Assembly: GCA_027625145.1 (NCBI GenBank)
Contig: JAQBXK010000003.1
Location: 1-64,000, forward strand
Reading direction: 5' to 3'
DNA: 64,000 bases
Source of the DNA: Pseudomonadota bacterium
Lineage (GTDB): Bacteria > Pseudomonadota > Alphaproteobacteria > Puniceispirillales > Marisalimonadaceae
Positions 1 through 64,000 of the stretch are shown here, one piece after another. Positions within the stretch are counted from its first letter, which is position 1. Each line of letters starts with the position of its first letter. The notes under the pieces are model-generated. The model saw only the letters and a list, made by a program, of their open reading frames with translations, was not told where the DNA came from and searched no databases. A program made the translations under genes and the position numbers.

Positions 1-112
1 AACTCTAATGATAAATAATTATTATAAAAACTATTTAAATATTTCAAAAAATTTTGATTCAAACTTCATTTCATATTATTTTAGTTATATTTTAATATCA
101 AAAGGTTAAATT

Positions 113-1348
113 ATGGTTAATTCAAATCAAAAATTTGATTGCGTTAATAATGGATATATACCTTTTGATATTAACAATACAAATAAAAAAAAAATATTAG
201 ACGGAATTTTAATTTTACAGGATGGCACATACTTTCTAGGCCGATCATTTGGAGCAAAAGAAGCCAGTTCTGGAGAAATTTGTTTTAATACTTCAATGAC
301 AGGATATCAGGAAATACTCACTGACCCATCCTATGCCAAACAAATTATTACATTTACGTTTCCACATATTGGCAATGTTGGAATAAATGCTTTTGACGAA
401 GAAGGTGATACTAATTCCGTTGCAGGACTAGTTGTAAGACAGCATCCAACTAATCCTAATAATTGGAGATCAGAACAGAGCTTTAATGATTGGCTTATTG
501 CAAATAAAATTCCTGGTATTTCAGGAATTGACACGAGAAATTTAACAAAAATTATTCGTAAATTTGATAGCTGCAATGCTTTAATTAGTCATGATCCTGA
601 AGGAGATTTTAATATTTTAGAGTTAAAAAATAAATTAAATCTCCACCCAAAAATGAATGGCTTACATTTGTCATCTATGGTGTCTACAAAAACCAAATAT
701 CTATATAATGAAAAACCACATAGTTTTATAAAAACTAAATTTAATGAAAGCTCTGACTTTATTCCTAATGTAGTAGTAATTGATTTTGGAGTTAAAAAAA
801 ATATTCTTCGTAATTTAGTGAATATAAATGCCAATGTTACTGTTTTATCAGAAGATACAAATATTGAAGCTATTAAAAATATAAAGCCTCATGGTATTTT
901 TTTATCTAATGGCCCTGGAGATCCTGCTGCAACTGCAAGAAAATGTAACATTCTGTTAAAATCTATATTAGAACTAAAATTGCCTATTTTTGGAATATGT
1001 CTTGGACATCAAATATTAGCGATTTCCTTAGGCGCAAAAACAAATAAAATGAAACAAGGGCATCGTGGCGCTAATCATCCAGTTAAAAACTTATTAAATT
1101 CTAAAGTGGAAATAACAAGTCAGAACCATGGCTATGAAGTAGACCAGGAAAGTCTCCCTAAATGTTTTGATATAACTCACATTTCTCTATTTGATGAATC
1201 TATAGAAGGACTTCGTCATAAAACGTTACCATTCTTTTCTGTTCAATATCACCCTGAAGCATCTCCAGGACCTACAGATTCATCATATCTTTTTCAAGAT
1301 TTTTTAAACCTAATGAAATTAAATATAAAAAATGCCAAAACGTACTGA
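113..1348 (+). CDS. carA: Carbamoyl-phosphate synthase small (glutaminase) subunit
   Basis: CarA hydrolyses glutamine and passes ammonia to CarB, making carbamoyl phosphate for pyrimidines and arginine in the cytoplasm. The N-terminal CarA domain starts near residue 30 ([14 protein letters not shown]). The class I amidotransferase domain has the nucleophile Cys296 in FGICLGHQ and His380/Glu382 in QYHPEASPG. The protein is 411 residues, slightly long because of about 25 extra N-terminal residues. The ATG at 113 has an AAAGG ribosome site about 8 bases upstream. The 3' end overlaps carB by 17 bases, so the two subunits are probably translationally coupled. Little sequence precedes it in the window, so an upstream operon partner cannot be excluded. 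Confidence 0.97.
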
Positions 1349-4300
1349 TATAAAATCTATTTTAGTTATAGGAGCTGGCCCCATTATAATTGGTCAAGCA
1401 TGTGAATTTGATTATTCTGGAGCTCAAGCTTGTAAGGCTCTTAAAGAAGAAGGTTATAGAGTAATTTTAATAAACTCTAACCCTGCTACCATTATGACTG
1501 ATCCAATAATGGCTGATGCAACTTATATAGAACCTATAAATAAAGAAATAATTGAAAAAATTATAAAAATAGAAAGACCTGATGCAATACTTCCTACTAT
1601 GGGTGGACAAACAGCTCTTAATGTAACTTTAGAATTATTTGAAGCAGGTATTCTCGAAAAATATAAAATAGAACTAATTGGAGCAAAACCAGATTCAATA
1701 AAGAAAGCTGAAGATAGAGAATTATTTAAAGAATGTATGAATAAAATTGGTCTAAATTCTGCAAAGGCTAAAATTGCAAAAAATATCGATGAAGCTAAAG
1801 CTGCTTTAGAATTTGTTGGTTTGCCAGCAATTATTAGGCCTTCTTTTACACTTGGTGGGGAAGGTGGAGGAATCGCATACAACACTGAAGAGTTTATAGA
1901 AATTGTATTAAATGGAATAAAACTATCACCGAATTCTGAAGTACTTATAGAAGAATCTCTTCTTGGATGGAAAGAGTTTGAGATGGAGGTAGTTAGAGAT
2001 AAAGTAGATAATTGTATTATTATTTGTTCAATTGAGAACATCGATCCAATGGGTGTACATACCGGAGATTCAATAACTGTTGCTCCCGCTTTAACTTTAA
2101 CTGACAAAGAATATCAACAAATGAGAAACGCTAGCATCGCTGTTCTTAGAGAGATAGGAGTTGACACTGGTGGATCTAATGTACAATTCGCCGTCAATCC
2201 AAATAATGGAAGATTGATAGTTATTGAAATGAACCCTAGAGTTAGCCGATCATCAGCGTTAGCTTCAAAGGCTACCGGCTTTCCTATTGCAAAAATCGCT
2301 GCAAAATTAGCTGTCGGTTATAATTTAGATGAATTACAAAATGATATTACTAAATCAACCCCAGCAAGTTTTGAACCAACTATAGACTATGTCGTCACTA
2401 AAATACCTCGTTTTACTTTTGAAAAATTTCCAGGCAATGACGGATTTCTTTCAACATCTATGAAATCAGTTGGTGAAGTTATGGCTATTGGAAGGTCTTT
2501 TCAGGAATCTTTACAAAAAGCATTAAGGTCTCTTGAGACAGGTCTAAGCGGATTAGATGAAATACCTCTTCCAAATAATGGTGACAAACTTAATCAAGCA
2601 GAAACAATATTAGGTTGGTTAGCTGAACAAGTTCCAGATCGTATTTTAAGAATAGCGTGTGCTTTTAGAAATAACATCTCAATTAATGAAGTGGCAAGAA
2701 TTACTGGTTGGGATAAATGGTTTTTAAATCAAATATATGGAATAATAGAAGTTGAAAAAATACTTCATAGCAAATCCGTTCCAATAAATAGTTTTATTTT
2801 ACGTAATATTAAATCTATGGGTTTTTCTGATAAACGCATATCTGATTTAACTAATTTAAGTAATAAAAAAATAAACGAATTAAAAATAAAATTTAATATA
2901 TTTCCAGTATACAAAAGAGTAGACACGTGCGCAGCGGAATTTTCTTCAGAAACCGCTTATTTATATAGCTCTTATGAACCTAATATTAATAGTGAGTGTG
3001 AAGCAAATCCTTCTAATAAAAAGAAAGTTGTTATTTTAGGTGGAGGACCTAATCGAATTGGCCAAGGTATAGAATTTGATTATTGCTGCGTTCACGCAGC
3101 ATATAGCTTATCTGAAAGCGGTTATGAAACCATTATGATTAACTGCAATCCTGAAACAGTTTCAACTGATTATGACACATCTGATAAATTGTATTTTGAA
3201 CCTTTAACATATGAAGATGTATTATCTATTATTAAAAAAGAAGATGAAAATGGTGAAGTTTTAGGCGTAATAGTCCAGTTAGGCGGACAAACACCTCTAA
3301 AAATAGCTGCTAGCCTGGAAAAAGCCGGGGTAAAAATTTTAGGCACTTCAGTTGATGCAATTGATTTAGCTGAAGATAGGAAAAGGTTTAAAGAACTTCT
3401 CCAATCTCTTAATCTTAATCAACCTTTAAATGGAATTGCAACTAATAATAGTGAAGCAATAAAAATCGCTAATGAAATTGGTTTTCCAATAGTCATAAGA
3501 CCAAGTTATGTCTTAGGTGGAAGGGCGATGGAAATAGTCCATGACCATTTCCAATTACAAAAATATATTAATGAAGCTGTTATAGTATCTGGTAACAATC
3601 CAGTTTTAATAGATAGCTTTTTAAGAGATGCTATTGAAGTAGATGTTGATGCTTTATCTGATGGAAAAGACACATATATTGCTGGTATAATGGAACATAT
3701 AGAAGAAGCAGGAATACATTCAGGAGATTCCGCATGCGCTTTACCGCCTCAAACTTTAAATAAAAATACTATCGATGAAATTATTAATCAAACAAATATA
3801 CTAGCAAAAGCACTAAATGTTGTAGGATTAATGAATATTCAGTTTGCAATTCAAAATGATAAAATATTTATTTTAGAAGTTAATCCAAGAGGAAGCAGAA
3901 CCATACCTTTTGTAGCAAAAGCTACTGGAATACCATTAGCAAAAATAGCTTCTAAACTAATGATTGGTAAAAGTTTATCTGATTGTAATATTCAACCTAA
4001 AACTTTAACTCATGTTTCTGTTAAGGAAGCTGTGTTTCCATTTTCTAGATTTCCTGGGACTGATATCATACTTGGTCCTGAAATGAAATCAACCGGAGAA
4101 GTAATGGGAATAGGTTCAACCTTTGGAGAAGCTTTTGCCAAAAGTCAACTTGGAGCAAGTATAAACTTGCCAATAAAAGGTCAAGTATTTATTTCTATAA
4201 AAGACAGTGATAAAAATAAAATTGTGCCTATTGCACAAAAATTATCTAATTTAGGATTCACAATATGCGCCACATATGGGACAGCAAAAGTTCTTAATGA

Positions 4301-4571
4301 TAATAAAATTAAAACAAATTTTGTTAAAAAAGTTATTGAAGGTCGACCAAATGCTGTTGATGCGATGTTATCTGGCGAAATTCAATTAGTAATAAACACT
4401 GCAGAAGGAACTAATTCAATCAAAGACAGTTTCTCTCTAAGACAAACAGCTTTATTAAATAAAATACCTTATTATACTACTCTTCAGGGAGCTAATGCTG
4501 CAACATTAGGAATCAAGGCCATTAAAGAAAAAATTATTAATGTAAAATCAATTCAATCATATTTTGAATAA
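1332..4571 (+). CDS. carB: Carbamoyl-phosphate synthase large subunit
   Basis: CarB makes carbamoyl phosphate from bicarbonate, ammonia and two ATP. At 1079 residues it is the full family length. Two duplicated ATP-grasp synthetase halves are visible: the first opens with [20 protein letters not shown] near residue 8, the second with [19 protein letters not shown] near residue 565. Each half carries a glycine-rich loop ([23 protein letters not shown]) and a metal/ATP site ([36 protein letters not shown]). A C-terminal MGS-like allosteric domain follows ([13 protein letters not shown]). It overlaps carA by 17 bases in another frame. The window gives no sign of truncation or frameshift. Confidence 0.98.
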
Positions 4572-4617
4572 TTTTTTTTTTATAATATAATTTATTTTTA
4601 AAATTGGAATTATTAAT

Positions 4618-5094
4618 ATGGATAAAATACCTTTCACTATATTTGGATTAGATAAAATAAAATCCGAATTAATTAAATTAAAAAAAGAAGATAGACCTTC
4701 AATAATTAAAGCGATTGCAGTAGCTAGAGAACATGGTGATTTAAAAGAAAATGCTGAATACCATGCAGCAAAAGATAAGCAATCTTTTACAGAAGGTAGA
4801 ATAGCAGAACTTGAGGATGTCATAAGTAGGGCAAATATTATTGATTTATCCAAACTAACAGGTCAAACGGTTACATTTGGAACTAAAGTAAAAATTGTAG
4901 ACGAAGAAACAGATCAAGAAACAATTTATAAAATAGTTGGACCTTATGAAGCAGATTTAGATACTGGTCTTATTTCAATAGCTTCTCCAATAGCAAAAGC
5001 ACTAATAGGTAAAGAGTTAGGTTCATCTGTAGAGGTTTCAACACCAAGAGGTACAAAAAACTATGAAATCCTATCAATCGAAATTATTAAATAA
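4618..5094 (+). CDS. greA: Transcription elongation factor GreA
   Basis: GreA enters the RNA polymerase secondary channel and stimulates cleavage of backtracked transcripts. The 158-residue length is normal. The N-terminal coiled coil carries the expected acidic tip region (REHGDLKENAEYHAAKD, near residues 38-55). The C-terminal FKBP-like domain shows the YKIVGPYEAD and ISIASPIAKALIGK segments. The ATG at 4618 is preceded by a GGAAT ribosome site. It follows carB by 46 bases on the same strand, an arrangement common in alphaproteobacteria. Its 3' end overlaps the convergent Lrp-family gene by 8 bases. Confidence 0.96.
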   Translation: MDKIPFTIFGLDKIKSELIKLKKEDRPSIIKAIAVAREHGDLKENAEYHAAKDKQSFTEGRIAELEDVISRANIIDLSKLTGQTVTFGTKVKIVDEETDQETIYKIVGPYEADLDTGLISIASPIAKALIGKELGSSVEVSTPRGTKNYEILSIEIIK

Positions 5095-5572
5095 TAACCT
5101 CAATTGGCACTCCAGGAAGACGTTTATTGCTTCTAATATTTAATGAAGTTTTCACATGAGTTACTCTTGGAGCCTGGGTTAATTTCGTAGTCAAAAATTT
5201 TTGAAAGTCATCCCAATCTTTAGCCACTATTTTAAGAAGGAAATCAATTTCACCAACTAACATGTGACATTCACGAACTTCAGGAAAGACAGATATATAA
5301 TTTTCAAAAATTTGTAAATCACTTTCAGCTTGACTCTCAAGCCCTACGAATACAAAAACAGTTACTTTAAATCCAATTAGCTCTGCATTAACATCCGCAT
5401 TATAACCTTTGATATAGCCATTGTCTTCTAAGGCTTTTACTCTTCTCAAGCATGGAGGGGGAGAAATGTCTACTAAGTTTGCCAATTCCACATTACTAAT
5501 TCTTCCATTTGTTTGTAAATTACTTAAAATCTGGAAATCAATTTTATCTAACTTAGTTTTTAGAGTTTTCAT
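5087..5572 (-). CDS. Lrp/AsnC-family transcriptional regulator (first copy)
   Basis: This is a 161-residue Lrp/AsnC regulator. An N-terminal winged helix (LDKIDFQILSNLQTNGRISNVELANLVDIS, residues 8-37, with the recognition segment SPPPCLRRVKALEDNGYIKGY) is followed by a RAM ligand-binding domain (VFVFVGLES, VRECHMLVGEIDFLLKIVAKD). Such proteins form octamers that sense amino acids. It converges on greA, overlapping its end by 8 bases, and is divergent from the ELM1 gene across a 141-base AT-rich gap. Its effector cannot be read from sequence. It is a paralogue of the Lrp gene at 51915, which has the same layout. Confidence 0.93.
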   Translation of the reverse strand: MKTLKTKLDKIDFQILSNLQTNGRISNVELANLVDISPPPCLRRVKALEDNGYIKGYNADVNAELIGFKVTVFVFVGLESQAESDLQIFENYISVFPEVRECHMLVGEIDFLLKIVAKDWDDFQKFLTTKLTQAPRVTHVKTSLNIRSNKRLPGVPIEVII

Positions 5573-5713
5573 TTAGTCAACATTTCTTTATATTTAAATT
5601 AATACATTCATTGAAAGTAATAATATTAATATAATTGCTCTAAAACTACAATTTTATTTCAAAAAATTAAATTATTTTTTAATATAATAATAAAGGTAAG
5701 GAAAAACAAGCAT

Positions 5714-6676
5714 TTGGAAGAAATACAAAAAAACTATTCCTGGATTATTAGCGATGGTACAAAAGGAATGGAAAATCAATCTATTGCTTTAGCAAAAATA
5801 TTAAATACTAATTATGAAATAATTGTATTTAAGCCTCCTTATTTGCTTAAAAAATTTCCATTATTAGGAACTGTTATTCCAAGATCAATAATAAAAATTG
5901 ATATAGATAAAACATCTTTACCTAAATTTATAATCACTACTGGTCGAAGAATGGCTGGAATATCACTTTTTATTAAAAAAAATTTTAAACATCCTATCAA
6001 AAACATTCAGATTCAAGATCCAAAAATACCATATAAATATTTTGACTTATTATTAATTCCTGAACATGATAACATTGTTGGTAAAAATATTATCAATACA
6101 AAAGGTGCATTATCTTTTATAGATAATAATGAAATAAAAAGAATAGATTTACCAATACTAGAAAATATAAAAAACAAAAAAAAGACTATAATATTAGCAT
6201 TAATTGGTGGGAATAATAAAAGATATAAGCCTAATAATACAAATTATTATAACTTAGGTTTAGATATAATAAAAGCCTGCCAAAGAGTAAATGGTAAATT
6301 AATTATTTCAACTTCAAGACGCACACCAGTCATAGCTGCCAAAATCTTACATTCAATGCTAAAAAAATATAATGTTGATTATTATTTTTTCTCAGGCACA
6401 GGTTACAATCCATATCCAAGCATGATCAAATTAGCAAATTTTATAATTGTAACTAGCGACAGTGTTAATATGATTTCTGAAACAGCTAGCTTAGATACCC
6501 CTTTATTTGTAGCATATTTAAATAAAGAAAAAGGAAAGATAAGTAATTTTCTGGAAAACCTAGAAGATCTTATGGTAACAAAAAAATTTCATGGAGAATT
6601 ATTTCCTTATAATAAAGTTAAGCTAAACACGAATAATGAAACTGCTCTAAAAATCGATAAGTTTTTTTGCTCCTAA
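5714..6676 (+). CDS. Mitochondrial-fission ELM1 family protein
   Basis: This 320-residue protein matches the ELM1/DUF1022 family by its opening SWIISDGTKGMENQSIALAK and by the C-terminal glycosyltransferase-B-like portion (ALIGGNNKRY, ISTSRRTPV, ANFIIVTSDSVNMISETASL). Bacterial members are common in alphaproteobacteria and their reaction is not settled; the fold suggests a nucleotide-sugar-dependent transferase. I choose the TTG at 5714 because the conserved N-terminal motif lies within 15 residues of it and no ATG precedes it. A GGTAAGGA ribosome site sits about 11 bases upstream. Its last 30 bases overlap the convergent selO gene. Confidence 0.85.
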   Translation: MEEIQKNYSWIISDGTKGMENQSIALAKILNTNYEIIVFKPPYLLKKFPLLGTVIPRSIIKIDIDKTSLPKFIITTGRRMAGISLFIKKNFKHPIKNIQIQDPKIPYKYFDLLLIPEHDNIVGKNIINTKGALSFIDNNEIKRIDLPILENIKNKKKTIILALIGGNNKRYKPNNTNYYNLGLDIIKACQRVNGKLIISTSRRTPVIAAKILHSMLKKYNVDYYFFSGTGYNPYPSMIKLANFIIVTSDSVNMISETASLDTPLFVAYLNKEKGKISNFLENLEDLMVTKKFHGELFPYNKVKLNTNNETALKIDKFFCS

Positions 6677-8074
6677 TAAATTCCCTATTTTTCTTATTTT
6701 TGCTATTTTGTTATTTAAAAACGTCCAATCATTATATTTATCAATTTTATTCCATATAAACTCAACTTCATTAATTAATAAATTTTCATAATTGTCTTTA
6801 AAATATATTCTTTTTTCTTGAGAAGAATTTCTTGATTCAGTATCTTTTAAAAGATTTATTATTTCTTTAAATTCATCAATTTTATATTTTTCTCCTTGAA
6901 TGCCAACTATACCTTCTGAAATCGCATCAGAACCTCCATAAAAATTATAAAAAAATGAAGCAAAATCTATTTTATATTTTTGACTTATATTCAATAATTT
7001 ATGCATTATTTTATTAACATTTATAATTTCCATACCGTTAACACCAAGTCTCCAAGAAAAATGACTAGATAGTGACTTATTAAAGAATTCAGAAAATTGA
7101 TTCAAAATTTCAATTCTTTTATCTTCTTTTATAAAAAATTTTAAACTATGTCCTAACTGTGTTAAAGCCCACAAAGCTGCTTCTGGCTGCTTACCAAATG
7201 AGTATCTTTGATTATAATCAAAATATGCTGCAGTAAAATTAGGTTCTGCAAACTCTACAAATCTCCATGGACCATAGTCAAAACATTCTCCAGTAACATT
7301 AAAATTGTCAGTATTTAATACTCCATGAACAAAACCTGAAACTGTAATCCGCCCAATCATGGTAGCAATTCTTTTGACTACTTCTAAAAAAAAGTCTTCA
7401 ACTATAATATTAATGCTTGCATTATTATTAATTGATTGAAAATAATTTTGATTTATATGAATAATTAGCTTTTCAATACTCTCATTTGCATTTAAATGTG
7501 CTAATCTTTGAAAGGTTCCTATTCTTATATGGCTATGACTCCTTCTAACTAAAACAGCTGATCTTGTTGGCGAAGGTTCATCATTTCGTATAAGATTTTC
7601 TCCTGTTTCAATAATAGAGAGAGTTTGACTTGTCAAAACACCTAATGAAGATAGAAATTCTGTAGCCAAAACTTCTCTTACTGCTCCTTTTAAAGTTAAA
7701 CGACCATCCCCTCCTCTACTAAAACTAGTTTGGCCAGATCCCTTTGTTCCTAAATCCCAAAGTTTATTATTTTTATCTAGGAATTGAGATAACAGAAAAC
7801 CTCTTCCATCACCTAATTCAGAATTATAATGTCCAAATTGATGCCCATGATATTTTAGGGCTAATGGATAATGTTTAACTCCAGGAAACCTATTAAATTT
7901 ACCAAAATAATTAATCCATTCTTCATCATTGATTTTTTCAAAATTTAAAGACTTTGCTGCTCTATTATTTCTAAATCTTAGAATATGTTTAGGAAATTTA
8001 GCAGGGATTGCTTTTTCAAAAAAATCATTACCTAATTGGGAATGTATATTAGATGGATTTGTATGTGTAATCAT
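6647..8074 (-). CDS. selO: SelO/YdiU-family protein AMPylase
   Basis: SelO is a pseudokinase-fold enzyme that transfers AMP to protein hydroxyls and has been linked to redox homeostasis. The 475 residues show the family landmarks: HYPLALKYHGHQFGHYNSELGDGRG, then DLGTKGSGQTSFSRGGDGRLTLKGAVREVLATEF (the inverted nucleotide site), then VHGVLNTDNFNVTGECFDYGPW, the catalytic-loop equivalent. The C-terminus follows the alphaproteobacterial pattern (LLINEVEFIWNKI, KIAKIRKIGN) and has no terminal Cys. It lies 34 bases downstream of msrP on the same strand, so the two are probably co-transcribed. The link to msrP is position only. Confidence 0.93.
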   Translation of the reverse strand: MITHTNPSNIHSQLGNDFFEKAIPAKFPKHILRFRNNRAAKSLNFEKINDEEWINYFGKFNRFPGVKHYPLALKYHGHQFGHYNSELGDGRGFLLSQFLDKNNKLWDLGTKGSGQTSFSRGGDGRLTLKGAVREVLATEFLSSLGVLTSQTLSIIETGENLIRNDEPSPTRSAVLVRRSHSHIRIGTFQRLAHLNANESIEKLIIHINQNYFQSINNNASINIIVEDFFLEVVKRIATMIGRITVSGFVHGVLNTDNFNVTGECFDYGPWRFVEFAEPNFTAAYFDYNQRYSFGKQPEAALWALTQLGHSLKFFIKEDKRIEILNQFSEFFNKSLSSHFSWRLGVNGMEIINVNKIMHKLLNISQKYKIDFASFFYNFYGGSDAISEGIVGIQGEKYKIDEFKEIINLLKDTESRNSSQEKRIYFKDNYENLLINEVEFIWNKIDKYNDWTFLNNKIAKIRKIGNLLGAKKLIDF

Positions 8075-8108
8075 AATTAATAATATAACACATGAATTAA
8101 CAAAAACA

Positions 8109-9080
8109 TTATCTGAATAAAGTATCTTTTAGATTTTTTTCTAAATCACTATATAAAGAAGAAACTTGAGGGGCATATCCATTATAGATTTTTGTAGGAA
8201 TCCTTCCTTCAACTCCTAGTTGTTGTTCTGATGCCTGAGACCATCTAGGATGTGAAATTTCAGGATTTACATTTGCCCAAAAGCCATATTCTGCTGGAGC
8301 AAGAGATTGCCATAAACCTATTGGTTTTTCACTTACAAAGCTTATTTTAACAATAGATTTAATTGACTTAAATCCATATTTCCATGGAAGGACTAGACGT
8401 AATGGAGCACCATTTTGATTAGGTAAAGCTTTTCCGTAAATACCTGTAGCCATAAAACTTAAATCATTTTCAGCCTCTTTTATTGTTATTCCCTCCTTAT
8501 AAGGCCAAGGATACCATTTTTGTTTTTGACCAGGGGCAACATCTGGGTCAAAAAAAGTTTCAAATTTTATATATTTAGCATCTGAACTTGGTTCTACTAA
8601 TGAAATTATTTTTTTAAGAGGAAACCCTGCCCAAGGCACTGTCATTGACCAAGCTTCTACGCATCTAAACCTATAAACTCTTTCTTCCAAACCTCCTATT
8701 TTTTTTAATAAATCATCAACATCTAAAGTTAAAGGTTTTTTTACTAAACCATCAATAGTTAAAGTCCATGGTTTAGTTTTAAGTTGTGCAGCTCTCCTCC
8801 ATATATTTTTACTAGAACCAAATTCATAAAAATTAGTATAAGTCGTAGCAAAATTTTCTTCAGTGATTGATCTACTGACTTTGTAAAAATCATTTACCTT
8901 CGGAGGATAATAAGAACTGATCTGACCAAAAGCACTTTGAGGCATAGAAGAAAATCCTGCGTATAAAACAGATCCTTTTACTAAATTTTTTAAAATTTTT
9001 CTTCTAGAATTAAAAAATTTTTCATCTGTAATTAAACTAGCTTTTAAATCCCATATATTTTTCTTTATTATGAAGGACAT
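8109..9080 (-). CDS. msrP: Periplasmic methionine-sulfoxide reductase catalytic subunit (molybdoenzyme)
   Basis: MsrP (YedY) reduces protein methionine sulfoxide in the periplasm using a molybdopterin cofactor. The 323 residues begin with a twin-arginine signal (NSRRKILKN, residues 24-32, then a hydrophobic stretch), as expected for export with folded cofactor. The molybdenum ligand is Cys140 in YRFRCVEAWSMTVPWAGFPL. Conserved LPNQNGAPLRLVLPWKYGFKSIKS follows. An AGGAAAG ribosome site supports the ATG at 9080. The usual membrane haem partner MsrQ is not adjacent: selO follows instead. MoaD and MoaE for the cofactor are encoded about 6 kb away. Confidence 0.95.
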   Translation of the reverse strand: MSFIIKKNIWDLKASLITDEKFFNSRRKILKNLVKGSVLYAGFSSMPQSAFGQISSYYPPKVNDFYKVSRSITEENFATTYTNFYEFGSSKNIWRRAAQLKTKPWTLTIDGLVKKPLTLDVDDLLKKIGGLEERVYRFRCVEAWSMTVPWAGFPLKKIISLVEPSSDAKYIKFETFFDPDVAPGQKQKWYPWPYKEGITIKEAENDLSFMATGIYGKALPNQNGAPLRLVLPWKYGFKSIKSIVKISFVSEKPIGLWQSLAPAEYGFWANVNPEISHPRWSQASEQQLGVEGRIPTKIYNGYAPQVSSLYSDLEKNLKDTLFR

Positions 9081-9098
9081 ATCTTTCCTATTACTTAA

Positions 9099-10301
9099 TT
9101 ATCTTAAAGTTAAAATTGCTTTTTCAATTCTATTCATAGCTTCTTTTAATAAATCTAAACTAGTTGCGTAAGAAACTCTAAAATAAGGCTCTAATCCAAA
9201 AGCACTCCCAGGAACAGCCGCTACCTCAGCTGTATCTAAAAGCCACTCAACTATTTCGGTATCGTTATTTAATGTTTTACCTTCAGGAGTTTGTTTGCCA
9301 ACTATACCTAAAACATTAGGATAAGCATAAAATGCACCTTCTGGCATTAAACATTTCATCCCCTCTATAGCATTCAATCTTTTTACAACAAACTTTCTTC
9401 TTTCATCAAAGGCATCTAAACAAGGTTTTAAAAAATCATTATTACCGTTTATACCTGCTAAAGCGGCGTATTGAGAAATAGAGGAAGCATTAGACGTTGA
9501 CTGTCCTTGAATTTTGATCATGGCTTTTATTAATTCTGGTGGACCACCAGCATACCCAATTCTCCAACCTGTCATACAATGGCTTTTAGAAACACCATTT
9601 ACCGTTAAAGTTCTATCTTTTAAATCAGGAGCAATTTGAGCAAACGTAAAAAATTTAAAGTCATCATACACAATATACTCGTATATATCATCGGTCATAA
9701 CATATAAATGGTCATGCTTTCTTACAACATTTGCAATAGCATCCAATTCATCCTTAGAATAACAAGCTCCAGTTGGGTTGCCAGGACTATTTAAAATCAA
9801 CCATTTACTTTTTTTAGTAATATTTTTTTCTAATGCATCAGCTGTTAATTTAAACCCTAAATTAGAAGGACAGTTTACTATAACTGGTGTACCCCCTGCA
9901 AGAAGTGTCATATCTGGATAAGATACCCAAAAAGGAGCAGGAATAATAACTTCATCTCCAACATTTATAGAGCTCATTAGGGCATTATATAAAATTTGTT
10001 TACCGCCAGTTCCTACAATAATTTGATTGATTGGATAGTCTATATTATTATCATTTTTAAATTTATTAGCTATAGCTTGTCTAAGCTCAGGAATACCCTC
10101 TACGTTTGTATACTTTGTATATCCCTTTTTTATAGCTTCTATTGCAGCCTCTTTAACATGTTCCGGTGTATCAAAATCTGGTTCACCGGCAGATAAACTT
10201 ATAACTTTTTTCCCCTCTCTTTTTAATTGAGCTGCTTTGGTAGTAATAACCATAGTTGCAGAAGGTTTAATTCTATTCAAACTATCAGAAATAAATGGCA
10301 T
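9099..10301 (-). CDS. Class I aminotransferase, aspartate/prephenate type
   Basis: This 400-residue fold-type I PLP enzyme resembles the alphaproteobacterial aspartate/prephenate aminotransferases (AatA/AspC group). It opens with FISDSLNRIKPSATMVITTKAA and has SLSAGEPDFDTPEHV near residue 35. The PLP-binding Lys lies in TVNGVSKSHCMTGWRIGYAGG, and the substrate carboxylate Arg in EPYFRVSYATS near the C-terminus. The expected role is transfer of amino groups between aspartate or glutamate and oxaloacetate or prephenate. A GGAG ribosome site precedes the ATG at 10301. It lies 18 bases upstream of msrP on the same strand and is divergent from uvrB. Confidence 0.9.
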   Translation of the reverse strand: MPFISDSLNRIKPSATMVITTKAAQLKREGKKVISLSAGEPDFDTPEHVKEAAIEAIKKGYTKYTNVEGIPELRQAIANKFKNDNNIDYPINQIIVGTGGKQILYNALMSSINVGDEVIIPAPFWVSYPDMTLLAGGTPVIVNCPSNLGFKLTADALEKNITKKSKWLILNSPGNPTGACYSKDELDAIANVVRKHDHLYVMTDDIYEYIVYDDFKFFTFAQIAPDLKDRTLTVNGVSKSHCMTGWRIGYAGGPPELIKAMIKIQGQSTSNASSISQYAALAGINGNNDFLKPCLDAFDERRKFVVKRLNAIEGMKCLMPEGAFYAYPNVLGIVGKQTPEGKTLNNDTEIVEWLLDTAEVAAVPGSAFGLEPYFRVSYATSLDLLKEAMNRIEKAILTLR

Positions 10302-10426
10302 GTAATAACTCCAAAAAATAATTATAACTATAAATATGATTTACTATAAATTGTTCAAGGAAAAAATCTTTTTATTAATTATTTTATTATTTTAATTTAT
10401 TAAGGAATAATACTTGTGAAAGTAAA

Positions 10427-12496
10427 ATGGGTAAGTTAGATCAAAACAATAATAAAAATAGGACTGACAAACATATCATGTTTTCTTTAAAATCTAACTT
10501 TACTCCTGCCGGTGACCAACCTTCTGCTATAAAGGAGTTAATTTCTGGGATAAAAAATAAAGAAAAAGATCAAGTTTTACTTGGTGTAACAGGTTCTGGA
10601 AAAACTTTTACTATGGCTCATGTCATAAATTCTTTAAATAGACCATCTTTATTAATGGCACCAAATAAAACTCTTGCAGCACAACTTTATGGGGAAATGA
10701 AAGATTTTTTTCCAGATAATGCCGTTGAATACTTTGTTTCATATTATGATTATTATCAACCAGAAGCATATGTTCCAAGGTCAGATACATTTATTGAAAA
10801 AGAATCTAGTATTAACGATCAAATTAATAGAATGCGCCATTCTGCTACTAGAGCTTTATTAGAAAGAAAGGATGTAATCATAGTAGCTTCTGTTTCATGT
10901 ATTTATGGAATTGGTTCTGTCGAAACATATTCACAAATGACTATTGAATTAAAAGAGGGCCAAGAAATTCCTCGTCAAAAGTTATTAAGGCAATTTACTG
11001 AATTACAATATAATAGAAATGACATGTCCTTTGTAAGAGGTACATTTCGTGTAAGGGGAGATATAATAGAAATATTTCCAGCTCATCTAGAAGCTGTTGC
11101 TTGGAGAATTACTTTATTTGGAGATGAAATTGAGAGTATGTTTGAAGTAGATTCGTTAACTGGAGAAAAGTTAGGAAAATTAAAAAATTTGAAAATTTAT
11201 GCAAATTCTCATTATGTGACGCCCAAGCCTACAATTAATAAAGCCATAAAATCTATAAAAAAAGAATTGAAAGACCATCTAGAAATTCTTTATGCAAATA
11301 ATAAACTTGTTGAAGCTCAAAGATTAGAACAAAGAACAAACTTTGATTTAGAAATGATGGAAGCTGCAGGCACATGTCCAGGCATAGAAAACTACAGCCG
11401 ATACTTATCTGGAAGGAACCCTGGAGAACCTCCGCCTACCCTTTTTGAGTATTTACCTGAGGACGCATTAGTTTTTACTGATGAAAGTCATGTGACAGTA
11501 AGTCAGATTGGAGCAATGTATAAAGGAGATTTTAGAAGAAAGTCAACTTTAAGTGAATATGGATTTAGGCTTCCGTCTTGTATGGATAATAGACCTTTAA
11601 AATTTGAAGAATGGGAAGCTTTCAGACCTCAGACAATTCATGTTTCAGCTACTCCAGGAGAATGGGAATTAAATAAAACAAGCGGTATTTTTGTTGAACA
11701 ATCAGTTCGACCTACAGGATTAATAGATCCAGAAATAATTATTAGACCAACAAAAACACAAGTAGATGATTTGATTAATGAGACAAAATTACAATCTAAA
11801 AAAGGGAATAGAGTTTTAATAACTACGCTAACAAAAAAAATGGCCGAAGCTTTGAGCGAATATATGTATGAGGCAGGCCTGAAAGTAAGATATATACATT
11901 CTGATGTCGACACCTTAGAGAGAATAGAAATAATTAGAGATCTTCGATTAGGTTTATTTGATGCTTTAATTGGAATAAATCTTCTCAGAGAAGGACTAGA
12001 CATTCCTGAGTGTGCACTTGTAGCAATACTCGATGCAGATAAAGAAGGTTTTTTACGTTCCAAAACATCTCTTATACAAACAATAGGCCGTGCAGCGAGA
12101 CATGTTGAAGGAAAGGTTATTTTATATGCAGATAGAATTACAGGCTCTATGCAGTATGCAATGGATGAAACTGAAAGAAGAAGAGTTAAACAAATTTCTT
12201 ATAATAAAGAAAATAATATCATTCCTACAACTATAATCAGCAAAATATCAGATGTATTAGCTGAATTACATAAAACTTCTGGCAATGAAGAAAATAAAAG
12301 CTCTCAATCTCCTGGTAAAAATATAAAACAGTCTATTGATGAATTACAAACTGAAATGGAAAAAGCTGCTAGTAATCTTGAGTTTGAAGAAGCAGCAAGA
12401 CTGAGAGATGAGTTAAAAAAGCTTCAGCAAAAAGAATTAGGTTTGATGATAGCCCCTAAGGAAAATTATAGATATAAGGCTCTTAAGAAAAAATAA
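10427..12496 (+). CDS. uvrB: Excinuclease ABC subunit B
   Basis: UvrB is the damage-verification helicase of nucleotide excision repair. The protein has Walker A GVTGSGKT, the beta-hairpin region [45 protein letters not shown], the C-terminal helicase motif QTIGRAARH and a final UVR motif ([24 protein letters not shown]). The annotated ATG gives a 17-residue polar leader before [17 protein letters not shown]; an internal ATG at 10478 gives a start closer to the short family form. An AGGA site at 10403 is rather far from either. uvrC follows 90 bases downstream. Confidence 0.97.
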
Positions 12497-12586
12497 TTTT
12501 TTATGTTTAAAATTATATAGCTAATCAAAACCATTTGAAGATAAACTTTAAATAAATTTAATTAATTGGATAATTGAGAATTTAAA

Positions 12587-14494
12587 ATGAGCTTAATTAA
12601 CTCCAAAAATAAATATTCATTAGAGACCGGAATAGAGGTTATAAAAAATGAATTAATAACAATTCCTAGTAAGCCTGGTGTTTACCAAATGATTGGAGAA
12701 AATGAAGAATATTTATATATAGGTAAAGCTAAAAACCTTAAAAATCGAGTTCATTTTTATACCCAACCAAAAAGATTGAATACAAGATTAACATATATGG
12801 TTAGTCATACAATTCGGATGGAAATTATTATTACATCATCTGAAATGGAAGCTTTGCTTCTAGAATCTAATTTAATTAAAAAATTTGAGCCTACTTTTAA
12901 TATTTTATTAAAAGATGATAAAAGTTTTAGCTCTATTTTATTAAGTTTGGACCATCCTTTTCCTCAATTGTCTGCTCATAGAGGAATTAGAAATAAAACA
13001 GGAAAATATTTTGGTCCTTTTGTTTCAAGAGGCACCGTTTATAAAACTATAGAAACACTTCAGAAAGCATTTTTACTAAGGACATGTAATGATAACATGT
13101 TTAACTCTAGAACAAGACCATGTTTACAATATCAAATTAAACGATGCAGCGCTCCATGTGTTAATTATATTTCAAACAATTTATATAATGAAAGTTTGAA
13201 ACTTGCAGAAAATTTTTTATCAGGAAACTCCAAGATTATAAAAGATAGTCTTATTCAACAAATGTATGACGCGTCAGACAATCAAAATTATGAAGCTGCA
13301 GCAATTTATAGAAATCGTCTTAAAGCATTAACTGAAGCAACTGCTCATCAAAATATTAATATACCAAATCTTAATGACGCAGACTTTCTGGTCTTAAAAA
13401 AAATTGATAATAAAGTTATTATTCAAATGAGTATAGTAAGAGGTGGCTGTAATTATGGATCAAAATCTTATTTTCCAAATATTGGAAAGAACCCAAATGA
13501 TATTATTGAAAATGAAGTTATGCAGGCATTTATTTGTCAATTTTACAATACAAATCAACCTCCATCGATGATAATAGTAAATCAATATCCCAAGGATAAA
13601 ATTTTAGTTGAACAATTACTTACAAAAAAATTAAATCTTAAAGTAAAAATTGAATGCCCTAAAAAAGGTAGAAAATTTGACGTACTTAACTTAGTGCTTA
13701 AAAATGCAAATGAGAGCTTAAATAGAAAAATTTTTGAGAAATCGTCTAATAAAAATAATATGAAAAAAATACAAGAGATATTTGATTTTAAAAATATTAT
13801 AAATAAAATCGAGGTTTATGATAACTCACATCATCAAGGGAACTCTCCAATTGGTGCTATGATTGCCTTTAACGAAGATGGGTTTTCTAAATCTTTATAT
13901 AGACGATACAATATTGAGACTAATTATTCTAAACAACCTCTGAATTATAGTAACAAGCTCAGAGGTAAAACCTCTATTACTAATAATAATGATTATGCTA
14001 TGATGCAAGAAGTAATAAGACGACGATTTTCAGGAAAAAACACTTCTAATTTTCCAGATTTATTAATAATAGATGGTGGCAAAGGTCACTTAAGCTCAGT
14101 TCTGTCTGTTCTAGCAGATTTAGATATAGATAATATTAGCGTTTTAGCTATTTCAAAAGGTAGAGAAAGAAATGCTGGGAGAGAACATTTCTTTACTGAA
14201 GAAAAAGATAATTTTAATTTTAATAAAGATGAACCAATATTATTTTTTCTTCAAAATTTAAGAGATGAAGTTCATAGATATGCAATCGCAGGACACCGAC
14301 TAAAAAGTAAAAAAGTATTGTTTAAAAACCCATTAGATGAAATTGATGGAATTGGAGCAACCAGAAAGAAAGCCCTTCTTGAAGAATTTGGGTCAGCTAA
14401 ATCTGTTGGTAATGCCGACTTAATAGATCTATTGAAAGTTACAGGAATAAGTGAAGCAATGGCAAAAAAAATATTTAATTATTTTAATGATTAG
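12587..14494 (+). CDS. uvrC: Excinuclease ABC subunit C
   Basis: UvrC makes both incisions in nucleotide excision repair. The GIY-YIG endonuclease domain begins at about residue 28 (PSKPGVYQMIGENEEYLYIGKAKNLKNRV). A cysteine cluster (RPCLQYQIKRCSAPC) and UVR motif (NYEAAAIYRNRLKAL) follow. The RNase H-like second nuclease domain has YDNSHHQGNSPIGAMIAF and LLIIDGGKGHLSS. A C-terminal helix-hairpin-helix pair (IDGIGATRKKALLEEFG, TGISEAMAKKIF) ends the 635-residue protein. It is in series with uvrB upstream and pgsA 83 bases downstream, the order usual in proteobacteria. Confidence 0.97.
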   Translation: MSLINSKNKYSLETGIEVIKNELITIPSKPGVYQMIGENEEYLYIGKAKNLKNRVHFYTQPKRLNTRLTYMVSHTIRMEIIITSSEMEALLLESNLIKKFEPTFNILLKDDKSFSSILLSLDHPFPQLSAHRGIRNKTGKYFGPFVSRGTVYKTIETLQKAFLLRTCNDNMFNSRTRPCLQYQIKRCSAPCVNYISNNLYNESLKLAENFLSGNSKIIKDSLIQQMYDASDNQNYEAAAIYRNRLKALTEATAHQNINIPNLNDADFLVLKKIDNKVIIQMSIVRGGCNYGSKSYFPNIGKNPNDIIENEVMQAFICQFYNTNQPPSMIIVNQYPKDKILVEQLLTKKLNLKVKIECPKKGRKFDVLNLVLKNANESLNRKIFEKSSNKNNMKKIQEIFDFKNIINKIEVYDNSHHQGNSPIGAMIAFNEDGFSKSLYRRYNIETNYSKQPLNYSNKLRGKTSITNNNDYAMMQEVIRRRFSGKNTSNFPDLLIIDGGKGHLSSVLSVLADLDIDNISVLAISKGRERNAGREHFFTEEKDNFNFNKDEPILFFLQNLRDEVHRYAIAGHRLKSKKVLFKNPLDEIDGIGATRKKALLEEFGSAKSVGNADLIDLLKVTGISEAMAKKIFNYFND

Positions 14495-14577
14495 TAAATA
14501 TTAATAAATTCTTAACTATATTTAAATTAATTAATAAAGTAATAATTTAAAATAAATTTTAAGTTCAAGGATTAATA

Positions 14578-15171
14578 ATGCAAGATAGCAATATAATAAT
14601 AAAAGCTATTCCTAATAGTTTAACAATTTTCAGATGTGTTGCTGCAATAATATTACCTTTACTAATTATTTACGGAGGTGAGCTAGGTGCTCGTATAGCT
14701 CCAGTTTTGTTAATACTAGCTGGATTAAGTGATTTCCTGGATGGATTCTATGCTAGGAAATATAACGTTGTTACAAATTTTGGTAAAATAATAGATCCTA
14801 TAGCAGACAAACTTTTAGTAATTAGTGTTTTGTTAGCATTAGCCTCTGACCATATGCTTAGTTATGATTTTGCATTTATTCCAGCATTGGCAATTGTATT
14901 AAGAGAAATTTTTATTTCAGGTTTAAGAGAAAATATAGCCTGTTATAATTTTTCTATAAACGTATCAAACTTAGCAAAATGGAAAACTACAATTCAATTA
15001 ATTGCTTGTGGTAGTTTTTTAGTATGGCGTTCCGAACAATTTTTATATCAAATAGATATTATAGCTTGGATTTCTCATATTTTGTTATGGCTTGCAGCTA
15101 TAATAACTATTATAACTGGATTAGAGTATATATTAAAAGCAAGATCATGTTTTAAAGAGCAAAACAATTAA
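14578..15171 (+). CDS. pgsA: CDP-diacylglycerol-glycerol-3-phosphate phosphatidyltransferase
   Basis: PgsA makes phosphatidylglycerol phosphate at the inner membrane, the first committed step to PG and cardiolipin. The CDP-alcohol phosphotransferase motif D-G-(2)-A-R-(8)-G-(3)-D-(3)-D is visible from residue about 53: SDFLDGFYARKYNVVTNFGKIIDPIADK. Four or more hydrophobic membrane spans surround it. The 197-residue length is normal. AAGGA sits 8 bases before the ATG. It is co-oriented with uvrC upstream and with moaD 9 bases downstream; uvrC-pgsA-moaD-moaE is a conserved proteobacterial run. Confidence 0.95.
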   Translation: MQDSNIIIKAIPNSLTIFRCVAAIILPLLIIYGGELGARIAPVLLILAGLSDFLDGFYARKYNVVTNFGKIIDPIADKLLVISVLLALASDHMLSYDFAFIPALAIVLREIFISGLRENIACYNFSINVSNLAKWKTTIQLIACGSFLVWRSEQFLYQIDIIAWISHILLWLAAIITIITGLEYILKARSCFKEQNN

Positions 15172-15180
15172 GGATGGATA

Positions 15181-15432
15181 ATGATAATAAAATATTTTTC
15201 TTGGATAAGAGAACATGTTGGAAAATCTGAAGAAGAAATTAACTTGCCTGAAAGTGTTATTACGATAGATGACCTAATAAATTATTTAATTTCTGTAAAT
15301 GAAGTTTATAAAATAGCTTTTTTAAAAAGAGATCTTATAAAAATTGCTGTGAATAAGTCATATTCATCTGCTGGCACAAAAATTAATGACAAAGATGAAA
15401 TAGCCTTTTTCCCTCCTGTAACTGGTGGGTAG
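15181..15432 (+). CDS. moaD: Molybdopterin synthase sulfur-carrier subunit
   Basis: MoaD is the ubiquitin-like sulfur carrier of molybdopterin synthase. The 83 residues have the beta-grasp layout (IIKYFSWIREHVGKSEEEINLP) and end in the obligatory C-terminal Gly-Gly within FFPPVTGG, which is adenylated and thiocarboxylated. An AAGGATGG ribosome site precedes the ATG. The stop codon is directly followed by the moaE ATG, so the two synthase subunits are translationally coupled. It supplies cofactor for molybdoenzymes such as the MsrP encoded at 8109. Confidence 0.95.
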   Translation: MIIKYFSWIREHVGKSEEEINLPESVITIDDLINYLISVNEVYKIAFLKRDLIKIAVNKSYSSAGTKINDKDEIAFFPPVTGG

Positions 15433-15915
15433 ATGAAAAAAATAGAATCAGTTTTAATTAAAATTAAAATTCAAAATAGTGATTTTGATGTTTCTAAAGA
15501 AACAAAACAACTTAATATTAACAAACCAGGCGCAATTGTAAATTTCATTGGTATTGTAAGAGGTATTGACGATAAAACTCATGAAAAAATTTACTCCATG
15601 ACACTGGAACACTATCCAGGAATGACCGAAGCAGAAATAGAAACTATTCTACGTGATGCATCAAAAAGATGGAAAATTTCTGCCATAACAGTAATTCATA
15701 GAGTTGGCAAACTATTCTCATCAGATCAAATTGTGTTTGTTGGGGTCGCATCAAAGCATAGACAGAATGCTTTTGATGCATGTAATTACATTATGGACTG
15801 GTTAAAAAATAAGGCCCCTTTTTGGAAAATAGAAGAAAGTTCCAAAGAAAAAAAATGGGTAAAATTCAATGTATCTGATGATGATGCCCTTAAAAAATGG
15901 ACTGAAGGTAAGTGA
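15433..15915 (+). CDS. moaE: Molybdopterin synthase catalytic subunit
   Basis: MoaE transfers sulfur from MoaD to precursor Z to make molybdopterin. Family landmarks are GAIVNFIGIVRG near residue 35, LEHYPGMTEAEI near 68, the VIHRVGKLFSSDQIVFVGVAS stretch, the HRQNAFDACNYIMDWLK segment and the catalytic-lysine region KNKAPFWKIE. The 160-residue length is normal. It starts immediately after the moaD stop, and GGTGGG at the moaD end can serve as its ribosome site. It ends two bases short of the convergent ilvE gene, with no terminator visible between them. Confidence 0.96.
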   Translation: MKKIESVLIKIKIQNSDFDVSKETKQLNINKPGAIVNFIGIVRGIDDKTHEKIYSMTLEHYPGMTEAEIETILRDASKRWKISAITVIHRVGKLFSSDQIVFVGVASKHRQNAFDACNYIMDWLKNKAPFWKIEESSKEKKWVKFNVSDDDALKKWTEGK

Positions 15916-15917
15916 AA

Positions 15918-16796
15918 TTAATTTCTATTTACTAATTTTGAATAAGCCTCAGTCAACTGCAAACACACATTTCCAGGGATAAATTTATAATTACCTATTT
16001 CTCGAACGGGGGTAACTTCAGCAGCAGTCCCTGTTAAAAAACATTCCTCTGCATTTTCCATTTCTTCAGGCATTATTTTTCTTTCAATAGTTTCAATTCC
16101 AAGATTTTTGGCAACTTTAATCACTGTCCTTCTTGTTATACCGTCTAAAAAACAATCCGGCAAAGGTGTGTGAAGTTTTCCATCTGACATTTTAAAAAAT
16201 ATATTCGCACCGGTTGCTTCTGCAATTTGTCCTCTATAGTCTAACATAAGGGCATCGCTATATCCCTTAGACTCTGCTTCATGCTTAGAAAGTGTACATA
16301 TCATATATAATCCTGATGCTTTTGCTTGTACAGGGCCACAATCAGGACTTGGACGCTTCCATTTAGCAATATCAAGTTTAATGCCTTGCATTTTTTGTTC
16401 AGGATCAAAATAACTTGGCCATTCCCAAACGGCAATAGCTACATTAATTTTTGTAGTCTGAGCTGAAACAGCCATCATTTCACTGCCTCTCCAGACGACA
16501 GGCCTTACGTATGCATCTTGTAATGAGTTTTCTATCAATAATTTATCTTTAGCTTCTAGAATTTCCTTTTTTGTAAATGGAATATCCATATCTAAAGTTA
16601 GTGCTGAGTTAAACAATCTGTCTGTATGTTCTTCACTTGCGAAGATTTTACCTTTATATGCCCTTTCCCCTTCAAAAACACAACTTGCATAATGTAAGCC
16701 GTGATTAAGCACGTGAATATTAGCTGTTTTCCAATCAACAATATTACCATTATACCATATGTAACCTTCTCTATTATCAAAAGACATATTAACCAA
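15918..16796 (-). CDS. ilvE: Branched-chain-amino-acid aminotransferase
   Basis: IlvE is a fold-type IV PLP enzyme that makes valine, leucine and isoleucine from their keto acids. It has YIWYNGNIVDWKTANIHVLNHGLHYASCVFEGERAY at the N-terminus, the PLP Lys in VQAKASGLYMICTLSKHEA, the LDYRGQIAEATGANIFF loop, and FLTGTAAEVTPVREIGNY near the C-terminus. I place the start at the TTG at 16796: a GGAGG ribosome site lies 8 bases upstream of it. The longer GTG start at 16811 would put that site inside the gene; ATG 16787 is also possible. It is divergent from ompR. Confidence 0.93.
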   Translation of the reverse strand: MVNMSFDNREGYIWYNGNIVDWKTANIHVLNHGLHYASCVFEGERAYKGKIFASEEHTDRLFNSALTLDMDIPFTKKEILEAKDKLLIENSLQDAYVRPVVWRGSEMMAVSAQTTKINVAIAVWEWPSYFDPEQKMQGIKLDIAKWKRPSPDCGPVQAKASGLYMICTLSKHEAESKGYSDALMLDYRGQIAEATGANIFFKMSDGKLHTPLPDCFLDGITRRTVIKVAKNLGIETIERKIMPEEMENAEECFLTGTAAEVTPVREIGNYKFIPGNVCLQLTEAYSKLVNRN

Positions 16797-16981
16797 ACAC
16801 TTTTCCTCCACAATTACTGATTTATATATTAAGCAATATAATCCACATTATTAGAAAAGAAACAAATATTTAGAAAAAATATGTTAAAATTAAAAAATTA
16901 AATAATTTTAAATCGTGTCTAACTTGTTAATGTAATTTTTGTATATAATAATTTGTATAATATTTAAAATTGGTAATAAAA

Positions 16982-17704
16982 ATGAGTAATCAAGATAATA
17001 AAAATATCAATTTTCATATTTTAGTCATTGATGATGATCAAAAATTAAGAGCTTTACTTAGAAAATTTTTAGAAAATAATGGTTTTAGAGTTTCAGATGC
17101 AGAAGATACAAATCAAGCAAAAAAAATAATGAAAAGTATAATTTTTGACTTATTAGTAATAGATGTAATGATGCCAGGACAAAATGGTCTTGATTTTTTA
17201 AAAGAAATTAGAATAAAAAATAATGTACCTGCATTAATGCTTACAGCGATGTCATCCCCTGAAAACAGGCTTGATGGCCTTGAAATTGGCGCTGATGATT
17301 ATATGACTAAACCTTTTGAGCCTAGAGAGTTGTTACTCAGAATACAAAATATTTTAAAGAGATTTATTCCTTCAATAACAAAAAACAATAACAATGATCA
17401 AATTAAATTTGGCCCATTTTTATTTAATTATAATACCTTAAACCTATATAAAAACGGTGAATCCGTTCACTTGACCACATCAGAACAAAAATTGCTAAAT
17501 TGTTTTGCAAAGGCACCTAATAAAGCTTTATCTAGAGATAATATTAACAAACTACTTGGAGGTTATATGGAAACTCGTTCTATTGACGTTTCAGTTGTAA
17601 GAATACGACGTAAAATAGAAGAAGACCAAAAGTATCCTATATATTTGCAAACTGTAAGGGGCGTTGGATGGATGCTACAAACTCATGAAGATAAAGGTAG
17701 TTAA
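16982..17704 (+). CDS. ompR: OmpR-family response regulator
   Basis: This is a two-domain response regulator of about 240 residues. The receiver domain has the acidic pair in VIDDDQKLRALLRKFL, the phosphoacceptor Asp61 in LLVIDVMMPGQNG, and the conserved Lys in GADDYMTKPFEPREL. The winged-helix OmpR/PhoB DNA-binding domain follows (LTTSEQKLLNCFAKAPNKALSRD, ETRSIDVSVVRIRRKIEED, YLQTVRGVGWML). I prefer ATG 16982; a TTG at 16970 would add four residues. The sensor kinase gene starts 20 bases downstream. The pairing and the kinase H-box type support the OmpR name; the stimulus is unknown. Confidence 0.92.
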   Translation: MSNQDNKNINFHILVIDDDQKLRALLRKFLENNGFRVSDAEDTNQAKKIMKSIIFDLLVIDVMMPGQNGLDFLKEIRIKNNVPALMLTAMSSPENRLDGLEIGADDYMTKPFEPRELLLRIQNILKRFIPSITKNNNNDQIKFGPFLFNYNTLNLYKNGESVHLTTSEQKLLNCFAKAPNKALSRDNINKLLGGYMETRSIDVSVVRIRRKIEEDQKYPIYLQTVRGVGWMLQTHEDKGS

Positions 17705-17724
17705 TTGATATTAGAGAATAACTT

Positions 17725-19035
17725 ATGAGATTAAGAAACGTAACGCCTAAAAGTCTATTTGGCAGAATGTTAGCAATTATTCTTGTCCCTATGATACTAG
17801 TTCAAATTATTTCTGTTTCAATTTTTTATGAAAGACATTGGGATTGGGTTTCACGACATATGTCTAAGAGCTTAGCAGAAGATCTTGGTTTATTAATTGA
17901 TGAATTGGGAAACACTCCATCTAAAGATCAAAGAGCTTTATCTGCAAGTAGAGCACGGCAATATTTTGATATAATTTTTTATTGGCTTGATAAAGGTATA
18001 TTAAAACCTAATCAATCATTTGATTTAAGATTTAAAAATTTTCGTACCGCATTACAAACAAGAATAAAAGAACCTTTTTATCTATCAAAAATAGAGAATT
18101 CATCACAATTTTATGTTGATATTCAACTTGCTAATGGAATAGTCAGGATGAATATTGATAATAAAAGACTATTTGTTCCAACTGGAACTACATTTATAAT
18201 ATGGTCTGTGGGATCATCGATTATTCTTTTTTCCATAGCCATTATTTTTCTAAGAAGGCAAGTAAGACCAATAATTAGATTAGCTAATGCAGCTAGACAG
18301 ATAGGGTTTGGACGTGAAGTAAGTAATTATAATATTGAAGGAGCAACAGAAATTAGACTAGCAGGAAGAGCCTTTCAATCTATGCGACATAGAATAAATA
18401 AACAAATTTCAGAGAGAACTTCCCTATTAGCAGGAGTAAGTCATGATCTAAAAACGCCTCTTACTAGAATGCGCTTACAATTAGAAATGTTAGATTCTAA
18501 TCAAGATATTAAAAAAGATTTTGAAAATGAGTTGTTAGAATTGGAGAATATGATTGATGGATATTTAGAATTTGCTCGCAATGAAAGAGAAGAAGAAATG
18601 GTTGATGCAAGTTTATTTAAATTATTACAACAAGCAGCAAAGTCTTCAGATCCAGATGGCAAATATATATTTATAGCCTCCCCTCCAGAAAAACTTCCTA
18701 TCTTTCCAATTCAAGTTCAATCAATAAGAAGAGCACTTATTAATTTATTGACTAATTCAACACGCTATGCAAGTAAAACGAATGTTCAAATGCAAATTTT
18801 TGACGATCATAGTGAAATAATTATTGATGATAATGGCCCTGGCATTCCAAGAGATAAGAGAGATGAAGTTGTTCTCCCTTTTATAAGATTAGAAAATTCT
18901 CGAAATACAAAAACTGGAGGCACAGGATTAGGATTATCAATTGCAAAAAATGCTGCTCTTTCTCATGGCGGAGAGCTTATTCTTGAAGATAGTCCTCTCG
19001 GAGGCCTAAGAGTGCGTTTTTTATTACCATTATAG
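17725..19035 (+). CDS. envZ: EnvZ-type sensor histidine kinase
   Basis: This is a 436-residue membrane sensor kinase. A first membrane span lies near residues 15-35 and a second near 155-177, enclosing a periplasmic region of about 120 residues. HAMP follows, then the H-box with phospho-His240 in LLAGVSHDLKTPLTRMRLQL, which is EnvZ-like. The ATPase domain has the N-box RRALINLLTNSTRYA, G1 IIDDNGPGIP and G2 TGGTGLGLSIAKNAALSHGG. It is encoded with its probable partner OmpR. It converges on the TetR-like gene, with 10 bases between stop codons. Confidence 0.94.
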   Translation: MRLRNVTPKSLFGRMLAIILVPMILVQIISVSIFYERHWDWVSRHMSKSLAEDLGLLIDELGNTPSKDQRALSASRARQYFDIIFYWLDKGILKPNQSFDLRFKNFRTALQTRIKEPFYLSKIENSSQFYVDIQLANGIVRMNIDNKRLFVPTGTTFIIWSVGSSIILFSIAIIFLRRQVRPIIRLANAARQIGFGREVSNYNIEGATEIRLAGRAFQSMRHRINKQISERTSLLAGVSHDLKTPLTRMRLQLEMLDSNQDIKKDFENELLELENMIDGYLEFARNEREEEMVDASLFKLLQQAAKSSDPDGKYIFIASPPEKLPIFPIQVQSIRRALINLLTNSTRYASKTNVQMQIFDDHSEIIIDDNGPGIPRDKRDEVVLPFIRLENSRNTKTGGTGLGLSIAKNAALSHGGELILEDSPLGGLRVRFLLPL

Positions 19036-19045
19036 TTTTCTAATT

Positions 19046-19654
19046 CTATTTTTTTATAATACCAAACATGTAACCTAAATCTTCAATTTCATGAAGATAT
19101 TGATCCAAATACCTAATAGTAGCATCTAAATTAGAGTTTTCTTCTTTTAAAAAAACATCAACCGTTCTGGAGTAAACTAAATTCAAAGCAACTGATTTTA
19201 ATAATAATTTACACTTGTTTTCACTACCTTCAACTATATTTAACAAGTCAAACATAAAAGATTGATTGTTCTTAAATAATTGGCAAAAAAATTTGGCTCT
19301 TAAATCAAAACCTTCACTTAATATTTTAAATATTGGCTGATACGATAAATATTTATCAAATCTTAAAATTATACCTTCAAGTATTTTTTCATATACATTA
19401 GAAACAGTATCATATGATATTTCTTCTTTAAATTCTTTTAAAGTTTCTTCGTCTAGTTTTGCTAAAAGTATTTTTAAAAAAAAAACATTATAATCCCTTT
19501 GAAATTTAGGAAGAACCGCTTCAGCATCTTCCATAGAGATCTTGCTTAATTTACATAATTCATCAATATTGATTTCAGTCTTAAATCTTTTTTTTATAAT
19601 TGAGAAATACACTTCACATAGATTTAATTTAATTTCTGACAATTTATTTTTCAT
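19046..19654 (-). CDS. TetR/COQ9-like helical protein
   Basis: This 202-residue, all-helical protein has a TetR-like N-terminal helix-turn-helix pattern (INIDELCKLSKISMEDAEAVLPKFQRD, about residues 28-54) and a long helical C-terminal part ending LDATIRYLDQYLHEIEDLGYMFG. That ending resembles TetR-family proteins of the COQ9-like group found in alphaproteobacteria. It could be a transcriptional regulator or a COQ9-type lipid-binding factor. The nearby ubiK gene, two genes on, makes a ubiquinone link worth considering, but that is inference from position. It sits 13 bases downstream of proC on the same strand. Confidence 0.6.
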   Translation of the reverse strand: MKNKLSEIKLNLCEVYFSIIKKRFKTEINIDELCKLSKISMEDAEAVLPKFQRDYNVFFLKILLAKLDEETLKEFKEEISYDTVSNVYEKILEGIILRFDKYLSYQPIFKILSEGFDLRAKFFCQLFKNNQSFMFDLLNIVEGSENKCKLLLKSVALNLVYSRTVDVFLKEENSNLDATIRYLDQYLHEIEDLGYMFGIIKK

Positions 19655-19667
19655 TTCAAATATAGAT

Positions 19668-20492
19668 TTAATTATTTGAGTTTAAATTTTGTGCTCTTTT
19701 TTTTGCAAGGTCAATCGTCGACTTTAATAATGGAAACAACCCAGTTTGAGGACACATTAGTTTTTCTAAAGCAGCTTCTGTAGTCCCAGCAGGACTAGTA
19801 ACGTTTTGCCTTAATGTTTTTGGATCAATGTTAGTTGCATCTAATAATTGTGCCGATCCAATCAAAGTTTCTAATGCCAAAAGCTTAGCATCTTTTTCTT
19901 CTAAACCCTCATCTTTTGCTATTTGTGCAAGAACTTCAACGAAATAAAATACATAAGCAGGACCAGACCCAGAAATAGAAGTTACTACATCAATTAATGT
20001 CTCAGAATTTAGAAATACAGTTTTACCAATTGAACTCAATAATTTGTAAGCTTCACTCTTTTCTAATTCTGTTACATTATCAGTTTTACAATAACCCGTA
20101 ATTCCTCTACCAACAGATGCTGGCGTGTTAGGCATAGCTCTTATAATTTTTATATTTTTATTAAGACTTTTTTGAAACCATCTAAATGATAAACCAGCAG
20201 CTATTGATATAAAAAGCGTATTTTGATTATAGGTCTCACAAATTTGTTTTATTGTTAATGACATTTGTTGAGGTTTAACTGCCAAAAAAATTATATCTAA
20301 ATTTTTAATATTTGTAATAGTTAACAATTCTTTAATATCTTTAAATGATTGAAATCCATCAATTAAAGCTTGTTTTTTTAGTGTTTCTTCTTTTTCTATA
20401 ATTAGAAAATTAAAATCAATTTTAGATGATTTCCAACCTTTAGCTAAAGAGGAACCCATTTTTCCATATCCAAATAAAATTACATTTTTCAT
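19668..20492 (-). CDS. proC: Pyrroline-5-carboxylate reductase
   Basis: ProC reduces pyrroline-5-carboxylate to proline with NAD(P)H. The N-terminal Rossmann motif is LFGYGKMGSSLAKGW (residues 6-20). IFLAVKPQQ and the IRAMPNTPASVGRGITGY signature follow, and the C-terminal dimerisation domain carries SGSGPAYVFYFVEVLA and the substrate-loop sequence RQNVTSPAGTTEAALEKL. The 274-residue length is normal. It follows the YbjN gene by 41 bases on the same strand; a ubiK-ybjN-proC order is common in alphaproteobacteria. Confidence 0.95.
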   Translation of the reverse strand: MKNVILFGYGKMGSSLAKGWKSSKIDFNFLIIEKEETLKKQALIDGFQSFKDIKELLTITNIKNLDIIFLAVKPQQMSLTIKQICETYNQNTLFISIAAGLSFRWFQKSLNKNIKIIRAMPNTPASVGRGITGYCKTDNVTELEKSEAYKLLSSIGKTVFLNSETLIDVVTSISGSGPAYVFYFVEVLAQIAKDEGLEEKDAKLLALETLIGSAQLLDATNIDPKTLRQNVTSPAGTTEAALEKLMCPQTGLFPLLKSTIDLAKKRAQNLNSNN

Positions 20493-20533
20493 TTTTATTT
20501 CCCTAATTCAAAAATAGAACAAATTAATTATAA

Positions 20534-21022
20534 TCAAGCACTACCTAAAGCTTTGACAAACATTAAGTCCGTCAATTCTATAACAGTTGTTTCACTATAA
20601 AATATCTTATGCATCGATAAAGTAAAATTTTGAATTAATTCATCGGCAAGACTTAACTTTAAATCTATTAAATCATAAAGAAATTTGTTTGAAGCTTTAT
20701 ATGACAAAGCTATTGAAAATCTATAAATAATATTTTTGTTTTTTAGATCAAAAACAAAGTAACCATCATTATTTTTTTCATTCACATAATTAATTAATAG
20801 AAACAGATCATTAGTTTTGTTATTAGGAAATTCCATGTCTAAAACACATTCGAAATATAATTTCTCATTATTATAATTTATATTTAAATAGTAATCAGCT
20901 AATTCACCGTTACGATCACAAATAATATGTTCTTTAGATTTTAAAAAACTTTTCCAATTATATTTTTTAAGAATATTAAATATTTCATCTGAAATAATAA
21001 TATTTTGAAAATCATTAATCAT
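20534..21022 (-). CDS. YbjN-domain protein
   Basis: This 162-residue protein matches the YbjN-domain proteins found beside proC in alphaproteobacteria: an early ILKKYNWKSFLKS segment, beta strands ELADYYLNINYNNEKLYFECVLDMEF, then FVFDLKNKNIIYRFSIAL and a helical end. The fold is that of type III secretion chaperones. Biochemical role is not established; E. coli YbjN has been linked to stress and motility regulation. It has no signal peptide or membrane span. Its start lies 80 bases from the end of the ubiK gene. Confidence 0.72.
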   Translation of the reverse strand: MINDFQNIIISDEIFNILKKYNWKSFLKSKEHIICDRNGELADYYLNINYNNEKLYFECVLDMEFPNNKTNDLFLLINYVNEKNNDGYFVFDLKNKNIIYRFSIALSYKASNKFLYDLIDLKLSLADELIQNFTLSMHKIFYSETTVIELTDLMFVKALGSA

Positions 21023-21102
21023 TTCATAATCACAATATATAGTATAAATAAATTATTTTACACTATATATACTATTATGTAATATTCTAAAACTAAAAAA
21101 CA

Positions 21103-21357
21103 TTACTTTTTACTTTTTATTTTTAAGGTTTTTTTCTGAGTTTCTGCTTTATATAAATTAAACTCAGCGTTTAATTTTTCATGCCTATCTATCAAAGCTT
21201 CGAAATCCTCTCTGCTAACAATTCCTTGACTATTTATTAGCTTTTCAAATTTACTTTTTATAATATTATCAATCTCGTTTTTTAAACTTGAAAATGTTGA
21301 TAGAGCTCCTGAAACCATGGAGGCTGTATCTTTTAAAATAAATTTTGTGTTTCTCAT
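21103..21357 (-). CDS. ubiK: UbiK/BMFP-domain accessory factor
   Basis: This 84-residue protein has the membrane fusogenic (BMFP) pattern: an amphipathic helical N-terminus (FILKDTASMVSGALSTFSSLKNEIDNIIKSKFEKLI) and a C-terminal coiled coil with the conserved GIVSREDFEALIDRHEKLNAEF, then a basic tail. In enterobacteria UbiK helps the soluble UbiJ complex in aerobic ubiquinone synthesis. It is the first gene of a minus-strand run with ybjN and proC, and is divergent from lgt across 144 very AT-rich bases. Confidence 0.8.
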   Translation of the reverse strand: MRNTKFILKDTASMVSGALSTFSSLKNEIDNIIKSKFEKLINSQGIVSREDFEALIDRHEKLNAEFNLYKAETQKKTLKIKSKK

Positions 21358-21501
21358 CTAAAAACCCTTTATCATTTTTAAATTTTTTTAATATAATTGC
21401 ATAATCACATTAATCATTATAAATATATTTATATATATAAAAATTATAAAACATATTTTTTATAATTAAATAATTATTTTTTACAATAGTATTTGAAATA
21501 A

Positions 21502-22290
21502 ATGATAGAATTTCCAAATATTAATCCGATAGCACTCGACCTTGGGTTAATTAAAATTAGATGGTATGCTATTGCATATTTGGCAGGCATTTTATTTAGC
21601 TGGGCTTTGATTTTAAAAATAATTTCAATAAAAAAAATAAATTTAAATTCAGAGATTATTAGTGAATTAATTAGTAATATTATAATTGGAATTATTTTAG
21701 GCGGTAGATTAGGGTATATCCTGTTTTATAACATTGAATATTTTTTAGATAATTTTATAGAAATTTTTAAAATTTGGAATGGAGGCATGTCATTTCATGG
21801 AGGGTTAATTGGTGTTATAATTGCAGTTATTTATACAGCTAAAAAGTATGATGCTAAATTGATGCTTCTTGCTGACTTAGTTGCCATTTCAGCCCCTATT
21901 GGAATTTTTTTTGGAAGATTAGCTAATTTTATTAATGGTGAACTTTATGGAAGAATTACAAATCATTATTTTGGTATAATATTTCCTAATGGAGGAAACC
22001 TTCCGAGACATCCTAGCCAATTATATGAAGCCTTTTTTGAAGGATTTCTTTTGTTTTTAATATTATTAACACTTTTACAGTTTAAAAAAGTTTTAGAAAA
22101 AAACGGTCTATTATGTGGTTTATTTATATCTCTTTATGGCATATTTCGTTTTTTTATTGAATTTGTTAGAGAACCAGATGCACATATTGGATTGCTTTAT
22201 TTAAACTTTACAATGGGACAATTACTTTGCTTACCAATGTTAATAATTGGTATTTTTTTTATTATTAATAGCTATAGACGTTTTTTTTAA
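21502..22290 (+). CDS. lgt: Phosphatidylglycerol-prolipoprotein diacylglyceryl transferase
   Basis: Lgt transfers diacylglycerol from phosphatidylglycerol to the lipobox cysteine of prolipoproteins in the inner membrane. The 262-residue protein has about seven hydrophobic spans, the opening LDLGLIKIRWYAIAYLAGI, the motif WNGGMSFHGGLIG and the Lgt signature FFGRLANFINGELYGRIT with the essential Arg and Asn. RHPSQLYEAFFEG follows. It runs in the same direction as pgeF, whose probable start is 37 bases after the lgt stop; this lgt-pgeF order is frequent in alphaproteobacteria. Confidence 0.95.
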   Translation: MIEFPNINPIALDLGLIKIRWYAIAYLAGILFSWALILKIISIKKINLNSEIISELISNIIIGIILGGRLGYILFYNIEYFLDNFIEIFKIWNGGMSFHGGLIGVIIAVIYTAKKYDAKLMLLADLVAISAPIGIFFGRLANFINGELYGRITNHYFGIIFPNGGNLPRHPSQLYEAFFEGFLLFLILLTLLQFKKVLEKNGLLCGLFISLYGIFRFFIEFVREPDAHIGLLYLNFTMGQLLCLPMLIIGIFFIINSYRRFF

Positions 22291-22327
22291 ATTCTTAATA
22301 AGATTAATATCTACTTTTGGGATAATT

Positions 22328-23110
22328 ATGAAAATAAAAAAAATACAACATTCACTAATTACAGATAGTTCTATTAGCTACGGCTTCTTTACAAGAATTG
22401 GTGGAAAATCTATTTCACCTTATGACTCTTTAAATTGTGGCTTTAACAGTGGAGATGACAAATTTAATGTAATAAAAAATATTGAAATAGTCAGAAAAGA
22501 TTTAAAACTAAGTAAAATGATAATGTTAAATCAAATTCATTCATCAAACATAATTACAATAGATCATAATAAAGATAATTATGATTTTCATAAAGCAGAT
22601 GGAATGGTTACTAACCTTTCTGGATTAGGACTGTCAATAATGGGAGCGGACTGTGCCCCTATTTTATTTTATGATGACATTTCACAAACTATAGGAGCTT
22701 GCCATGCAGGATGGCGTGGAACAATTAATAATATAGTAGAAGTTACAATTAGTAAAATGGAAGCGATAGGAGCAAAAAGGAAAAGAATAATCGCTATAAT
22801 TGGACCTGCAATACAAAAAAGATCTTATGAAATTCGAGAAGATGTTGCTAAAATAATTAAACAATTTTCTTTTTATGAGCCTAGTAATGATATTTTATAT
22901 TCTATAGAAAACAATAAGTATTTATTTGACCTTCCTTTATTATTAAAGCAATGTTTAAAATATTCTAAAATTGATAAAATTGGAGATACAAAATTAGACA
23001 CCTATCAAAATAACGATTTGTTTTTTAGTCATAGACGTACTACACATGAAAGCGCCTTTAAGGAAAATAATACTGGAAGACAAATATCTGTTATAGGTAT
23101 TTCAAAATGA
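22328..23110 (+). CDS. pgeF: Polyphenol-oxidase-family (YfiH/PgeF) peptidoglycan-editing or purine enzyme
   Basis: This 260-residue protein has the copper/zinc triad of the YfiH family: His71 in LNQIHSS, Cys109 in GADCAPILF and His126 in GACHAGWRG. IGPAIQKRSYEIREDV and LFFSHRRTTHES close the domain. E. coli YfiH removes misincorporated L-serine from peptidoglycan precursors, while related LACC1-type enzymes act on purine nucleosides; sequence alone does not decide. I place the start at ATG 22328, because the longer TTG start at 22247 would overlap lgt by 44 bases and add a hydrophobic leader not seen in the family. Confidence 0.9.
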   Translation: MKIKKIQHSLITDSSISYGFFTRIGGKSISPYDSLNCGFNSGDDKFNVIKNIEIVRKDLKLSKMIMLNQIHSSNIITIDHNKDNYDFHKADGMVTNLSGLGLSIMGADCAPILFYDDISQTIGACHAGWRGTINNIVEVTISKMEAIGAKRKRIIAIIGPAIQKRSYEIREDVAKIIKQFSFYEPSNDILYSIENNKYLFDLPLLLKQCLKYSKIDKIGDTKLDTYQNNDLFFSHRRTTHESAFKENNTGRQISVIGISK

Positions 23111-23135
23111 ACTATTTAAACATTATGATATTAGC

Positions 23136-23201
23136 ATGCCACATTTAATAATTTTTTTTATAGCAATGATATTAGGCTTATTAATTTTAATTTTTATTTA
23201 A
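23136..23201 (+). CDS. Possible 21-residue membrane microprotein
   Basis: An ATG at 23136 opens a 21-codon frame encoding MPHLIIFFIAMILGLLILIFI, almost entirely hydrophobic and long enough to span a membrane once. It lies in the 180-base gap between pgeF and prs. There is no clear ribosome site, and short hydrophobic frames arise easily in T-rich DNA, so chance is quite possible. Confidence 0.2.
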   Translation: MPHLIIFFIAMILGLLILIFI

Positions 23202-23290
23202 TATAAACAATGAAGAAATAAAATCTTGATTTCCTTTGATATAGACTGCTATTAGAAAGCAATTCAAAATTCACTTTTAAGGCATATAAT

Positions 23291-24223
23291 ATGAAAATAT
23301 TAGCTTGTAATTCAAACAAACCTTTAGCTGAAAGTATTTCTAAAACGCTTAATTCTAAATTAGTTAAAGCTGATGTCAAAAGATTTTCTGATATGGAAGT
23401 GTTTGTTGAAGTTCAAGAAAATGTAAGAGGCGAAGATATGTTTGTTATTCAATCAACATCATATCCAGCAAATGATAATTTAATGGAGTTACTTGTATCT
23501 TTAGATGCACTTAGACGAGCTAGTGCAAGAAGAATAACTGCAGTAATTCCTTATTATGGATATGCAAGACAAGATAGAAAATCAGGCCCCAGAACTCCTA
23601 TATCAGCAAAGTTAGTAGCTAATTTAATAACTAAAGCTGGAGCAGATAGAGTGTTGACTATGGATCTCCATGCAGGACAAATACAAGGTTTTTTTGACAT
23701 TCCTACTGATAATTTATTTGCAGCTCCTGTCTTCATAAAAGATATTAAAGAAAGGTATCATAATAAATCAGTAGTTATAGTTTCTCCAGATGTTGGAGGA
23801 GTTGTCAGAGCTCGAGCCATAGCCAGAAGACTAAATGCAAATTTAGCTATTATTGACAAAAGAAGAGAACAAGCTGGATCTTCAGAAGTAATGAACATAA
23901 TTGGTGACGTTGCAAATTATCACTGTATTTTAGTTGACGACATAGTTGACTCTGGCGGCACCCTTTGTAATGCAGCTCAAGCGCTTATAGATGTCGGAGC
24001 TACTAGCGTAGATGCTTATGTCACACACGGAGTACTTTCGGGATCAGCAGTTTCAAGAATTAATAATTCTCCATTAGATATGCTAGTAACCACAGATTCC
24101 ATTAAAGCAACAGAAGCAGTAAAAGTAACATCTAATATTAGACAAATATCTATAGCTCCTATTATTGGTGAAGCAATAAGGCGAGTTCATACGGAACAAT
24201 CTGTTTCAAGTCTATTTGAATAA
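23291..24223 (+). CDS. prs: Ribose-phosphate pyrophosphokinase
   Basis: Prs makes PRPP from ribose 5-phosphate and ATP for nucleotide, histidine and NAD synthesis. The 310 residues show [18 protein letters not shown], the ATP-loop region [46 protein letters not shown], the cation site [15 protein letters not shown], and the PRPP loop [16 protein letters not shown]. Length and motifs indicate a class I enzyme. It lies 180 bases after pgeF and 102 bases before the L25 gene, with a hairpin between prs and L25. Confidence 0.97.
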
Positions 24224-24276
24224 TGTTTTTTTATAATTTACTTTATATTTTTTAATTATAGCGTTATGTATTCTTT

Positions 24277-24309
24277 ATTCTTTTGCACCCCTGGAGGCAA
24301 AGAATTTTT
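24277..24309 (+). terminator. Hairpin with T-run between prs and the L25 gene
   Basis: ATTCTTTTGC (24277-24286) can pair with GCAAAGAAT (24297-24305) with one bulged base around a ten-base loop, followed directly by TTTTT ending at 24309. It may be a weak intrinsic terminator for prs. Because the rplY ribosome site (AAAAGGAG) follows at once, it might instead be a leader structure for rplY. Confidence 0.4.
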
Positions 24310-24325
24310 AAAAGGAGAAAATTAA

Positions 24326-24967
24326 ATGGAAACAATAGAAATTAAAGCCGAAGCTCGAAGTCAGGTTGGTAAGGGGTCTGCCAGAGCAGCAAGGCGTGCA
24401 GGGTTAGTTCCTGCAGTAATTTACGGAAATAAACAACCCCCAATAACTATAACTTTAAAAGCCAATGAGTGGCGTCAATTGATGCATAAACCTGGTGTTT
24501 TTAGCCAACTAATGAATATAGAATTAAATAATGAAAAACATTTTGTCTTACCGCGTGACATACAACAACATCCAGTTTCAGAAGAAGCTGAGCACGTTGA
24601 TTTCTTAAGGGTAACTAAAAACGCAACTGTAGCAGTGGGAATTAATGTTGAGTTTATAAACGAAGATTTATGTACTGGTATAAAACTTGGTGGAGTTTTA
24701 AATGTCGTAAGATCTCAAGTAGAACTTAACTGTCCAGCTATTTCTATACCAGAGAAAATTACTGTTGATTTAACTGGTTTAAATGTTGGACACACAATAC
24801 ATATTAGCTCAATAGAGCTTCCAGAAGGATGTACACCAACAATTACAGACAGAGACTTTACAGTAGCAACAATAGCAGCTCCAAGAGGCGGATTAAATGA
24901 AACGGAAGATGGTGAAGAAACAGAAGCACCAAATGAAGAAGCTGAAGAAAATAAAAGTGATAGTTAG
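24326..24967 (+). CDS. rplY: 50S ribosomal protein L25 (CTC form)
   Basis: L25 binds 5S rRNA. This is the long CTC form of 213 residues. The N-terminal L25 domain includes EARSQVGKGSARAARRAGLVPAVIYGNKQPP and HFVLPRDIQQHPVSEEAEHVDFLRV. The C-terminal TL5 beta domain (GIKLGGVLNVVRSQVELNCPA, IPEKITVDLTGLNVGHTIHISSI) follows and the protein ends in a glutamate-rich tail. An excellent ribosome site (AAAAGGAGA) lies nine bases before the ATG. pth follows after 42 bases, the classic rplY-pth-ychF order. Confidence 0.96.
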   Translation: METIEIKAEARSQVGKGSARAARRAGLVPAVIYGNKQPPITITLKANEWRQLMHKPGVFSQLMNIELNNEKHFVLPRDIQQHPVSEEAEHVDFLRVTKNATVAVGINVEFINEDLCTGIKLGGVLNVVRSQVELNCPAISIPEKITVDLTGLNVGHTIHISSIELPEGCTPTITDRDFTVATIAAPRGGLNETEDGEETEAPNEEAEENKSDS

Positions 24968-25009
24968 TTTTAACTATCACTTACTTTAAATTGGAACTTA
25001 ACAAATCAG

Positions 25010-25588
25010 ATGTTTCTATTTGTAGGACTTGGTAACCCAGGAATCAATTATGCGAATAATAGGCATAATATTGGCTTCATGTTGGTTGATAGTCTAGCTA
25101 AACATTATAAAGCGCCAAGTTTTACTAAAAAATTTAAATCTGAATTTACAAAAACCACTATTAATTCAAACATTTGTATGTTTTTAAAGCCATCTACATT
25201 TATGAATAATTCTGGATTAGCAGTTAAAGAATCAAAAGATTTCTTTAACTGCCCTTTAGAAGATATTTTTGTTTTTCATGATGAAATAGATATTAACCCT
25301 GGCCAAATCAAAATAAAAAATGGCGGCGGTCATAATGGTCATAATGGATTAAAGAGCATTGATCAATTTATTGGCAAAGGATATAATAGAGTTCGAATTG
25401 GTGTAAGTAGGCCTTCTAAAATATATGAAAATAACATTAATGAAAACATATCAAACTGGGTTTTATCTGATTTTTCTTTAGATGATAAAGTTAAATGGTT
25501 AGATAATTTAATTGAAAAAATGACCGCTAATTTAACATTATTGATGGAAAAAGAAATAGATCAATTTTTAAAAAATACTAGACAGTAA
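25010..25588 (+). CDS. pth: Peptidyl-tRNA hydrolase
   Basis: Pth frees tRNA from dropped-off peptidyl-tRNA. The 192 residues start with FLFVGLGNPGINYANNRHNIGFMLVD, which holds the catalytic His near residue 20. FLKPSTFMNNSGLAVKE, the VFHDEIDINPGQIKIKNGGGHNGHNGLKSI stretch and YNRVRIGVSRP follow in family order. It lies between rplY and ychF in a conserved translation-related run; the ribosome site before the ATG is weak, which suggests coupling to upstream translation. Confidence 0.97.
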   Translation: MFLFVGLGNPGINYANNRHNIGFMLVDSLAKHYKAPSFTKKFKSEFTKTTINSNICMFLKPSTFMNNSGLAVKESKDFFNCPLEDIFVFHDEIDINPGQIKIKNGGGHNGHNGLKSIDQFIGKGYNRVRIGVSRPSKIYENNINENISNWVLSDFSLDDKVKWLDNLIEKMTANLTLLMEKEIDQFLKNTRQ

Positions 25589-25605
25589 ACTTTATAGGTA
25601 TAATT

Positions 25606-26703
25606 ATGGGATTTAAATGTGGAATAGTTGGCTTGCCGAACGTTGGAAAATCAACTTTATTTAATGCTCTTACAGAGACGGCATCTGCTGAAGCTGCTAA
25701 CTATCCTTTTTGTACTATAGAACCAAATACAGGAATAGTTTCAGTTCCTGACAAACGGTTATTTTTACTGGCAGAATTAGCAGAATCACAAAAAGTAATC
25801 CCTGCCCAAATGCAATTTGTTGATATAGCAGGCCTAGTTAGTGGAGCAAGTAAAGGGGAAGGTCTTGGTAATAAATTTCTTGCGCATATTAGAGAAGTGG
25901 ATGCTATACTGCATGTGTTAAGATGCTTCGAAGATGACGATATAACTCATGTTGAAAATACTATTGATCCTATAAGAGATGCAGAGATCATAGAAACAGA
26001 ATTGATGTTAGCCGACATTGAAAGCTTAGAGAGACAAATGCATAATATTTCTAAAAAAGCACGTGCAAATGATAAAGAAGCAAAAGCAGATTTATTAATT
26101 ATGGAAGAGTTATATAAACACTTATCTGATGGAACTCCTATACGCTTATTAAATTTACCATTAGAAAAAGTAAAAAGAATTAAAGTTTTCAATATGTTAA
26201 GTTCTAAACCTCTTTTGTACGCTTGTAATGTAAGTGAAAAAGATGCCGCAACTGGAAATAATTTTTCTAAGCTCGTTTTTGAAAAAGCAAATAAAGAACA
26301 AGCAGAAGCAGTAGTTATTTCAGGTTCCATAGAATCTGAAATAGCTTTATTAGATGATGATGAAAAAAGTGAATTTTTGAAAGACTTAAATCTAGAAGAG
26401 TCCGGCCTTACGAGATTAATAAGAGCTGGCTTTGGCTTACTTAATTTAATAACGTTTTTTACAATTGGCCCAAAAGAAGCAAGAGCTTGGACTTTAAAAA
26501 ATAATTCAACTGCACCAGAAGCTGCAGGAGTAATTCATACAGATTTTCAAAAAGGGTTTATCAAAGCTGAAACTATATCTTATGAAGATTATATCAAATA
26601 TAAAAGTGAGCAAGCCGCTAAAGATGCAGGTCGAGCGAGGATAGAAGGTTCAGAATATAAAGTTGCAGATGGTGATATATTTCATTTTCGTTTTAATGTT
26701 TAA
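25606..26703 (+). CDS. ychF: Redox-regulated ATPase YchF (Obg-like)
   Basis: YchF/OLA1 is an Obg-family P-loop protein that prefers ATP and binds ribosomes. The G1 motif GLPNVGKST is at residues 9-17, switch region NYPFCTIEPNTG follows, and G3 is DIAGLVSGASKGEGLGNKFLAHIREVD. A coiled-coil insertion is followed by the C-terminal TGS domain (LNLITFFTIGPKEARAWTL, VIHTDFQKGFIKAE). The 365-residue length is normal. It follows pth by 17 bases on the same strand. Confidence 0.97.
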   Translation: MGFKCGIVGLPNVGKSTLFNALTETASAEAANYPFCTIEPNTGIVSVPDKRLFLLAELAESQKVIPAQMQFVDIAGLVSGASKGEGLGNKFLAHIREVDAILHVLRCFEDDDITHVENTIDPIRDAEIIETELMLADIESLERQMHNISKKARANDKEAKADLLIMEELYKHLSDGTPIRLLNLPLEKVKRIKVFNMLSSKPLLYACNVSEKDAATGNNFSKLVFEKANKEQAEAVVISGSIESEIALLDDDEKSEFLKDLNLEESGLTRLIRAGFGLLNLITFFTIGPKEARAWTLKNNSTAPEAAGVIHTDFQKGFIKAETISYEDYIKYKSEQAAKDAGRARIEGSEYKVADGDIFHFRFNV

Positions 26704-26728
26704 TAAAATAATAAATAGGAGTTAAAAT

Positions 26729-27394
26729 ATGAGTAATTTTCTTGATATTACAGCCAATGACAATCATACTTTTTCAGCTTATTTAGCTCAACCTATAGAT
26801 AAACCAAAAGCAGGACTTGTTATCCTTCAAGAAATCTTTGGAGTAAATATTCATATACAAGAAGTAGCTGATTTATTTGCTAAAAATGGTTATTTAGTAA
26901 TAGCACCGTCATTATTTGATAGAAAAGAAAGAAACGTTCAACTTGGATATGATAAAGATGGTGTTGCAAAGGGTAGAGAGCTAAAAGATTTCTGTGATAA
27001 TGACGCCCTTAAAGATATTGAAGCTTCAATTTCAGTCGTTTCTTCAGCTGGTAAAATTGGGGTAATAGGTTATTGTTGGGGAGGCTCGTTATCTTGGAGA
27101 GCAGCTTGTGAGTTCAATAACATTAGTGCGAGCGTTGCTTATTATGGTGGTGAAATTCCATCTTTAAAAGACTACTCTGTCAATTGCAAAACATTATGTC
27201 ATTTTGGTGAATTAGATCTAGGAATTCCTATTGAAACTGTTAAATCTTTTCAAGAATCTCAGCCAAATGTACTTACATATACATATCCTGCTGATCATGG
27301 ATTTAACTGTAATCATAGACAACAATTCAATGAAATCAGTGCTAAAATAGCATTAGATAGAACTTTAAAATTTTTAGAAACAGAGCTTAACTAG
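26729..27394 (+). CDS. Dienelactone hydrolase family protein
   Basis: This is a 221-residue alpha/beta hydrolase of the dienelactone hydrolase type. The nucleophile is Cys116 in GVIGYCWGGS, the acid is in HFGELDLGIP, and the His is in YPADHGFNC. Such enzymes open dienelactones in chlorocatechol breakdown, but most chromosomal copies have unknown esterase or lactonase substrates. AGGAG precedes the ATG. It follows ychF by 25 bases and its end overlaps the convergent cytochrome c1 gene by 8 bases. Confidence 0.88.
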   Translation: MSNFLDITANDNHTFSAYLAQPIDKPKAGLVILQEIFGVNIHIQEVADLFAKNGYLVIAPSLFDRKERNVQLGYDKDGVAKGRELKDFCDNDALKDIEASISVVSSAGKIGVIGYCWGGSLSWRAACEFNNISASVAYYGGEIPSLKDYSVNCKTLCHFGELDLGIPIETVKSFQESQPNVLTYTYPADHGFNCNHRQQFNEISAKIALDRTLKFLETELN

Positions 27395-28193
27395 TTTTTT
27401 TTGCTCTACTTTTTATAGGTGCCCAGATCTGTCTCATAGCAAAGTAGGATAATATTGTTAATACTAATAAAAAGCAAATTACAGATATCCCTATTCTTTT
27501 TCTATCTTCTAATTCTGGCTCAGAAGCCCAAGCCAAAAATGTAGCTACATCTTTTGCCATTTGAGCAGGAGTAGCTTTTGTTCCATCGGCATAAGTTACC
27601 CCATCTTCATACAAAGGCTGTGGCATACCAATTAAGTTACCTTGATAATAACTATTGAAGTACATTCCATCTGGAACATTTTTATTTGACGGCGCGTCTT
27701 TATAGCCTGTTAACAAAGCATGAAGATAATCTGCACCACCGGATCTAGATTTAACAATTAATGATAAATCAGGAGGATACGCACCTCCATTACCTGCCCT
27801 TGCAGCTAGATCATTCGGATATGGAGAAACAAACTTATCACTAGACCTAGCAGGTCTTTCAATAGTTTCACCATCCTCATTTATATCTTGAACGCTTTTC
27901 TCTGCGGCAAAAGCTTTAACTTCTTCATCATTGTAACCTAAAGCTTTTAAATTCCTATAGGCAACTAATCTAAGTCCGTGACATCCAGAACATACCTCCT
28001 GATACACTTGCAATCCTCTTTGCTGGGAAGCTCTATCATAAGTTCCCATAATACCGGAGAAGGACCAATCGTTCTTTGGGTATGAAATAGCATCACCAGC
28101 AGCAAAAGATATATTTGGGAAAATAAAGAAAAACAGAAAAATAATATTTTGTAAAAAATATTTATTTCTATTTATATTACTCTGAAAAAACAT
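27387..28193 (-). CDS. petC: Ubiquinol-cytochrome c reductase, cytochrome c1
   Basis: Cytochrome c1 passes electrons from the Rieske protein to soluble cytochrome c. The 268-residue precursor begins with a hydrophobic signal (FLQNIIFLFFFIFPNISFAAG). The haem site is VCSGCH near residue 69 and the axial Met is in the PDGMYFNSYYQGNLIGMPQPL region. A C-terminal membrane anchor (IGISVICFLLVLTILSYFAM) ends in a basic tail. Its ATG directly follows the petB stop codon, giving translational coupling. The 3' end overlaps the convergent hydrolase gene. Confidence 0.96.
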   Translation of the reverse strand: MFFQSNINRNKYFLQNIIFLFFFIFPNISFAAGDAISYPKNDWSFSGIMGTYDRASQQRGLQVYQEVCSGCHGLRLVAYRNLKALGYNDEEVKAFAAEKSVQDINEDGETIERPARSSDKFVSPYPNDLAARAGNGGAYPPDLSLIVKSRSGGADYLHALLTGYKDAPSNKNVPDGMYFNSYYQGNLIGMPQPLYEDGVTYADGTKATPAQMAKDVATFLAWASEPELEDRKRIGISVICFLLVLTILSYFAMRQIWAPIKSRAKKTS

Positions 28194-29444
28194 TTATTTT
28201 TTCTCCCTTGCAGCTGAACTGGCAGCAGTATATGAACCACTTAAAACAGGTTGTGAAATAGATATAGGAAGTGGTTTAGTTTTTTCTATATAAGGCAATA
28301 AAGGAAACAATATTAAAAAATGAAAGAAATAATAAGCAGTTGCTATCCTTGATAGGATTACATAGATACCTTCAGCTGGCATAGCACCTAAATAACCTAA
28401 TAAAAAACAATCTAGCACTAAAACCCAGAAAAATATTTTAAAAATTGGTCTAAACTGAGATGATCTTACAGGAGATCTGTCTAACCAAGGCAAAATAAAT
28501 AATACAGCTATTGAGCCAAACATAAAAAGGACTCCACCTAACTTATCTGGGATAGCTCTTAAAATAGCATAAAAAGGTAAAAAATACCATTCAGGTACAA
28601 TATGAGCCGGAGTAACCATTGGATTTGCTTCAATATAATTATCAGGGTGCCCCATAAAATTTGGAAAGAAAAAGACTGCTGCTGCAAATAAAGTTAAGAA
28701 AATACCTAATCCAAAAAGATCTTTAATAGTATAATATGGATGAAATGGTAAGGTGTCTTGTGTTCCTTTTACATCTATACCAATAGGATTATTTGAACCA
28801 AATCTATGGAGAGCGACAAGATGAAGAATAACAACACCTACTATAACAAATGGCAAGACAAAATGAAGAGAAAAAAATCTATTTAAAGTTGAATTGTCTA
28901 CAGAAAAGCCTCCCCAAAGCCATGTAACTATACTCTCTCCAACAACTGGGATAGCAGAGAATAAGTTGGTAATAACTGTCGCTCCCCAAAAACTCATTTG
29001 TCCCCAAGGTAAAACATAACCCATAAAAGCCGTTGCCATCATTAATAGAAGTATAAGAACGCCTAATATCCATAAAAGTTCTCTTGGAGCTTTATATGAA
29101 CCATAATATAAACCTCGGAAAATATGAATAAAAACCACAATAAAGAAAAAACTTGCTCCATTCATATGAATATAACGAATTAACCATCCATGATTTACAT
29201 CTCTCATAATTCTTTCAACTGAATCAAAAGCATAATCTACATGAGGTGTATAATTCATTGATAATACAATACCGGTTATTATCATTGTAACTAATGCTAT
29301 ACCTGCTAAAGAACCAAAATTCCAAAAGTAATTTAAGTTCTTAGGAGTAGGATAATGATTTAATTCGTGATCCATAAATGTGAATATTGGAAGCCTATAA
29401 TCTATCCATTTTACAACTGGGTTTTTAAATTTAGGCTTAGACAT
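28194..29444 (-). CDS. petB: Ubiquinol-cytochrome c reductase, cytochrome b
   Basis: Cytochrome b carries both haems and both quinone sites of the bc1 complex. At 416 residues it is the full alphaproteobacterial length with about eight membrane helices. Haem ligands lie in [28 protein letters not shown] and in [24 protein letters not shown]. The Qo-site PEWY motif is present ([21 protein letters not shown]). A TCAGGAG ribosome site precedes the ATG. It is the second gene of a petA-petB-petC operon. Confidence 0.98.
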
Positions 29445-29484
29445 TTATTACTCCTGAAATCATAAAAATATAAGTATTCATTTT

Positions 29485-30030
29485 TTAACCAATTTTAATT
29501 ACTGTGTCTGATAAAAATTTATAAGATGGCACTTCCAGGTTAGTTGGAGCTGGACCTTTTCTAATTCTACCAGAATGATCATAATGCGAACCATGACAAG
29601 GACAAAACCATCCACCATATTGACCTTTTACATCGCCTGATTTTTGACCTAAAGGAACGCAACCCAAGTGAGTACAAACTCCAACTAAAACAATATATTT
29701 TTCTTTTGTTACTCGTTCAGAGTCAGTCTGAGGATCTCGCATTCCTTCTAGAGAAACTTCTTGAGCTTGTTTTATTTCGTCAGCAGTTCTATGACGAACA
29801 AATACAGGTTTACCTCTCCATTTCACAGTTATAGCTTGACCTTCTTCAAGAGAAGATAAATCAATCTCTGTTGAAGCTAAGGCCAAGGTATCTGCGGCAG
29901 GATTCATTTGATCAATTAATGGCCATACAAAAGCTGCGGCACCGACACCAGCTAATGCATAAGTTGAAACAATTAGAAAATCTCTTTTACCTTCGTCTTG
30001 TTCACTTTTCAAATCAGATTTTGTAGACAT
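29485..30030 (-). CDS. petA: Ubiquinol-cytochrome c reductase, Rieske iron-sulfur subunit
   Basis: The Rieske protein takes the first electron from ubiquinol at the Qo site. The 181 residues have an N-terminal transmembrane anchor ([21 protein letters not shown], with KRDFL just before it, a Tat-compatible start). The 2Fe-2S ligand loops are [12 protein letters not shown] and [15 protein letters not shown]. It leads the petABC operon; GGGAG lies before the ATG. A 147-base AT-rich gap separates it from hemF and probably holds the operon promoter. Confidence 0.97.
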
Positions 30031-30177
30031 AACACTCCCGGAAACTAACTAAACATAGTTTATATAACCTTGCTTTTTATAAATTTCTAGTATTTTTAAA
30101 TATTGATAGTGTTTTTTTTTAAATTTATAAACATTTCTTATAACAAAGTCATCCATTAAGTCATTTATCATATATTT

Positions 30178-31089
30178 TTAAGGCCATAATACCATAGGGG
30201 GCAAACTCATTAATACAGCTTCTGTATTACCTCCAGTTTTTAAACCAAAAATTGTTCCTCTGTCATATAACAAATTAAACTCAACATACCTGCCTCTTTT
30301 TATTAACTGATTTTTTCTATCTAATTCATCAAATTTTCTATTAATTCGTTTATTAATAATATCTACATAAGAATGTAAAAATGTTTTACCAACATCCTTT
30401 ACAAATGAAAAATCTTTATCCCAGTTATTATTATAAAGGTAATCGAAAAATATTCCACCAACACCTCTGGTCTCTTGTCTATGGGGCAAATAAAAATATT
30501 CATCACACCATTTTTTAAATTTAGGATAATATGTTTTGTTATATTTATTACAACTTTCTTTAAAACTATTATGAAAAATATGGGACATATCTTTATCTTC
30601 AAATATTGGAGTTAGATCTCCACCTCCTCCAAACCAAATTTTTTTATCATTACCTTCGCCAGTAATAAGAAATCTAGTATTCATATGAGCAGCAGGTATA
30701 AATGGATTACACATATGAGAAACAACAGAAATTCCTGTTGCCCAAAATTTACCATTCTTTTCAGCACCAGGAATTTGATTTCTAAATTCTTTAGAAAATT
30801 CTCCATAAACTATGGAAATATTTACACCAACCTTTTCAAAAACTTGGCCTTTCATTACAGAAATAGTTCCGCCTCCACCACCATTTCTATCCCATTTTTT
30901 CTTTTTAAAAACTATCTTTTCTTTTTCTTTACTAAATTCATTTTCAATTTTCTCAAATGAACTACAAATTTCGTCACGAAGATTTTCAAACCAATTACTT
31001 GTTAATTTTTTTCTATTATTTATTAACTCTTCATCGCCTTCTGATTTTTGAAGATATAACTTTTCAATCATTTCTTTTTTTATTGACAT
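30178..31089 (-). CDS. hemF: Oxygen-dependent coproporphyrinogen III oxidase
   Basis: HemF converts coproporphyrinogen III to protoporphyrinogen IX with O2. The 303-residue protein has the family landmarks: WDRNGGGGGTISVMKGQVFEKVGVNISIVYGE, NPFIPAAHMNTRFL, WFGGGGDLTPIFE, the YLPHRQETRGVGGIFFDYL signature and the C-terminal RGRYVEFNLLYDRGTIFGLKTGGNTEAVLMSLPP. It starts 12 bases after the CCA-transferase gene on the same strand, so it is likely the last gene of a nudix-DUF6111-pcnB-hemF transcript. Confidence 0.96.
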   Translation of the reverse strand: MSIKKEMIEKLYLQKSEGDEELINNRKKLTSNWFENLRDEICSSFEKIENEFSKEKEKIVFKKKKWDRNGGGGGTISVMKGQVFEKVGVNISIVYGEFSKEFRNQIPGAEKNGKFWATGISVVSHMCNPFIPAAHMNTRFLITGEGNDKKIWFGGGGDLTPIFEDKDMSHIFHNSFKESCNKYNKTYYPKFKKWCDEYFYLPHRQETRGVGGIFFDYLYNNNWDKDFSFVKDVGKTFLHSYVDIINKRINRKFDELDRKNQLIKRGRYVEFNLLYDRGTIFGLKTGGNTEAVLMSLPPMVLWP

Positions 31090-31101
31090 GTTTTATAATT
31101 T

Positions 31102-32436
31102 CTATTTAAAATTTATTTTAAAAAAATCTTGGATTTCATACAAAGAAGAGCCAAAATTATTATTAACCCAATATTCTTCAGCTTTAAACAATAATAATCT
31201 TATCTCATTATAATCACTTACTTTACTCAATTCTAAGATATGATTTCTATTAAATGGGCATTTTGGCAAATAAGTATCTAAAACATTTATTTTTTTTAAA
31301 TCCTCATAAGGAAGGATATGGAACAACCCTAATTTACACCAACTAATTGGAATTTTTTCATTTTTATAAATTGATTTATTAAAAAAAAATACCCTATTTT
31401 TCATTTTCCACAAAATTTTAATGATTTCGATTTTTTTAGATTTATTAGTTATATTTTTAAAATTTTTAATATCCATAGGACTGTATATGTACTCGATTTG
31501 TTTTAAAAAATTATAGTATTTCAATGTTTTTTTTGAAAATTCTAATCTTAAATATGCTGTTTGCAATTGATTAAAATCATATAAATGAGGTATAAAAATT
31601 GATAATAAATTTAGTTTTGAATTATCAATGACATCTGATCCAAAAGATTTAAGATACTTTAGAATCTTAAAATTTTTTATTTTGAATCCTTTGTGTCCTG
31701 TTTCATTTTCTTTAATATTTTTTGAAAACAAAATATATTTATCTAATGATAATTTTTGTATCATAGATAAACTCAATTCGAATTTTTTGTTATTTAATAT
31801 TTTTGCTAATTCATCTTTCATTCTTTTATTTGATAATAAATTAATATTATCTAGTTTTAATAAAATATTTTTAATGAAAGTATTCGAAATTTTTTTATTT
31901 GGAAATAATGAATAAAAACGACAAAATCTAATTACTCTAAGATAATCCTCTTCACACCTTTTTATAGGATCCCCAATAAATCTTAATTTTCTATTTTTTA
32001 TGTCATCAAGACCATTAAATGGATCAAATAAGTTCCCCAAACTATCTAAATAAAGTGAATTTACTGTAAAATCTCTCCTACTGGCATCCAATTCTATTTT
32101 ATCTGTTTGCTCTACAAAGGCTTGCCTGCCATATGAAAATAAGTCATTTCTTAAACTAGTAATTTGATATTCTTTATTATTTAAAATCAAAGAAACTGTT
32201 CCGTAATCAATATTTCTTGTAATTATTTTGATTTGTATTTTATTGATGCTTTTTATAAAAAGATTAATATCAATATTTATAGCAAAATCGATATCTTTGA
32301 TTTCTCTCTTTAGAAAATAGTCTCTAATTGCCCCTCCAACAATCCATATTTTTGAATTAGAAATACTAGCTAATTCAAATATTTCAATTACGTTGGGTTC
32401 TTTTAGAAAATAATTTAATAAACAGGGATTAAAAAT
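31102..32436 (-). CDS. CCA tRNA nucleotidyltransferase / poly(A) polymerase family, apparent AUU start
   Basis: This class II nucleotidyltransferase adds CCA to tRNA or A-tails to RNA. Counting from the proposed start, the catalytic motif is IWIVGGAIRDYF (residues 30-41) with DID at 48-50; RNIDYGTVSLIL and the later DASRRDFTVNSLYLD, DLKN-like and RVIRFCRFYS motifs follow. A frame opened at the TTG at 32190 would lack the catalytic aspartates, so the gene must start upstream. No ATG, GTG or TTG occurs in frame before the catalytic motif; the frame opens directly after TAA with ATT at 32436, with AAAGGAA eight bases upstream. This gives 444 residues. Whether it acts as CCA-adding enzyme or poly(A) polymerase is not decided. 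Confidence 0.85.
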   Translation of the reverse strand: MFNPCLLNYFLKEPNVIEIFELASISNSKIWIVGGAIRDYFLKREIKDIDFAINIDINLFIKSINKIQIKIITRNIDYGTVSLILNNKEYQITSLRNDLFSYGRQAFVEQTDKIELDASRRDFTVNSLYLDSLGNLFDPFNGLDDIKNRKLRFIGDPIKRCEEDYLRVIRFCRFYSLFPNKKISNTFIKNILLKLDNINLLSNKRMKDELAKILNNKKFELSLSMIQKLSLDKYILFSKNIKENETGHKGFKIKNFKILKYLKSFGSDVIDNSKLNLLSIFIPHLYDFNQLQTAYLRLEFSKKTLKYYNFLKQIEYIYSPMDIKNFKNITNKSKKIEIIKILWKMKNRVFFFNKSIYKNEKIPISWCKLGLFHILPYEDLKKINVLDTYLPKCPFNRNHILELSKVSDYNEIRLLLFKAEEYWVNNNFGSSLYEIQDFFKINFK

Positions 32437-32450
32437 TTAAAAGTTCCTTT
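32434..32450 (-). promoter_or_regulatory. Ribosome site and AUU initiation codon of the CCA-transferase gene
   Basis: On the minus strand AAAGGAA (32450-32444) is followed by CTTTTA, part of an in-frame TAA, and ATT at 32436-32434. Spacing from GGA to ATT is 8 bases, ideal for initiation. E. coli pcnB, a homologue of this family, is known to start at AUU, as does infC. Confidence 0.65.
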
Positions 32451-32456
32451 TGAATT

Positions 32457-32711
32457 TTATTTAGAGAATTGACCATCAATAACCTTACCATTTTGAATCA
32501 AAGGGGGCTTATAGCTATAAGAAGGCGTTGCTGCATTATTCTCTAATAATAAAAAGGATGAAAAAATAATAAAAATAAATGCTACTAAACTTATAATTGA
32601 GGCAATAAAAACTGAATTTTTATAAGTTAGTTTTTGCAGTATATATTTTGTTAAAAAGAAAATAGCTATTGCAAACAAGCTAGCTAAAAAAATTATCAAA
32701 TATCGTCGCAT
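32457..32711 (-). CDS. DUF6111-like small membrane protein
   Basis: This 84-residue protein has two hydrophobic helices (IIFLASLFAIAIFFLTKYIL and SVFIASIISLVAFIFIIFSSFLLL) and a soluble tail ending PPLIQNGKVIDGQFSK. The tail pattern and the place between a CoA pyrophosphatase and a CCA transferase match the alphaproteobacterial DUF6111 family; function is unknown. Its start overlaps the nudix gene by 16 bases and its stop lies 20 bases before the AUU start of the next gene. Confidence 0.7.
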   Translation of the reverse strand: MRRYLIIFLASLFAIAIFFLTKYILQKLTYKNSVFIASIISLVAFIFIIFSSFLLLENNAATPSYSYKPPLIQNGKVIDGQFSK

Positions 32712-33319
32712 GGTGGAAACTCCCTAAAACCTAAACCCGCAGAAATTGTTACAAGTACTCTAGCAGTAAGACCCCAAATATTTTCATTATTATAATTTAT
32801 TCTCCATGTCATAGCCATGCTAGATTTAATTGGCGGCTTTTCTCTAAGATGATATTTAGGAGATAATAACAAGGCAGACTTAGGGCAAAATATTTTTTCA
32901 ACTTCTATTGGATTTGGACAGATTAACGTCTCCCAATTTACCTGTAATTTCATCAAAGCAATAAATGGAGTTACAGCATAACCTGTTCCAGTATAAAATT
33001 TAGGCAACTCTCCAATTATATCGTAGTTACTTTCAGAAAGATTTATCTCTTCTTCAGTTTCCCTAATAGCAGTTTCCAATAAATTTTTATCATGCAGCTC
33101 TTTTCTTCCTCCAGGAAAAGCTACTTGACCAGCATGTTTTCTTAAATTATTTTTTCTTTGAGTAATTAAAATGTTACTTTCTTTCTTATTTTCATTGTTA
33201 ATAAAAATAACCAAAACGCTAGATTCGATATATTCATCAACTGAACGCAATGTATCTCCAGCGTTTTTTACATTTCTTACACATTCTTCTAATTTTTGTT
33301 TAGATATAAGGGTTTCCAA
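32696..33319 (-). CDS. NudL-like CoA pyrophosphatase (Nudix hydrolase)
   Basis: This 207-residue Nudix hydrolase has the box GGRKELHDKNLLETAIRETEEEINL (GX5EX7REUXEEXGU pattern, with one change at the Gly before the last hydrophobic residue) preceded by NLRKHAGQVAFPGG, the UPF0035 feature of CoA pyrophosphatases. FYTGTGYAVTPFIAL follows. It would cleave CoA or acyl-CoA derivatives. It starts a minus-strand run with DUF6111, the CCA transferase and hemF, and is divergent from the TSUP gene. Confidence 0.87.
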   Translation of the reverse strand: METLISKQKLEECVRNVKNAGDTLRSVDEYIESSVLVIFINNENKKESNILITQRKNNLRKHAGQVAFPGGRKELHDKNLLETAIRETEEEINLSESNYDIIGELPKFYTGTGYAVTPFIALMKLQVNWETLICPNPIEVEKIFCPKSALLLSPKYHLREKPPIKSSMAMTWRINYNNENIWGLTARVLVTISAGLGFREFPPCDDI

Positions 33320-33415
33320 AATTTTACCTAATATATTAGTTAGTTATTACTAATTATTTTATTTATACTTTTAAATAATGTACTATCGTTAATTAATAAA
33401 CAAGAATGAAAATTT

Positions 33416-34330
33416 ATGTATATTTATTTACCTATAGCAGAACAACCTATTCACTCCCTAGCTATATTAGGAGTAGGATCACTTATTGGTTTTATTATGG
33501 GCTTAGTTGGGGTAGGAGGAGGTTTCTTATTAACGCCCATTATGATGTTTTTAGGAATACCTTCACCGGTAGCTGTGGCTTCAGTAGCAAATCAGTTGGT
33601 GGCACCTTCTATTTCAGGTGTTTTATCTCATTGGAAAAAAGGCAATGTTGATTTTAAAATGGGAACAGTCCTTCTTTTAGGAGGAGTTTTAGGCTCATCA
33701 ATTGGTGTAACTCTTTTTAATTATTTAGCAAAAATTGGCCAATTAGATTTGGTGATCAGAGCCTCTTATGTAATTTTTCTATCTATTATTGGAAGCTTGA
33801 TGTTTGTTGAATCCATGAGACTAGTACTAAGGAAAAGAAAAGGTAAAATCACACGTGGAAAGCTTCATCAACATACATGGCTGCACGGCTTGCCATTTAA
33901 AACACGTTTTAGAAAATCAAAACTATACATTTCAATACTTCTACCAATATTAATTGGTCTTATAGTTGGGATATTAGCTGCAATCATGGGAATAGGTGGA
34001 GGATTTATTATTGTACCAGCAATGATTTATCTTTTAGGAATGCCAACTTCCCTAGTAGTTGGCACTTCACTTTTTCAAATCATATTTGTTGCAGCGAACA
34101 CTACAATTCTTCAAGCTTCCCAGAATCAAACTGTAGATATAGTTTTAGCAACTTTATTGTTACTGGGATCTGTTGTCGGGGTTCAAATTGGATCTAAATT
34201 TACAAATGTTCTAAAAGGCGAGCATTTGAGATTAATATTATCTACAATTATTATTTTAGTAAGTTTACAATTATTAACTGATCTAATCACAATGCCTAGC
34301 GATCTTTTTTCCGTTGTTATTAGAAAGTGA
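33416..34330 (+). CDS. TSUP (TauE/SafE) family sulfite/organosulfonate-type exporter
   Basis: This is a 304-residue membrane protein of the TSUP family. Two homologous halves are seen, each opening with a glycine-rich motif: SLIGFIMGLVGVGGGFLLTPIMMFLG near residue 20 and GLIVGILAAIMGIGGGFIIVPAMIYLLG near residue 185. About eight spans are predicted by hydrophobicity. Family members move sulfite, sulfoacetate or other anions; the substrate here is unknown. It is followed 6 bases later by a TIGR02186-type gene and then a UspA-like gene, a cluster seen in other alphaproteobacteria. Confidence 0.88.
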   Translation: MYIYLPIAEQPIHSLAILGVGSLIGFIMGLVGVGGGFLLTPIMMFLGIPSPVAVASVANQLVAPSISGVLSHWKKGNVDFKMGTVLLLGGVLGSSIGVTLFNYLAKIGQLDLVIRASYVIFLSIIGSLMFVESMRLVLRKRKGKITRGKLHQHTWLHGLPFKTRFRKSKLYISILLPILIGLIVGILAAIMGIGGGFIIVPAMIYLLGMPTSLVVGTSLFQIIFVAANTTILQASQNQTVDIVLATLLLLGSVVGVQIGSKFTNVLKGEHLRLILSTIIILVSLQLLTDLITMPSDLFSVVIRK

Positions 34331-34336
34331 TCTAAT

Positions 34337-35092
34337 ATGAAAAATGCATTTCAAATTATATTACTACTATTTGTTTACACTTACTCATCTAATTCTAGGG
34401 CTGAAAATAATTTAGTAGCAGACTTATCTCAAGACAACGTCAAAATATCTACAGATTTTTTAGGTGCTAAAATACTTCTATTTGGCGCTTATGATGGAAT
34501 AAAAGGAGACGATATTATAGTTGTTGTATCAGGTCCCAAAGGCCTTGTTACAGTTCAAAAAAAAGAAAAAGTTTTAGGTGTATGGGTTAATACGAAAAAA
34601 ATAAATTATATAAATGCACCAAAATACCTTCATATAGCTTCCAATAAGGATATAAATGAAATTTTAAATTATAAAACTAGAAAGATCTCAGAAATTGGCC
34701 TTAACAACTTAAATGTAAGGATGCAACCTGGAGAAAAAATATCTACAAAAGAAGAAGAAGAATGGCGCAAGGCTCTTACTAGAAATATGTTAAAATCAAA
34801 ACTTTGGAGCTTAGATGAAAATTCAGTAAAATTAAATAAAAACGCTTTATTTAGAACTTATGTAGCACTACCTTCAAACGTCCCTACTGGTATTTTTAAT
34901 GTTAAAATATTACATTATCGAAATAATACACTTATTTCAAAAGAAAGAAGTACAATCAATGTTTCAAAATCAGGTATGAGTGCTGAGATTTATAATATAG
35001 CGCAAAACTATTCTACTTTATATGGGATTTTTGCAGTACTCTTAGCTGTTTTAATTGGTTGGATAACAAACATAATTTTTAGAAAAATATAA
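34337..35092 (+). CDS. TIGR02186-family membrane-anchored periplasmic protein
   Basis: This 251-residue protein has a signal peptide (AFQIILLLFVYTYSSNSRA), a periplasmic body with ISTDFLGAKILLFGAYDG and IIVVVSGPKGLVTVQKKEKVLGVWVNT, and a C-terminal membrane helix (IFAVLLAVLIGWITNIIF). These landmarks fit the TIGR02186 family, which commonly follows a TSUP transporter and has no known function. The tight spacing with the TSUP gene suggests it is an accessory to that transporter. Confidence 0.82.
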   Translation: MKNAFQIILLLFVYTYSSNSRAENNLVADLSQDNVKISTDFLGAKILLFGAYDGIKGDDIIVVVSGPKGLVTVQKKEKVLGVWVNTKKINYINAPKYLHIASNKDINEILNYKTRKISEIGLNNLNVRMQPGEKISTKEEEEWRKALTRNMLKSKLWSLDENSVKLNKNALFRTYVALPSNVPTGIFNVKILHYRNNTLISKERSTINVSKSGMSAEIYNIAQNYSTLYGIFAVLLAVLIGWITNIIFRKI

Positions 35093-35102
35093 AGAGAAAG
35101 CT

Positions 35103-35612
35103 ATGAATAAAAAAATAAATAATAAAACAAAATCTAAAGCAGCTAAACCTGGGAATAGATTATTTTTAGTGGTAGCCGATGATAGCAAAGAATTGCATCA
35201 AGCTTTATATTATGCTGCTAGACGAGCAGCAACAGCAAATGGAGAGATAGCGTTATTTAGATGTATTGAACCTACAGAAGGTCAGTTATGGGGAGGTGTA
35301 ACTGAAATAATGGAGGCTGAAAACGAACAAGAAAGCAAGGTTCTTCTCCAAGAATTAAGTGACTATTGTGAGAAATTAGGTGCGCCTAAACCAAGAACTT
35401 TTGTTAGAAGAGGAATTGCATCTGAAGAATTATTTAAATTAATTAACAATGAAGCTGCAATTAGAGTTCTAGTTCTTGGAGTTTCTACAGAGACAGGCAA
35501 TCCAGGCCCTTTAATTAATTACATAATAAATAACGGCAGCAATGAATGTAGAGTTCCAATAACTATTGTACCAGGAAATTTGTCTGATGATCAAATCGAT
35601 GCATTAGTTTAA
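35103..35612 (+). CDS. UspA-like universal stress protein
   Basis: This 169-residue protein has the UspA alpha/beta layout: RLFLVVADDSKELHQALYYAARRAA near residue 20, EIALFRCIEP, then VRVLVLGVS-like strand (IRVLVLGVSTETGNPGPL) and RVPITIVPGNLS at the end. The classical G-2X-G-9X-G-S/T ATP loop is altered, so nucleotide binding is uncertain. It sits 10 bases after the TIGR02186 gene and completes the TSUP set. A basic N-terminal tail of about 18 residues precedes the fold. Confidence 0.8.
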   Translation: MNKKINNKTKSKAAKPGNRLFLVVADDSKELHQALYYAARRAATANGEIALFRCIEPTEGQLWGGVTEIMEAENEQESKVLLQELSDYCEKLGAPKPRTFVRRGIASEELFKLINNEAAIRVLVLGVSTETGNPGPLINYIINNGSNECRVPITIVPGNLSDDQIDALV

Positions 35613-35695
35613 AATTAAATTTTTAGTTGCTTTTCGCATCAAGAATCTTTAAAAAAAAAAATAATTTTTTATCTTTGTAATTTGAGATTTTCAAG

Positions 35696-36226
35696 ATGTT
35701 TAGAAATTCAGTTTTATTAATAATAGGAATAGTGTGTATTACAATGGCTCAACCAACAAAAAAAGCTTCTGCTAGTTCAAGTAAATTTATAACCATAGAA
35801 ACCACTAAAGGAAAAGTTATTATTGAAACTCTTCCTAAAATTGCACCTAACCATGTTAAAAGAATAAAACAATTAGTTAAATCTGGATTCTATGATGGAA
35901 TTATTTTTCATAGAGTTATAGAAGGGTTTATGGCACAAACTGGTGACCCAGATGGAAATGGAACTGGAGGATCTGGCAAAAATTTAAAAGCTGAATTTTC
36001 AGATTATGAGTATAAATTAGGAACCGTTGGCATGGCTCGCTCATCAAGTCCGGATAGTGGTGATAGCCAGTTTTTTATATGTTTTGATGGCTGTGGTCAT
36101 CTAACTGGTCAATATACAGTATGGGGACAAGTTGTTTCAGGAATGGAAGTAGTTGATTCACTGGAAATTGGAGAACCACCAAGTTCTCCTGATAAAATGA
36201 TCTCCGTAAAAATTGGGAAAAAATAA
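35696..36226 (+). CDS. Cyclophilin-type peptidylprolyl isomerase, exported
   Basis: This 176-residue cyclophilin has an N-terminal hydrophobic segment (SVLLIIGIVCITMAQ), so it probably acts in the periplasm or tethered to the membrane. The catalytic region is GIIFHRVIEGFMAQTGDPDGNGTGG, with SSPDSGDSQFFICFDGCGHLTGQYTVWGQVV completing the active site; the usual FxFxH Arg is in FHR. The substrate-binding Trp occurs in TVWGQV. It converges on pyk with three bases between the stop codons. Confidence 0.92.
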   Translation: MFRNSVLLIIGIVCITMAQPTKKASASSSKFITIETTKGKVIIETLPKIAPNHVKRIKQLVKSGFYDGIIFHRVIEGFMAQTGDPDGNGTGGSGKNLKAEFSDYEYKLGTVGMARSSSPDSGDSQFFICFDGCGHLTGQYTVWGQVVSGMEVVDSLEIGEPPSSPDKMISVKIGKK

Positions 36227-36229
36227 CTT

Positions 36230-37645
36230 TTAAATATCTACTACTCTTATAGAATTAGTTGATCCAGATATGCCAAAAGGAATCCCAGCAACCACAACTA
36301 TAGTATCACCTATTTTAGCAAAGCTGTTCTTTTTGATAATGTCTTTAGCTTCTTGGATAGCGGCTTCATATCCTTGAACCTTACTAACAAAAGAATAAGC
36401 TCCCCACAAAAGAGATAATCTTCTTTTAACTTTTAATTCTGGGGTCATTACAACTAACAATAAATTAGGACGTTCTCTAGCCATTCTATATGCTGTGCTC
36501 CCTGATGCAGTAAAAGCAACTACAGCATTAGCTCCAACAGATTCAGCAAGTCTAACGGCAGAACGAGAAACCGCCTGATAAATAAGATTTTCATTTTCTA
36601 AAACTTGAGGTGCATTATGACGATTATCTTTAATATGCTTTTCAGCAGAACAAATGATTTTATTCATAATAGTAACCGTTTCAATTGGAAATTGTCCTAC
36701 GGCTGTTTCAGCAGATAACATAACAGCATCTGCACCATCAAAAACTGCTGTAGCCACATCAGATGCTTCAGCACGTGTAGGTGAAGGTGAGTCAATCATA
36801 GACTCAAGCATTTGAGTAGCAACTATTACAGGCTTACCTTGCAAACGACAGGCAAGTATAATCTTCTTTTGTATTCCTGGAACAGATTCAGGCGGCAATT
36901 CAACACCAAGATCACCTCTTGCAACCATAACACCTTCACATGCAGCAATGATTTCTTTTAACTCTCTTAATGCGGAAGGTTTTTCAATTTTAGCAATTAT
37001 ACCTGCTTTATCACCAACGTATTTCCTTATCTCTAATACATCACTTAATTTCTGGACAAAGGAAAGCGCTATCCAGTCAATTTCTTGGGTTAAAATAAAT
37101 TTTAAATCATCTATATCTTTAGGTGTTAAAGGACTAGTATTAAGAACAACATCTGGCAAATTAATACCTTTTCTGCTTTTAATATACCCACCAACTATCA
37201 CTTCTGTTTTTATAGATTCGTTAGTGATCTCAATAACTTCAAATTGAAGCTTTCCATCATCCATCAGAATTTTTGAACCAATAGCTAAACTGTTATAAAT
37301 TTCTTCGTGAGGTAAATTAACTCTTTTCAAATCTCCTAATTTAGATTTTTTATCAAAGATATAATTATTTCCCTTAATTACTTTTATATTTTCTGCAACT
37401 TCACCAATTCTATATTTAGGGCCTTGTAGATCTGTAAGAATTGCTACGTTACAGTCCATTTCTTTTTCAACAGCTCTAATATTTGTTATTCTTTTTAAAT
37501 GATCTCCATGATTACCATGGCTAAAATTAAGACGGAAAACATTAACACCAGCTATTATTAAAGATTTGATTACTTCTTTGTCATCTGAAGCTGTTCCGAG
37601 TGTTGCTACAATTTTTGTTGCTCTTAATAAATCTAAATTATTCAT
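36230..37645 (-). CDS. pyk: Pyruvate kinase
   Basis: Pyruvate kinase makes pyruvate and ATP from phosphoenolpyruvate. The 471-residue protein has TKIVATLGTASDD, VFRLNFSHGNHGDH, the active-site segment GIIAKIEKPSALRELKEII with catalytic Lys, VMVARGDLGVELP, the MLESMIDSPSPTRAEASDVATAVFDGADAVMLSAETA stretch, and a C-terminal effector-type domain (AVVAFTASGSTAYRMARERP). Length fits a standard type II-like enzyme. It is divergent from the small gene at 37777. Confidence 0.97.
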   Translation of the reverse strand: MNNLDLLRATKIVATLGTASDDKEVIKSLIIAGVNVFRLNFSHGNHGDHLKRITNIRAVEKEMDCNVAILTDLQGPKYRIGEVAENIKVIKGNNYIFDKKSKLGDLKRVNLPHEEIYNSLAIGSKILMDDGKLQFEVIEITNESIKTEVIVGGYIKSRKGINLPDVVLNTSPLTPKDIDDLKFILTQEIDWIALSFVQKLSDVLEIRKYVGDKAGIIAKIEKPSALRELKEIIAACEGVMVARGDLGVELPPESVPGIQKKIILACRLQGKPVIVATQMLESMIDSPSPTRAEASDVATAVFDGADAVMLSAETAVGQFPIETVTIMNKIICSAEKHIKDNRHNAPQVLENENLIYQAVSRSAVRLAESVGANAVVAFTASGSTAYRMARERPNLLLVVMTPELKVKRRLSLLWGAYSFVSKVQGYEAAIQEAKDIIKKNSFAKIGDTIVVVAGIPFGISGSTNSIRVVDI

Positions 37646-37776
37646 AAAAAATTCCTAATAATGATATTATAACTTATACATTAAATATGAAGAAAAAATT
37701 AAAAAAAAATATTTTTTAAATTAAATAAATCGGCAAGCTATTTGCAAATCATAAACCATTACTAGGAGAAATAAAA

Positions 37777-38007
37777 ATGGCGCAGATTGTTCCCTTCCCA
37801 CTTGACCGGGTTAGAAAATCAAAAGAAGAGAATATATATGAAGAAAAACATATTCTTCATATGATTAAAAATATTAGACAAAATTACCCACCTTCACTTT
37901 GGAATACAATCTATCAACTTGCCAAACAAGGCCATATTTCTGATTATTTAAATGATGAGTTAGATAATATTAAAGATAAAACTGTTAATGACATTTCTCA
38001 GGATTAA
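37777..38007 (+). CDS. Small hypothetical protein
   Basis: I do not recognise this 76-residue protein with certainty. It starts MAQIVPFPLDRVRKSKEE, an opening seen in several small alphaproteobacterial proteins, and is otherwise charged and helical (HMIKNIRQNYPPSLWNTIYQLAKQGHISDYLNDEL). A good ribosome site (AGGAG) lies nine bases before the ATG, so it is very likely translated. There is no membrane span or signal peptide. It is divergent from pyk across 131 bases. Confidence 0.7.
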   Translation: MAQIVPFPLDRVRKSKEENIYEEKHILHMIKNIRQNYPPSLWNTIYQLAKQGHISDYLNDELDNIKDKTVNDISQD

Positions 38008-38067
38008 TAAATATTTTTTTAAAATAATTTTTATTTAATCTTATTTTTTTTTCTTTATAATTATTTT

Positions 38068-38733
38068 ATGAACTATCATACAAATCATCCTACTTTGTAT
38101 ACATTTAGAAGATGTCCATATGCAATGCGTGCTCGCTTAGCAATACAAGCATCTGGGATTACAGTAGAAATACGAGAAATAAAAATCCAAAACAAACCAA
38201 TAGAATTTCTTAATCTATCTCCTAAAGGCACGGTCCCCGTTTTACAGATTTCAAATGACCATTTAATAGAAGAAAGCATTGATATCATGGAATGGGCATT
38301 AGAGATTAATGATCCGTTTAATTGGTTGCCTAAAGATTATAAGATTAAAAATCAGATGACTTATTTTTTAAAAAAATTAGATAAAGTGTTCAAAGTCAAT
38401 TTAGATAAATATAAATATACTAATAAATTTGAGAAGCAAAATACAATACATTATCGGGATAAAAATTTAATTGTTTTAACTGAACTAAATCATAGATTAG
38501 AAACTAGTAAAGGTATTAATTCAGAATATTTAAGTTATATTGATTATGCAACTTTTCCTTTTATTAGACAATTTAGAAATGTGGATCCTATTTGGTTTGA
38601 TTCATTGAAATTACCCTTTTTAAAAACATGGTTATATGATTTAATGAATAGTGATGAGTTTGCATCTGTGATGGAAAAATTTGATTTATGGGACCCTATG
38701 AAAAAACCAATTTATTCAAATTTTTCTTTTTAA
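38068..38733 (+). CDS. Glutathione S-transferase family protein
   Basis: This 221-residue protein has a thioredoxin-like N-terminal GST domain (TLYTFRRCPYAMRARLAIQASG, with Cys17-Pro-Tyr-Ala as the active-site motif; then SPKGTVPVLQISNDHLIEESIDIMEWAL with the cis-Pro and the glutathione-binding Glu-Ser). A helical C-terminal domain follows. The cysteine motif suggests an omega- or glutaredoxin-like thiol transferase rather than a classical conjugating GST. It lies 23 bases before a thiolase gene on the same strand. Confidence 0.85.
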   Translation: MNYHTNHPTLYTFRRCPYAMRARLAIQASGITVEIREIKIQNKPIEFLNLSPKGTVPVLQISNDHLIEESIDIMEWALEINDPFNWLPKDYKIKNQMTYFLKKLDKVFKVNLDKYKYTNKFEKQNTIHYRDKNLIVLTELNHRLETSKGINSEYLSYIDYATFPFIRQFRNVDPIWFDSLKLPFLKTWLYDLMNSDEFASVMEKFDLWDPMKKPIYSNFSF

Positions 38734-38756
38734 TATAATTACTATCGGAGGAAAAA

Positions 38757-39959
38757 ATGACTGAAGCCCTAATTTGTGAAGGAACCAGAACCCCTATTGG
38801 TAAATTTGGAGGAAAACTTTCTTCAATAAGAACAGATGACTTAGCTTCACTTCCATTGATTTCTTTAAAAAAAAGACTTAAGAAAGTTGACTGGGATAGC
38901 TTAGAAGAAGTTTTCTTTGGAAACGCCAATCAAGCTGGGGAAGATAATAGAAATATAGCCAGAATGGCACTTCTTTTAGCAGGCCTTCCCTATACGGTAT
39001 CAGGGATTACACTTAATAGATTATGTGCATCTGGGATGGAGGCCATTTCTAATGCATCTAGAATGATAAAGGCAAATGAGGCAGAGTTTACAATAGCCGG
39101 TGGTGTAGAAAGTATGAGCAGAGCTCCTTTTGTAATGCCTAAAGCAAACAGTGCTTTTTCTAGAAATGCAGAAATTTATGACACAACTATAGGTTGGCGT
39201 TTTATTAATCCAAAAATGAAATTAAATTTTGGAGTTGATTCTATGCCAGAAACAGCTGAAAACGTTGCAGAAAAATATCAAATAAATAGAGAAGATCAGG
39301 ATAAAATGGCTTTATCAAGTCAGATAAAGGCTATTAAATCAATTCAAAATGGCCGCCTTGCAAAAGAAATTACTCCTGTAGAAATTCCTCAAAGAAAAGG
39401 TGATCCTATTATTTTTGATAAAGACGAACATCCAAGAGAAACTACTATTGAAAAACTTTCTGCATTGCCTACTCCTTTTCGTCCAAATGGGAGTGTCACT
39501 GCTGGCAATGCAAGTGGCATCAATGATGGAGCAGCTGCAATTATAATTGCTAATGAAAATGGAGTAAAAAGGAATCATTTGTTACCTAGAGCTAGAATAT
39601 TATCAGCAGCAAGCTGTGGTGTAGAACCTGCATTTATGGGTATTGGACCAGTGCCAGCAACTATAAAAGCTTTAAAACTTGCTGGGCTTTCTATGGACGA
39701 TATTGATATTATTGAAATCAATGAAGCTTTTGCTGCCCAAGGTCTGGCCAGCTTAAGGTCTCTTGGCGTAAGTGATGATGATGAAAGAGTTAACCCCAAT
39801 GGAGGAGCCATTGCGTTAGGTCACCCTTTAGGGATGTCTGGAACAAGATTAGTTTTAACCGCTACTCAAGAGTTAATGGAAACAAATAAAAAATATGCTC
39901 TTTGTACAATGTGTGTAGGGGTAGGCCAAGGTAGCGCTATTATAATAGAAAAACTATAG
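38757..39959 (+). CDS. Acetyl-CoA acetyltransferase / 3-ketoacyl-CoA thiolase
   Basis: This is a 400-residue thiolase II-family enzyme. The nucleophile is Cys90 in GITLNRLCASGMEAI; the His site is in NPNGGAIALGHPLGMSGTRL and the second Cys in ALCTMCVGVGQGSAIIIEKL. INEAFAAQ is also present. The PcaF-like features (long 'GWRFINPKM' loop, tripeptide SMSRAPFVM) are compatible with beta-ketoadipyl-CoA or acetoacetyl-CoA thiolysis. GGAGG precedes the ATG. It could process acetoacetyl-CoA derived from the BKACE product, but that link is inference. Confidence 0.93.
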   Translation: MTEALICEGTRTPIGKFGGKLSSIRTDDLASLPLISLKKRLKKVDWDSLEEVFFGNANQAGEDNRNIARMALLLAGLPYTVSGITLNRLCASGMEAISNASRMIKANEAEFTIAGGVESMSRAPFVMPKANSAFSRNAEIYDTTIGWRFINPKMKLNFGVDSMPETAENVAEKYQINREDQDKMALSSQIKAIKSIQNGRLAKEITPVEIPQRKGDPIIFDKDEHPRETTIEKLSALPTPFRPNGSVTAGNASGINDGAAAIIIANENGVKRNHLLPRARILSAASCGVEPAFMGIGPVPATIKALKLAGLSMDDIDIIEINEAFAAQGLASLRSLGVSDDDERVNPNGGAIALGHPLGMSGTRLVLTATQELMETNKKYALCTMCVGVGQGSAIIIEKL

Positions 39960-39971
39960 TTATTATTTTAT

Positions 39972-41093
39972 CTAATCATATTGATAAGCCTGCCTATCTA
40001 TAGAAACAGAACGAATATAAATATATACTTTCTTATTGGTAGATAGTTTCATTTTTTTAAGATTGTAAGTAGTAATTCTTACTCTTAATATTTGTAAATT
40101 TTCTTTATTTTCTTTACTTTCTAAAGCAACAATAAGTTCTGAAAAAGCAGAAATTTTTTCAATATCAATTGTTAATATTGTTCCAACCAATATATTTTCT
40201 GCTATATAAGAATTAATTTTGATTGGGGTTATTATAACATCTCTCGATCTAATTCTGACCCTTACAAAGTCACCTAAAATACCTGGTTTTCCAGGAACTA
40301 TCAAATATTGGCCATTAATATTGATTGTAGTTAAATTATATAATTTTTTAATATTTGAAACAAATCCCTCCAAAACTGAACTGGCTTCAAATTTTCCAAC
40401 TAAATTTTGGAAATGATCTCCTGCTAATATTTTAGAAGTAGGGCCGCTTTCAATAAAACGTCCGTTCAATATTAATACAATTTCATCTGAAATTTGTGAG
40501 ATTTCTTCAATAGAGTGTGTTACGTATAAAATAGGTACTTTATATTCACGGTTATACTTTCTAAGAAAATTTATTAGTTTCGCTTTATGTTTTATATCTA
40601 AAGCAGACATAGGCTCATCTAAAAGAAGATAACTTGGCTGAGATAAGATTGTTCTTGCCAAAGCTGCTCTAAGCTTTTCACCACCAGATAAATTTATAGG
40701 GTATCTATCCAAAATATTTTGTAAATCTAAACACTTTATTATTTCTATTTTTGTAATATTATAGCTTTTTATATTCTCTGATTTAACCCTTTTAATAGCA
40801 AAATCAAGATTTTGGTTAACCGTTAAATGTTGAAACAAATTAGGATCTTGAAACATTGTTCCAATTGATCTTTTGTATGAAGGAATATTTTTTTGTCCTT
40901 GAAGGACATCTCCATTTAAACTAATAAATATTTCAATATTTTGGATGAATCCTGCAACTGCAGAGATAAGAGAGCTTTTCCCTGAACCATTAGGACCAAA
41001 AAGAACTGTTATTCCATCTGATTGAAAGTTATGTTCAAAATCTATGTTAAAACTGCCTAACTCACCTTTCATTTTTATAAATAAACTCGACAC
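39972..41093 (-). CDS. modC: Molybdate ABC transporter ATP-binding protein
   Basis: ModC powers molybdate uptake. The 373-residue protein has Walker A FGPNGSGKSS near residue 33, an ABC signature LSGGEKLRAALARTI, Walker B YLLLDEPMSALD and switch His in YVTHSIEE. A C-terminal extension of about 140 residues (IVPGKPGILGDFVRVRIRSRDVIIT, SFSELIVALESKEN-like end) looks like a TOBE/Mop regulatory domain. It starts one base inside the modB stop, so the two are coupled. It converges on the thiolase gene with 12 bases between. Confidence 0.92.
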   Translation of the reverse strand: MSSLFIKMKGELGSFNIDFEHNFQSDGITVLFGPNGSGKSSLISAVAGFIQNIEIFISLNGDVLQGQKNIPSYKRSIGTMFQDPNLFQHLTVNQNLDFAIKRVKSENIKSYNITKIEIIKCLDLQNILDRYPINLSGGEKLRAALARTILSQPSYLLLDEPMSALDIKHKAKLINFLRKYNREYKVPILYVTHSIEEISQISDEIVLILNGRFIESGPTSKILAGDHFQNLVGKFEASSVLEGFVSNIKKLYNLTTININGQYLIVPGKPGILGDFVRVRIRSRDVIITPIKINSYIAENILVGTILTIDIEKISAFSELIVALESKENKENLQILRVRITTYNLKKMKLSTNKKVYIYIRSVSIDRQAYQYD

Positions 41094-41785
41094 TATTTAA
41101 CTCGCATAGAAATATTTTTATTTGAAATATACAAGGTTAATAAAATTATAAAGGATAAAAGCAGCATTCCTCCTGCTAAATAATGTGCCTTTCCAAACGA
41201 TAGTTGTTCTACATGATCGTAGATAGAAATGGCTAAAACTTTTGTTTTTCCATGAATTCCTCCACCAACCATTAATACAATACCAAACTCTCCCATTGTG
41301 TGAGCAAATGATAAAATAAAAGATGTTAGTAAACCTCTTCTACATAAAGGTAATATAACATTAAAGAAGGTATCAAAATGACCGGCGCCTAGAGTATTAG
41401 CAGTTTGTATTGTTTTAACACCTACTTTTTCAAAAGATGATTGTAAAGGTTGAACCCAAAATGGAAGAGAATATATTATTGATGCAAACACCAACCCATA
41501 AAATGAAAAAATAAGTTGCTCACCAGTTACCAAAATAAAAAAATTACCAAGCATTGTATCTGGACTAAAAAATACTATTAAATAAAAACCTATAACTGTT
41601 GGAGGTAAAACTAAAGGTAACGTTATAATAGATTCTATAATTGGATTTAATTTTCCTGAACTAAAAGCTAAAAAATAAGCTATAGGAGTTCCAATAAAAG
41701 CAAGACAAACACATGTTGTTAATGCTAGTTTTAATGTAAGTATAAGTGCTACTATGTCCGGGTTTAATAAACTAAATACTTCCAT
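41093..41785 (-). CDS. modB: Molybdate ABC transporter permease
   Basis: ModB is the inner-membrane channel of molybdate uptake. The 230 residues show about five membrane spans, LKLALTTCVCLAFIGTPIAYFLA at the start, the PLVLPPTVIGFYLIV segment, and the ABC-coupling EAA loop (TIQTANTLGAGHFDTFFNVILPLCRRGLLTSFIL). The order is modB then modC with a one-base overlap. The binding-protein gene modA, normally upstream, is absent: a serine hydrolase lies there on the other strand. Confidence 0.93.
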   Translation of the reverse strand: MEVFSLLNPDIVALILTLKLALTTCVCLAFIGTPIAYFLAFSSGKLNPIIESIITLPLVLPPTVIGFYLIVFFSPDTMLGNFFILVTGEQLIFSFYGLVFASIIYSLPFWVQPLQSSFEKVGVKTIQTANTLGAGHFDTFFNVILPLCRRGLLTSFILSFAHTMGEFGIVLMVGGGIHGKTKVLAISIYDHVEQLSFGKAHYLAGGMLLLSFIILLTLYISNKNISMRVK

Positions 41786-41805
41786 TTTTAAAATCTACTT
41801 TTAGT

Positions 41806-41840
41806 ACTATTATATTGGTAAAAGTTTTGAACTATTATAT
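41806..41840. repeat. Direct repeat in the modB/hydrolase divergent promoter region
   Basis: ACTATTATAT occurs at 41806-41815 and again at 41831-41840, 25 bases apart start to start, in the 84-base gap between two divergent genes. It may be a paired regulator site or overlapping -10-like elements; in AT-rich DNA a ten-base repeat of this composition could also be chance. Confidence 0.3.
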
Positions 41841-41869
41841 AAAAGTTAAGTTACACATAGGAGTGCAAA

Positions 41870-42757
41870 ATGTCATTTATAAAAACTGATGATAATATTA
41901 AATTATTTTATCAATCCACTGGTCAAGGTGATCCAATTATATTTGTTCATGAATTCGCTGGAGATTATAGAAGTTGGGAACCACAGGTAAACTATTTTTC
42001 AAGATACAATCAATGTATAACTTATAGCGCTAGAGGCTATCATCCTTCTGATATTCCAAAAGATGAAGCTTCCTACAGCCAAGAAAGAGCCTGGAAAGAT
42101 ATAATAAGTATTATGGATAACTTTGAAATTGATAAGGCTCACATAGTAGGTTTATCAATGGGAGGCTTTGCAACTTTACATTTTGGTATAAATGCACCTG
42201 AAAGAGCTAAAAGTATAGTTGTCGCTGGATGCGGTTACGGAGCCATACCAATTGACAAAACTAATTATAATGAACAAGCAAATTTCTCCTCAGTTTCATT
42301 GGTTACGGCAAAAAATATTCTAGAAAAAGGTATGGCTAAAGTAGGTGCTGAATATGCATTAGGACCCTCAAGAGTTCAATTTCAAAAAAAAGATCCAAAA
42401 GGATGGCAATTATTTAATGACTTATTAATTAGCCATGATTCATTAGGTTCTGCTAATACCCTTTTAGGTATCCAAAATAAAAGACCTAATCTATATAAAC
42501 TTGAAAAAGAAATATCTAATATTAAAACACCTACATTAATTATAAATGGAGACGAAGATGACATGTGTTTAGAAGTTGGATTGTTTCTTAAAAGAACCAT
42601 TAAAAATTCTGGATTACTGATTGTTCCTAAAACCGGTCACACTATTAACTTAGAAGAGCCTAGTTTATTTAACAATCATCTTGCTGATTTTTATATGGCC
42701 ATAAATTCAAATAGCTGGAATGAAAGAGACGAAAGAGCTGTTATAATAAAAGTATAA
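41870..42757 (+). CDS. Alpha/beta hydrolase, serine nucleophile
   Basis: This 295-residue alpha/beta hydrolase has the oxyanion region FVHEFAGDYRSW (HE in place of the more usual HG), the nucleophile Ser96 in GLSMGGFA, an acid in INGDEDD and the His in KTGHTINLEEP. The substrate is unknown; relatives act on esters, lactones or CoA esters. AGGAG lies before the ATG. It is divergent from modB and converges on yajQ. Confidence 0.85.
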   Translation: MSFIKTDDNIKLFYQSTGQGDPIIFVHEFAGDYRSWEPQVNYFSRYNQCITYSARGYHPSDIPKDEASYSQERAWKDIISIMDNFEIDKAHIVGLSMGGFATLHFGINAPERAKSIVVAGCGYGAIPIDKTNYNEQANFSSVSLVTAKNILEKGMAKVGAEYALGPSRVQFQKKDPKGWQLFNDLLISHDSLGSANTLLGIQNKRPNLYKLEKEISNIKTPTLIINGDEDDMCLEVGLFLKRTIKNSGLLIVPKTGHTINLEEPSLFNNHLADFYMAINSNSWNERDERAVIIKV

Positions 42758-42763
42758 AAGCAA

Positions 42764-43249
42764 TTAATCTCTAAAATTTTCGAACTGAAGTGGATGAGTT
42801 AGATTTAATTCTTTTATCAGTTGGATTGCATTTTGTAAGTCATCCCTTTTTTTTCCTGAAACCCTAACTTCGTCTCCTTGAATTGCGGTTTGAGTTTTAG
42901 TTTTAGAGGATTTAATTTCTTTTACTATTTTTTGAGCAGTTTCACGATCAACGCCTTGTTTTATTAAAACTGTTTGCCTAATTGAATTACCAGTAGCTGC
43001 TTCAGGTTTTTCAAATTCTAGTGCACCTGTATCAACTTTCTTTCTTGTTAAGTGAGTAATAAGTAGTTCCTCTACTTGTTTTCTCTTAAGCTCATCATCG
43101 GCTTTAATTATAATTTTATCTTCTTGTTGCTCAACTTCACATAGACTTCCTTTAAAATCATATCTTGTATTAATTTCTTTTTTTACACCTTCTAGAGCGT
43201 TTTGAACTGACGGCATATCTATTTTACTTACAATATCAAAGCTAGGCAT
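42764..43249 (-). CDS. yajQ: YajQ-family nucleotide-binding protein
   Basis: This 161-residue protein matches the YajQ (DUF520) family: MPSFDIVSKIDMPSVQNALEGVKKEINTRYDFKGS at the start, DDELKRKQVEELLITHLTRKKVD in the middle and VKEIKSSKTKTQTAIQGDEVRVSGKKRDDLQNAI at the end. Members bind nucleotides, and a Xanthomonas homologue is a cyclic-di-GMP receptor. The cellular role here is unknown. The stop lies six bases from the convergent hydrolase stop. Confidence 0.94.
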   Translation of the reverse strand: MPSFDIVSKIDMPSVQNALEGVKKEINTRYDFKGSLCEVEQQEDKIIIKADDELKRKQVEELLITHLTRKKVDTGALEFEKPEAATGNSIRQTVLIKQGVDRETAQKIVKEIKSSKTKTQTAIQGDEVRVSGKKRDDLQNAIQLIKELNLTHPLQFENFRD

Positions 43250-43391
43250 AATACTTTCCCTTATTTTAAATAATTAAAATATTATAATCTCAATTTAATT
43301 AATTCTCTAACATTCTAATTAGAAGTTGATAGTTCTTATGTTAAATTATAGATTATACAACTATTGTAACTATATATTATTGTTTTATAAA

Positions 43392-44189
43392 ATGGATATT
43401 ATTTTAAAATTAATTTTATTTATTCCTATTTTGATAGGATCATTTTTCTTATGGCCAACATTTAGCTTCTGGACGATTTTACCTATACTATTTGTTTTTG
43501 GATTAATTGATGTTTCCAGACACAAAACCATGAATTTTAAATTAATTAAAGAGTATTTCATAGGGAAAGGTATTTTAACTTTTATTCTCTCACCATTAAA
43601 TTTATTCACTGATTTGTTATCACATAGAAACCTTCATACTTTTAATGTACAAGATCTTCCTCAAAATCATCAAAATGAAATAAACGAAGTTATTCAAATT
43701 TTTGATAAAAATGCTAAACAAATTGTAAAACGTTTTAACGAATCAAAGAATGATAACAGAACTATGTTATTTTATAAGTGGTATGGGTATAACTTAGATG
43801 AGACAATTTTAGATTTTAATAAAGAATATAAATACATAAAAACTATAGGTGTTTCATTATTTAGAGAAAAAACCTCTACTTCTAGACACTTTGGACCTTT
43901 GAGAGCTACATATAGGATATTATATAACTTTAATAAGGTAAAAAATGAAGGTTCCTATATTGAAGCAGATGGAAGAATTAATAAATGGAAATACAATCCA
44001 TTATTTATTTTTGACGACACATTAATTCATCAAAGTTTTAACCAAGAAGACGATTTAAGATATTGTGCTTTTATAGATATACTAAGACCTTGTTACTTTG
44101 ATAACCTGATGAAAAACATATTAGCTTTAGTTGGTTTCTTTTTAAAAAAAACCAGAGGTGTTTTTTATAAAAATTGGAAAATGATATAA
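43392..44189 (+). CDS. Aspartyl/asparaginyl beta-hydroxylase family dioxygenase, LpxO-like
   Basis: This is a Fe(II)/2-oxoglutarate oxygenase of the AspH/LpxO fold. The first metal His is in SRHFGPLRATYRILYNF with Arg eight residues on, and the second is in FDDTLIHQSFNQEDDLRYCAFIDILRP, with the 2-oxoglutarate-binding Arg ten residues after the His. One or two N-terminal membrane helices (LKLILFIPILIGSFFLW) and the segment LLSHRNLHTFNVQDLPQ resemble LpxO, the lipid A 2-hydroxylase. The start is uncertain: ATG 43392 gives 265 residues; ATG 43338 and TTG 43326 are upstream alternatives and none has a clear ribosome site. The substrate is not proven. Confidence 0.75.
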   Translation: MDIILKLILFIPILIGSFFLWPTFSFWTILPILFVFGLIDVSRHKTMNFKLIKEYFIGKGILTFILSPLNLFTDLLSHRNLHTFNVQDLPQNHQNEINEVIQIFDKNAKQIVKRFNESKNDNRTMLFYKWYGYNLDETILDFNKEYKYIKTIGVSLFREKTSTSRHFGPLRATYRILYNFNKVKNEGSYIEADGRINKWKYNPLFIFDDTLIHQSFNQEDDLRYCAFIDILRPCYFDNLMKNILALVGFFLKKTRGVFYKNWKMI

Positions 44190-44206
44190 TCTTTATGTAT
44201 ATACTT

Positions 44207-45346
44207 TTATCTTCCTGGGACTAATATCTGTCTAATAACTTCACCTTTTGCAAGCTTATCAAAGCCCTCATTTAAGTCGTTAAACCCAATTTTACCATCT
44301 ATTAGCTTATCAACAGGTAATCGGCCTTGTTGAAATAGACTTAAAAATCTTGGCACATCTCTAACTGGAACACAGGACCCCATGTAACTTCCTAAAATTG
44401 ATTTTTCTTGAGCTACTAAATCACTATGATTAAAACTAAATTGAGTATTAATTGGAGATAGACCAGCTGTTACAACAGATCCACCATAACGAATAATTTG
44501 ATAGGCTGTATTCATAGCCGCTATCACGCCTGCTAAATCTATAGCAAAATCAACTCCTCCATTTGTTAAATCTCTTATTTCTTCAATAACATCATTATTT
44601 CTACTATCAAAACAATGTGTAGCTCCTAATTCTTTTGCACGAGAAAATTTTGATGGATCAATATCAATTGCTATTATTGTTTCTGCTCCACCAAGTTTAG
44701 CTCCCATTATGCCATTTAATCCAACTCCTCCTAAACCAATGATGGCAACTGAATCTCCAGGCCTTATTCTTGCAGTGTTTATAACAGCTCCAACTCCAGT
44801 CATAACGGCACAACCAAATAACGCTGCATCCTCAATATTAATAGATTTGTCAATAACAACAACTGACCCTCTATCAACAACTGCATATTCAGACATACAT
44901 GATACACCTGTATGATGATTTAAGACTTCTCCATTAGCATCAGTAAGCCTACTTCCACCTGACATTAATTGACCCTTGCCTTTTGTTGCAGCTGCCAGCT
45001 CACATACTTGAGGACGTCCCTCAAGACAACGTCGACATCTTCCACAAGAAGGAGAAAATTGAAAAGAAACATGGTCTCCAATTTTTATATCATTAACAGC
45101 ATTCCCCAGTTCGACCACTTCACCAGAACCTTCATGTCCAATCACTAGTGGCATAGGCATTATTCTTGAACCATTTATAACGGATAGGTCAGAATGACAA
45201 AGACCAGCGCCTTTAACTTGAACTAAAATTTCATTAGCTTGAGGTGGAGATATGTTAATTTCTTCAATAGATAAAGGTTGTGAAATTTTATATGGTGCAG
45301 TTGCTTTGTTAGTTCTAATAACTGCTGCTTTACATTTAATTGACAT
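44207..45346 (-). CDS. Zinc-dependent alcohol dehydrogenase (class III-like)
   Basis: This is a 379-residue medium-chain dehydrogenase. Catalytic zinc ligands are in GLCHSDLSV and GHEGSGEVVELG; the structural zinc site is CGRCRRCLEGRPQVC. NAD binding is through IIGLGGVGLNGIMGAKLGGAETIIAIDID. The long form resembles class III or aryl-alcohol enzymes. AGGAGAAGG precedes the ATG. It is the last gene of the nitrile hydratase cluster, 41 bases after the accessory gene. It may oxidise an alcohol upstream or downstream of the nitrile; that is inference. Confidence 0.9.
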   Translation of the reverse strand: MSIKCKAAVIRTNKATAPYKISQPLSIEEINISPPQANEILVQVKGAGLCHSDLSVINGSRIMPMPLVIGHEGSGEVVELGNAVNDIKIGDHVSFQFSPSCGRCRRCLEGRPQVCELAAATKGKGQLMSGGSRLTDANGEVLNHHTGVSCMSEYAVVDRGSVVVIDKSINIEDAALFGCAVMTGVGAVINTARIRPGDSVAIIGLGGVGLNGIMGAKLGGAETIIAIDIDPSKFSRAKELGATHCFDSRNNDVIEEIRDLTNGGVDFAIDLAGVIAAMNTAYQIIRYGGSVVTAGLSPINTQFSFNHSDLVAQEKSILGSYMGSCVPVRDVPRFLSLFQQGRLPVDKLIDGKIGFNDLNEGFDKLAKGEVIRQILVPGR

Positions 45347-45387
45347 TTACCTTCTCCTAAAATTATTAAACCTTATTTTTTACATAT

Positions 45388-45738
45388 CTAAATCTTAACT
45401 GGTTGACCATGAGGTGTTGTTAAATAAGCTTTTGTCCAATCTTCTTTTAATAAAGATAAATTTTGAAGACTGCCCATATTTTTATCAACAATAATTTTTT
45501 CTAAAGCATTTAACCAACAATTAAAATAATTGTCATTTCCATCCAAGGATTTTATTTTTAACCTTGCTTGATTTAAAGATTGACCAAAAATTTCTACAAA
45601 CTCCGTCCATAAGAAATTACCTTGCTCAGATAATTGGACTGTAATAGCAAATAATTGACTATGCCAGGGACTTTGAAAAACTATATCGTCCCGAGAAGTA
45701 TTTATGAAAGGCAAGCTAAAATTAGATTGATTACTCAT
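45388..45738 (-). CDS. Nitrile hydratase accessory (activator) protein
   Basis: This 116-residue protein resembles the small accessory proteins that load cobalt into, or activate, nitrile hydratase, which are themselves like the beta-subunit N-terminal domain. It has DDIVFQSPWHSQLFAITVQLSEQGNFLWTEF, a central NYFNCWLNALEKIIVDKN and a terminal AYLTTPHGQPVKI. It follows the beta-subunit gene by 21 bases on the same strand, the usual alpha-beta-activator order in cobalt-type operons. Confidence 0.85.
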   Translation of the reverse strand: MSNQSNFSLPFINTSRDDIVFQSPWHSQLFAITVQLSEQGNFLWTEFVEIFGQSLNQARLKIKSLDGNDNYFNCWLNALEKIIVDKNMGSLQNLSLLKEDWTKAYLTTPHGQPVKI

Positions 45739-45759
45739 AATGGCCTCTTAACAATACTA

Positions 45760-46497
45760 TTAAATATGACATTCTATATATGGTTCCCATAAATCTAAAA
45801 AAATACAACTGTTTTTATCCTCAGCCATTGCTCCCCATAGCTCTTCACCTTTAAACTCTATAGTATATAAAGGTAAAGGGTTTTCGCCATTACCATGGGC
45901 ATTTTTATCTGGAAATACATGCGTGCCGTGATAAGAGTGAATAGTACCTGTTCGTCCCATTGCGTATGATGGTAAACGAGTGTGACCTCCTTTAACATCT
46001 TTATTTGGGTTATAGCTTACAGTCTTAATTTTATCACCTATATTAAACTGAGGAGAAATCTTTGTTTCTCTAAAAGAGGGACCTCCCCAACCTAAAGTTT
46101 TTGCAACATCTTTTGCCAACCATGCCCTTTTATCTAATTCTGACTTAATTACTGAATCTAAATTTATTTCTTGTTTTTCAACTAAAGTTGTAAAATGTTT
46201 TAAATCTTTAACTGAAATTATATTTCTTTTAACTAAAAGGTTTGTAAGTCCAGCTAGCCATTTTTCATAATACGAATAATTCATATAATCTCTAGGCGGC
46301 AAACATTCTCTAAAATGCCTACTAACATCTAAATTCCATTCTCCTAAAGCACCTGCAGCTAGAGTTATTGCCCATGCTTTTGCGTGCCATTTATATTTAA
46401 AAACAGGTTCATAATTTTCAATTTGATTATTTTTGTTTCTAGGGATAGGAATTGGCCCATCTCCATAACGTCCTCCCATATCATGCAATCTACTCAT
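45760..46497 (-). CDS. Nitrile hydratase beta subunit
   Basis: Nitrile hydratase converts nitriles to amides as an alpha-beta dimer. The 245 residues open with [16 protein letters not shown], then [25 protein letters not shown] and [14 protein letters not shown]. The C-terminal SH3-like domain has [50 protein letters not shown] and ends LDLWEPYIE. Its start overlaps the alpha-subunit stop by four bases, so synthesis is coupled. It shows no sign of decay. Confidence 0.95.
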
Positions 46498-47189
46498 TTA
46501 ATATTCTCGGCTAATCCAGTTCCTATCATTGAATTACGTGTGACTAATTTAGCTAATTCGTCTTCATTCATGTTTTCAGTACCTTCTGGACGCATTGGCA
46601 ATACTAAATACCTAAGTTCAGCAGTTGAATCCCATACTTTTACCTGAATTTTATCATCTACTTTAACCCCAAATTCTGAGAGAACTTTTCTTGGTTCTCT
46701 AACAGTTCTAGATCTATATTCATCACTTTTATACCATGTCGGAGGAATACCTAAAACTGGCCATGGATAACAGCTACATAATGTGCAAACAACTACATTA
46801 TGTACTTCTGGTGTATTTTCTACAACAACCATATTTTCACCTTGTCGACCTTGATAACTCAATTCTCTAATTGCAGAAGTAGCATCTTCAAGAAGTCGTT
46901 TTTTATAATCACTATCAACCCATGCTTTAGCGACAACCTTAGCTCCATTTTGAGGTCCTATTTTATTCTCATATGTATCTATTAACTCATCAAGTGTTTC
47001 AGAATCAATCAGCCCTTTACTTAATAAAAGTGTTTCGATTGCTTTAACTCTTAACTCTGGATCGGATGGCAAAAGTGAATGATGATCATCATGGTCATGA
47101 CTATGACTATGACTATGACTATGACTATGACTATGACTATGACTATGACTATGACTATGAGAATTATCTTTGTCTTTTTTTGTATCCAT
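46494..47189 (-). CDS. Cobalt-type nitrile hydratase alpha subunit with a His-rich tail
   Basis: This is the catalytic subunit, 231 residues. The metal-binding claw is Cys135-Thr-Leu-Cys138-Ser-Cys140-Tyr; Thr and Tyr in those places are the cobalt-type pattern. [22 protein letters not shown] and [15 protein letters not shown] flank it. The N-terminus is unusual: residues 10-31 are eleven Ser-His pairs, then DHDDHH, giving 14 histidines in the first 37 residues, encoded mostly by a hexanucleotide repeat. The tail probably binds cobalt or nickel. It is coupled to the beta subunit by a four-base overlap; the ADH gene upstream ends 80 bases away. Confidence 0.95.
47101..47160 (-). repeat. Perfect ten-copy hexanucleotide tandem repeat
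   Basis: The plus strand has ten exact copies of CTATGA, read on the minus strand as alternating Ser and His codons (AGT, CAT) near the nitrile hydratase alpha start. A diverged half-copy (TCATGA) flanks it. The codons are identical in every copy, which points to recent expansion by slippage. Changes by whole units would keep the reading frame and change only tail length. Confidence 0.95.
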
Positions 47190-47269
47190 AATATTTTTCT
47201 CACATTGTTTATTTGAATTAATATTAGTATTTAATTTAGTAAAGTATCAATTATTTCATAATATAATTT

Positions 47270-48316
47270 TTAATTTGGTATTAAAACAATTCTGCCATTT
47301 ACCTTTCCTTCTCTTAAATCAGACATAGCTTGATTTGCAGTTGCCATATCTTGTTTTTTTATAGGTATTAATTTTGTCTTACCTAATTTTATTATATCAA
47401 CTAATTCCTTCAATTCTTTTAATTCTCCGACGTATGAGCCTCTTAAAGTAATAGATCTCATAGGAACTAATGGTAAAGAAAGTTTTAATGATCCACCATA
47501 TAACCCGACCACAATTACTATTCCTCCCTTTTTTACTAAAGATAATCCTAAATCAGTGGTTTCAGGTCTACCTACAAAATCAATTGCAGCTTTAGCTCCA
47601 ATTCCAATGACATTTTTAATTTCTTCAAGATCGTCTGGAGAAAATACCTTATCTGCACCAGCTTCTATAGCCTGCTCTCTTTTAGAAGAATCATTGTCTA
47701 TAACAAGAACTTTAGCGTTATGTAATGAAGAAGAAAGTAAAATGCCATTGATACCTACTCCACCAGCACCAATAATAATAACCCAGTCATCTTGTGAAGT
47801 TTTAGGTATTTTTTTTAAAGCACTATAAGCAGTTAACCCAGAACATGCATAAGGAGCAGCGACAGCAGGATCCATATCCCCGTATGAAACTAGATAACGA
47901 CTATCAGGAACTATAATATAATCTGAATATCCACCATCTAATCTAGCACCTAGATATTTCGGAGCCTCACACAAAGTTTCATTTTCTTCTATGCAAGCTT
48001 CACAATTACCACAACCTATCCATGGGAATACAATTCCACTATCACCAATATTTATATTTTCAGCATCTGATCCAATGGCAACAACAGTGCCAGTGATTTC
48101 ATGACCAGGTGTAAAAGGTAGTTTAGTTCCTCTATCAGCTAAAGTTATTCTATTACCTTCTCCAAGATCAAAATAACCATCTGCCAAATGCAAGTCACTA
48201 TGACAGACTCCACACGCTGAAATTTTAACAAGAATTTCTTTGCCAACTGGTTTAGGATTGTCATACTCTCTTAATTCTAATTGCTTTCCAAAATCTACTA
48301 CTTGATAACTTTTCAT
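47270..48316 (-). CDS. Zinc-dependent alcohol dehydrogenase
   Basis: This 348-residue medium-chain dehydrogenase has the catalytic zinc residues in GVCHSDLHLADG and PGHEITGTVVAIG, the structural zinc site CGNCEACIEENETLC, and the NAD motif IIGAGGVGINGILLSSSLHNAKVLVIDND. It is the shorter ADH form, different from the one at 44207. TGGAG precedes the ATG. It lies between the isocitrate-lyase-family gene (32 bases upstream) and the nitrile hydratase genes on the same strand. The substrate is unknown. Confidence 0.92.
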   Translation of the reverse strand: MKSYQVVDFGKQLELREYDNPKPVGKEILVKISACGVCHSDLHLADGYFDLGEGNRITLADRGTKLPFTPGHEITGTVVAIGSDAENINIGDSGIVFPWIGCGNCEACIEENETLCEAPKYLGARLDGGYSDYIIVPDSRYLVSYGDMDPAVAAPYACSGLTAYSALKKIPKTSQDDWVIIIGAGGVGINGILLSSSLHNAKVLVIDNDSSKREQAIEAGADKVFSPDDLEEIKNVIGIGAKAAIDFVGRPETTDLGLSLVKKGGIVIVVGLYGGSLKLSLPLVPMRSITLRGSYVGELKELKELVDIIKLGKTKLIPIKKQDMATANQAMSDLREGKVNGRIVLIPN

Positions 48317-48348
48317 TTAAAAATACTCCATATATACATTTATTTAAT

Positions 48349-49248
48349 CTAGCTTCTTTTTGAAGTTTCATACTTACTAGAAATTTCATAATATTCGTCA
48401 AAGCCAACCTTTTTTCTTAAATCACTAAAATCCAATAATAAATCGGATCTATCTTCGTCCTTAAAAAGAAGGTCTAAGGATTTTATCATAGCTTTCATTG
48501 CCGAACTCATAACCGTAAGAGGATAAATAGCTAATTTATAGCCTATGTCTTCTAATTCTTTCATTGATAAATTAGGAGTTATTCCTCCTTCAACTATATT
48601 AGCAACTTTGTATCCTGGGACTTCATTACAAATAGTAATCATTTCTTTTTTATCCTTAGGTGCCTCAACAAATAAAATATCCGCGCCTAATTCATGAAAC
48701 TTTTGAGCTCTTGCTATTGCTTCATTTAATCCATGGGTATGATTAGCATCTGTCCTAGCCATAATTAAAATATCATAACCTTCATTTCTCATATCATTAG
48801 CCGCGCGAATTCGATCATATGCTTCTTCTTTATCAACTACGTCCTTACCAGGAGTATGGCCACATCTCTTGGGAGCTAATTGATCCTCTATTAAAATACC
48901 GGCACAACCAGCCTTAGAACATTCTTTTAATGTTCTTCGAACATTCATAGCATTTCCATAGCCAGTATCACCATCAACAATCATTGGAATATCTATAGCA
49001 TTACATATATTATTAGCTTGATCAAAGACCTCTGAAAATGTCATTAGTCCAAGATCAGGAGATCCTATTCTTGAAGCTGACGCCGCAAACCCAGACATAA
49101 AAGTAACATCAAAGTTAGCTTGCTCAATTAATTTAGCTGACAATGCATCAAAGCATGATGGAATAGGAATAAATAGTTTTTCTTTTAAAACTGTTCTTAA
49201 TTTTTCAGCTGGACTTTTCTTTAATTCTATTTTTCTATTGGATACCAT
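48349..49248 (-). CDS. Isocitrate lyase / PEP mutase family lyase
   Basis: This 299-residue TIM-barrel protein has the family's catalytic motif KRCGH (in EDQLAPKRCGHTPG), the metal site in VDGDTGYGNAMNVRRTLKE and IMARTDANHTHGLNEAIARAQKF. The KRCGH form and length fit 2-methylisocitrate lyase (PrpB), dimethylmalate or oxaloacetate-type members. No prpC or prpD neighbour is present, so the methylcitrate cycle is not supported. The likely product is a 2-oxoacid such as pyruvate, which the adjacent thiamine enzyme could use; that is inference. Confidence 0.87.
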   Translation of the reverse strand: MVSNRKIELKKSPAEKLRTVLKEKLFIPIPSCFDALSAKLIEQANFDVTFMSGFAASASRIGSPDLGLMTFSEVFDQANNICNAIDIPMIVDGDTGYGNAMNVRRTLKECSKAGCAGILIEDQLAPKRCGHTPGKDVVDKEEAYDRIRAANDMRNEGYDILIMARTDANHTHGLNEAIARAQKFHELGADILFVEAPKDKKEMITICNEVPGYKVANIVEGGITPNLSMKELEDIGYKLAIYPLTVMSSAMKAMIKSLDLLFKDEDRSDLLLDFSDLRKKVGFDEYYEISSKYETSKRS

Positions 49249-49288
49249 ACTATAATTCCTATATATTTCATCATTTTTATATGATCAC

Positions 49289-49425
49289 TTAAAGTTTAAT
49301 CTGACCTAAATTATTTTTTATAGGCAACTGTATAGATATTTTCATTGTTACATCTGCAGCAAAACTAATAGTACTAAAAAAAATCCTGCAATAACTATAG
49401 AAAATAATTTTATTAATTTATTCAT
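49289..49425 (-). pseudogene. Remnant of a TRAP substrate-binding protein gene (dctP-like)
   Basis: A GGAAGG ribosome site leads to ATG 49425 and a frame reading MNKLIKLFSIVIAGF, then a run of eight T. The frame as written stops after 25 codons. With one base added in the T-run it continues as FFSTISFAADVTMKISIQLP, then IKNNLGQIKL and a stop. That is a signal peptide with a Ala-Ala cleavage region followed by a mature start like DctP proteins. The rest of the gene is gone. It sits between the AceE-like and lyase genes and suggests this cluster once had its own TRAP transporter. Confidence 0.6.
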
Positions 49426-49462
49426 GATACCTTCCAGTATCTAATTGATTTTTTTAAAATTT

Positions 49463-51769
49463 TTATCTTTTATTTTGATTAAACCCTATTTGACAAATGC
49501 TTTCAGTGTCAATTTTAAATTCTGAATACAAGTCATTTATAGCACCTGTTTGGCCAAACTGGTCAACCCCTAAAGGAACTATTTTATGACCATAAATTCC
49601 TCCTATCCAAGCTAGTGTCATAGGATGGCCATCTAATACGGTTATAATTTTAGTGCTTTGAGGAACCTTTTTTAATAAATCTTCTAAATGACTTTTTTCA
49701 ATATCATTATTATAAGATAAACTTTTTTGTTTCCATTCATGAAACAAACAATCTGAACTTGTTATAGCTAATACACCTATGTCCTTATATTTATCTCCTA
49801 AAAAGCCAGCTGATTGAATTACATCATGAGCTACTACACCTTGAAAAACTAAAATTGTTTCAGGGTTTGGCCCAGGTTCTTTTAACCAATAAGCACCTTT
49901 AATAATATTATTCTGCAATTCTTTGTTAATAGTTCTAACAGGTTGATCTATTACTCTTGTGCTTAGTCGTAAATATATAGATCCGCCGTCATCATTTTGC
50001 ATATAATTAAATCCATAATGCATTATGATTGCAAGCTCATCAGCAAAAGCAGGTTCAAAACTTAATAACCCTGGTTGACTAATTCCAATTAAAGGAGTTC
50101 CTATTGATTGATGAGCACCTCCCTCTGGTGCTAATGAAATTCCTGAAGGCGTTCCAACAATCATAAATCTAGCATCTTGATAACAAGCATAGTTCATAGC
50201 ATCTAATCCCCTAGCTATAAAAGGATCGTACACAGTTCCAATTGGAAACAATCTTTCTCCAAATAATTCATGAGACAAACCCGCTGCTCCTAATAATAAA
50301 AATAGATTCATTTCTGCAATGCCAAGCTCTATATGTTGCCCATTTGGAGAGAAAATCCATTTCTGTGCTGATGGAATTTTTCTATCTCTAAATGTATCTG
50401 AACTATCATCTCTACTAAACAATCCAGTTCTATTAACCCATGAACCTAGGTTTGTTGAGACAGAAACATCAGGAGATGTTGTTATGATTCTATTACTGAA
50501 CTCAGAATTATTTTTTGCATATTGATCTAAAATTTTTCCAAATGCATTCTGAGTTGAGGTTTTAATTTCTTTTATAGAGACAATCTCATCTATGGTTATA
50601 TTTTTACTTTTGAACTTTCTGTGTTTAGCTACTTGAAAAGGCAAATTCTTTAAACGCAAATCTAATTCTATATTTTCTTTTTCATCAGCAAAGCTATTCC
50701 ATTCGCTTCCGGTAGCAATTCCAAACTTAGATTTAAATGTTTCCATTTGCAATTTAGTCATTAAGCCTGAATGATTATCTTTATGGCCAGCTAAAGGCGT
50801 TCCCCATCCTTTAATTGTATAAGCTATAAAAGCTGTAGGCTTATCATCTTTTATACTTCCAAACGTCTCTGATAATGTTGCAACGCAGTGTCCTCCTAAA
50901 TTAGCCATTAGATCTAATATTTCATCATCTGATCTTTTATTAATTAAGCTAGCAACTATGCCCTGGTCACCTATATCATCAAGCAATCTATCTTTGAATG
51001 ACGCTCCTCCTTCAAAAATAAGAGCTGAATAAAGTTGATTAGGACAATCATCAATCCATTTTTTTAATTTTTCTCCTCCTGGTTCTTTGAAAGCCTCTTG
51101 TTGTAACTTTCCATATTTTAATAGAACCAAGTTCCAGCCAAAAGCTCCAAAAACAGCACTTATTCGATCCGACAAACCTTCATGCACAACCCCATCAAGT
51201 GATTGCCTATTATAATCTATGATCCACCAAACATTTCTTAAATTATGCTTCCAACCTTCTTGAAGGCATTCATAAACATTACCTTCATCTAATTCTGCAT
51301 CACCTACTAATGCTATCATTCGTCCTTGAGGTATATTTTTTGTAAATTTTTTTTGTGAAATATAATCTTGAATTAATGACATAAAGCTTGTCATAGCAAC
51401 ACCTAGACCAACTGAACCAGTTGAAATGTCAACATCATCAATATCTTTAGTTCTAGAAGGATAAGATTGAGCTCCTCCAAAGCCTCTGAAGTTTTGTATT
51501 TTTTCTTTTGTTTGCAAACCTGCCAAATATTGAATTGCATGGAATACTGGACTTGCATGAGGCTTAACAGCTACACGGTCTTCAGGCTTTAAAATATCAA
51601 AATATAAAGCGGTCATTATTGATACAATAGAAGCAGAACTAGCTTGATGACCTCCAACTTTTAATCCATCAATATTTTCTCTAATATGATTAGCATTATG
51701 TATCATCCAACATGAAAGCCACAATACTCTTTGTTCCAATAGTTTTAAAAATTTATATTTGTCAGTCAA
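49463..51769 (-). CDS. AceE-like transketolase-family thiamine enzyme
   Basis: This 768-residue protein is like the homodimeric pyruvate dehydrogenase E1 (AceE) and transketolases. Landmarks: LEQRVLWLSCWMIHNANHIR, VGGHQASSASIVSIMTAL, SVGLGVAMTSF, the thiamine motif GDAELDEGN (156-164) to DYNRQSLDG, and the pyrimidine domain HIELGIAEMNLFLLLGAAGLSHE with its catalytic Glu. It lacks about 120 residues compared with AceE, and no E2 gene is nearby, so it may act as a free 2-oxoacid decarboxylase or carboligase. The start is a TTG at 51769, chosen since family homology begins at residue 11. It heads the cluster and is divergent from an Lrp gene. Confidence 0.85.
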   Translation of the reverse strand: MTDKYKFLKLLEQRVLWLSCWMIHNANHIRENIDGLKVGGHQASSASIVSIMTALYFDILKPEDRVAVKPHASPVFHAIQYLAGLQTKEKIQNFRGFGGAQSYPSRTKDIDDVDISTGSVGLGVAMTSFMSLIQDYISQKKFTKNIPQGRMIALVGDAELDEGNVYECLQEGWKHNLRNVWWIIDYNRQSLDGVVHEGLSDRISAVFGAFGWNLVLLKYGKLQQEAFKEPGGEKLKKWIDDCPNQLYSALIFEGGASFKDRLLDDIGDQGIVASLINKRSDDEILDLMANLGGHCVATLSETFGSIKDDKPTAFIAYTIKGWGTPLAGHKDNHSGLMTKLQMETFKSKFGIATGSEWNSFADEKENIELDLRLKNLPFQVAKHRKFKSKNITIDEIVSIKEIKTSTQNAFGKILDQYAKNNSEFSNRIITTSPDVSVSTNLGSWVNRTGLFSRDDSSDTFRDRKIPSAQKWIFSPNGQHIELGIAEMNLFLLLGAAGLSHELFGERLFPIGTVYDPFIARGLDAMNYACYQDARFMIVGTPSGISLAPEGGAHQSIGTPLIGISQPGLLSFEPAFADELAIIMHYGFNYMQNDDGGSIYLRLSTRVIDQPVRTINKELQNNIIKGAYWLKEPGPNPETILVFQGVVAHDVIQSAGFLGDKYKDIGVLAITSSDCLFHEWKQKSLSYNNDIEKSHLEDLLKKVPQSTKIITVLDGHPMTLAWIGGIYGHKIVPLGVDQFGQTGAINDLYSEFKIDTESICQIGFNQNKR

Positions 51770-51855
51770 TGTTCAACTCTAAAGTAATTAAAAACACATT
51801 GTATCATTAACAGATTGGAATGAATGACCAAAAATTACTTATTTATTATTAATTT

Positions 51856-51870
51856 TAGTATATTATGCTA
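51856..51870. promoter_or_regulatory. Lrp-type operator, full match to the E. coli consensus
   Basis: TAGTATATTATGCTA fits every position of the published E. coli Lrp consensus YAGHAWATTWTDCTR and is a near-perfect dyad. It lies 45 bases before the start of the Lrp-family gene at 51915 and about 90 bases before the divergent AceE-like gene. Autoregulation and control of the divergent cluster are the natural reading. The consensus is AT-rich, but it demands G and C at fixed places. Confidence 0.6.
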
Positions 51871-51882
51871 ATATAATAATTA

Positions 51883-51898
51883 TATAATATATATTATA
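51883..51898. promoter_or_regulatory. Perfect 16-base AT palindrome upstream of the Lrp gene
   Basis: TATAATATATATTATA (51883-51898) is a perfect inverted repeat 17 bases before the TTG start of the Lrp gene. It contains -10-like hexamers on both strands and could be a promoter element or a second, weaker regulator site. Its pure A/T content lowers confidence. Confidence 0.35.
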
Positions 51899-51914
51899 CT
51901 TTAAAGAGATTAAT

Positions 51915-52382
51915 TTGAGCAACATTGATAAAATAGACCAAAATATAATTTTTAACCTCCAACAGAATGGCAGATTAACTAATTTTGAATTAGCTGAAAA
52001 AGTTGGTTTGTCACCATCTCCATGCTTAAGGAGAGTTAAAAACTTAGAAAAAAAGGGATTAATATCTGGTTATACTGCTATAATAGATGAGGTTTCTTAT
52101 GGCTTTCCTGTAACTGCGTTTGTCTCAGTAAGATTAGAAAATCAAACTGATCAAATACTTAAATCTTTTGAAAAAGGTATCACATCTTTAAATGAAGTAA
52201 TGGATTGTTGGCTTGTCACTGGAAATAGAGATTATTTATTAAGAGTAGTTGCTTCAGATTTAAAAGATTATGAAACCTTTATGAGAGAAGATTTAACTAA
52301 AGTTAAAGGGATAGCTTCTATAGAAACAAATTTTGCTCTTGGAAGAGTTAAAACAAAAAATACTTTACCCTTAAAATATTAA
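51915..52382 (+). CDS. Lrp/AsnC-family transcriptional regulator (second copy)
   Basis: This 155-residue regulator has the winged helix IDQNIIFNLQQNGRLTNFELAEKVGLSPSPCLRRVKNLEKKGLI and the RAM domain VSVRLENQTDQILKSFEKGI with MDCWLVTGNRDYLLRVVASD. It starts at a TTG with an AAAGAGA ribosome site. It is divergent from the AceE-like/nitrile hydratase cluster and shares with it a gap containing a perfect Lrp box. The local arrangement suggests it controls that cluster in response to an amino acid or related ligand. Confidence 0.93.
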   Translation: MSNIDKIDQNIIFNLQQNGRLTNFELAEKVGLSPSPCLRRVKNLEKKGLISGYTAIIDEVSYGFPVTAFVSVRLENQTDQILKSFEKGITSLNEVMDCWLVTGNRDYLLRVVASDLKDYETFMREDLTKVKGIASIETNFALGRVKTKNTLPLKY

Positions 52383-52423
52383 ATTATAAAACATAAGAAA
52401 TAATTTTTAAATTAGCTTAATTC

Positions 52424-53320
52424 ATGAATAGATTAAAAACCATAAAAGCAGGCGACCTTAATATAGCTTATGCTGAATTTGGAGATAACAATGGAACACC
52501 TGTTTTCCTTATGCATGGCTTTCCTTATGATATTTATGCCTACAAAGACGTTGCCCCAATTTTATCTAGTAGAGGGTGCAGAGTTATAATTCCATATCTC
52601 AGAGGTTATGGAAAAACAACTTTTATAAATCCTCATAAGCTGCGATCTGGAGAACAGGCTGCATTAGGCTACGATTTATTATGTTTAATGGATGCTTTAC
52701 ATATTAAAAAAGCTATTTTAGCTGGATATGATTGGGGAGGAAGAGCCGCTTGCGTTGTTGCTGCTCTATGGCCTGAAAGATGCCTAGGTCTCATTTCTGG
52801 TAACAGCTATAACATACAAGATATAAAGAAATCAATAATACCTGCCTTGCCATCGGATGAACAAAAACTTTGGTATCAGTATTATTTTCATAGTGAAAGA
52901 GGTCGTTCTGGACTTAATCAAAACCGTCATGAATTAATATCATTATTATGGAAAACTTGGTCACCAACGTGGAACTTTACACAAGATATTTATGATTTAA
53001 GCTCAATTTCCTTTGATAACATTGATTTTATTGATGTGGTAATTCACAGCTACAAACATAGATTTGGCCTTTCATCTGGCGATCCCCAATATAGCAAAAT
53101 AGAAGAAAAATTATCAAAATTACCAACAATTAATGTACCAACCATAACATTTGATGGTCAAGATGACGGGGTTAGATCACCGTCTCCAGAATCATTCGAT
53201 CAATCAAGATTTACAGGGTTTAGAAAACACCAAATTCTTCCTGGAGTAGGACATAATATACCACAAGAAACACCAAATGTTTTTGCAAAGGCCATCTTAG
53301 AACTCAGAAATTTCAATTAG
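52424..53320 (+). CDS. Alpha/beta hydrolase, Asp-nucleophile (epoxide hydrolase / dehalogenase-like)
   Basis: This 298-residue hydrolase has HGFP (residues 31-34), the nucleophile Asp103 in GYDWGGRAA and a terminal His in GVGHNIPQE. Asp instead of Ser at the nucleophile is typical of epoxide hydrolases and haloalkane or haloacetate dehalogenases. Which of these applies cannot be settled by eye. It lies 41 bases after the Lrp gene on the same strand, so it may be part of that regulon. It converges on the aminotransferase gene. Confidence 0.87.
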   Translation: MNRLKTIKAGDLNIAYAEFGDNNGTPVFLMHGFPYDIYAYKDVAPILSSRGCRVIIPYLRGYGKTTFINPHKLRSGEQAALGYDLLCLMDALHIKKAILAGYDWGGRAACVVAALWPERCLGLISGNSYNIQDIKKSIIPALPSDEQKLWYQYYFHSERGRSGLNQNRHELISLLWKTWSPTWNFTQDIYDLSSISFDNIDFIDVVIHSYKHRFGLSSGDPQYSKIEEKLSKLPTINVPTITFDGQDDGVRSPSPESFDQSRFTGFRKHQILPGVGHNIPQETPNVFAKAILELRNFN

Positions 53321-53326
53321 ATTATT

Positions 53327-54535
53327 TTAAAGGTTTGCAATCTGAATAGGAAGACCAAATTCTTTTTTACATATCTCAGCCAAAAGTTTAATTCCACTGT
53401 CAATTTCTAATGTGCTTGGATTACCAAAGCAAAGACGAATTTTGTTTTTACCATTTGGGTTAATTGACCATTCAGATCCTGGGTTAATAGCAACCCCCTC
53501 TTTCAAAGCAATTTCATATAAACGCGATGTATCAATTGTATCAGGAAGACTTACCCAAATAAAAATACCGCCCTTTGGCTTTATATATTCAGCAGTCGAA
53601 CCAAAGTATTTATCTAAGGCACCACAAATAACATCTGACTTTTTCTTTAATTCATTGCTAAGAAGGCTCACATGATTATTAAAATTATTTTCACAAAATT
53701 CTGCGAGTACCATTTGCTCCAAAGAACCGCTTCCTGCATCAGTTTTATAAGGTAAAATTCTAGAAAGAACATGCCAGTTAGCAACAAGATAACCTACACG
53801 AAGAGCTGGAGCTATAGATTTAGAAAAAGAGCCACAATATATTACTAATCCATTCTTATCATAAGATTTTATCGCAGGAGGCCTTTCACCTTCCCAAAGC
53901 AGATCCGCATAACAATCATCTTCAAAAATTGGAATTCCATATTCATTTGATAAAGCAATCAAACTTTTTCTTTTTTCAGTGGACATTATCGTACCAGTAG
54001 GATTTTGGATGGTAGGGATTGTATAGATGTATCTTGGTTTTATTCTTTTATTTTTTAAATCTATAAGAATATTCTTTAAAGCATCTATATCCATTCCATC
54101 TTTTTCTAATGGAACTCCAACCATATTAATGCCAAGTCGTTTTAATCTTGAAATAGTTCCACCATAATTTTCTTCTTCAATTATCACAGTATCACCTTTT
54201 TTAAGAAAGGTTTGGTTAACCAAATCTAATGCCTGTAAAGACCCTGAAACTATTAGTGTTTCTTTCTCAGAACAGTCAATAAATGCTCTAGATTTCAATT
54301 TACTAACTATAAAGCTTCTTAGAGGGAGGTATCCTTGAGGACCGCTTTCTAGACCATATTTCGCTAATGTTTTACCCTCTTTTAAAATTACTTTCTCTAT
54401 AGCTTCTTTAAGTTGAGTAACAGGAATACAATCATTATCATTATGACCTCCAATGAAGTTGTACTTTGGATATCCTTTCCAGTATAAAGCTGGAGACAAA
54501 GAGCCCTCATGAAGAAAATTATTTACATCAAACAT
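53327..54535 (-). CDS. PLP-dependent aminotransferase, MocR/LysN-like domain
   Basis: This 402-residue fold-type I enzyme is like 2-aminoadipate transaminases and the catalytic half of MocR regulators, but has no GntR DNA-binding domain. It has KYGLESGPQGYLPLRSFI, FEDDCYADLLWEGERPPAIKSYD and the PLP Lys in YCGSFSKSIAPALRVGYLVA. The C-terminal NKIRLCFGNPS holds the substrate Arg. It is divergent from the SCP2-like gene; a perfect palindrome lies between. Probable role: transamination of an amino acid entering or leaving the nearby pathways. Confidence 0.88.
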   Translation of the reverse strand: MFDVNNFLHEGSLSPALYWKGYPKYNFIGGHNDNDCIPVTQLKEAIEKVILKEGKTLAKYGLESGPQGYLPLRSFIVSKLKSRAFIDCSEKETLIVSGSLQALDLVNQTFLKKGDTVIIEEENYGGTISRLKRLGINMVGVPLEKDGMDIDALKNILIDLKNKRIKPRYIYTIPTIQNPTGTIMSTEKRKSLIALSNEYGIPIFEDDCYADLLWEGERPPAIKSYDKNGLVIYCGSFSKSIAPALRVGYLVANWHVLSRILPYKTDAGSGSLEQMVLAEFCENNFNNHVSLLSNELKKKSDVICGALDKYFGSTAEYIKPKGGIFIWVSLPDTIDTSRLYEIALKEGVAINPGSEWSINPNGKNKIRLCFGNPSTLEIDSGIKLLAEICKKEFGLPIQIANL

Positions 54536-54570
54536 TGTTACCTCCCATAAAAATATCTTATATTAAAATA

Positions 54571-54586
54571 TCATTTTATAAAATGA
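54571..54586. promoter_or_regulatory. Perfect 16-base palindrome between divergent genes
   Basis: TCATTTTATAAAATGA is a perfect inverted repeat in the 98-base gap between the aminotransferase gene and the SCP2-like gene. The placement, shared by both promoters, fits a dimeric regulator operator. No regulator gene is adjacent except the Lrp gene two genes away. Confidence 0.4.
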
Positions 54587-54633
54587 CTATAAAATATTAC
54601 ATTTAACACAAAATAACTTTAAAAAGATTTATT

Positions 54634-55002
54634 ATGCAATCAATAAACAATTGGATCACAAGAGTTAACTCTAATAAACGCCTAGTTCATAGAGGAAGAT
54701 GGATAAATCTTACTTTTACATTTGGGATAGATGATCACGACTTTTTGATCAAAATCAATAATGGAGTAATTACTTCCATAAAAAAAAGAACAGTTCTAAC
54801 TCAAAGTGGTACATTTAGAATACATGGAAAATCAGAAGCTTGGGAAAAACATTGGCTTAAAATTCCTCCAAAAGATTATCATGATATTTTTGCAATGTTA
54901 GCTAAAAAGATTATTGTTATTGATGGAAACTTAATACCTTTAATGCAAAATCTTCAATATTTTAAAGATATTATAATTTCTAACGGCGCTTCAGATTTTT
55001 AA
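54634..55002 (+). CDS. SCP2-like small protein
   Basis: This 122-residue protein has an SCP2 sterol-carrier-like pattern: a beta sheet segment (RWINLTFTFGIDDHDFLIKINNGVITSIKK), FRIHGKSEAWEKHWLKIPPKDYHDIFAMLAKK and IVIDGNLIPLMQNLQYFKDII. Such proteins bind lipids or acyl-CoA. It has no signal peptide. Its stop is 15 bases before the start of a serine hydrolase, so the pair is probably one operon. A role presenting hydrophobic acyl substrates is inference from fold. Confidence 0.65.
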   Translation: MQSINNWITRVNSNKRLVHRGRWINLTFTFGIDDHDFLIKINNGVITSIKKRTVLTQSGTFRIHGKSEAWEKHWLKIPPKDYHDIFAMLAKKIIVIDGNLIPLMQNLQYFKDIIISNGASDF

Positions 55003-55017
55003 ATTAAGGTTATATTT

Positions 55018-55875
55018 ATGAAAAATAAAGATGTTAATTTTGAAGATATACTTGGAAGATACTTATCTATAACTGTAGATGATGAAGTTTTTAGAATCTA
55101 TGCTGAAGAAGCTGGAGAGGGTATTCCTCTTATATGCCTTCATACTGCTGGATCAGATTCTAGGCAGTTTCGTCATATGTTAAACGATAAAGAATTCACA
55201 AAAAAATACCGCGTAATAGCTTTTGATCTTCCATGGCACGGAAAATCAAATCCTCCAGAAGGGTATCATTTGAAAGAATATAAACTTACTACTGATTTAT
55301 ATAAAAAGATTATTATGTCTTTCTGTAAAGCATACAAAGTTGATAATCCCGTTATTATGGGTTGCTCAATGGGTGGAAGAGTTGTCCTTCATTTAGCTTT
55401 AGAGCAATCAAAATTTTTCAGAGCAGTTATTGCACTTGAAGGATCCGATAAACTTGAAGCCTATTACGACTTAGATTGGTTACATAGACCTGATGTTCAT
55501 GGAGGAGAAATTCAGGCTGCTTTTGTTTCATCCCAAATAGCTCCTCAAAGCCATGCAAACTATAGACATGAAACTCTCTGGCATTATATGCAAGGTGGCC
55601 CTGGTGTCTTCAAAGGCGATCTTTATTTTTATTGGCATGATGGTGATTTTGAAGATCGTTCGTCGTTAATAGATACTAAGTTATGCCCAGTCTACCTTAT
55701 ATCTGGAGAATATGATTGCTCATGTACTCCAGAAAGAACAAAAGCTACAGCTCAAAGAATAAAGGGATCAAAAGCAACTATAATTCCTGGAACAGGTCAT
55801 TTCCCTATGTCAGAAAATCCAGAATTATTTAAAACTTATATACAACCAGTTCTTGAAGAAATTTCTAAATTATAA
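55018..55875 (+). CDS. Alpha/beta hydrolase, serine nucleophile, paired with SCP2-like gene
   Basis: This 285-residue hydrolase has LHTAGSDSRQFRHML (oxyanion region), FDLPWHGKSNPPEGYHL, the nucleophile Ser117 in MGCSMGGRVV, an acid in ISGEYDCSC and His in PGTGHFPMSENPE. It may be an esterase, thioesterase or C-C hydrolase. The tight pairing with an SCP2-like protein and the nearby BKACE operon raise the possibility that it releases CoA from the BKACE acyl-CoA product. It converges on the SDR gene with nine bases between stops. Confidence 0.82.
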   Translation: MKNKDVNFEDILGRYLSITVDDEVFRIYAEEAGEGIPLICLHTAGSDSRQFRHMLNDKEFTKKYRVIAFDLPWHGKSNPPEGYHLKEYKLTTDLYKKIIMSFCKAYKVDNPVIMGCSMGGRVVLHLALEQSKFFRAVIALEGSDKLEAYYDLDWLHRPDVHGGEIQAAFVSSQIAPQSHANYRHETLWHYMQGGPGVFKGDLYFYWHDGDFEDRSSLIDTKLCPVYLISGEYDCSCTPERTKATAQRIKGSKATIIPGTGHFPMSENPELFKTYIQPVLEEISKL

Positions 55876-55884
55876 GTTTATATT

Positions 55885-56661
55885 TTATCCTGCTTTTTCA
55901 ATATTGCCACATACACTAATAGCTTGACCTGAAATATTTTTACCTAAAGAACTACATAGATAATGAGCTTGCTCCGCTAAATCCTCATGCGTAACAAATC
56001 TATTAAGTGAAGAACCTGATAAAATTTCTTCCTTCATTTCTTCAAATGAAACATTCTTTACTTTTGCTTTAGCTTCTATAACTCTATTTTGTCTTTCACC
56101 TTCAACTATACCAGGAAGAAGTGCATTGGCTCTAATTCCTCTTGGACCTAATTCTATAGCCAGACTTTTAACCATGCCTATCACAGCCCACTTAGTTGCT
56201 GCATAAGGAAGTCTATAAGCAAAACCAAGTCTTCCAGCCACTGAAGAAACTGAAAGAATAGAGCCTTCATTATTCATACGAGGGACAGCTATTCTCATTG
56301 TTTCAAAATGACTTGTCATATTTACCTGAAGACACTCTTGCCAACCACCCAAAGTAAGCTCACCGACACCAGCCGTTTCACCAGCTATTCCAGCATTGTT
56401 TACAATAATATCTAACTCTTTTAGGTAATCAAAACCCGCTTCAACCATTGACGCTATTAATTGAGTTTGTCTAAGATCACAAACCATAGCTTTAATATTA
56501 TCGTCAACTGAATTAGCTCTATTAACGGCATCCTCATTAATATCACAAACAAATACTTTTGCTCCTGCCTTTTCAAAACGTTTTGCTATAGCATAACCAA
56601 TTCCGTCTGCACCAGCAGTTATGAGGGCTTTTTTACCCTCAAGTAACTTTTCATAGTTCAT
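55885..56661 (-). CDS. Short-chain dehydrogenase/reductase
   Basis: This 258-residue SDR has the NAD(P) motif ITAGADGIGYAIAKRF, the Asp after strand two in VFVCDIN (NAD preference likely), NNAGIAG, SVSSVAG and the catalytic Tyr-Lys in YAATKWAV. The C-terminus ISGQAISVCGNIE is usual for the classical family. It is the third gene of a minus-strand operon, 14 bases after BKACE. A role like 3-hydroxybutyrate dehydrogenase on the acetoacetate product is plausible but not proven. Confidence 0.9.
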   Translation of the reverse strand: MNYEKLLEGKKALITAGADGIGYAIAKRFEKAGAKVFVCDINEDAVNRANSVDDNIKAMVCDLRQTQLIASMVEAGFDYLKELDIIVNNAGIAGETAGVGELTLGGWQECLQVNMTSHFETMRIAVPRMNNEGSILSVSSVAGRLGFAYRLPYAATKWAVIGMVKSLAIELGPRGIRANALLPGIVEGERQNRVIEAKAKVKNVSFEEMKEEILSGSSLNRFVTHEDLAEQAHYLCSSLGKNISGQAISVCGNIEKAG

Positions 56662-56675
56662 AGTAACTCTCTTCT

Positions 56676-57611
56676 CTATTTGATATTAGTTTTATCTTTA
56701 CCTTTTAAACCTAATATCTCTCTTGCTTCATCCGGTGTAGCAACTTCTAAAGAAAGACCATCAAGTATTTCTCTTACTCTTCTAACTTGATCTGCATTTG
56801 TTTTTGCTAAGTTACCTGGACCATCCCATAATGAATCTTCTAAACCTACTCGAACATGAGAACCCAAAGCAGCTCCAGTTGCATTGATTTTCATTTGACT
56901 AGCTCCTGCTCCAACAACAGACCATTCATATGAATCACCAAATAATTTATCTGCTGTTTTTTTCATATGAAGAAGATTGTCAGCGTCAGCCCCTATTCCT
57001 CCCATAATACCCATAACAAATTGAATAAAATAAGGCCCCTTTAACATTCCTTCTCTATGGAAATAATGAAGATTATATAAATGACCAACATCATAACATT
57101 CAAATTCAAATCTAGTTCCATTTGCATAACCAAGAGTCATAATATTTTCTATGTCTTCAAATGTATTTTTAAAAAGAGAACCTTTACTTCTTTCTAACAT
57201 GTCTCTTTCCCAAGGAAATTTTAGTTGATTATGTTTTTTTAACATAGGAAACAAGCCAAAATTCATTGAGCCCATATTCAGTGAAGCAACTTCAGGTTGG
57301 AAGTGCATTGCCGGCCTCATTCTATCTTCCACAGTCATTTGTGGGCCACCGCCAGTAGTAATGTTAATAACAGCGTCACATGAACTTTGAATTGTAGGCA
57401 AAAACTTTTGAAACTCTTCTGGATCTTGAGTTGGATGACCATCTATTTCATCTCTTGCATGAAGATGTAAAATTGCCGCTCCAGCTTCATAAGCCGCCAA
57501 AGAATGTTCAATTACTTCTTGAGCAGTTATTGGCAAATATTGTGACATGGATGGAGTATGAATTGCTCCAGTTACCGCACAACTTATAATTACTTTTTTA
57601 GATTTAGCCAT
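56676..57611 (-). CDS. Beta-keto acid cleavage enzyme (BKACE, DUF849)
   Basis: BKACE enzymes condense a beta-keto acid with acetyl-CoA and split it to acetoacetate and an acyl-CoA. The 311-residue TIM barrel has the zinc ligands His49 and His51 in AAILHLHARD and Glu258 in RVGLEDSLW, plus GGGPQMTVEDRMRP. Founding members act on 3-keto-5-aminohexanoate and dehydrocarnitine; the family has many substrates. Its start overlaps the dehydrogenase gene by eight bases. The paired dehydrogenase supports a 3-hydroxy acid substrate. Which acid is unknown. Confidence 0.92.
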   Translation of the reverse strand: MAKSKKVIISCAVTGAIHTPSMSQYLPITAQEVIEHSLAAYEAGAAILHLHARDEIDGHPTQDPEEFQKFLPTIQSSCDAVINITTGGGPQMTVEDRMRPAMHFQPEVASLNMGSMNFGLFPMLKKHNQLKFPWERDMLERSKGSLFKNTFEDIENIMTLGYANGTRFEFECYDVGHLYNLHYFHREGMLKGPYFIQFVMGIMGGIGADADNLLHMKKTADKLFGDSYEWSVVGAGASQMKINATGAALGSHVRVGLEDSLWDGPGNLAKTNADQVRRVREILDGLSLEVATPDEAREILGLKGKDKTNIK

Positions 57612-58548
57612 TTTGAATATCCTCTCCTAATTCAAGTTTAAGTTTTCTTATTAATGCTATCATTTTATTTCTTTTTTCTATTCTTTCAGGTCGAGCTGAA
57701 TGAGATAATCTCTTTCTTTGCTCATTTTCTAATTGATTTAAATATTCATCGGAATATTCAGGAACAGTATTTTGTTGTTTGGCTAAATTTTGAATGCCAA
57801 CTCTATATCTACTAAATGAATCTTTAATTCCCTCAGGTGCATTTAAGTCCATTATTTCAAAAGGACCCATAAAAGCCCACCTAATTCCTAATGCATGCTT
57901 TAATGCAATATCAATGTCATCCATAGAGGCATATCCACCTTCATGCAGCCTTACAGCTTCATTTAGCAAAGCTCCTTGTAGCCGATTAAGCACAAAACCT
58001 TCAGTTTCTTTGTTTACTAAAATAGCTGCGTAATTAGCATTTTTGTATAAAGACATTGCGCTTTTAATAATTTCAGTTGAAGTTTCTGTACTACCACAAA
58101 TCTCAACAAATGGAACAACATGAGGAGGTAACGCAGGATGAGCATTTATACATCTTTGCTTATGAACTACATTTTCTGAAATTTTTGATATTAGTAAATA
58201 TGACGAAGAAGAGGCTAATATTGTGTTCTCAGGAGCTAATTTATCTAAAGCTTCAAACATTTTTTTCTTTATTTCTAAATCTTCAACTATACTTTCTTGA
58301 ATTAAAATAGTGTCTTTACAAATATCCTCAATTGAACAATCAAGAGTTATATTTGATTTAATTTTATTTACATCTAAATCAGGATTAATAATTGTTAAAT
58401 CTTTTAACAATTGATCACAAACTAATTCAAACTTTTTAAAGCTGTCTTTATTATTATCATAAACTAACGATTTATGTCCGGCATTAGCAAAACCAATAGC
58501 CCAACTAGCTCCAATAAGGCCCGCCCCACAAATACCAATATTACCCAT
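57604..58548 (-). CDS. 3-hydroxyacid dehydrogenase, lambda-crystallin / carnitine dehydrogenase-like
   Basis: This 314-residue enzyme is of the 3-hydroxyacyl-CoA dehydrogenase family in the short form that includes L-gulonate 3-dehydrogenase (lambda-crystallin) and L-carnitine dehydrogenase. The NAD motif is GICGAGLIGASWA (residues 6-18); the catalytic pair is His137 in NAHPALPPH and Glu149, 12 residues on. EGFVLNRLQGALLNEAVRL and GPFEIMDLNAPEG are family-typical. It leads an operon with BKACE and SDR. The logical role is oxidation of a 3-hydroxy acid to the BKACE substrate. Confidence 0.88.
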   Translation of the reverse strand: MGNIGICGAGLIGASWAIGFANAGHKSLVYDNNKDSFKKFELVCDQLLKDLTIINPDLDVNKIKSNITLDCSIEDICKDTILIQESIVEDLEIKKKMFEALDKLAPENTILASSSSYLLISKISENVVHKQRCINAHPALPPHVVPFVEICGSTETSTEIIKSAMSLYKNANYAAILVNKETEGFVLNRLQGALLNEAVRLHEGGYASMDDIDIALKHALGIRWAFMGPFEIMDLNAPEGIKDSFSRYRVGIQNLAKQQNTVPEYSDEYLNQLENEQRKRLSHSARPERIEKRNKMIALIRKLKLELGEDIQNG

Positions 58549-58571
58549 TAAAGATTACCTTAGATAAAATT

Positions 58572-58600
58572 AAAAAAAAAACCGCATCTAAAAGATGCGG
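58572..58600 (-). terminator. Strong intrinsic terminator of the TRAP operon
   Basis: On the minus strand an eight-base GC-rich stem (CCGCATCT with AGATGCGG, arms 58600-58593 and 58589-58582) with a three-base loop is followed by at least nine T. It lies 15 bases after the dctM stop. It separates the TRAP transcript from the dehydrogenase gene that starts at 58548. It is the only textbook terminator I see in the window. Confidence 0.92.
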
Positions 58601-58615
58601 CTTAAATATATGCCT

Positions 58616-60007
58616 TTATACTAGCCGAGGTAACCACAAGCCCATTTCAGGTTGTACAATAACCATTATTAAACCAATCAACTGAATAACAACAAAAGGA
58701 ACAACACCTCTATAAATACTTATAGTTGACACTTCTGGAGGAGCCACCCCTTTTAAATAGAATAATGCAAACCCAAATGGCGGAGTTAGAAATGAGGTTT
58801 GCAAATTTATAGCCATTAAGACAAGAAACCAAATCATAGTTTCTTTTCTTCCATCAAGACCTGTTAATTGAGTGACATGATCACCAAAATCAAGAAGTAA
58901 AACTAATGGAGCAAAAATTGGAAGAATAATTAAGGTTATTTCAACCCAATCAAGAAAAAATCCTAATAAGAAAGTCATTCCCATTAATAAAAATAATAAA
59001 CCCCAAGATCCAAGTCCAGCTTTTTCAATTAACTCTTCAACTATATAATCACCACCTAATGATCTAAATACATAAGCAAAACAAGTAGCACTTAAAATAA
59101 TCATAAATACCATTGAAATAGTTAAACCTGAGGAATGAATAACACTTCTTAGCATTGGAAAAGTAAATTTTCCTCCAATAACAGCAAGAAAAGTTGCACC
59201 AAAAGCTCCAACAGCCCCAGCTTCACTTGGCGTTGCCCAACCTAAAAGAATAGACCCTTTAATTAAGCCTATAAGCGCAACAGGAGGTAAAAAAGCTTTT
59301 AAAATCATAGTAGGAAGCTTTCCCTTTTCGTAAGTCATATCTTCTTCTCTAATTTTAGGAGCAACCTTTGGATCAACTGAAGCCCATATAAATATAAAAA
59401 TTAAATACATCAAGGCAAGCGTCAAACCTGGTATTAAGGCACCCATAAATAGATTGCCAACTGAAACCTGCATAATATCAGCCATAATAATTAACATAAT
59501 ACTAGGCGGTATAAGTATACCAAGTGTACCTGAAGCAGCTATAACACCAGTTGCTAGAGCATGACTGTATCTTGCTTTTATCATTGGAGGCAATGCCAAG
59601 GCAGTCATCATAGTAACAGAAGCACCAATAATACCGGTCATAGCAGCCAAAACGGTTCCCATAACTGTAACGGACATTGCTAGTCCTCCAGGAACTTTTC
59701 TTAAAAGTATCTGAGTGGTTTTTAATAAATCATTAGCAATACCACTTCTTTCCATCATTGTTCCCATAAACACGAAACTAGGTATGGCAACCAGGATTAA
59801 GTTCTCAGCTGAAAACCCCCACATTCGAGGCACAAAGTTAAAAAACTCTGCAATCCTAAATACCCCAAACATATATCCAATAAAACCATAAGCAATAGCT
59901 ACCCCACCTAAGATAAAACCAACGGGATAACCTATAAAAAGCAATATACCCATAGTCACAAACATAAAAATAGGAAGATACTCAATTATTATTTCGATAA
60001 AATGCAT
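58616..60007 (-). CDS. dctM: TRAP transporter large permease
   Basis: DctM is the sodium-coupled channel of the tripartite TRAP uptake system. About 463 residues with 12 or more spans; motifs include GYPVGFILGGVAIAYG, IPSFVFMGTMMERSGIANDLL, GVIAASGTLGILIPPSIMLIIMADIMQVSVGNLFMGALIPG and WATPSEAGAVGAFGA. I prefer the ATG at 60007, five bases after a GGGGG run; the GTG at 60019 is an alternative. The gene lies after an extra membrane-protein gene that follows dctQ. The long DctM and separate DctQ fit the TakQM/mannitol-type subgroup. Confidence 0.95.
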   Translation of the reverse strand: MHFIEIIIEYLPIFMFVTMGILLFIGYPVGFILGGVAIAYGFIGYMFGVFRIAEFFNFVPRMWGFSAENLILVAIPSFVFMGTMMERSGIANDLLKTTQILLRKVPGGLAMSVTVMGTVLAAMTGIIGASVTMMTALALPPMIKARYSHALATGVIAASGTLGILIPPSIMLIIMADIMQVSVGNLFMGALIPGLTLALMYLIFIFIWASVDPKVAPKIREEDMTYEKGKLPTMILKAFLPPVALIGLIKGSILLGWATPSEAGAVGAFGATFLAVIGGKFTFPMLRSVIHSSGLTISMVFMIILSATCFAYVFRSLGGDYIVEELIEKAGLGSWGLLFLLMGMTFLLGFFLDWVEITLIILPIFAPLVLLLDFGDHVTQLTGLDGRKETMIWFLVLMAINLQTSFLTPPFGFALFYLKGVAPPEVSTISIYRGVVPFVVIQLIGLIMVIVQPEMGLWLPRLV

Positions 60008-60034
60008 TGCTGCCCCCACACTTTCTTTTTATTA

Positions 60035-60493
60035 TTAATTATTAATTTCATTGTTTTGAGTATATTTTTGCCATCCAACAATTCTTATAACTCTCCATCC
60101 ATATTTTAAAGATAAAAGAAAGAAACAAGCAAAAATACTTAAAGTTAATAAAGATGACTTAATCATTAATGCCTCATAAAAACAAATAGAGACAATAACA
60201 GATGGCGCCAAGGAAATTATATACGATGAAATCAAGTCATAACTTCTTATTACACCAAAAATAGATGCAATAACACCAACAGAGGCAACCAACCATAATA
60301 AATAAATCATATTATTATTATCAAAAAAAGTTAAAATTGCTGCAAGCGCTATAATACCGTAAAGACTTCCAACAAAAACACCATAAGCAACTAATTCATA
60401 TTGCGACTGAGCTAAAGTTAATTTTTTAGCTTCAGTTAAATATGGTGTCCTTTGTTTATCAAACAAATATGCAGGAACTTTTGAAAACCACAT
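60035..60493 (-). CDS. Unrecognised four-helix membrane protein inside the TRAP operon
   Basis: I do not recognise this 152-residue protein. It has four hydrophobic helices: ELVAYGVFVGSLYGIIALAAILTFF, IYLLWLVASVGVIASIFGVI, YIISLAPSVIVSICFYEALM and LLTLSIFACFFLLSLKYGW. The N-terminal 30 residues are basic and cytoplasmic-looking (KVPAYLFDKQRTPYLTEAKKL). Standard TRAP operons have only two membrane genes; this lies between dctQ and dctM with short gaps (34 and 27 bases). It might be a transporter accessory or a subunit stabiliser. It is not a second DctQ by any motif I can see. Confidence 0.75.
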   Translation of the reverse strand: MWFSKVPAYLFDKQRTPYLTEAKKLTLAQSQYELVAYGVFVGSLYGIIALAAILTFFDNNNMIYLLWLVASVGVIASIFGVIRSYDLISSYIISLAPSVIVSICFYEALMIKSSLLTLSIFACFFLLSLKYGWRVIRIVGWQKYTQNNEINN

Positions 60494-60527
60494 GACTTAT
60501 CTCACTCTAAAGTTTAGTTGTGAAAAA

Positions 60528-61142
60528 TTATTTTTTTTCATCATAGTCAAGAACCATAAGATCTAATTTCTTTTTATTGTCGCCCCAAATTACCGCTATT
60601 AATTGTATCATTACAGACAATCCACTTAAAAAGAGAAAGAAATACCCAACTGGTAAAAAGGTTTTAACTATCCATCTATTACTCAGACCAACTAATGAAG
60701 CTGAAACCTCACCAATTTGATATGAGTCAATTACATAAATAATAGAGAACCACACACAGATAAGTGTAAAGGGTAACATAAAGAAAATATTACCAAAAAA
60801 TTCAACTTTAGCTTGAGATTTAAATGTAAAATTTTCTCTTAAAAAATCAACTCTAACATGTCTGTTATGAGTGTATCCATAACCTAAAACCATACAAAAA
60901 ACAGCTGTATGAAGATGCCATTCCATTTCTTGCATCAAAGTTGATTCAAAAAACGAACCAAAATTAGCAACCATGTATACCTGAATCCAAATTAACTTTC
61001 TTGCTACTACATCCCACATTGTAATTAAAACTAATGGAACCAAAAGCCATGAACCAGCCCTGCCAACTCTATTCACAATCTCACGAAGTGTATCGCTAAC
61101 TTTAACAAGACCTTCCATATTTTTTTCTGTAAGAGCTGACAT
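60528..61142 (-). CDS. dctQ: TRAP transporter small permease
   Basis: DctQ is the small membrane subunit of the TRAP transporter. This 204-residue protein has four spans: SWLLVPLVLITMWDVVARKL, WHLHTAVFCMVLGYGYTHNRHVRVDF (with the usual RHVRVD loop), FFMLPFTLICVWFSIIYVI and TFLPVGYFFLFLSGLSVMIQLIAVI. The first helix motif LITMWDVVARK matches the family. A GGGGGA ribosome site precedes the ATG. It follows dctP after 145 bases that contain a strong stem-loop, so its level is probably lower than that of DctP. Confidence 0.93.
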   Translation of the reverse strand: MSALTEKNMEGLVKVSDTLREIVNRVGRAGSWLLVPLVLITMWDVVARKLIWIQVYMVANFGSFFESTLMQEMEWHLHTAVFCMVLGYGYTHNRHVRVDFLRENFTFKSQAKVEFFGNIFFMLPFTLICVWFSIIYVIDSYQIGEVSASLVGLSNRWIVKTFLPVGYFFLFLSGLSVMIQLIAVIWGDNKKKLDLMVLDYDEKK

Positions 61143-61240
61143 GATTTTCCCCCAGTCAATAAAATAATAAGTTATAATTATTTATAATCAATTAACTTAT
61201 CAAGTAAAAAATTTATTATATAATAATTAGTTAAGAAATA

Positions 61241-61268
61241 GGCACACCTATCGATTGATAGGTATGCC
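61241..61268 (-). promoter_or_regulatory. Twelve-base-pair stem-loop between dctP and dctQ
   Basis: On the minus strand GGCATACCTATC and GATAGGTGTGCC pair over 12 bases (one G-U) around a four-base loop, about 20 bases after the dctP stop. No T-run follows, so it is not a standard terminator. Such hairpins after a binding-protein gene commonly protect its mRNA 3' end and raise its level over the permeases. Confidence 0.7.
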
Positions 61269-61287
61269 CAAATTTAGATAAATAAAT

Positions 61288-62340
61288 TTAATTTTTTAAG
61301 TAAGCTCTAGTTGCCCAGATTTGATAATCTTTTCTGAACGCATCATAGCTTGCAGTAATTTCTTTAAACAATGGATCTGAAGCACTTTTCTCAACAACAA
61401 CTTCATCCCAAGCTTTTTTAAACTTAGCTATTTCTGAGTCAGGCCATGTTACAAATTCTACACCCTTACTTTCAAGTTCACGCATAGCTGGAACTTGTTT
61501 AGCATCAGATCTAACTAGACCCCACCACATAGTGCTTTGACATGCTGTAGAAATAATACTTTGTTGTGTTTTTGTTATACCAGCCCAAGCTTTTTTATTT
61601 AACAATAACTCACCAATTGATGTCTGCTGATGCCATCCTGGAAAATAGTTAAATTTAGCTAATTGGTAAAAACCATAACTTAAGTCATGAGTAGGCATTG
61701 AAAATTCAGTTGCATCAATAACACCTTTTTCAAGAGCTGGGTAGATATCTCCACCAGCTAAAAGCTGTGTTGAAACACCAAGTTTACTCATTACCATGGC
61801 ACCAAGTCCAAAGAAACGCATTTTCATTCCCTTTAACTCTTCAACAGAGTTGATTTTTGTTTTGAACCAACCTGAAGTTTCAGGAGCGTGAGTTAAACAG
61901 TTAAGAGGCTTAAGGCCATACTCACCATAAATTCTCTCTTTTAACTGATTGCCGCCGCCGTATTCCATCCAGCCAGAATACTCACTTGCGCCTGGACCAA
62001 ATGGAACAGCTGTAAAATAAGAAACTGCAGGAATTTTTCCAGCATGATAACCAGGTGTCGTATAACCTGCATCTACTGATCCGTTCTTAACAGCATCCCA
62101 AACTTCTAGTGAAGGTACAAGAGCGTTTGGCTCATGAAACCTTAATTGTACGTCACCACCTGAGATTTCTTTTACTTTATTTGAAAAGTAAACAGCTGCT
62201 TCACCGTTAATGGCAACCTGGCTACCCCAAGTACTTTGCATCTTCCAACGTAATTTCTCACCTGCTATTGCTGATACAGAAATAAGACTAGTTGTAGCAA
62301 TAGCTACAGCGCCTATAAATAGGCTAGTTTTGAATTTCAT
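61288..62340 (-). CDS. dctP: TRAP transporter substrate-binding protein, TakP-like
   Basis: DctP binds an organic acid in the periplasm and delivers it to DctQM. The 350-residue precursor begins with a signal peptide (KTSLFIGAVAIATTSLISVSAIA). GMKMRFFGLGAMVMSKLGV and LLAGGDIYPALEKGVIDATEF closely follow the pattern of the 2-oxoacid-binding TakP; the Arg in MKMRF should bind the substrate carboxylate. The start is ATG 62340, seven bases after GGAGGAATT; a longer frame to 62439 would prefix a non-signal hydrophobic run. TakP relatedness suggests a 2-oxo or hydroxy monocarboxylate, which is inference. Confidence 0.94.
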   Translation of the reverse strand: MKFKTSLFIGAVAIATTSLISVSAIAGEKLRWKMQSTWGSQVAINGEAAVYFSNKVKEISGGDVQLRFHEPNALVPSLEVWDAVKNGSVDAGYTTPGYHAGKIPAVSYFTAVPFGPGASEYSGWMEYGGGNQLKERIYGEYGLKPLNCLTHAPETSGWFKTKINSVEELKGMKMRFFGLGAMVMSKLGVSTQLLAGGDIYPALEKGVIDATEFSMPTHDLSYGFYQLAKFNYFPGWHQQTSIGELLLNKKAWAGITKTQQSIISTACQSTMWWGLVRSDAKQVPAMRELESKGVEFVTWPDSEIAKFKKAWDEVVVEKSASDPLFKEITASYDAFRKDYQIWATRAYLKN

Positions 62341-62602
62341 AGAATTCCTCCCTAGTAATTGTAATAAAAGATTATATCTAAGTTCATTAATTATTCCCCA
62401 AAATAATAACCCCACTAAAAGAAACAAAAGGTTTCTCAATTAATTTCTATCTTCACAATTTTTTCAATAAAGGCAAGAAAAAATAATAAAAATATTATTT
62501 TTTTTAAAATATTATAATTATATTTAAAACTATAATTATTGTTTATTATACTTTAAACATAATGTTTTTTAATATTTTTTAGTTATAAAACCATAAGCTC
62601 TA

Positions 62603-63415
62603 CTAGAGGTCATCATAGTGACCGGCAGAAGCAAAGTAACCTCCATGAGTAGTAACAAGAGGGTCTTTAGGGTCAACAAAACCTTTTTCTTCAACAACCT
62701 TACTTCTAAACTGTTCAGCATTATCCTCAGGTTTAAAACCTATATGATTCGCATATTTATTATCAATTAAAATTGAGTCGTTATTAGAAACTCCAAAAAT
62801 AATAGAATGCTCAACATTTGAAGAATTCATACAAGCCTGAATTAAGCTTCTTAAATCATTATAGCTTAGCCAAGTAGACAACAGTCTTTCATCTTTTGGC
62901 TCAGCTATAGATGAATAAATCCTTATTGAAACTGTTTCAATTTTGTATTTATCCCAATAATATTGAGCTAAGGTTTCTCCAAAAACCTTTGATACACCGT
63001 AATTGCTATCTGGCCTTGGCATCACCTTATTATCAACAACATGTGATCTAGGATAGAAACCAACTGTATGAACAGAACTTGCCCATATAATTCGTTTAAC
63101 ATTATTTTTTCGGCATCCTTCGTATAAATTATACATACCTATTATATTCGAGTTTAAAACATTATTCCATGAACCTTCAATGCTTTGACCTCCCATATGG
63201 ACAACACAGTCAATATTTTTTGTTAATTCCAGCATTTCATTTTCATTAGATAATTCAGCTTGAATAACCGTCTCATTTTCAAATTTTTTATTTAAAGCAG
63301 CTTTATCTGAAATTCTAAGCGCCTTGCATGACTTAGAAAGAGCTTCTCTTAACTCCTCTCCTAAAGCACCCGCAGCCCCAGTTAATAATATGTTATTATA
63401 TTTAAAATTAGACAT
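62603..63415 (-). CDS. Uronate dehydrogenase-like NAD-dependent epimerase/dehydratase family protein
   Basis: This 270-residue extended SDR has LLTGAAGALGEELREAL, VVHMGGQSIEGSWNNVLNSNIIGMYNLYEG, WASSVHTVGFYP and the catalytic Tyr139-Gly-Val-Ser-Lys143. STWLSYNDLRSLIQACM is also like uronate dehydrogenase, which oxidises galacturonate or glucuronate to aldarolactones. Activity is not proven by sequence. Together with the TRAP system it may show that sugar acids are among the imported substrates. The gap of 262 bases to dctP holds the TRAP promoter; I see no other gene in it. Confidence 0.82.
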   Translation of the reverse strand: MSNFKYNNILLTGAAGALGEELREALSKSCKALRISDKAALNKKFENETVIQAELSNENEMLELTKNIDCVVHMGGQSIEGSWNNVLNSNIIGMYNLYEGCRKNNVKRIIWASSVHTVGFYPRSHVVDNKVMPRPDSNYGVSKVFGETLAQYYWDKYKIETVSIRIYSSIAEPKDERLLSTWLSYNDLRSLIQACMNSSNVEHSIIFGVSNNDSILIDNKYANHIGFKPEDNAEQFRSKVVEEKGFVDPKDPLVTTHGGYFASAGHYDDL

Positions 63416-63425
63416 CTTTATCTCC

Positions 63426-64000
63426 TCAATTTATTTGCTTCTTTACGTGCTCTCTCCAAAATGTAAATAACCCAGCTGCAATTACTATTGCTGAACCAAT
63501 AACAACTTCCTGCTCTAACTTTTCATCAAATATCAAAACTCCAATAATAGAAACAAAAACCAACTGAAGATAAGTTAAAGGTTGAAGTAAGGAAGCTTCA
63601 CTGACTTTAAATGCCTTAATCATCAAATAATGTCCTGCAGTTCCCAAGCAACAAACAATTAATATCCAAATCCAGTCATAATTATTTATAGTTGTATAAA
63701 AAAATGGACCTATAAAACTCAGTAAAATAAAACCAGTAAGACCTGTGTAAAACATAGTTGTATCAGCACTATCTTCTCTGGATACATATCTAGTTAAAAT
63801 TTGATAGACAGCAAAGGCAAATGCACAACCAAGAGCAATTAGTGATAAGGGGTCAAATACTTTAGTCCCTGGCCTCAATATAATTAAAATTCCTATAAAT
63901 CCTATTAAAATTGCAGTCCACCTTTTCCAGCCAACTTTTTCATTCAAAAAAACCACAGACAATGCAGCTACGATAAGTGGACAACTAGCAAAAATAGCAT
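63426..64000 (-). CDS. EamA (DMT) family transporter, partial at window edge
   Basis: This membrane protein belongs to the drug/metabolite (EamA) family. The frame runs open to the window edge, so the N-terminal part is missing. What is seen: the end of the first EamA repeat (ASCPLIVAALSVVFLNEKVGWKRWTAILIGFIGILIILRPG) and the whole second repeat (SLIALGCAFAFAVYQILTRYVS to LQLVFVSIIGVLIFDEKLEQEVVIGSAIVIAAGL). An ATG-less alternative start near 63962 is a GTC/TTG-type artefact of the second helix. It lies 10 bases upstream of the uronate-dehydrogenase-like gene on the same strand. Confidence 0.88.
   Translation of the reverse strand, partial: AIFASCPLIVAALSVVFLNEKVGWKRWTAILIGFIGILIILRPGTKVFDPLSLIALGCAFAFAVYQILTRYVSREDSADTTMFYTGLTGFILLSFIGPFFYTTINNYDWIWILIVCCLGTAGHYLMIKAFKVSEASLLQPLTYLQLVFVSIIGVLIFDEKLEQEVVIGSAIVIAAGLFTFWREHVKKQIN

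Follow-up and report, generated by a model that had tools for sequence, protein, structure and literature searches.

Initiation factor 3 (IF3) discriminates against AUU-type start codons, and infC is the classic gene with a non-NTG start (AUU or AUA; NTG denotes ATG, GTG or TTG) subject to this discrimination. To our knowledge, conserved AUU or AUA starts are known in only a handful of genes. E. coli pcnB begins with AUU (Binns and Masters 2002, as cited in PMC9764084 and PMC13009471), and this start is cited as keeping poly(A) polymerase I (PAP I) low (PMC9764084). In S. aureus reporters, AUU and AUA starts yielded about 10% of AUG output, and S. aureus cvfC1 (AUU) and ccpN (AUA), together with B. 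subtilis ccpN, carry conserved non-canonical starts that are directed by a Shine-Dalgarno (SD) sequence (PMC13009471). Streptomyces sigR starts with GTC and is repressed by IF3 (PMC5472188), and elevated IF3 levels inhibit translation from non-canonical start codons (PMC2268962).

We analysed a window of 64,000 nt from a marine SAR116-type bacterium, whose nearest relatives among named genomes belong to SAR116, and found in it a cca gene, encoding a class II tRNA nucleotidyltransferase of the CCA-adding type, with a putative AUU start. Our main reading, to which we give a probability of roughly 0.78, is that this CCA-type enzyme has an SD-positioned AUU start (AUA in many relatives) and that IF3 limits its translation to a low level. 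Like pcnB, the gene belongs to the class II nucleotidyltransferase superfamily, has an AUU start and is translated at a rate thought to be held low. However, E. coli has a separate cca in addition to pcnB, whose product is a poly(A) polymerase and whose ribosome-binding site is poor, whereas SAR116 cca is the only superfamily gene in its genome, is of the CCA type, has a good SD and probably acquired its start inside SAR116. With infC, which begins with ATA in these genomes, it shares a non-NTG start and the SD-to-start spacing; the infC product, IF3, regulates its own gene, whereas on cca it would act in trans. The genes cvfC1 and ccpN are unrelated to it and have extended SDs, whereas the cca SD is ordinary (AAAGG or GAGG). 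The sigR start is likewise conserved and non-canonical and limits a protein, as we propose for cca, but its codon is GTC, its product is a sigma factor and its limiting effect was shown experimentally.

Judged by these comparisons, SAR116 cca adds to the genes with conserved weak starts, under a type of control that is already known. The lineage concerned is one branch of marine SAR116 bacteria. The case spans two genera and is independent of pcnB, in the same superfamily, which suggests that weak start codons are a recurrent way to keep template-independent RNA polymerases scarce. Our literature search found no non-canonical start on a CCA-adding enzyme, a result that is not proof of absence.

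The cca reading frame and its surroundings

The cca gene occupies 31102–32436 on the minus strand (444 codons from ATT, stop included). Its frame opens with ATT TTT AAT CCC straight after an in-frame TAA (32439–32437), so that the proposed start codon, ATT (AUU), at 32434–32436 is the first codon past that stop. No ATG, GTG or TTG occurs in the frame before the catalytic motifs VGGAIRD...DIDFA; the first is a TTG at 32188–32190, 82 codons in. The original prediction had described the frame in these terms and had expected automatic callers to truncate the gene at this TTG, and it was right on each count: ATG/GTG/TTG start rules return an open reading frame (ORF) of 362 amino acids that lacks the VGGAIRD...DIDF catalytic core. 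In this genome, common start rules would therefore strip the gene of 82 codons and, with them, of its active site, an annotation error that the same search for NTG-less frames could reveal in further cases.

The SD, AAAGG, lies at 32446–32450, with a GG-to-ATT spacing of 9 nt. This is the usual value on the same contig, where ATG genes with a recognisable SD mostly have distances of 7–10 nt (mode 8–9). The AAAGGAA that had been noted upstream is present, at a separation from ATT of 7 nt rather than eight. RNA folding around the start returned weak structures (-2 to -10 kcal/mol), none of which is common to the relatives, and we therefore claim no conserved mRNA structure.

The neighbouring genes are also on the minus strand. 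Directly downstream lies hemF, encoding coproporphyrinogen III oxidase (30178–31089; PF01218, 1.6e-98), and directly upstream a gene for a DUF6111-like small membrane protein (32457–32711), whose match to PF19606 (8e-5, 23.3 bits) falls just under the cut-off of 24.1. The stop of the DUF6111-like gene is 20 nt from the cca ATT, and the same DUF6111 C-terminal motif is found ahead of cca in relatives. Upstream of it lies a NUDIX hydrolase gene (32696–33319; PF00293, 4.5e-12), which has a TTG start; its first in-frame ATG comes only at codon 130.

We surveyed the 117 kb contig for ORFs with homologue support, filtering out overlapping shadow ORFs; of about 106 such ORFs, cca alone lacks an NTG near its conserved N-terminus. 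The ORF at 5630–6673 (plus strand) also begins late, but its codon 28 is a TTG at a position that is plausible for a start. This estimate of rarity covers the one contig and infC. As a positive control, infC of this genome (G000:C74) has an ATA start behind a GGAG-type SD, at the same AAAGG+10 spacing, and ATA behind an SD is found in all infC genes of the order that could be read (loci L081–L110).

Conservation of the start region in two genera

We aligned the 5′ ends of 31 cca orthologues, from genera g1 (n = 2) and g2 (n = 29), on the invariant W of WIVGG. ATT stands 30 codons ahead of this W in both g1 species, one of which is a sister species (G001, locus L031) whose enzyme is 89% identical in amino acid sequence. 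In g2 the next codon slot (slot 2) is ATT in 19 of 29 species and ATA in the other 10, with positions 1 and 2 invariant, and the GG of an AAAGG- or GAGG-type SD lies 9–11 nt ahead of it. In the preceding codon (slot 1: ATT, ATA, GTT, AAT, AAA) none of the three positions is constant, so that the g2 start is more likely slot 2; the two slots are adjacent, either could serve, and the exact g2 start codon is not fixed. Read by parsimony on the tree, slot 2 underwent three or more ATT/ATA switches and none to ATG. The original prediction had looked to the 5′ ends of orthologues for a conserved SD and non-NTG codon, and both were found there.

These counts also bear on whether an NTG was misread as ATT in sequencing or assembly. 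The source is a draft assembly of 83 contigs, but the same ATT occurs in the separate genome of the sister species and a non-NTG codon, ATT or ATA, in the 29 g2 orthologues. The ATT is therefore not an assembly error, and the read-level error that would have undone the prediction has a negligible probability.

Before the motif, 22 of the 31 orthologues have no NTG at all, and three have one only 1–6 codons ahead of the motif, too late for a start. The remaining candidates are ATG codons at codon 10 in six g2 species, which lack an SD and are replaced by ATT or CTG in close siblings. As far as these alignments tell, none of the 31 orthologues has a credible NTG start.

The TTG at 32190 is the sole NTG-type start near the 5′ end, and together with the codon-10 ATGs it would favour translation from an internal NTG behind an untranslated upstream stretch. 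However, starting at TTG would delete the VGG..RD..DxDF catalytic core and yet keep the RRD and EDYLR motifs. Slots 3–30 have a pS of 0.142 and a pN of 0.048 in ten close species pairs, and WIVGGAIRD, which a TTG start would lose, is invariant across the aligned orthologues. By these measures the stretch ahead of TTG 32190 evolves as coding sequence under purifying selection, and an internal start at this or another NTG is very unlikely.

The closeness of the upstream gene also invites an account in which cca is made as a fusion with the DUF6111 product, by ribosomes that read through the DUF6111 stop codon or shift frame. The two genes are only 20 nt apart, and in some g2 species (L015, L016 and L023) they lie in one frame with a single stop between them. 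However, their relative frame varies: the frames differ in the present genome (G000), one or two in-frame stops intervene in g2, and the SD and ATT/ATA are kept although the relative frame changes. We consider such a fusion extremely improbable. Initiation at the ATT or ATA itself agrees with the features that mark a non-NTG start, all of which appear in the sequences: no in-frame NTG, a normal SD distance and conservation in relatives.

The enzyme and its putative limitation by IF3

The cca product contains a PolyA_pol head domain (Pfam PF01743, 1e-26, 94 bits against a cut-off of 23) with all the class II head-domain motifs (VGGAIRD, DIDF, SRRDFTVN and EEDYLRVIRF). Among solved structures it ranked closest to human TRNT1 (1.4e-32), followed by bacterial CCA-adding enzymes, with E. 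coli PAP far below (1.4e-11). It shares the head-domain motifs of TRNT1 and bacterial Cca but differs from them in its start codon and in its divergent C-terminal half, which has no significant PDB sequence match past about residue 245. Among NCBIfam models it scored 133 bits for CCA (NF009814) and 87 bits for pcnB (TIGR01942), neither above its cut-off; the curated PcnB thresholds were missed widely (87 of 305.65 bits for TIGR01942, 50 of 702 bits for NF008634). An AlphaFold model from a six-row alignment had a mean pLDDT of 34 and was set aside. By sequence similarity, the product of 31102–32436 resembles a CCA-adding-type enzyme, which repairs tRNA 3′ ends, rather than poly(A) polymerase I.

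The gene is the single PF01743 gene in its genome, which thus has no separate cca beside a pcnB, and relatives in the order have at most one full-length copy each, one genome having a contig-end fragment in addition. All 30 tRNA genes examined in this genome with ARAGORN end in an encoded CCA. Sole-gene status alone is consequently no proof of CCA addition, and it is the similarity that makes the argument. The kinship with pcnB put forward in the original prediction holds for the superfamily and not for the gene; with a single class II gene that is CCA-adding-like, the case is a parallel to pcnB in another branch of the superfamily.

We propose that fMet-tRNA initiates the cca mRNA at AUU, or at AUA in many relatives, positioned by the good SD, and that IF3, by discriminating against these codons, would keep cca translation low. 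A shortage of IF3 relative to 30S subunits would raise cca translation in parallel with that of the ATA-start infC. A low output could be afforded because the tRNA genes encode CCA, so that CCA addition would be needed for the repair of ends only and a scarce enzyme would do; scarcity may also avert the mis-tailing of RNA. The weak cca start is likely to serve for low-level translation under limitation by IF3. The original suggestion that such a start keeps the enzyme scarce is plausible, and more so because the examined tRNA genes encode CCA. Sampled ATG-start relatives encode CCA as well, so that encoded CCA is permissive only and does not account for the altered start codon.

A further step would be to see infC and cca as a small set of genes that respond to IF3, with free IF3 governing its own synthesis as well as the capacity for tRNA 3′-end repair. 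We regard this extension as tentative and rather doubtful. If it holds, tRNA repair would track the balance of ribosomes to IF3, and the infC/pcnB device of E. coli would have been recruited independently on the same enzyme superfamily.

Origin of the weak start among wider relatives

Across the class, all 62 readable cca loci have an NTG start (ATG in range in 57, GTG or TTG only in 5); 21 of these loci have a GC content of 0.40 or less, and eight further loci were unreadable by motif. In the sister genera the start is ATG (g3) or probably GTG (g4), and in other families of the order it is ATG (f2 and f3) or mostly ATG or TTG (f4). The cca tree places g1 and g2 together (84/70), beside g3 and g4 (100/99). 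Because NTG starts prevail across the class and in the sister genera, the trait points to an origin inside the SAR116 family and not from pcnB. Most simply, it arose once, in the common ancestor of g1 and g2, and the non-NTG start of cca appears convergent with that of pcnB. The original prediction had allowed that a limiting start was either kept on this enzyme family or had arisen again, and these distributions fit the second and not the first.

They also bear on an account in which ribosomes do start at the AUU but reach it by termination-reinitiation from DUF6111, which would relax the choice of start codon; the weak codon would then be tolerated rather than act as a control device. The 20-nt gap past the DUF6111 stop and the conserved gene order favour reinitiation, and AT-rich genomes may drift toward ATT and ATA. 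However, the other contig genes (about 106), many of them near an upstream stop, retain NTG, the 21 AT-rich alphaproteobacterial cca genes have ATG, and in E. coli extra IF3 inhibits reinitiation too (PMC2268962). We consider mere tolerance unlikely and retain limitation by IF3 as the main reading.

In two f4 loci (L055 in G088 and L058 in G087), GGAGG-AAAAAAC-ATA stands ahead of the conserved cca N-terminus with no in-frame ATG; a few codons before the ATA there is a TTG. This is possibly a second origin of an ATA start.

Seven alphaproteobacterial genomes of 0.9–1.7 Mb (G165 and G276 of f69, G145 and G262 of f49, G106, G183 and G236), of which five have a completeness of 96% or more, have no PolyA_pol gene; CCA addition may possibly have been lost in them.

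In g3 (L041–L048 and L050) and g4 (L049), about ten species, the cca frame is only about 241–276 amino acids long; it covers the head and neck and keeps every catalytic motif, while the body and tail are missing. In the loci checked (L041 and L049), hemF directly follows the short frame. The product would be a class II nucleotidyltransferase that is either minimal or in decay. Short PolyA_pol frames of 236–265 amino acids also occur in unrelated alphaproteobacteria (L161 in G184, L211 in G136, and genomes G288, G285 and G251); next to L161 and L211 the genes are unrelated and, by eye, pilin-like.
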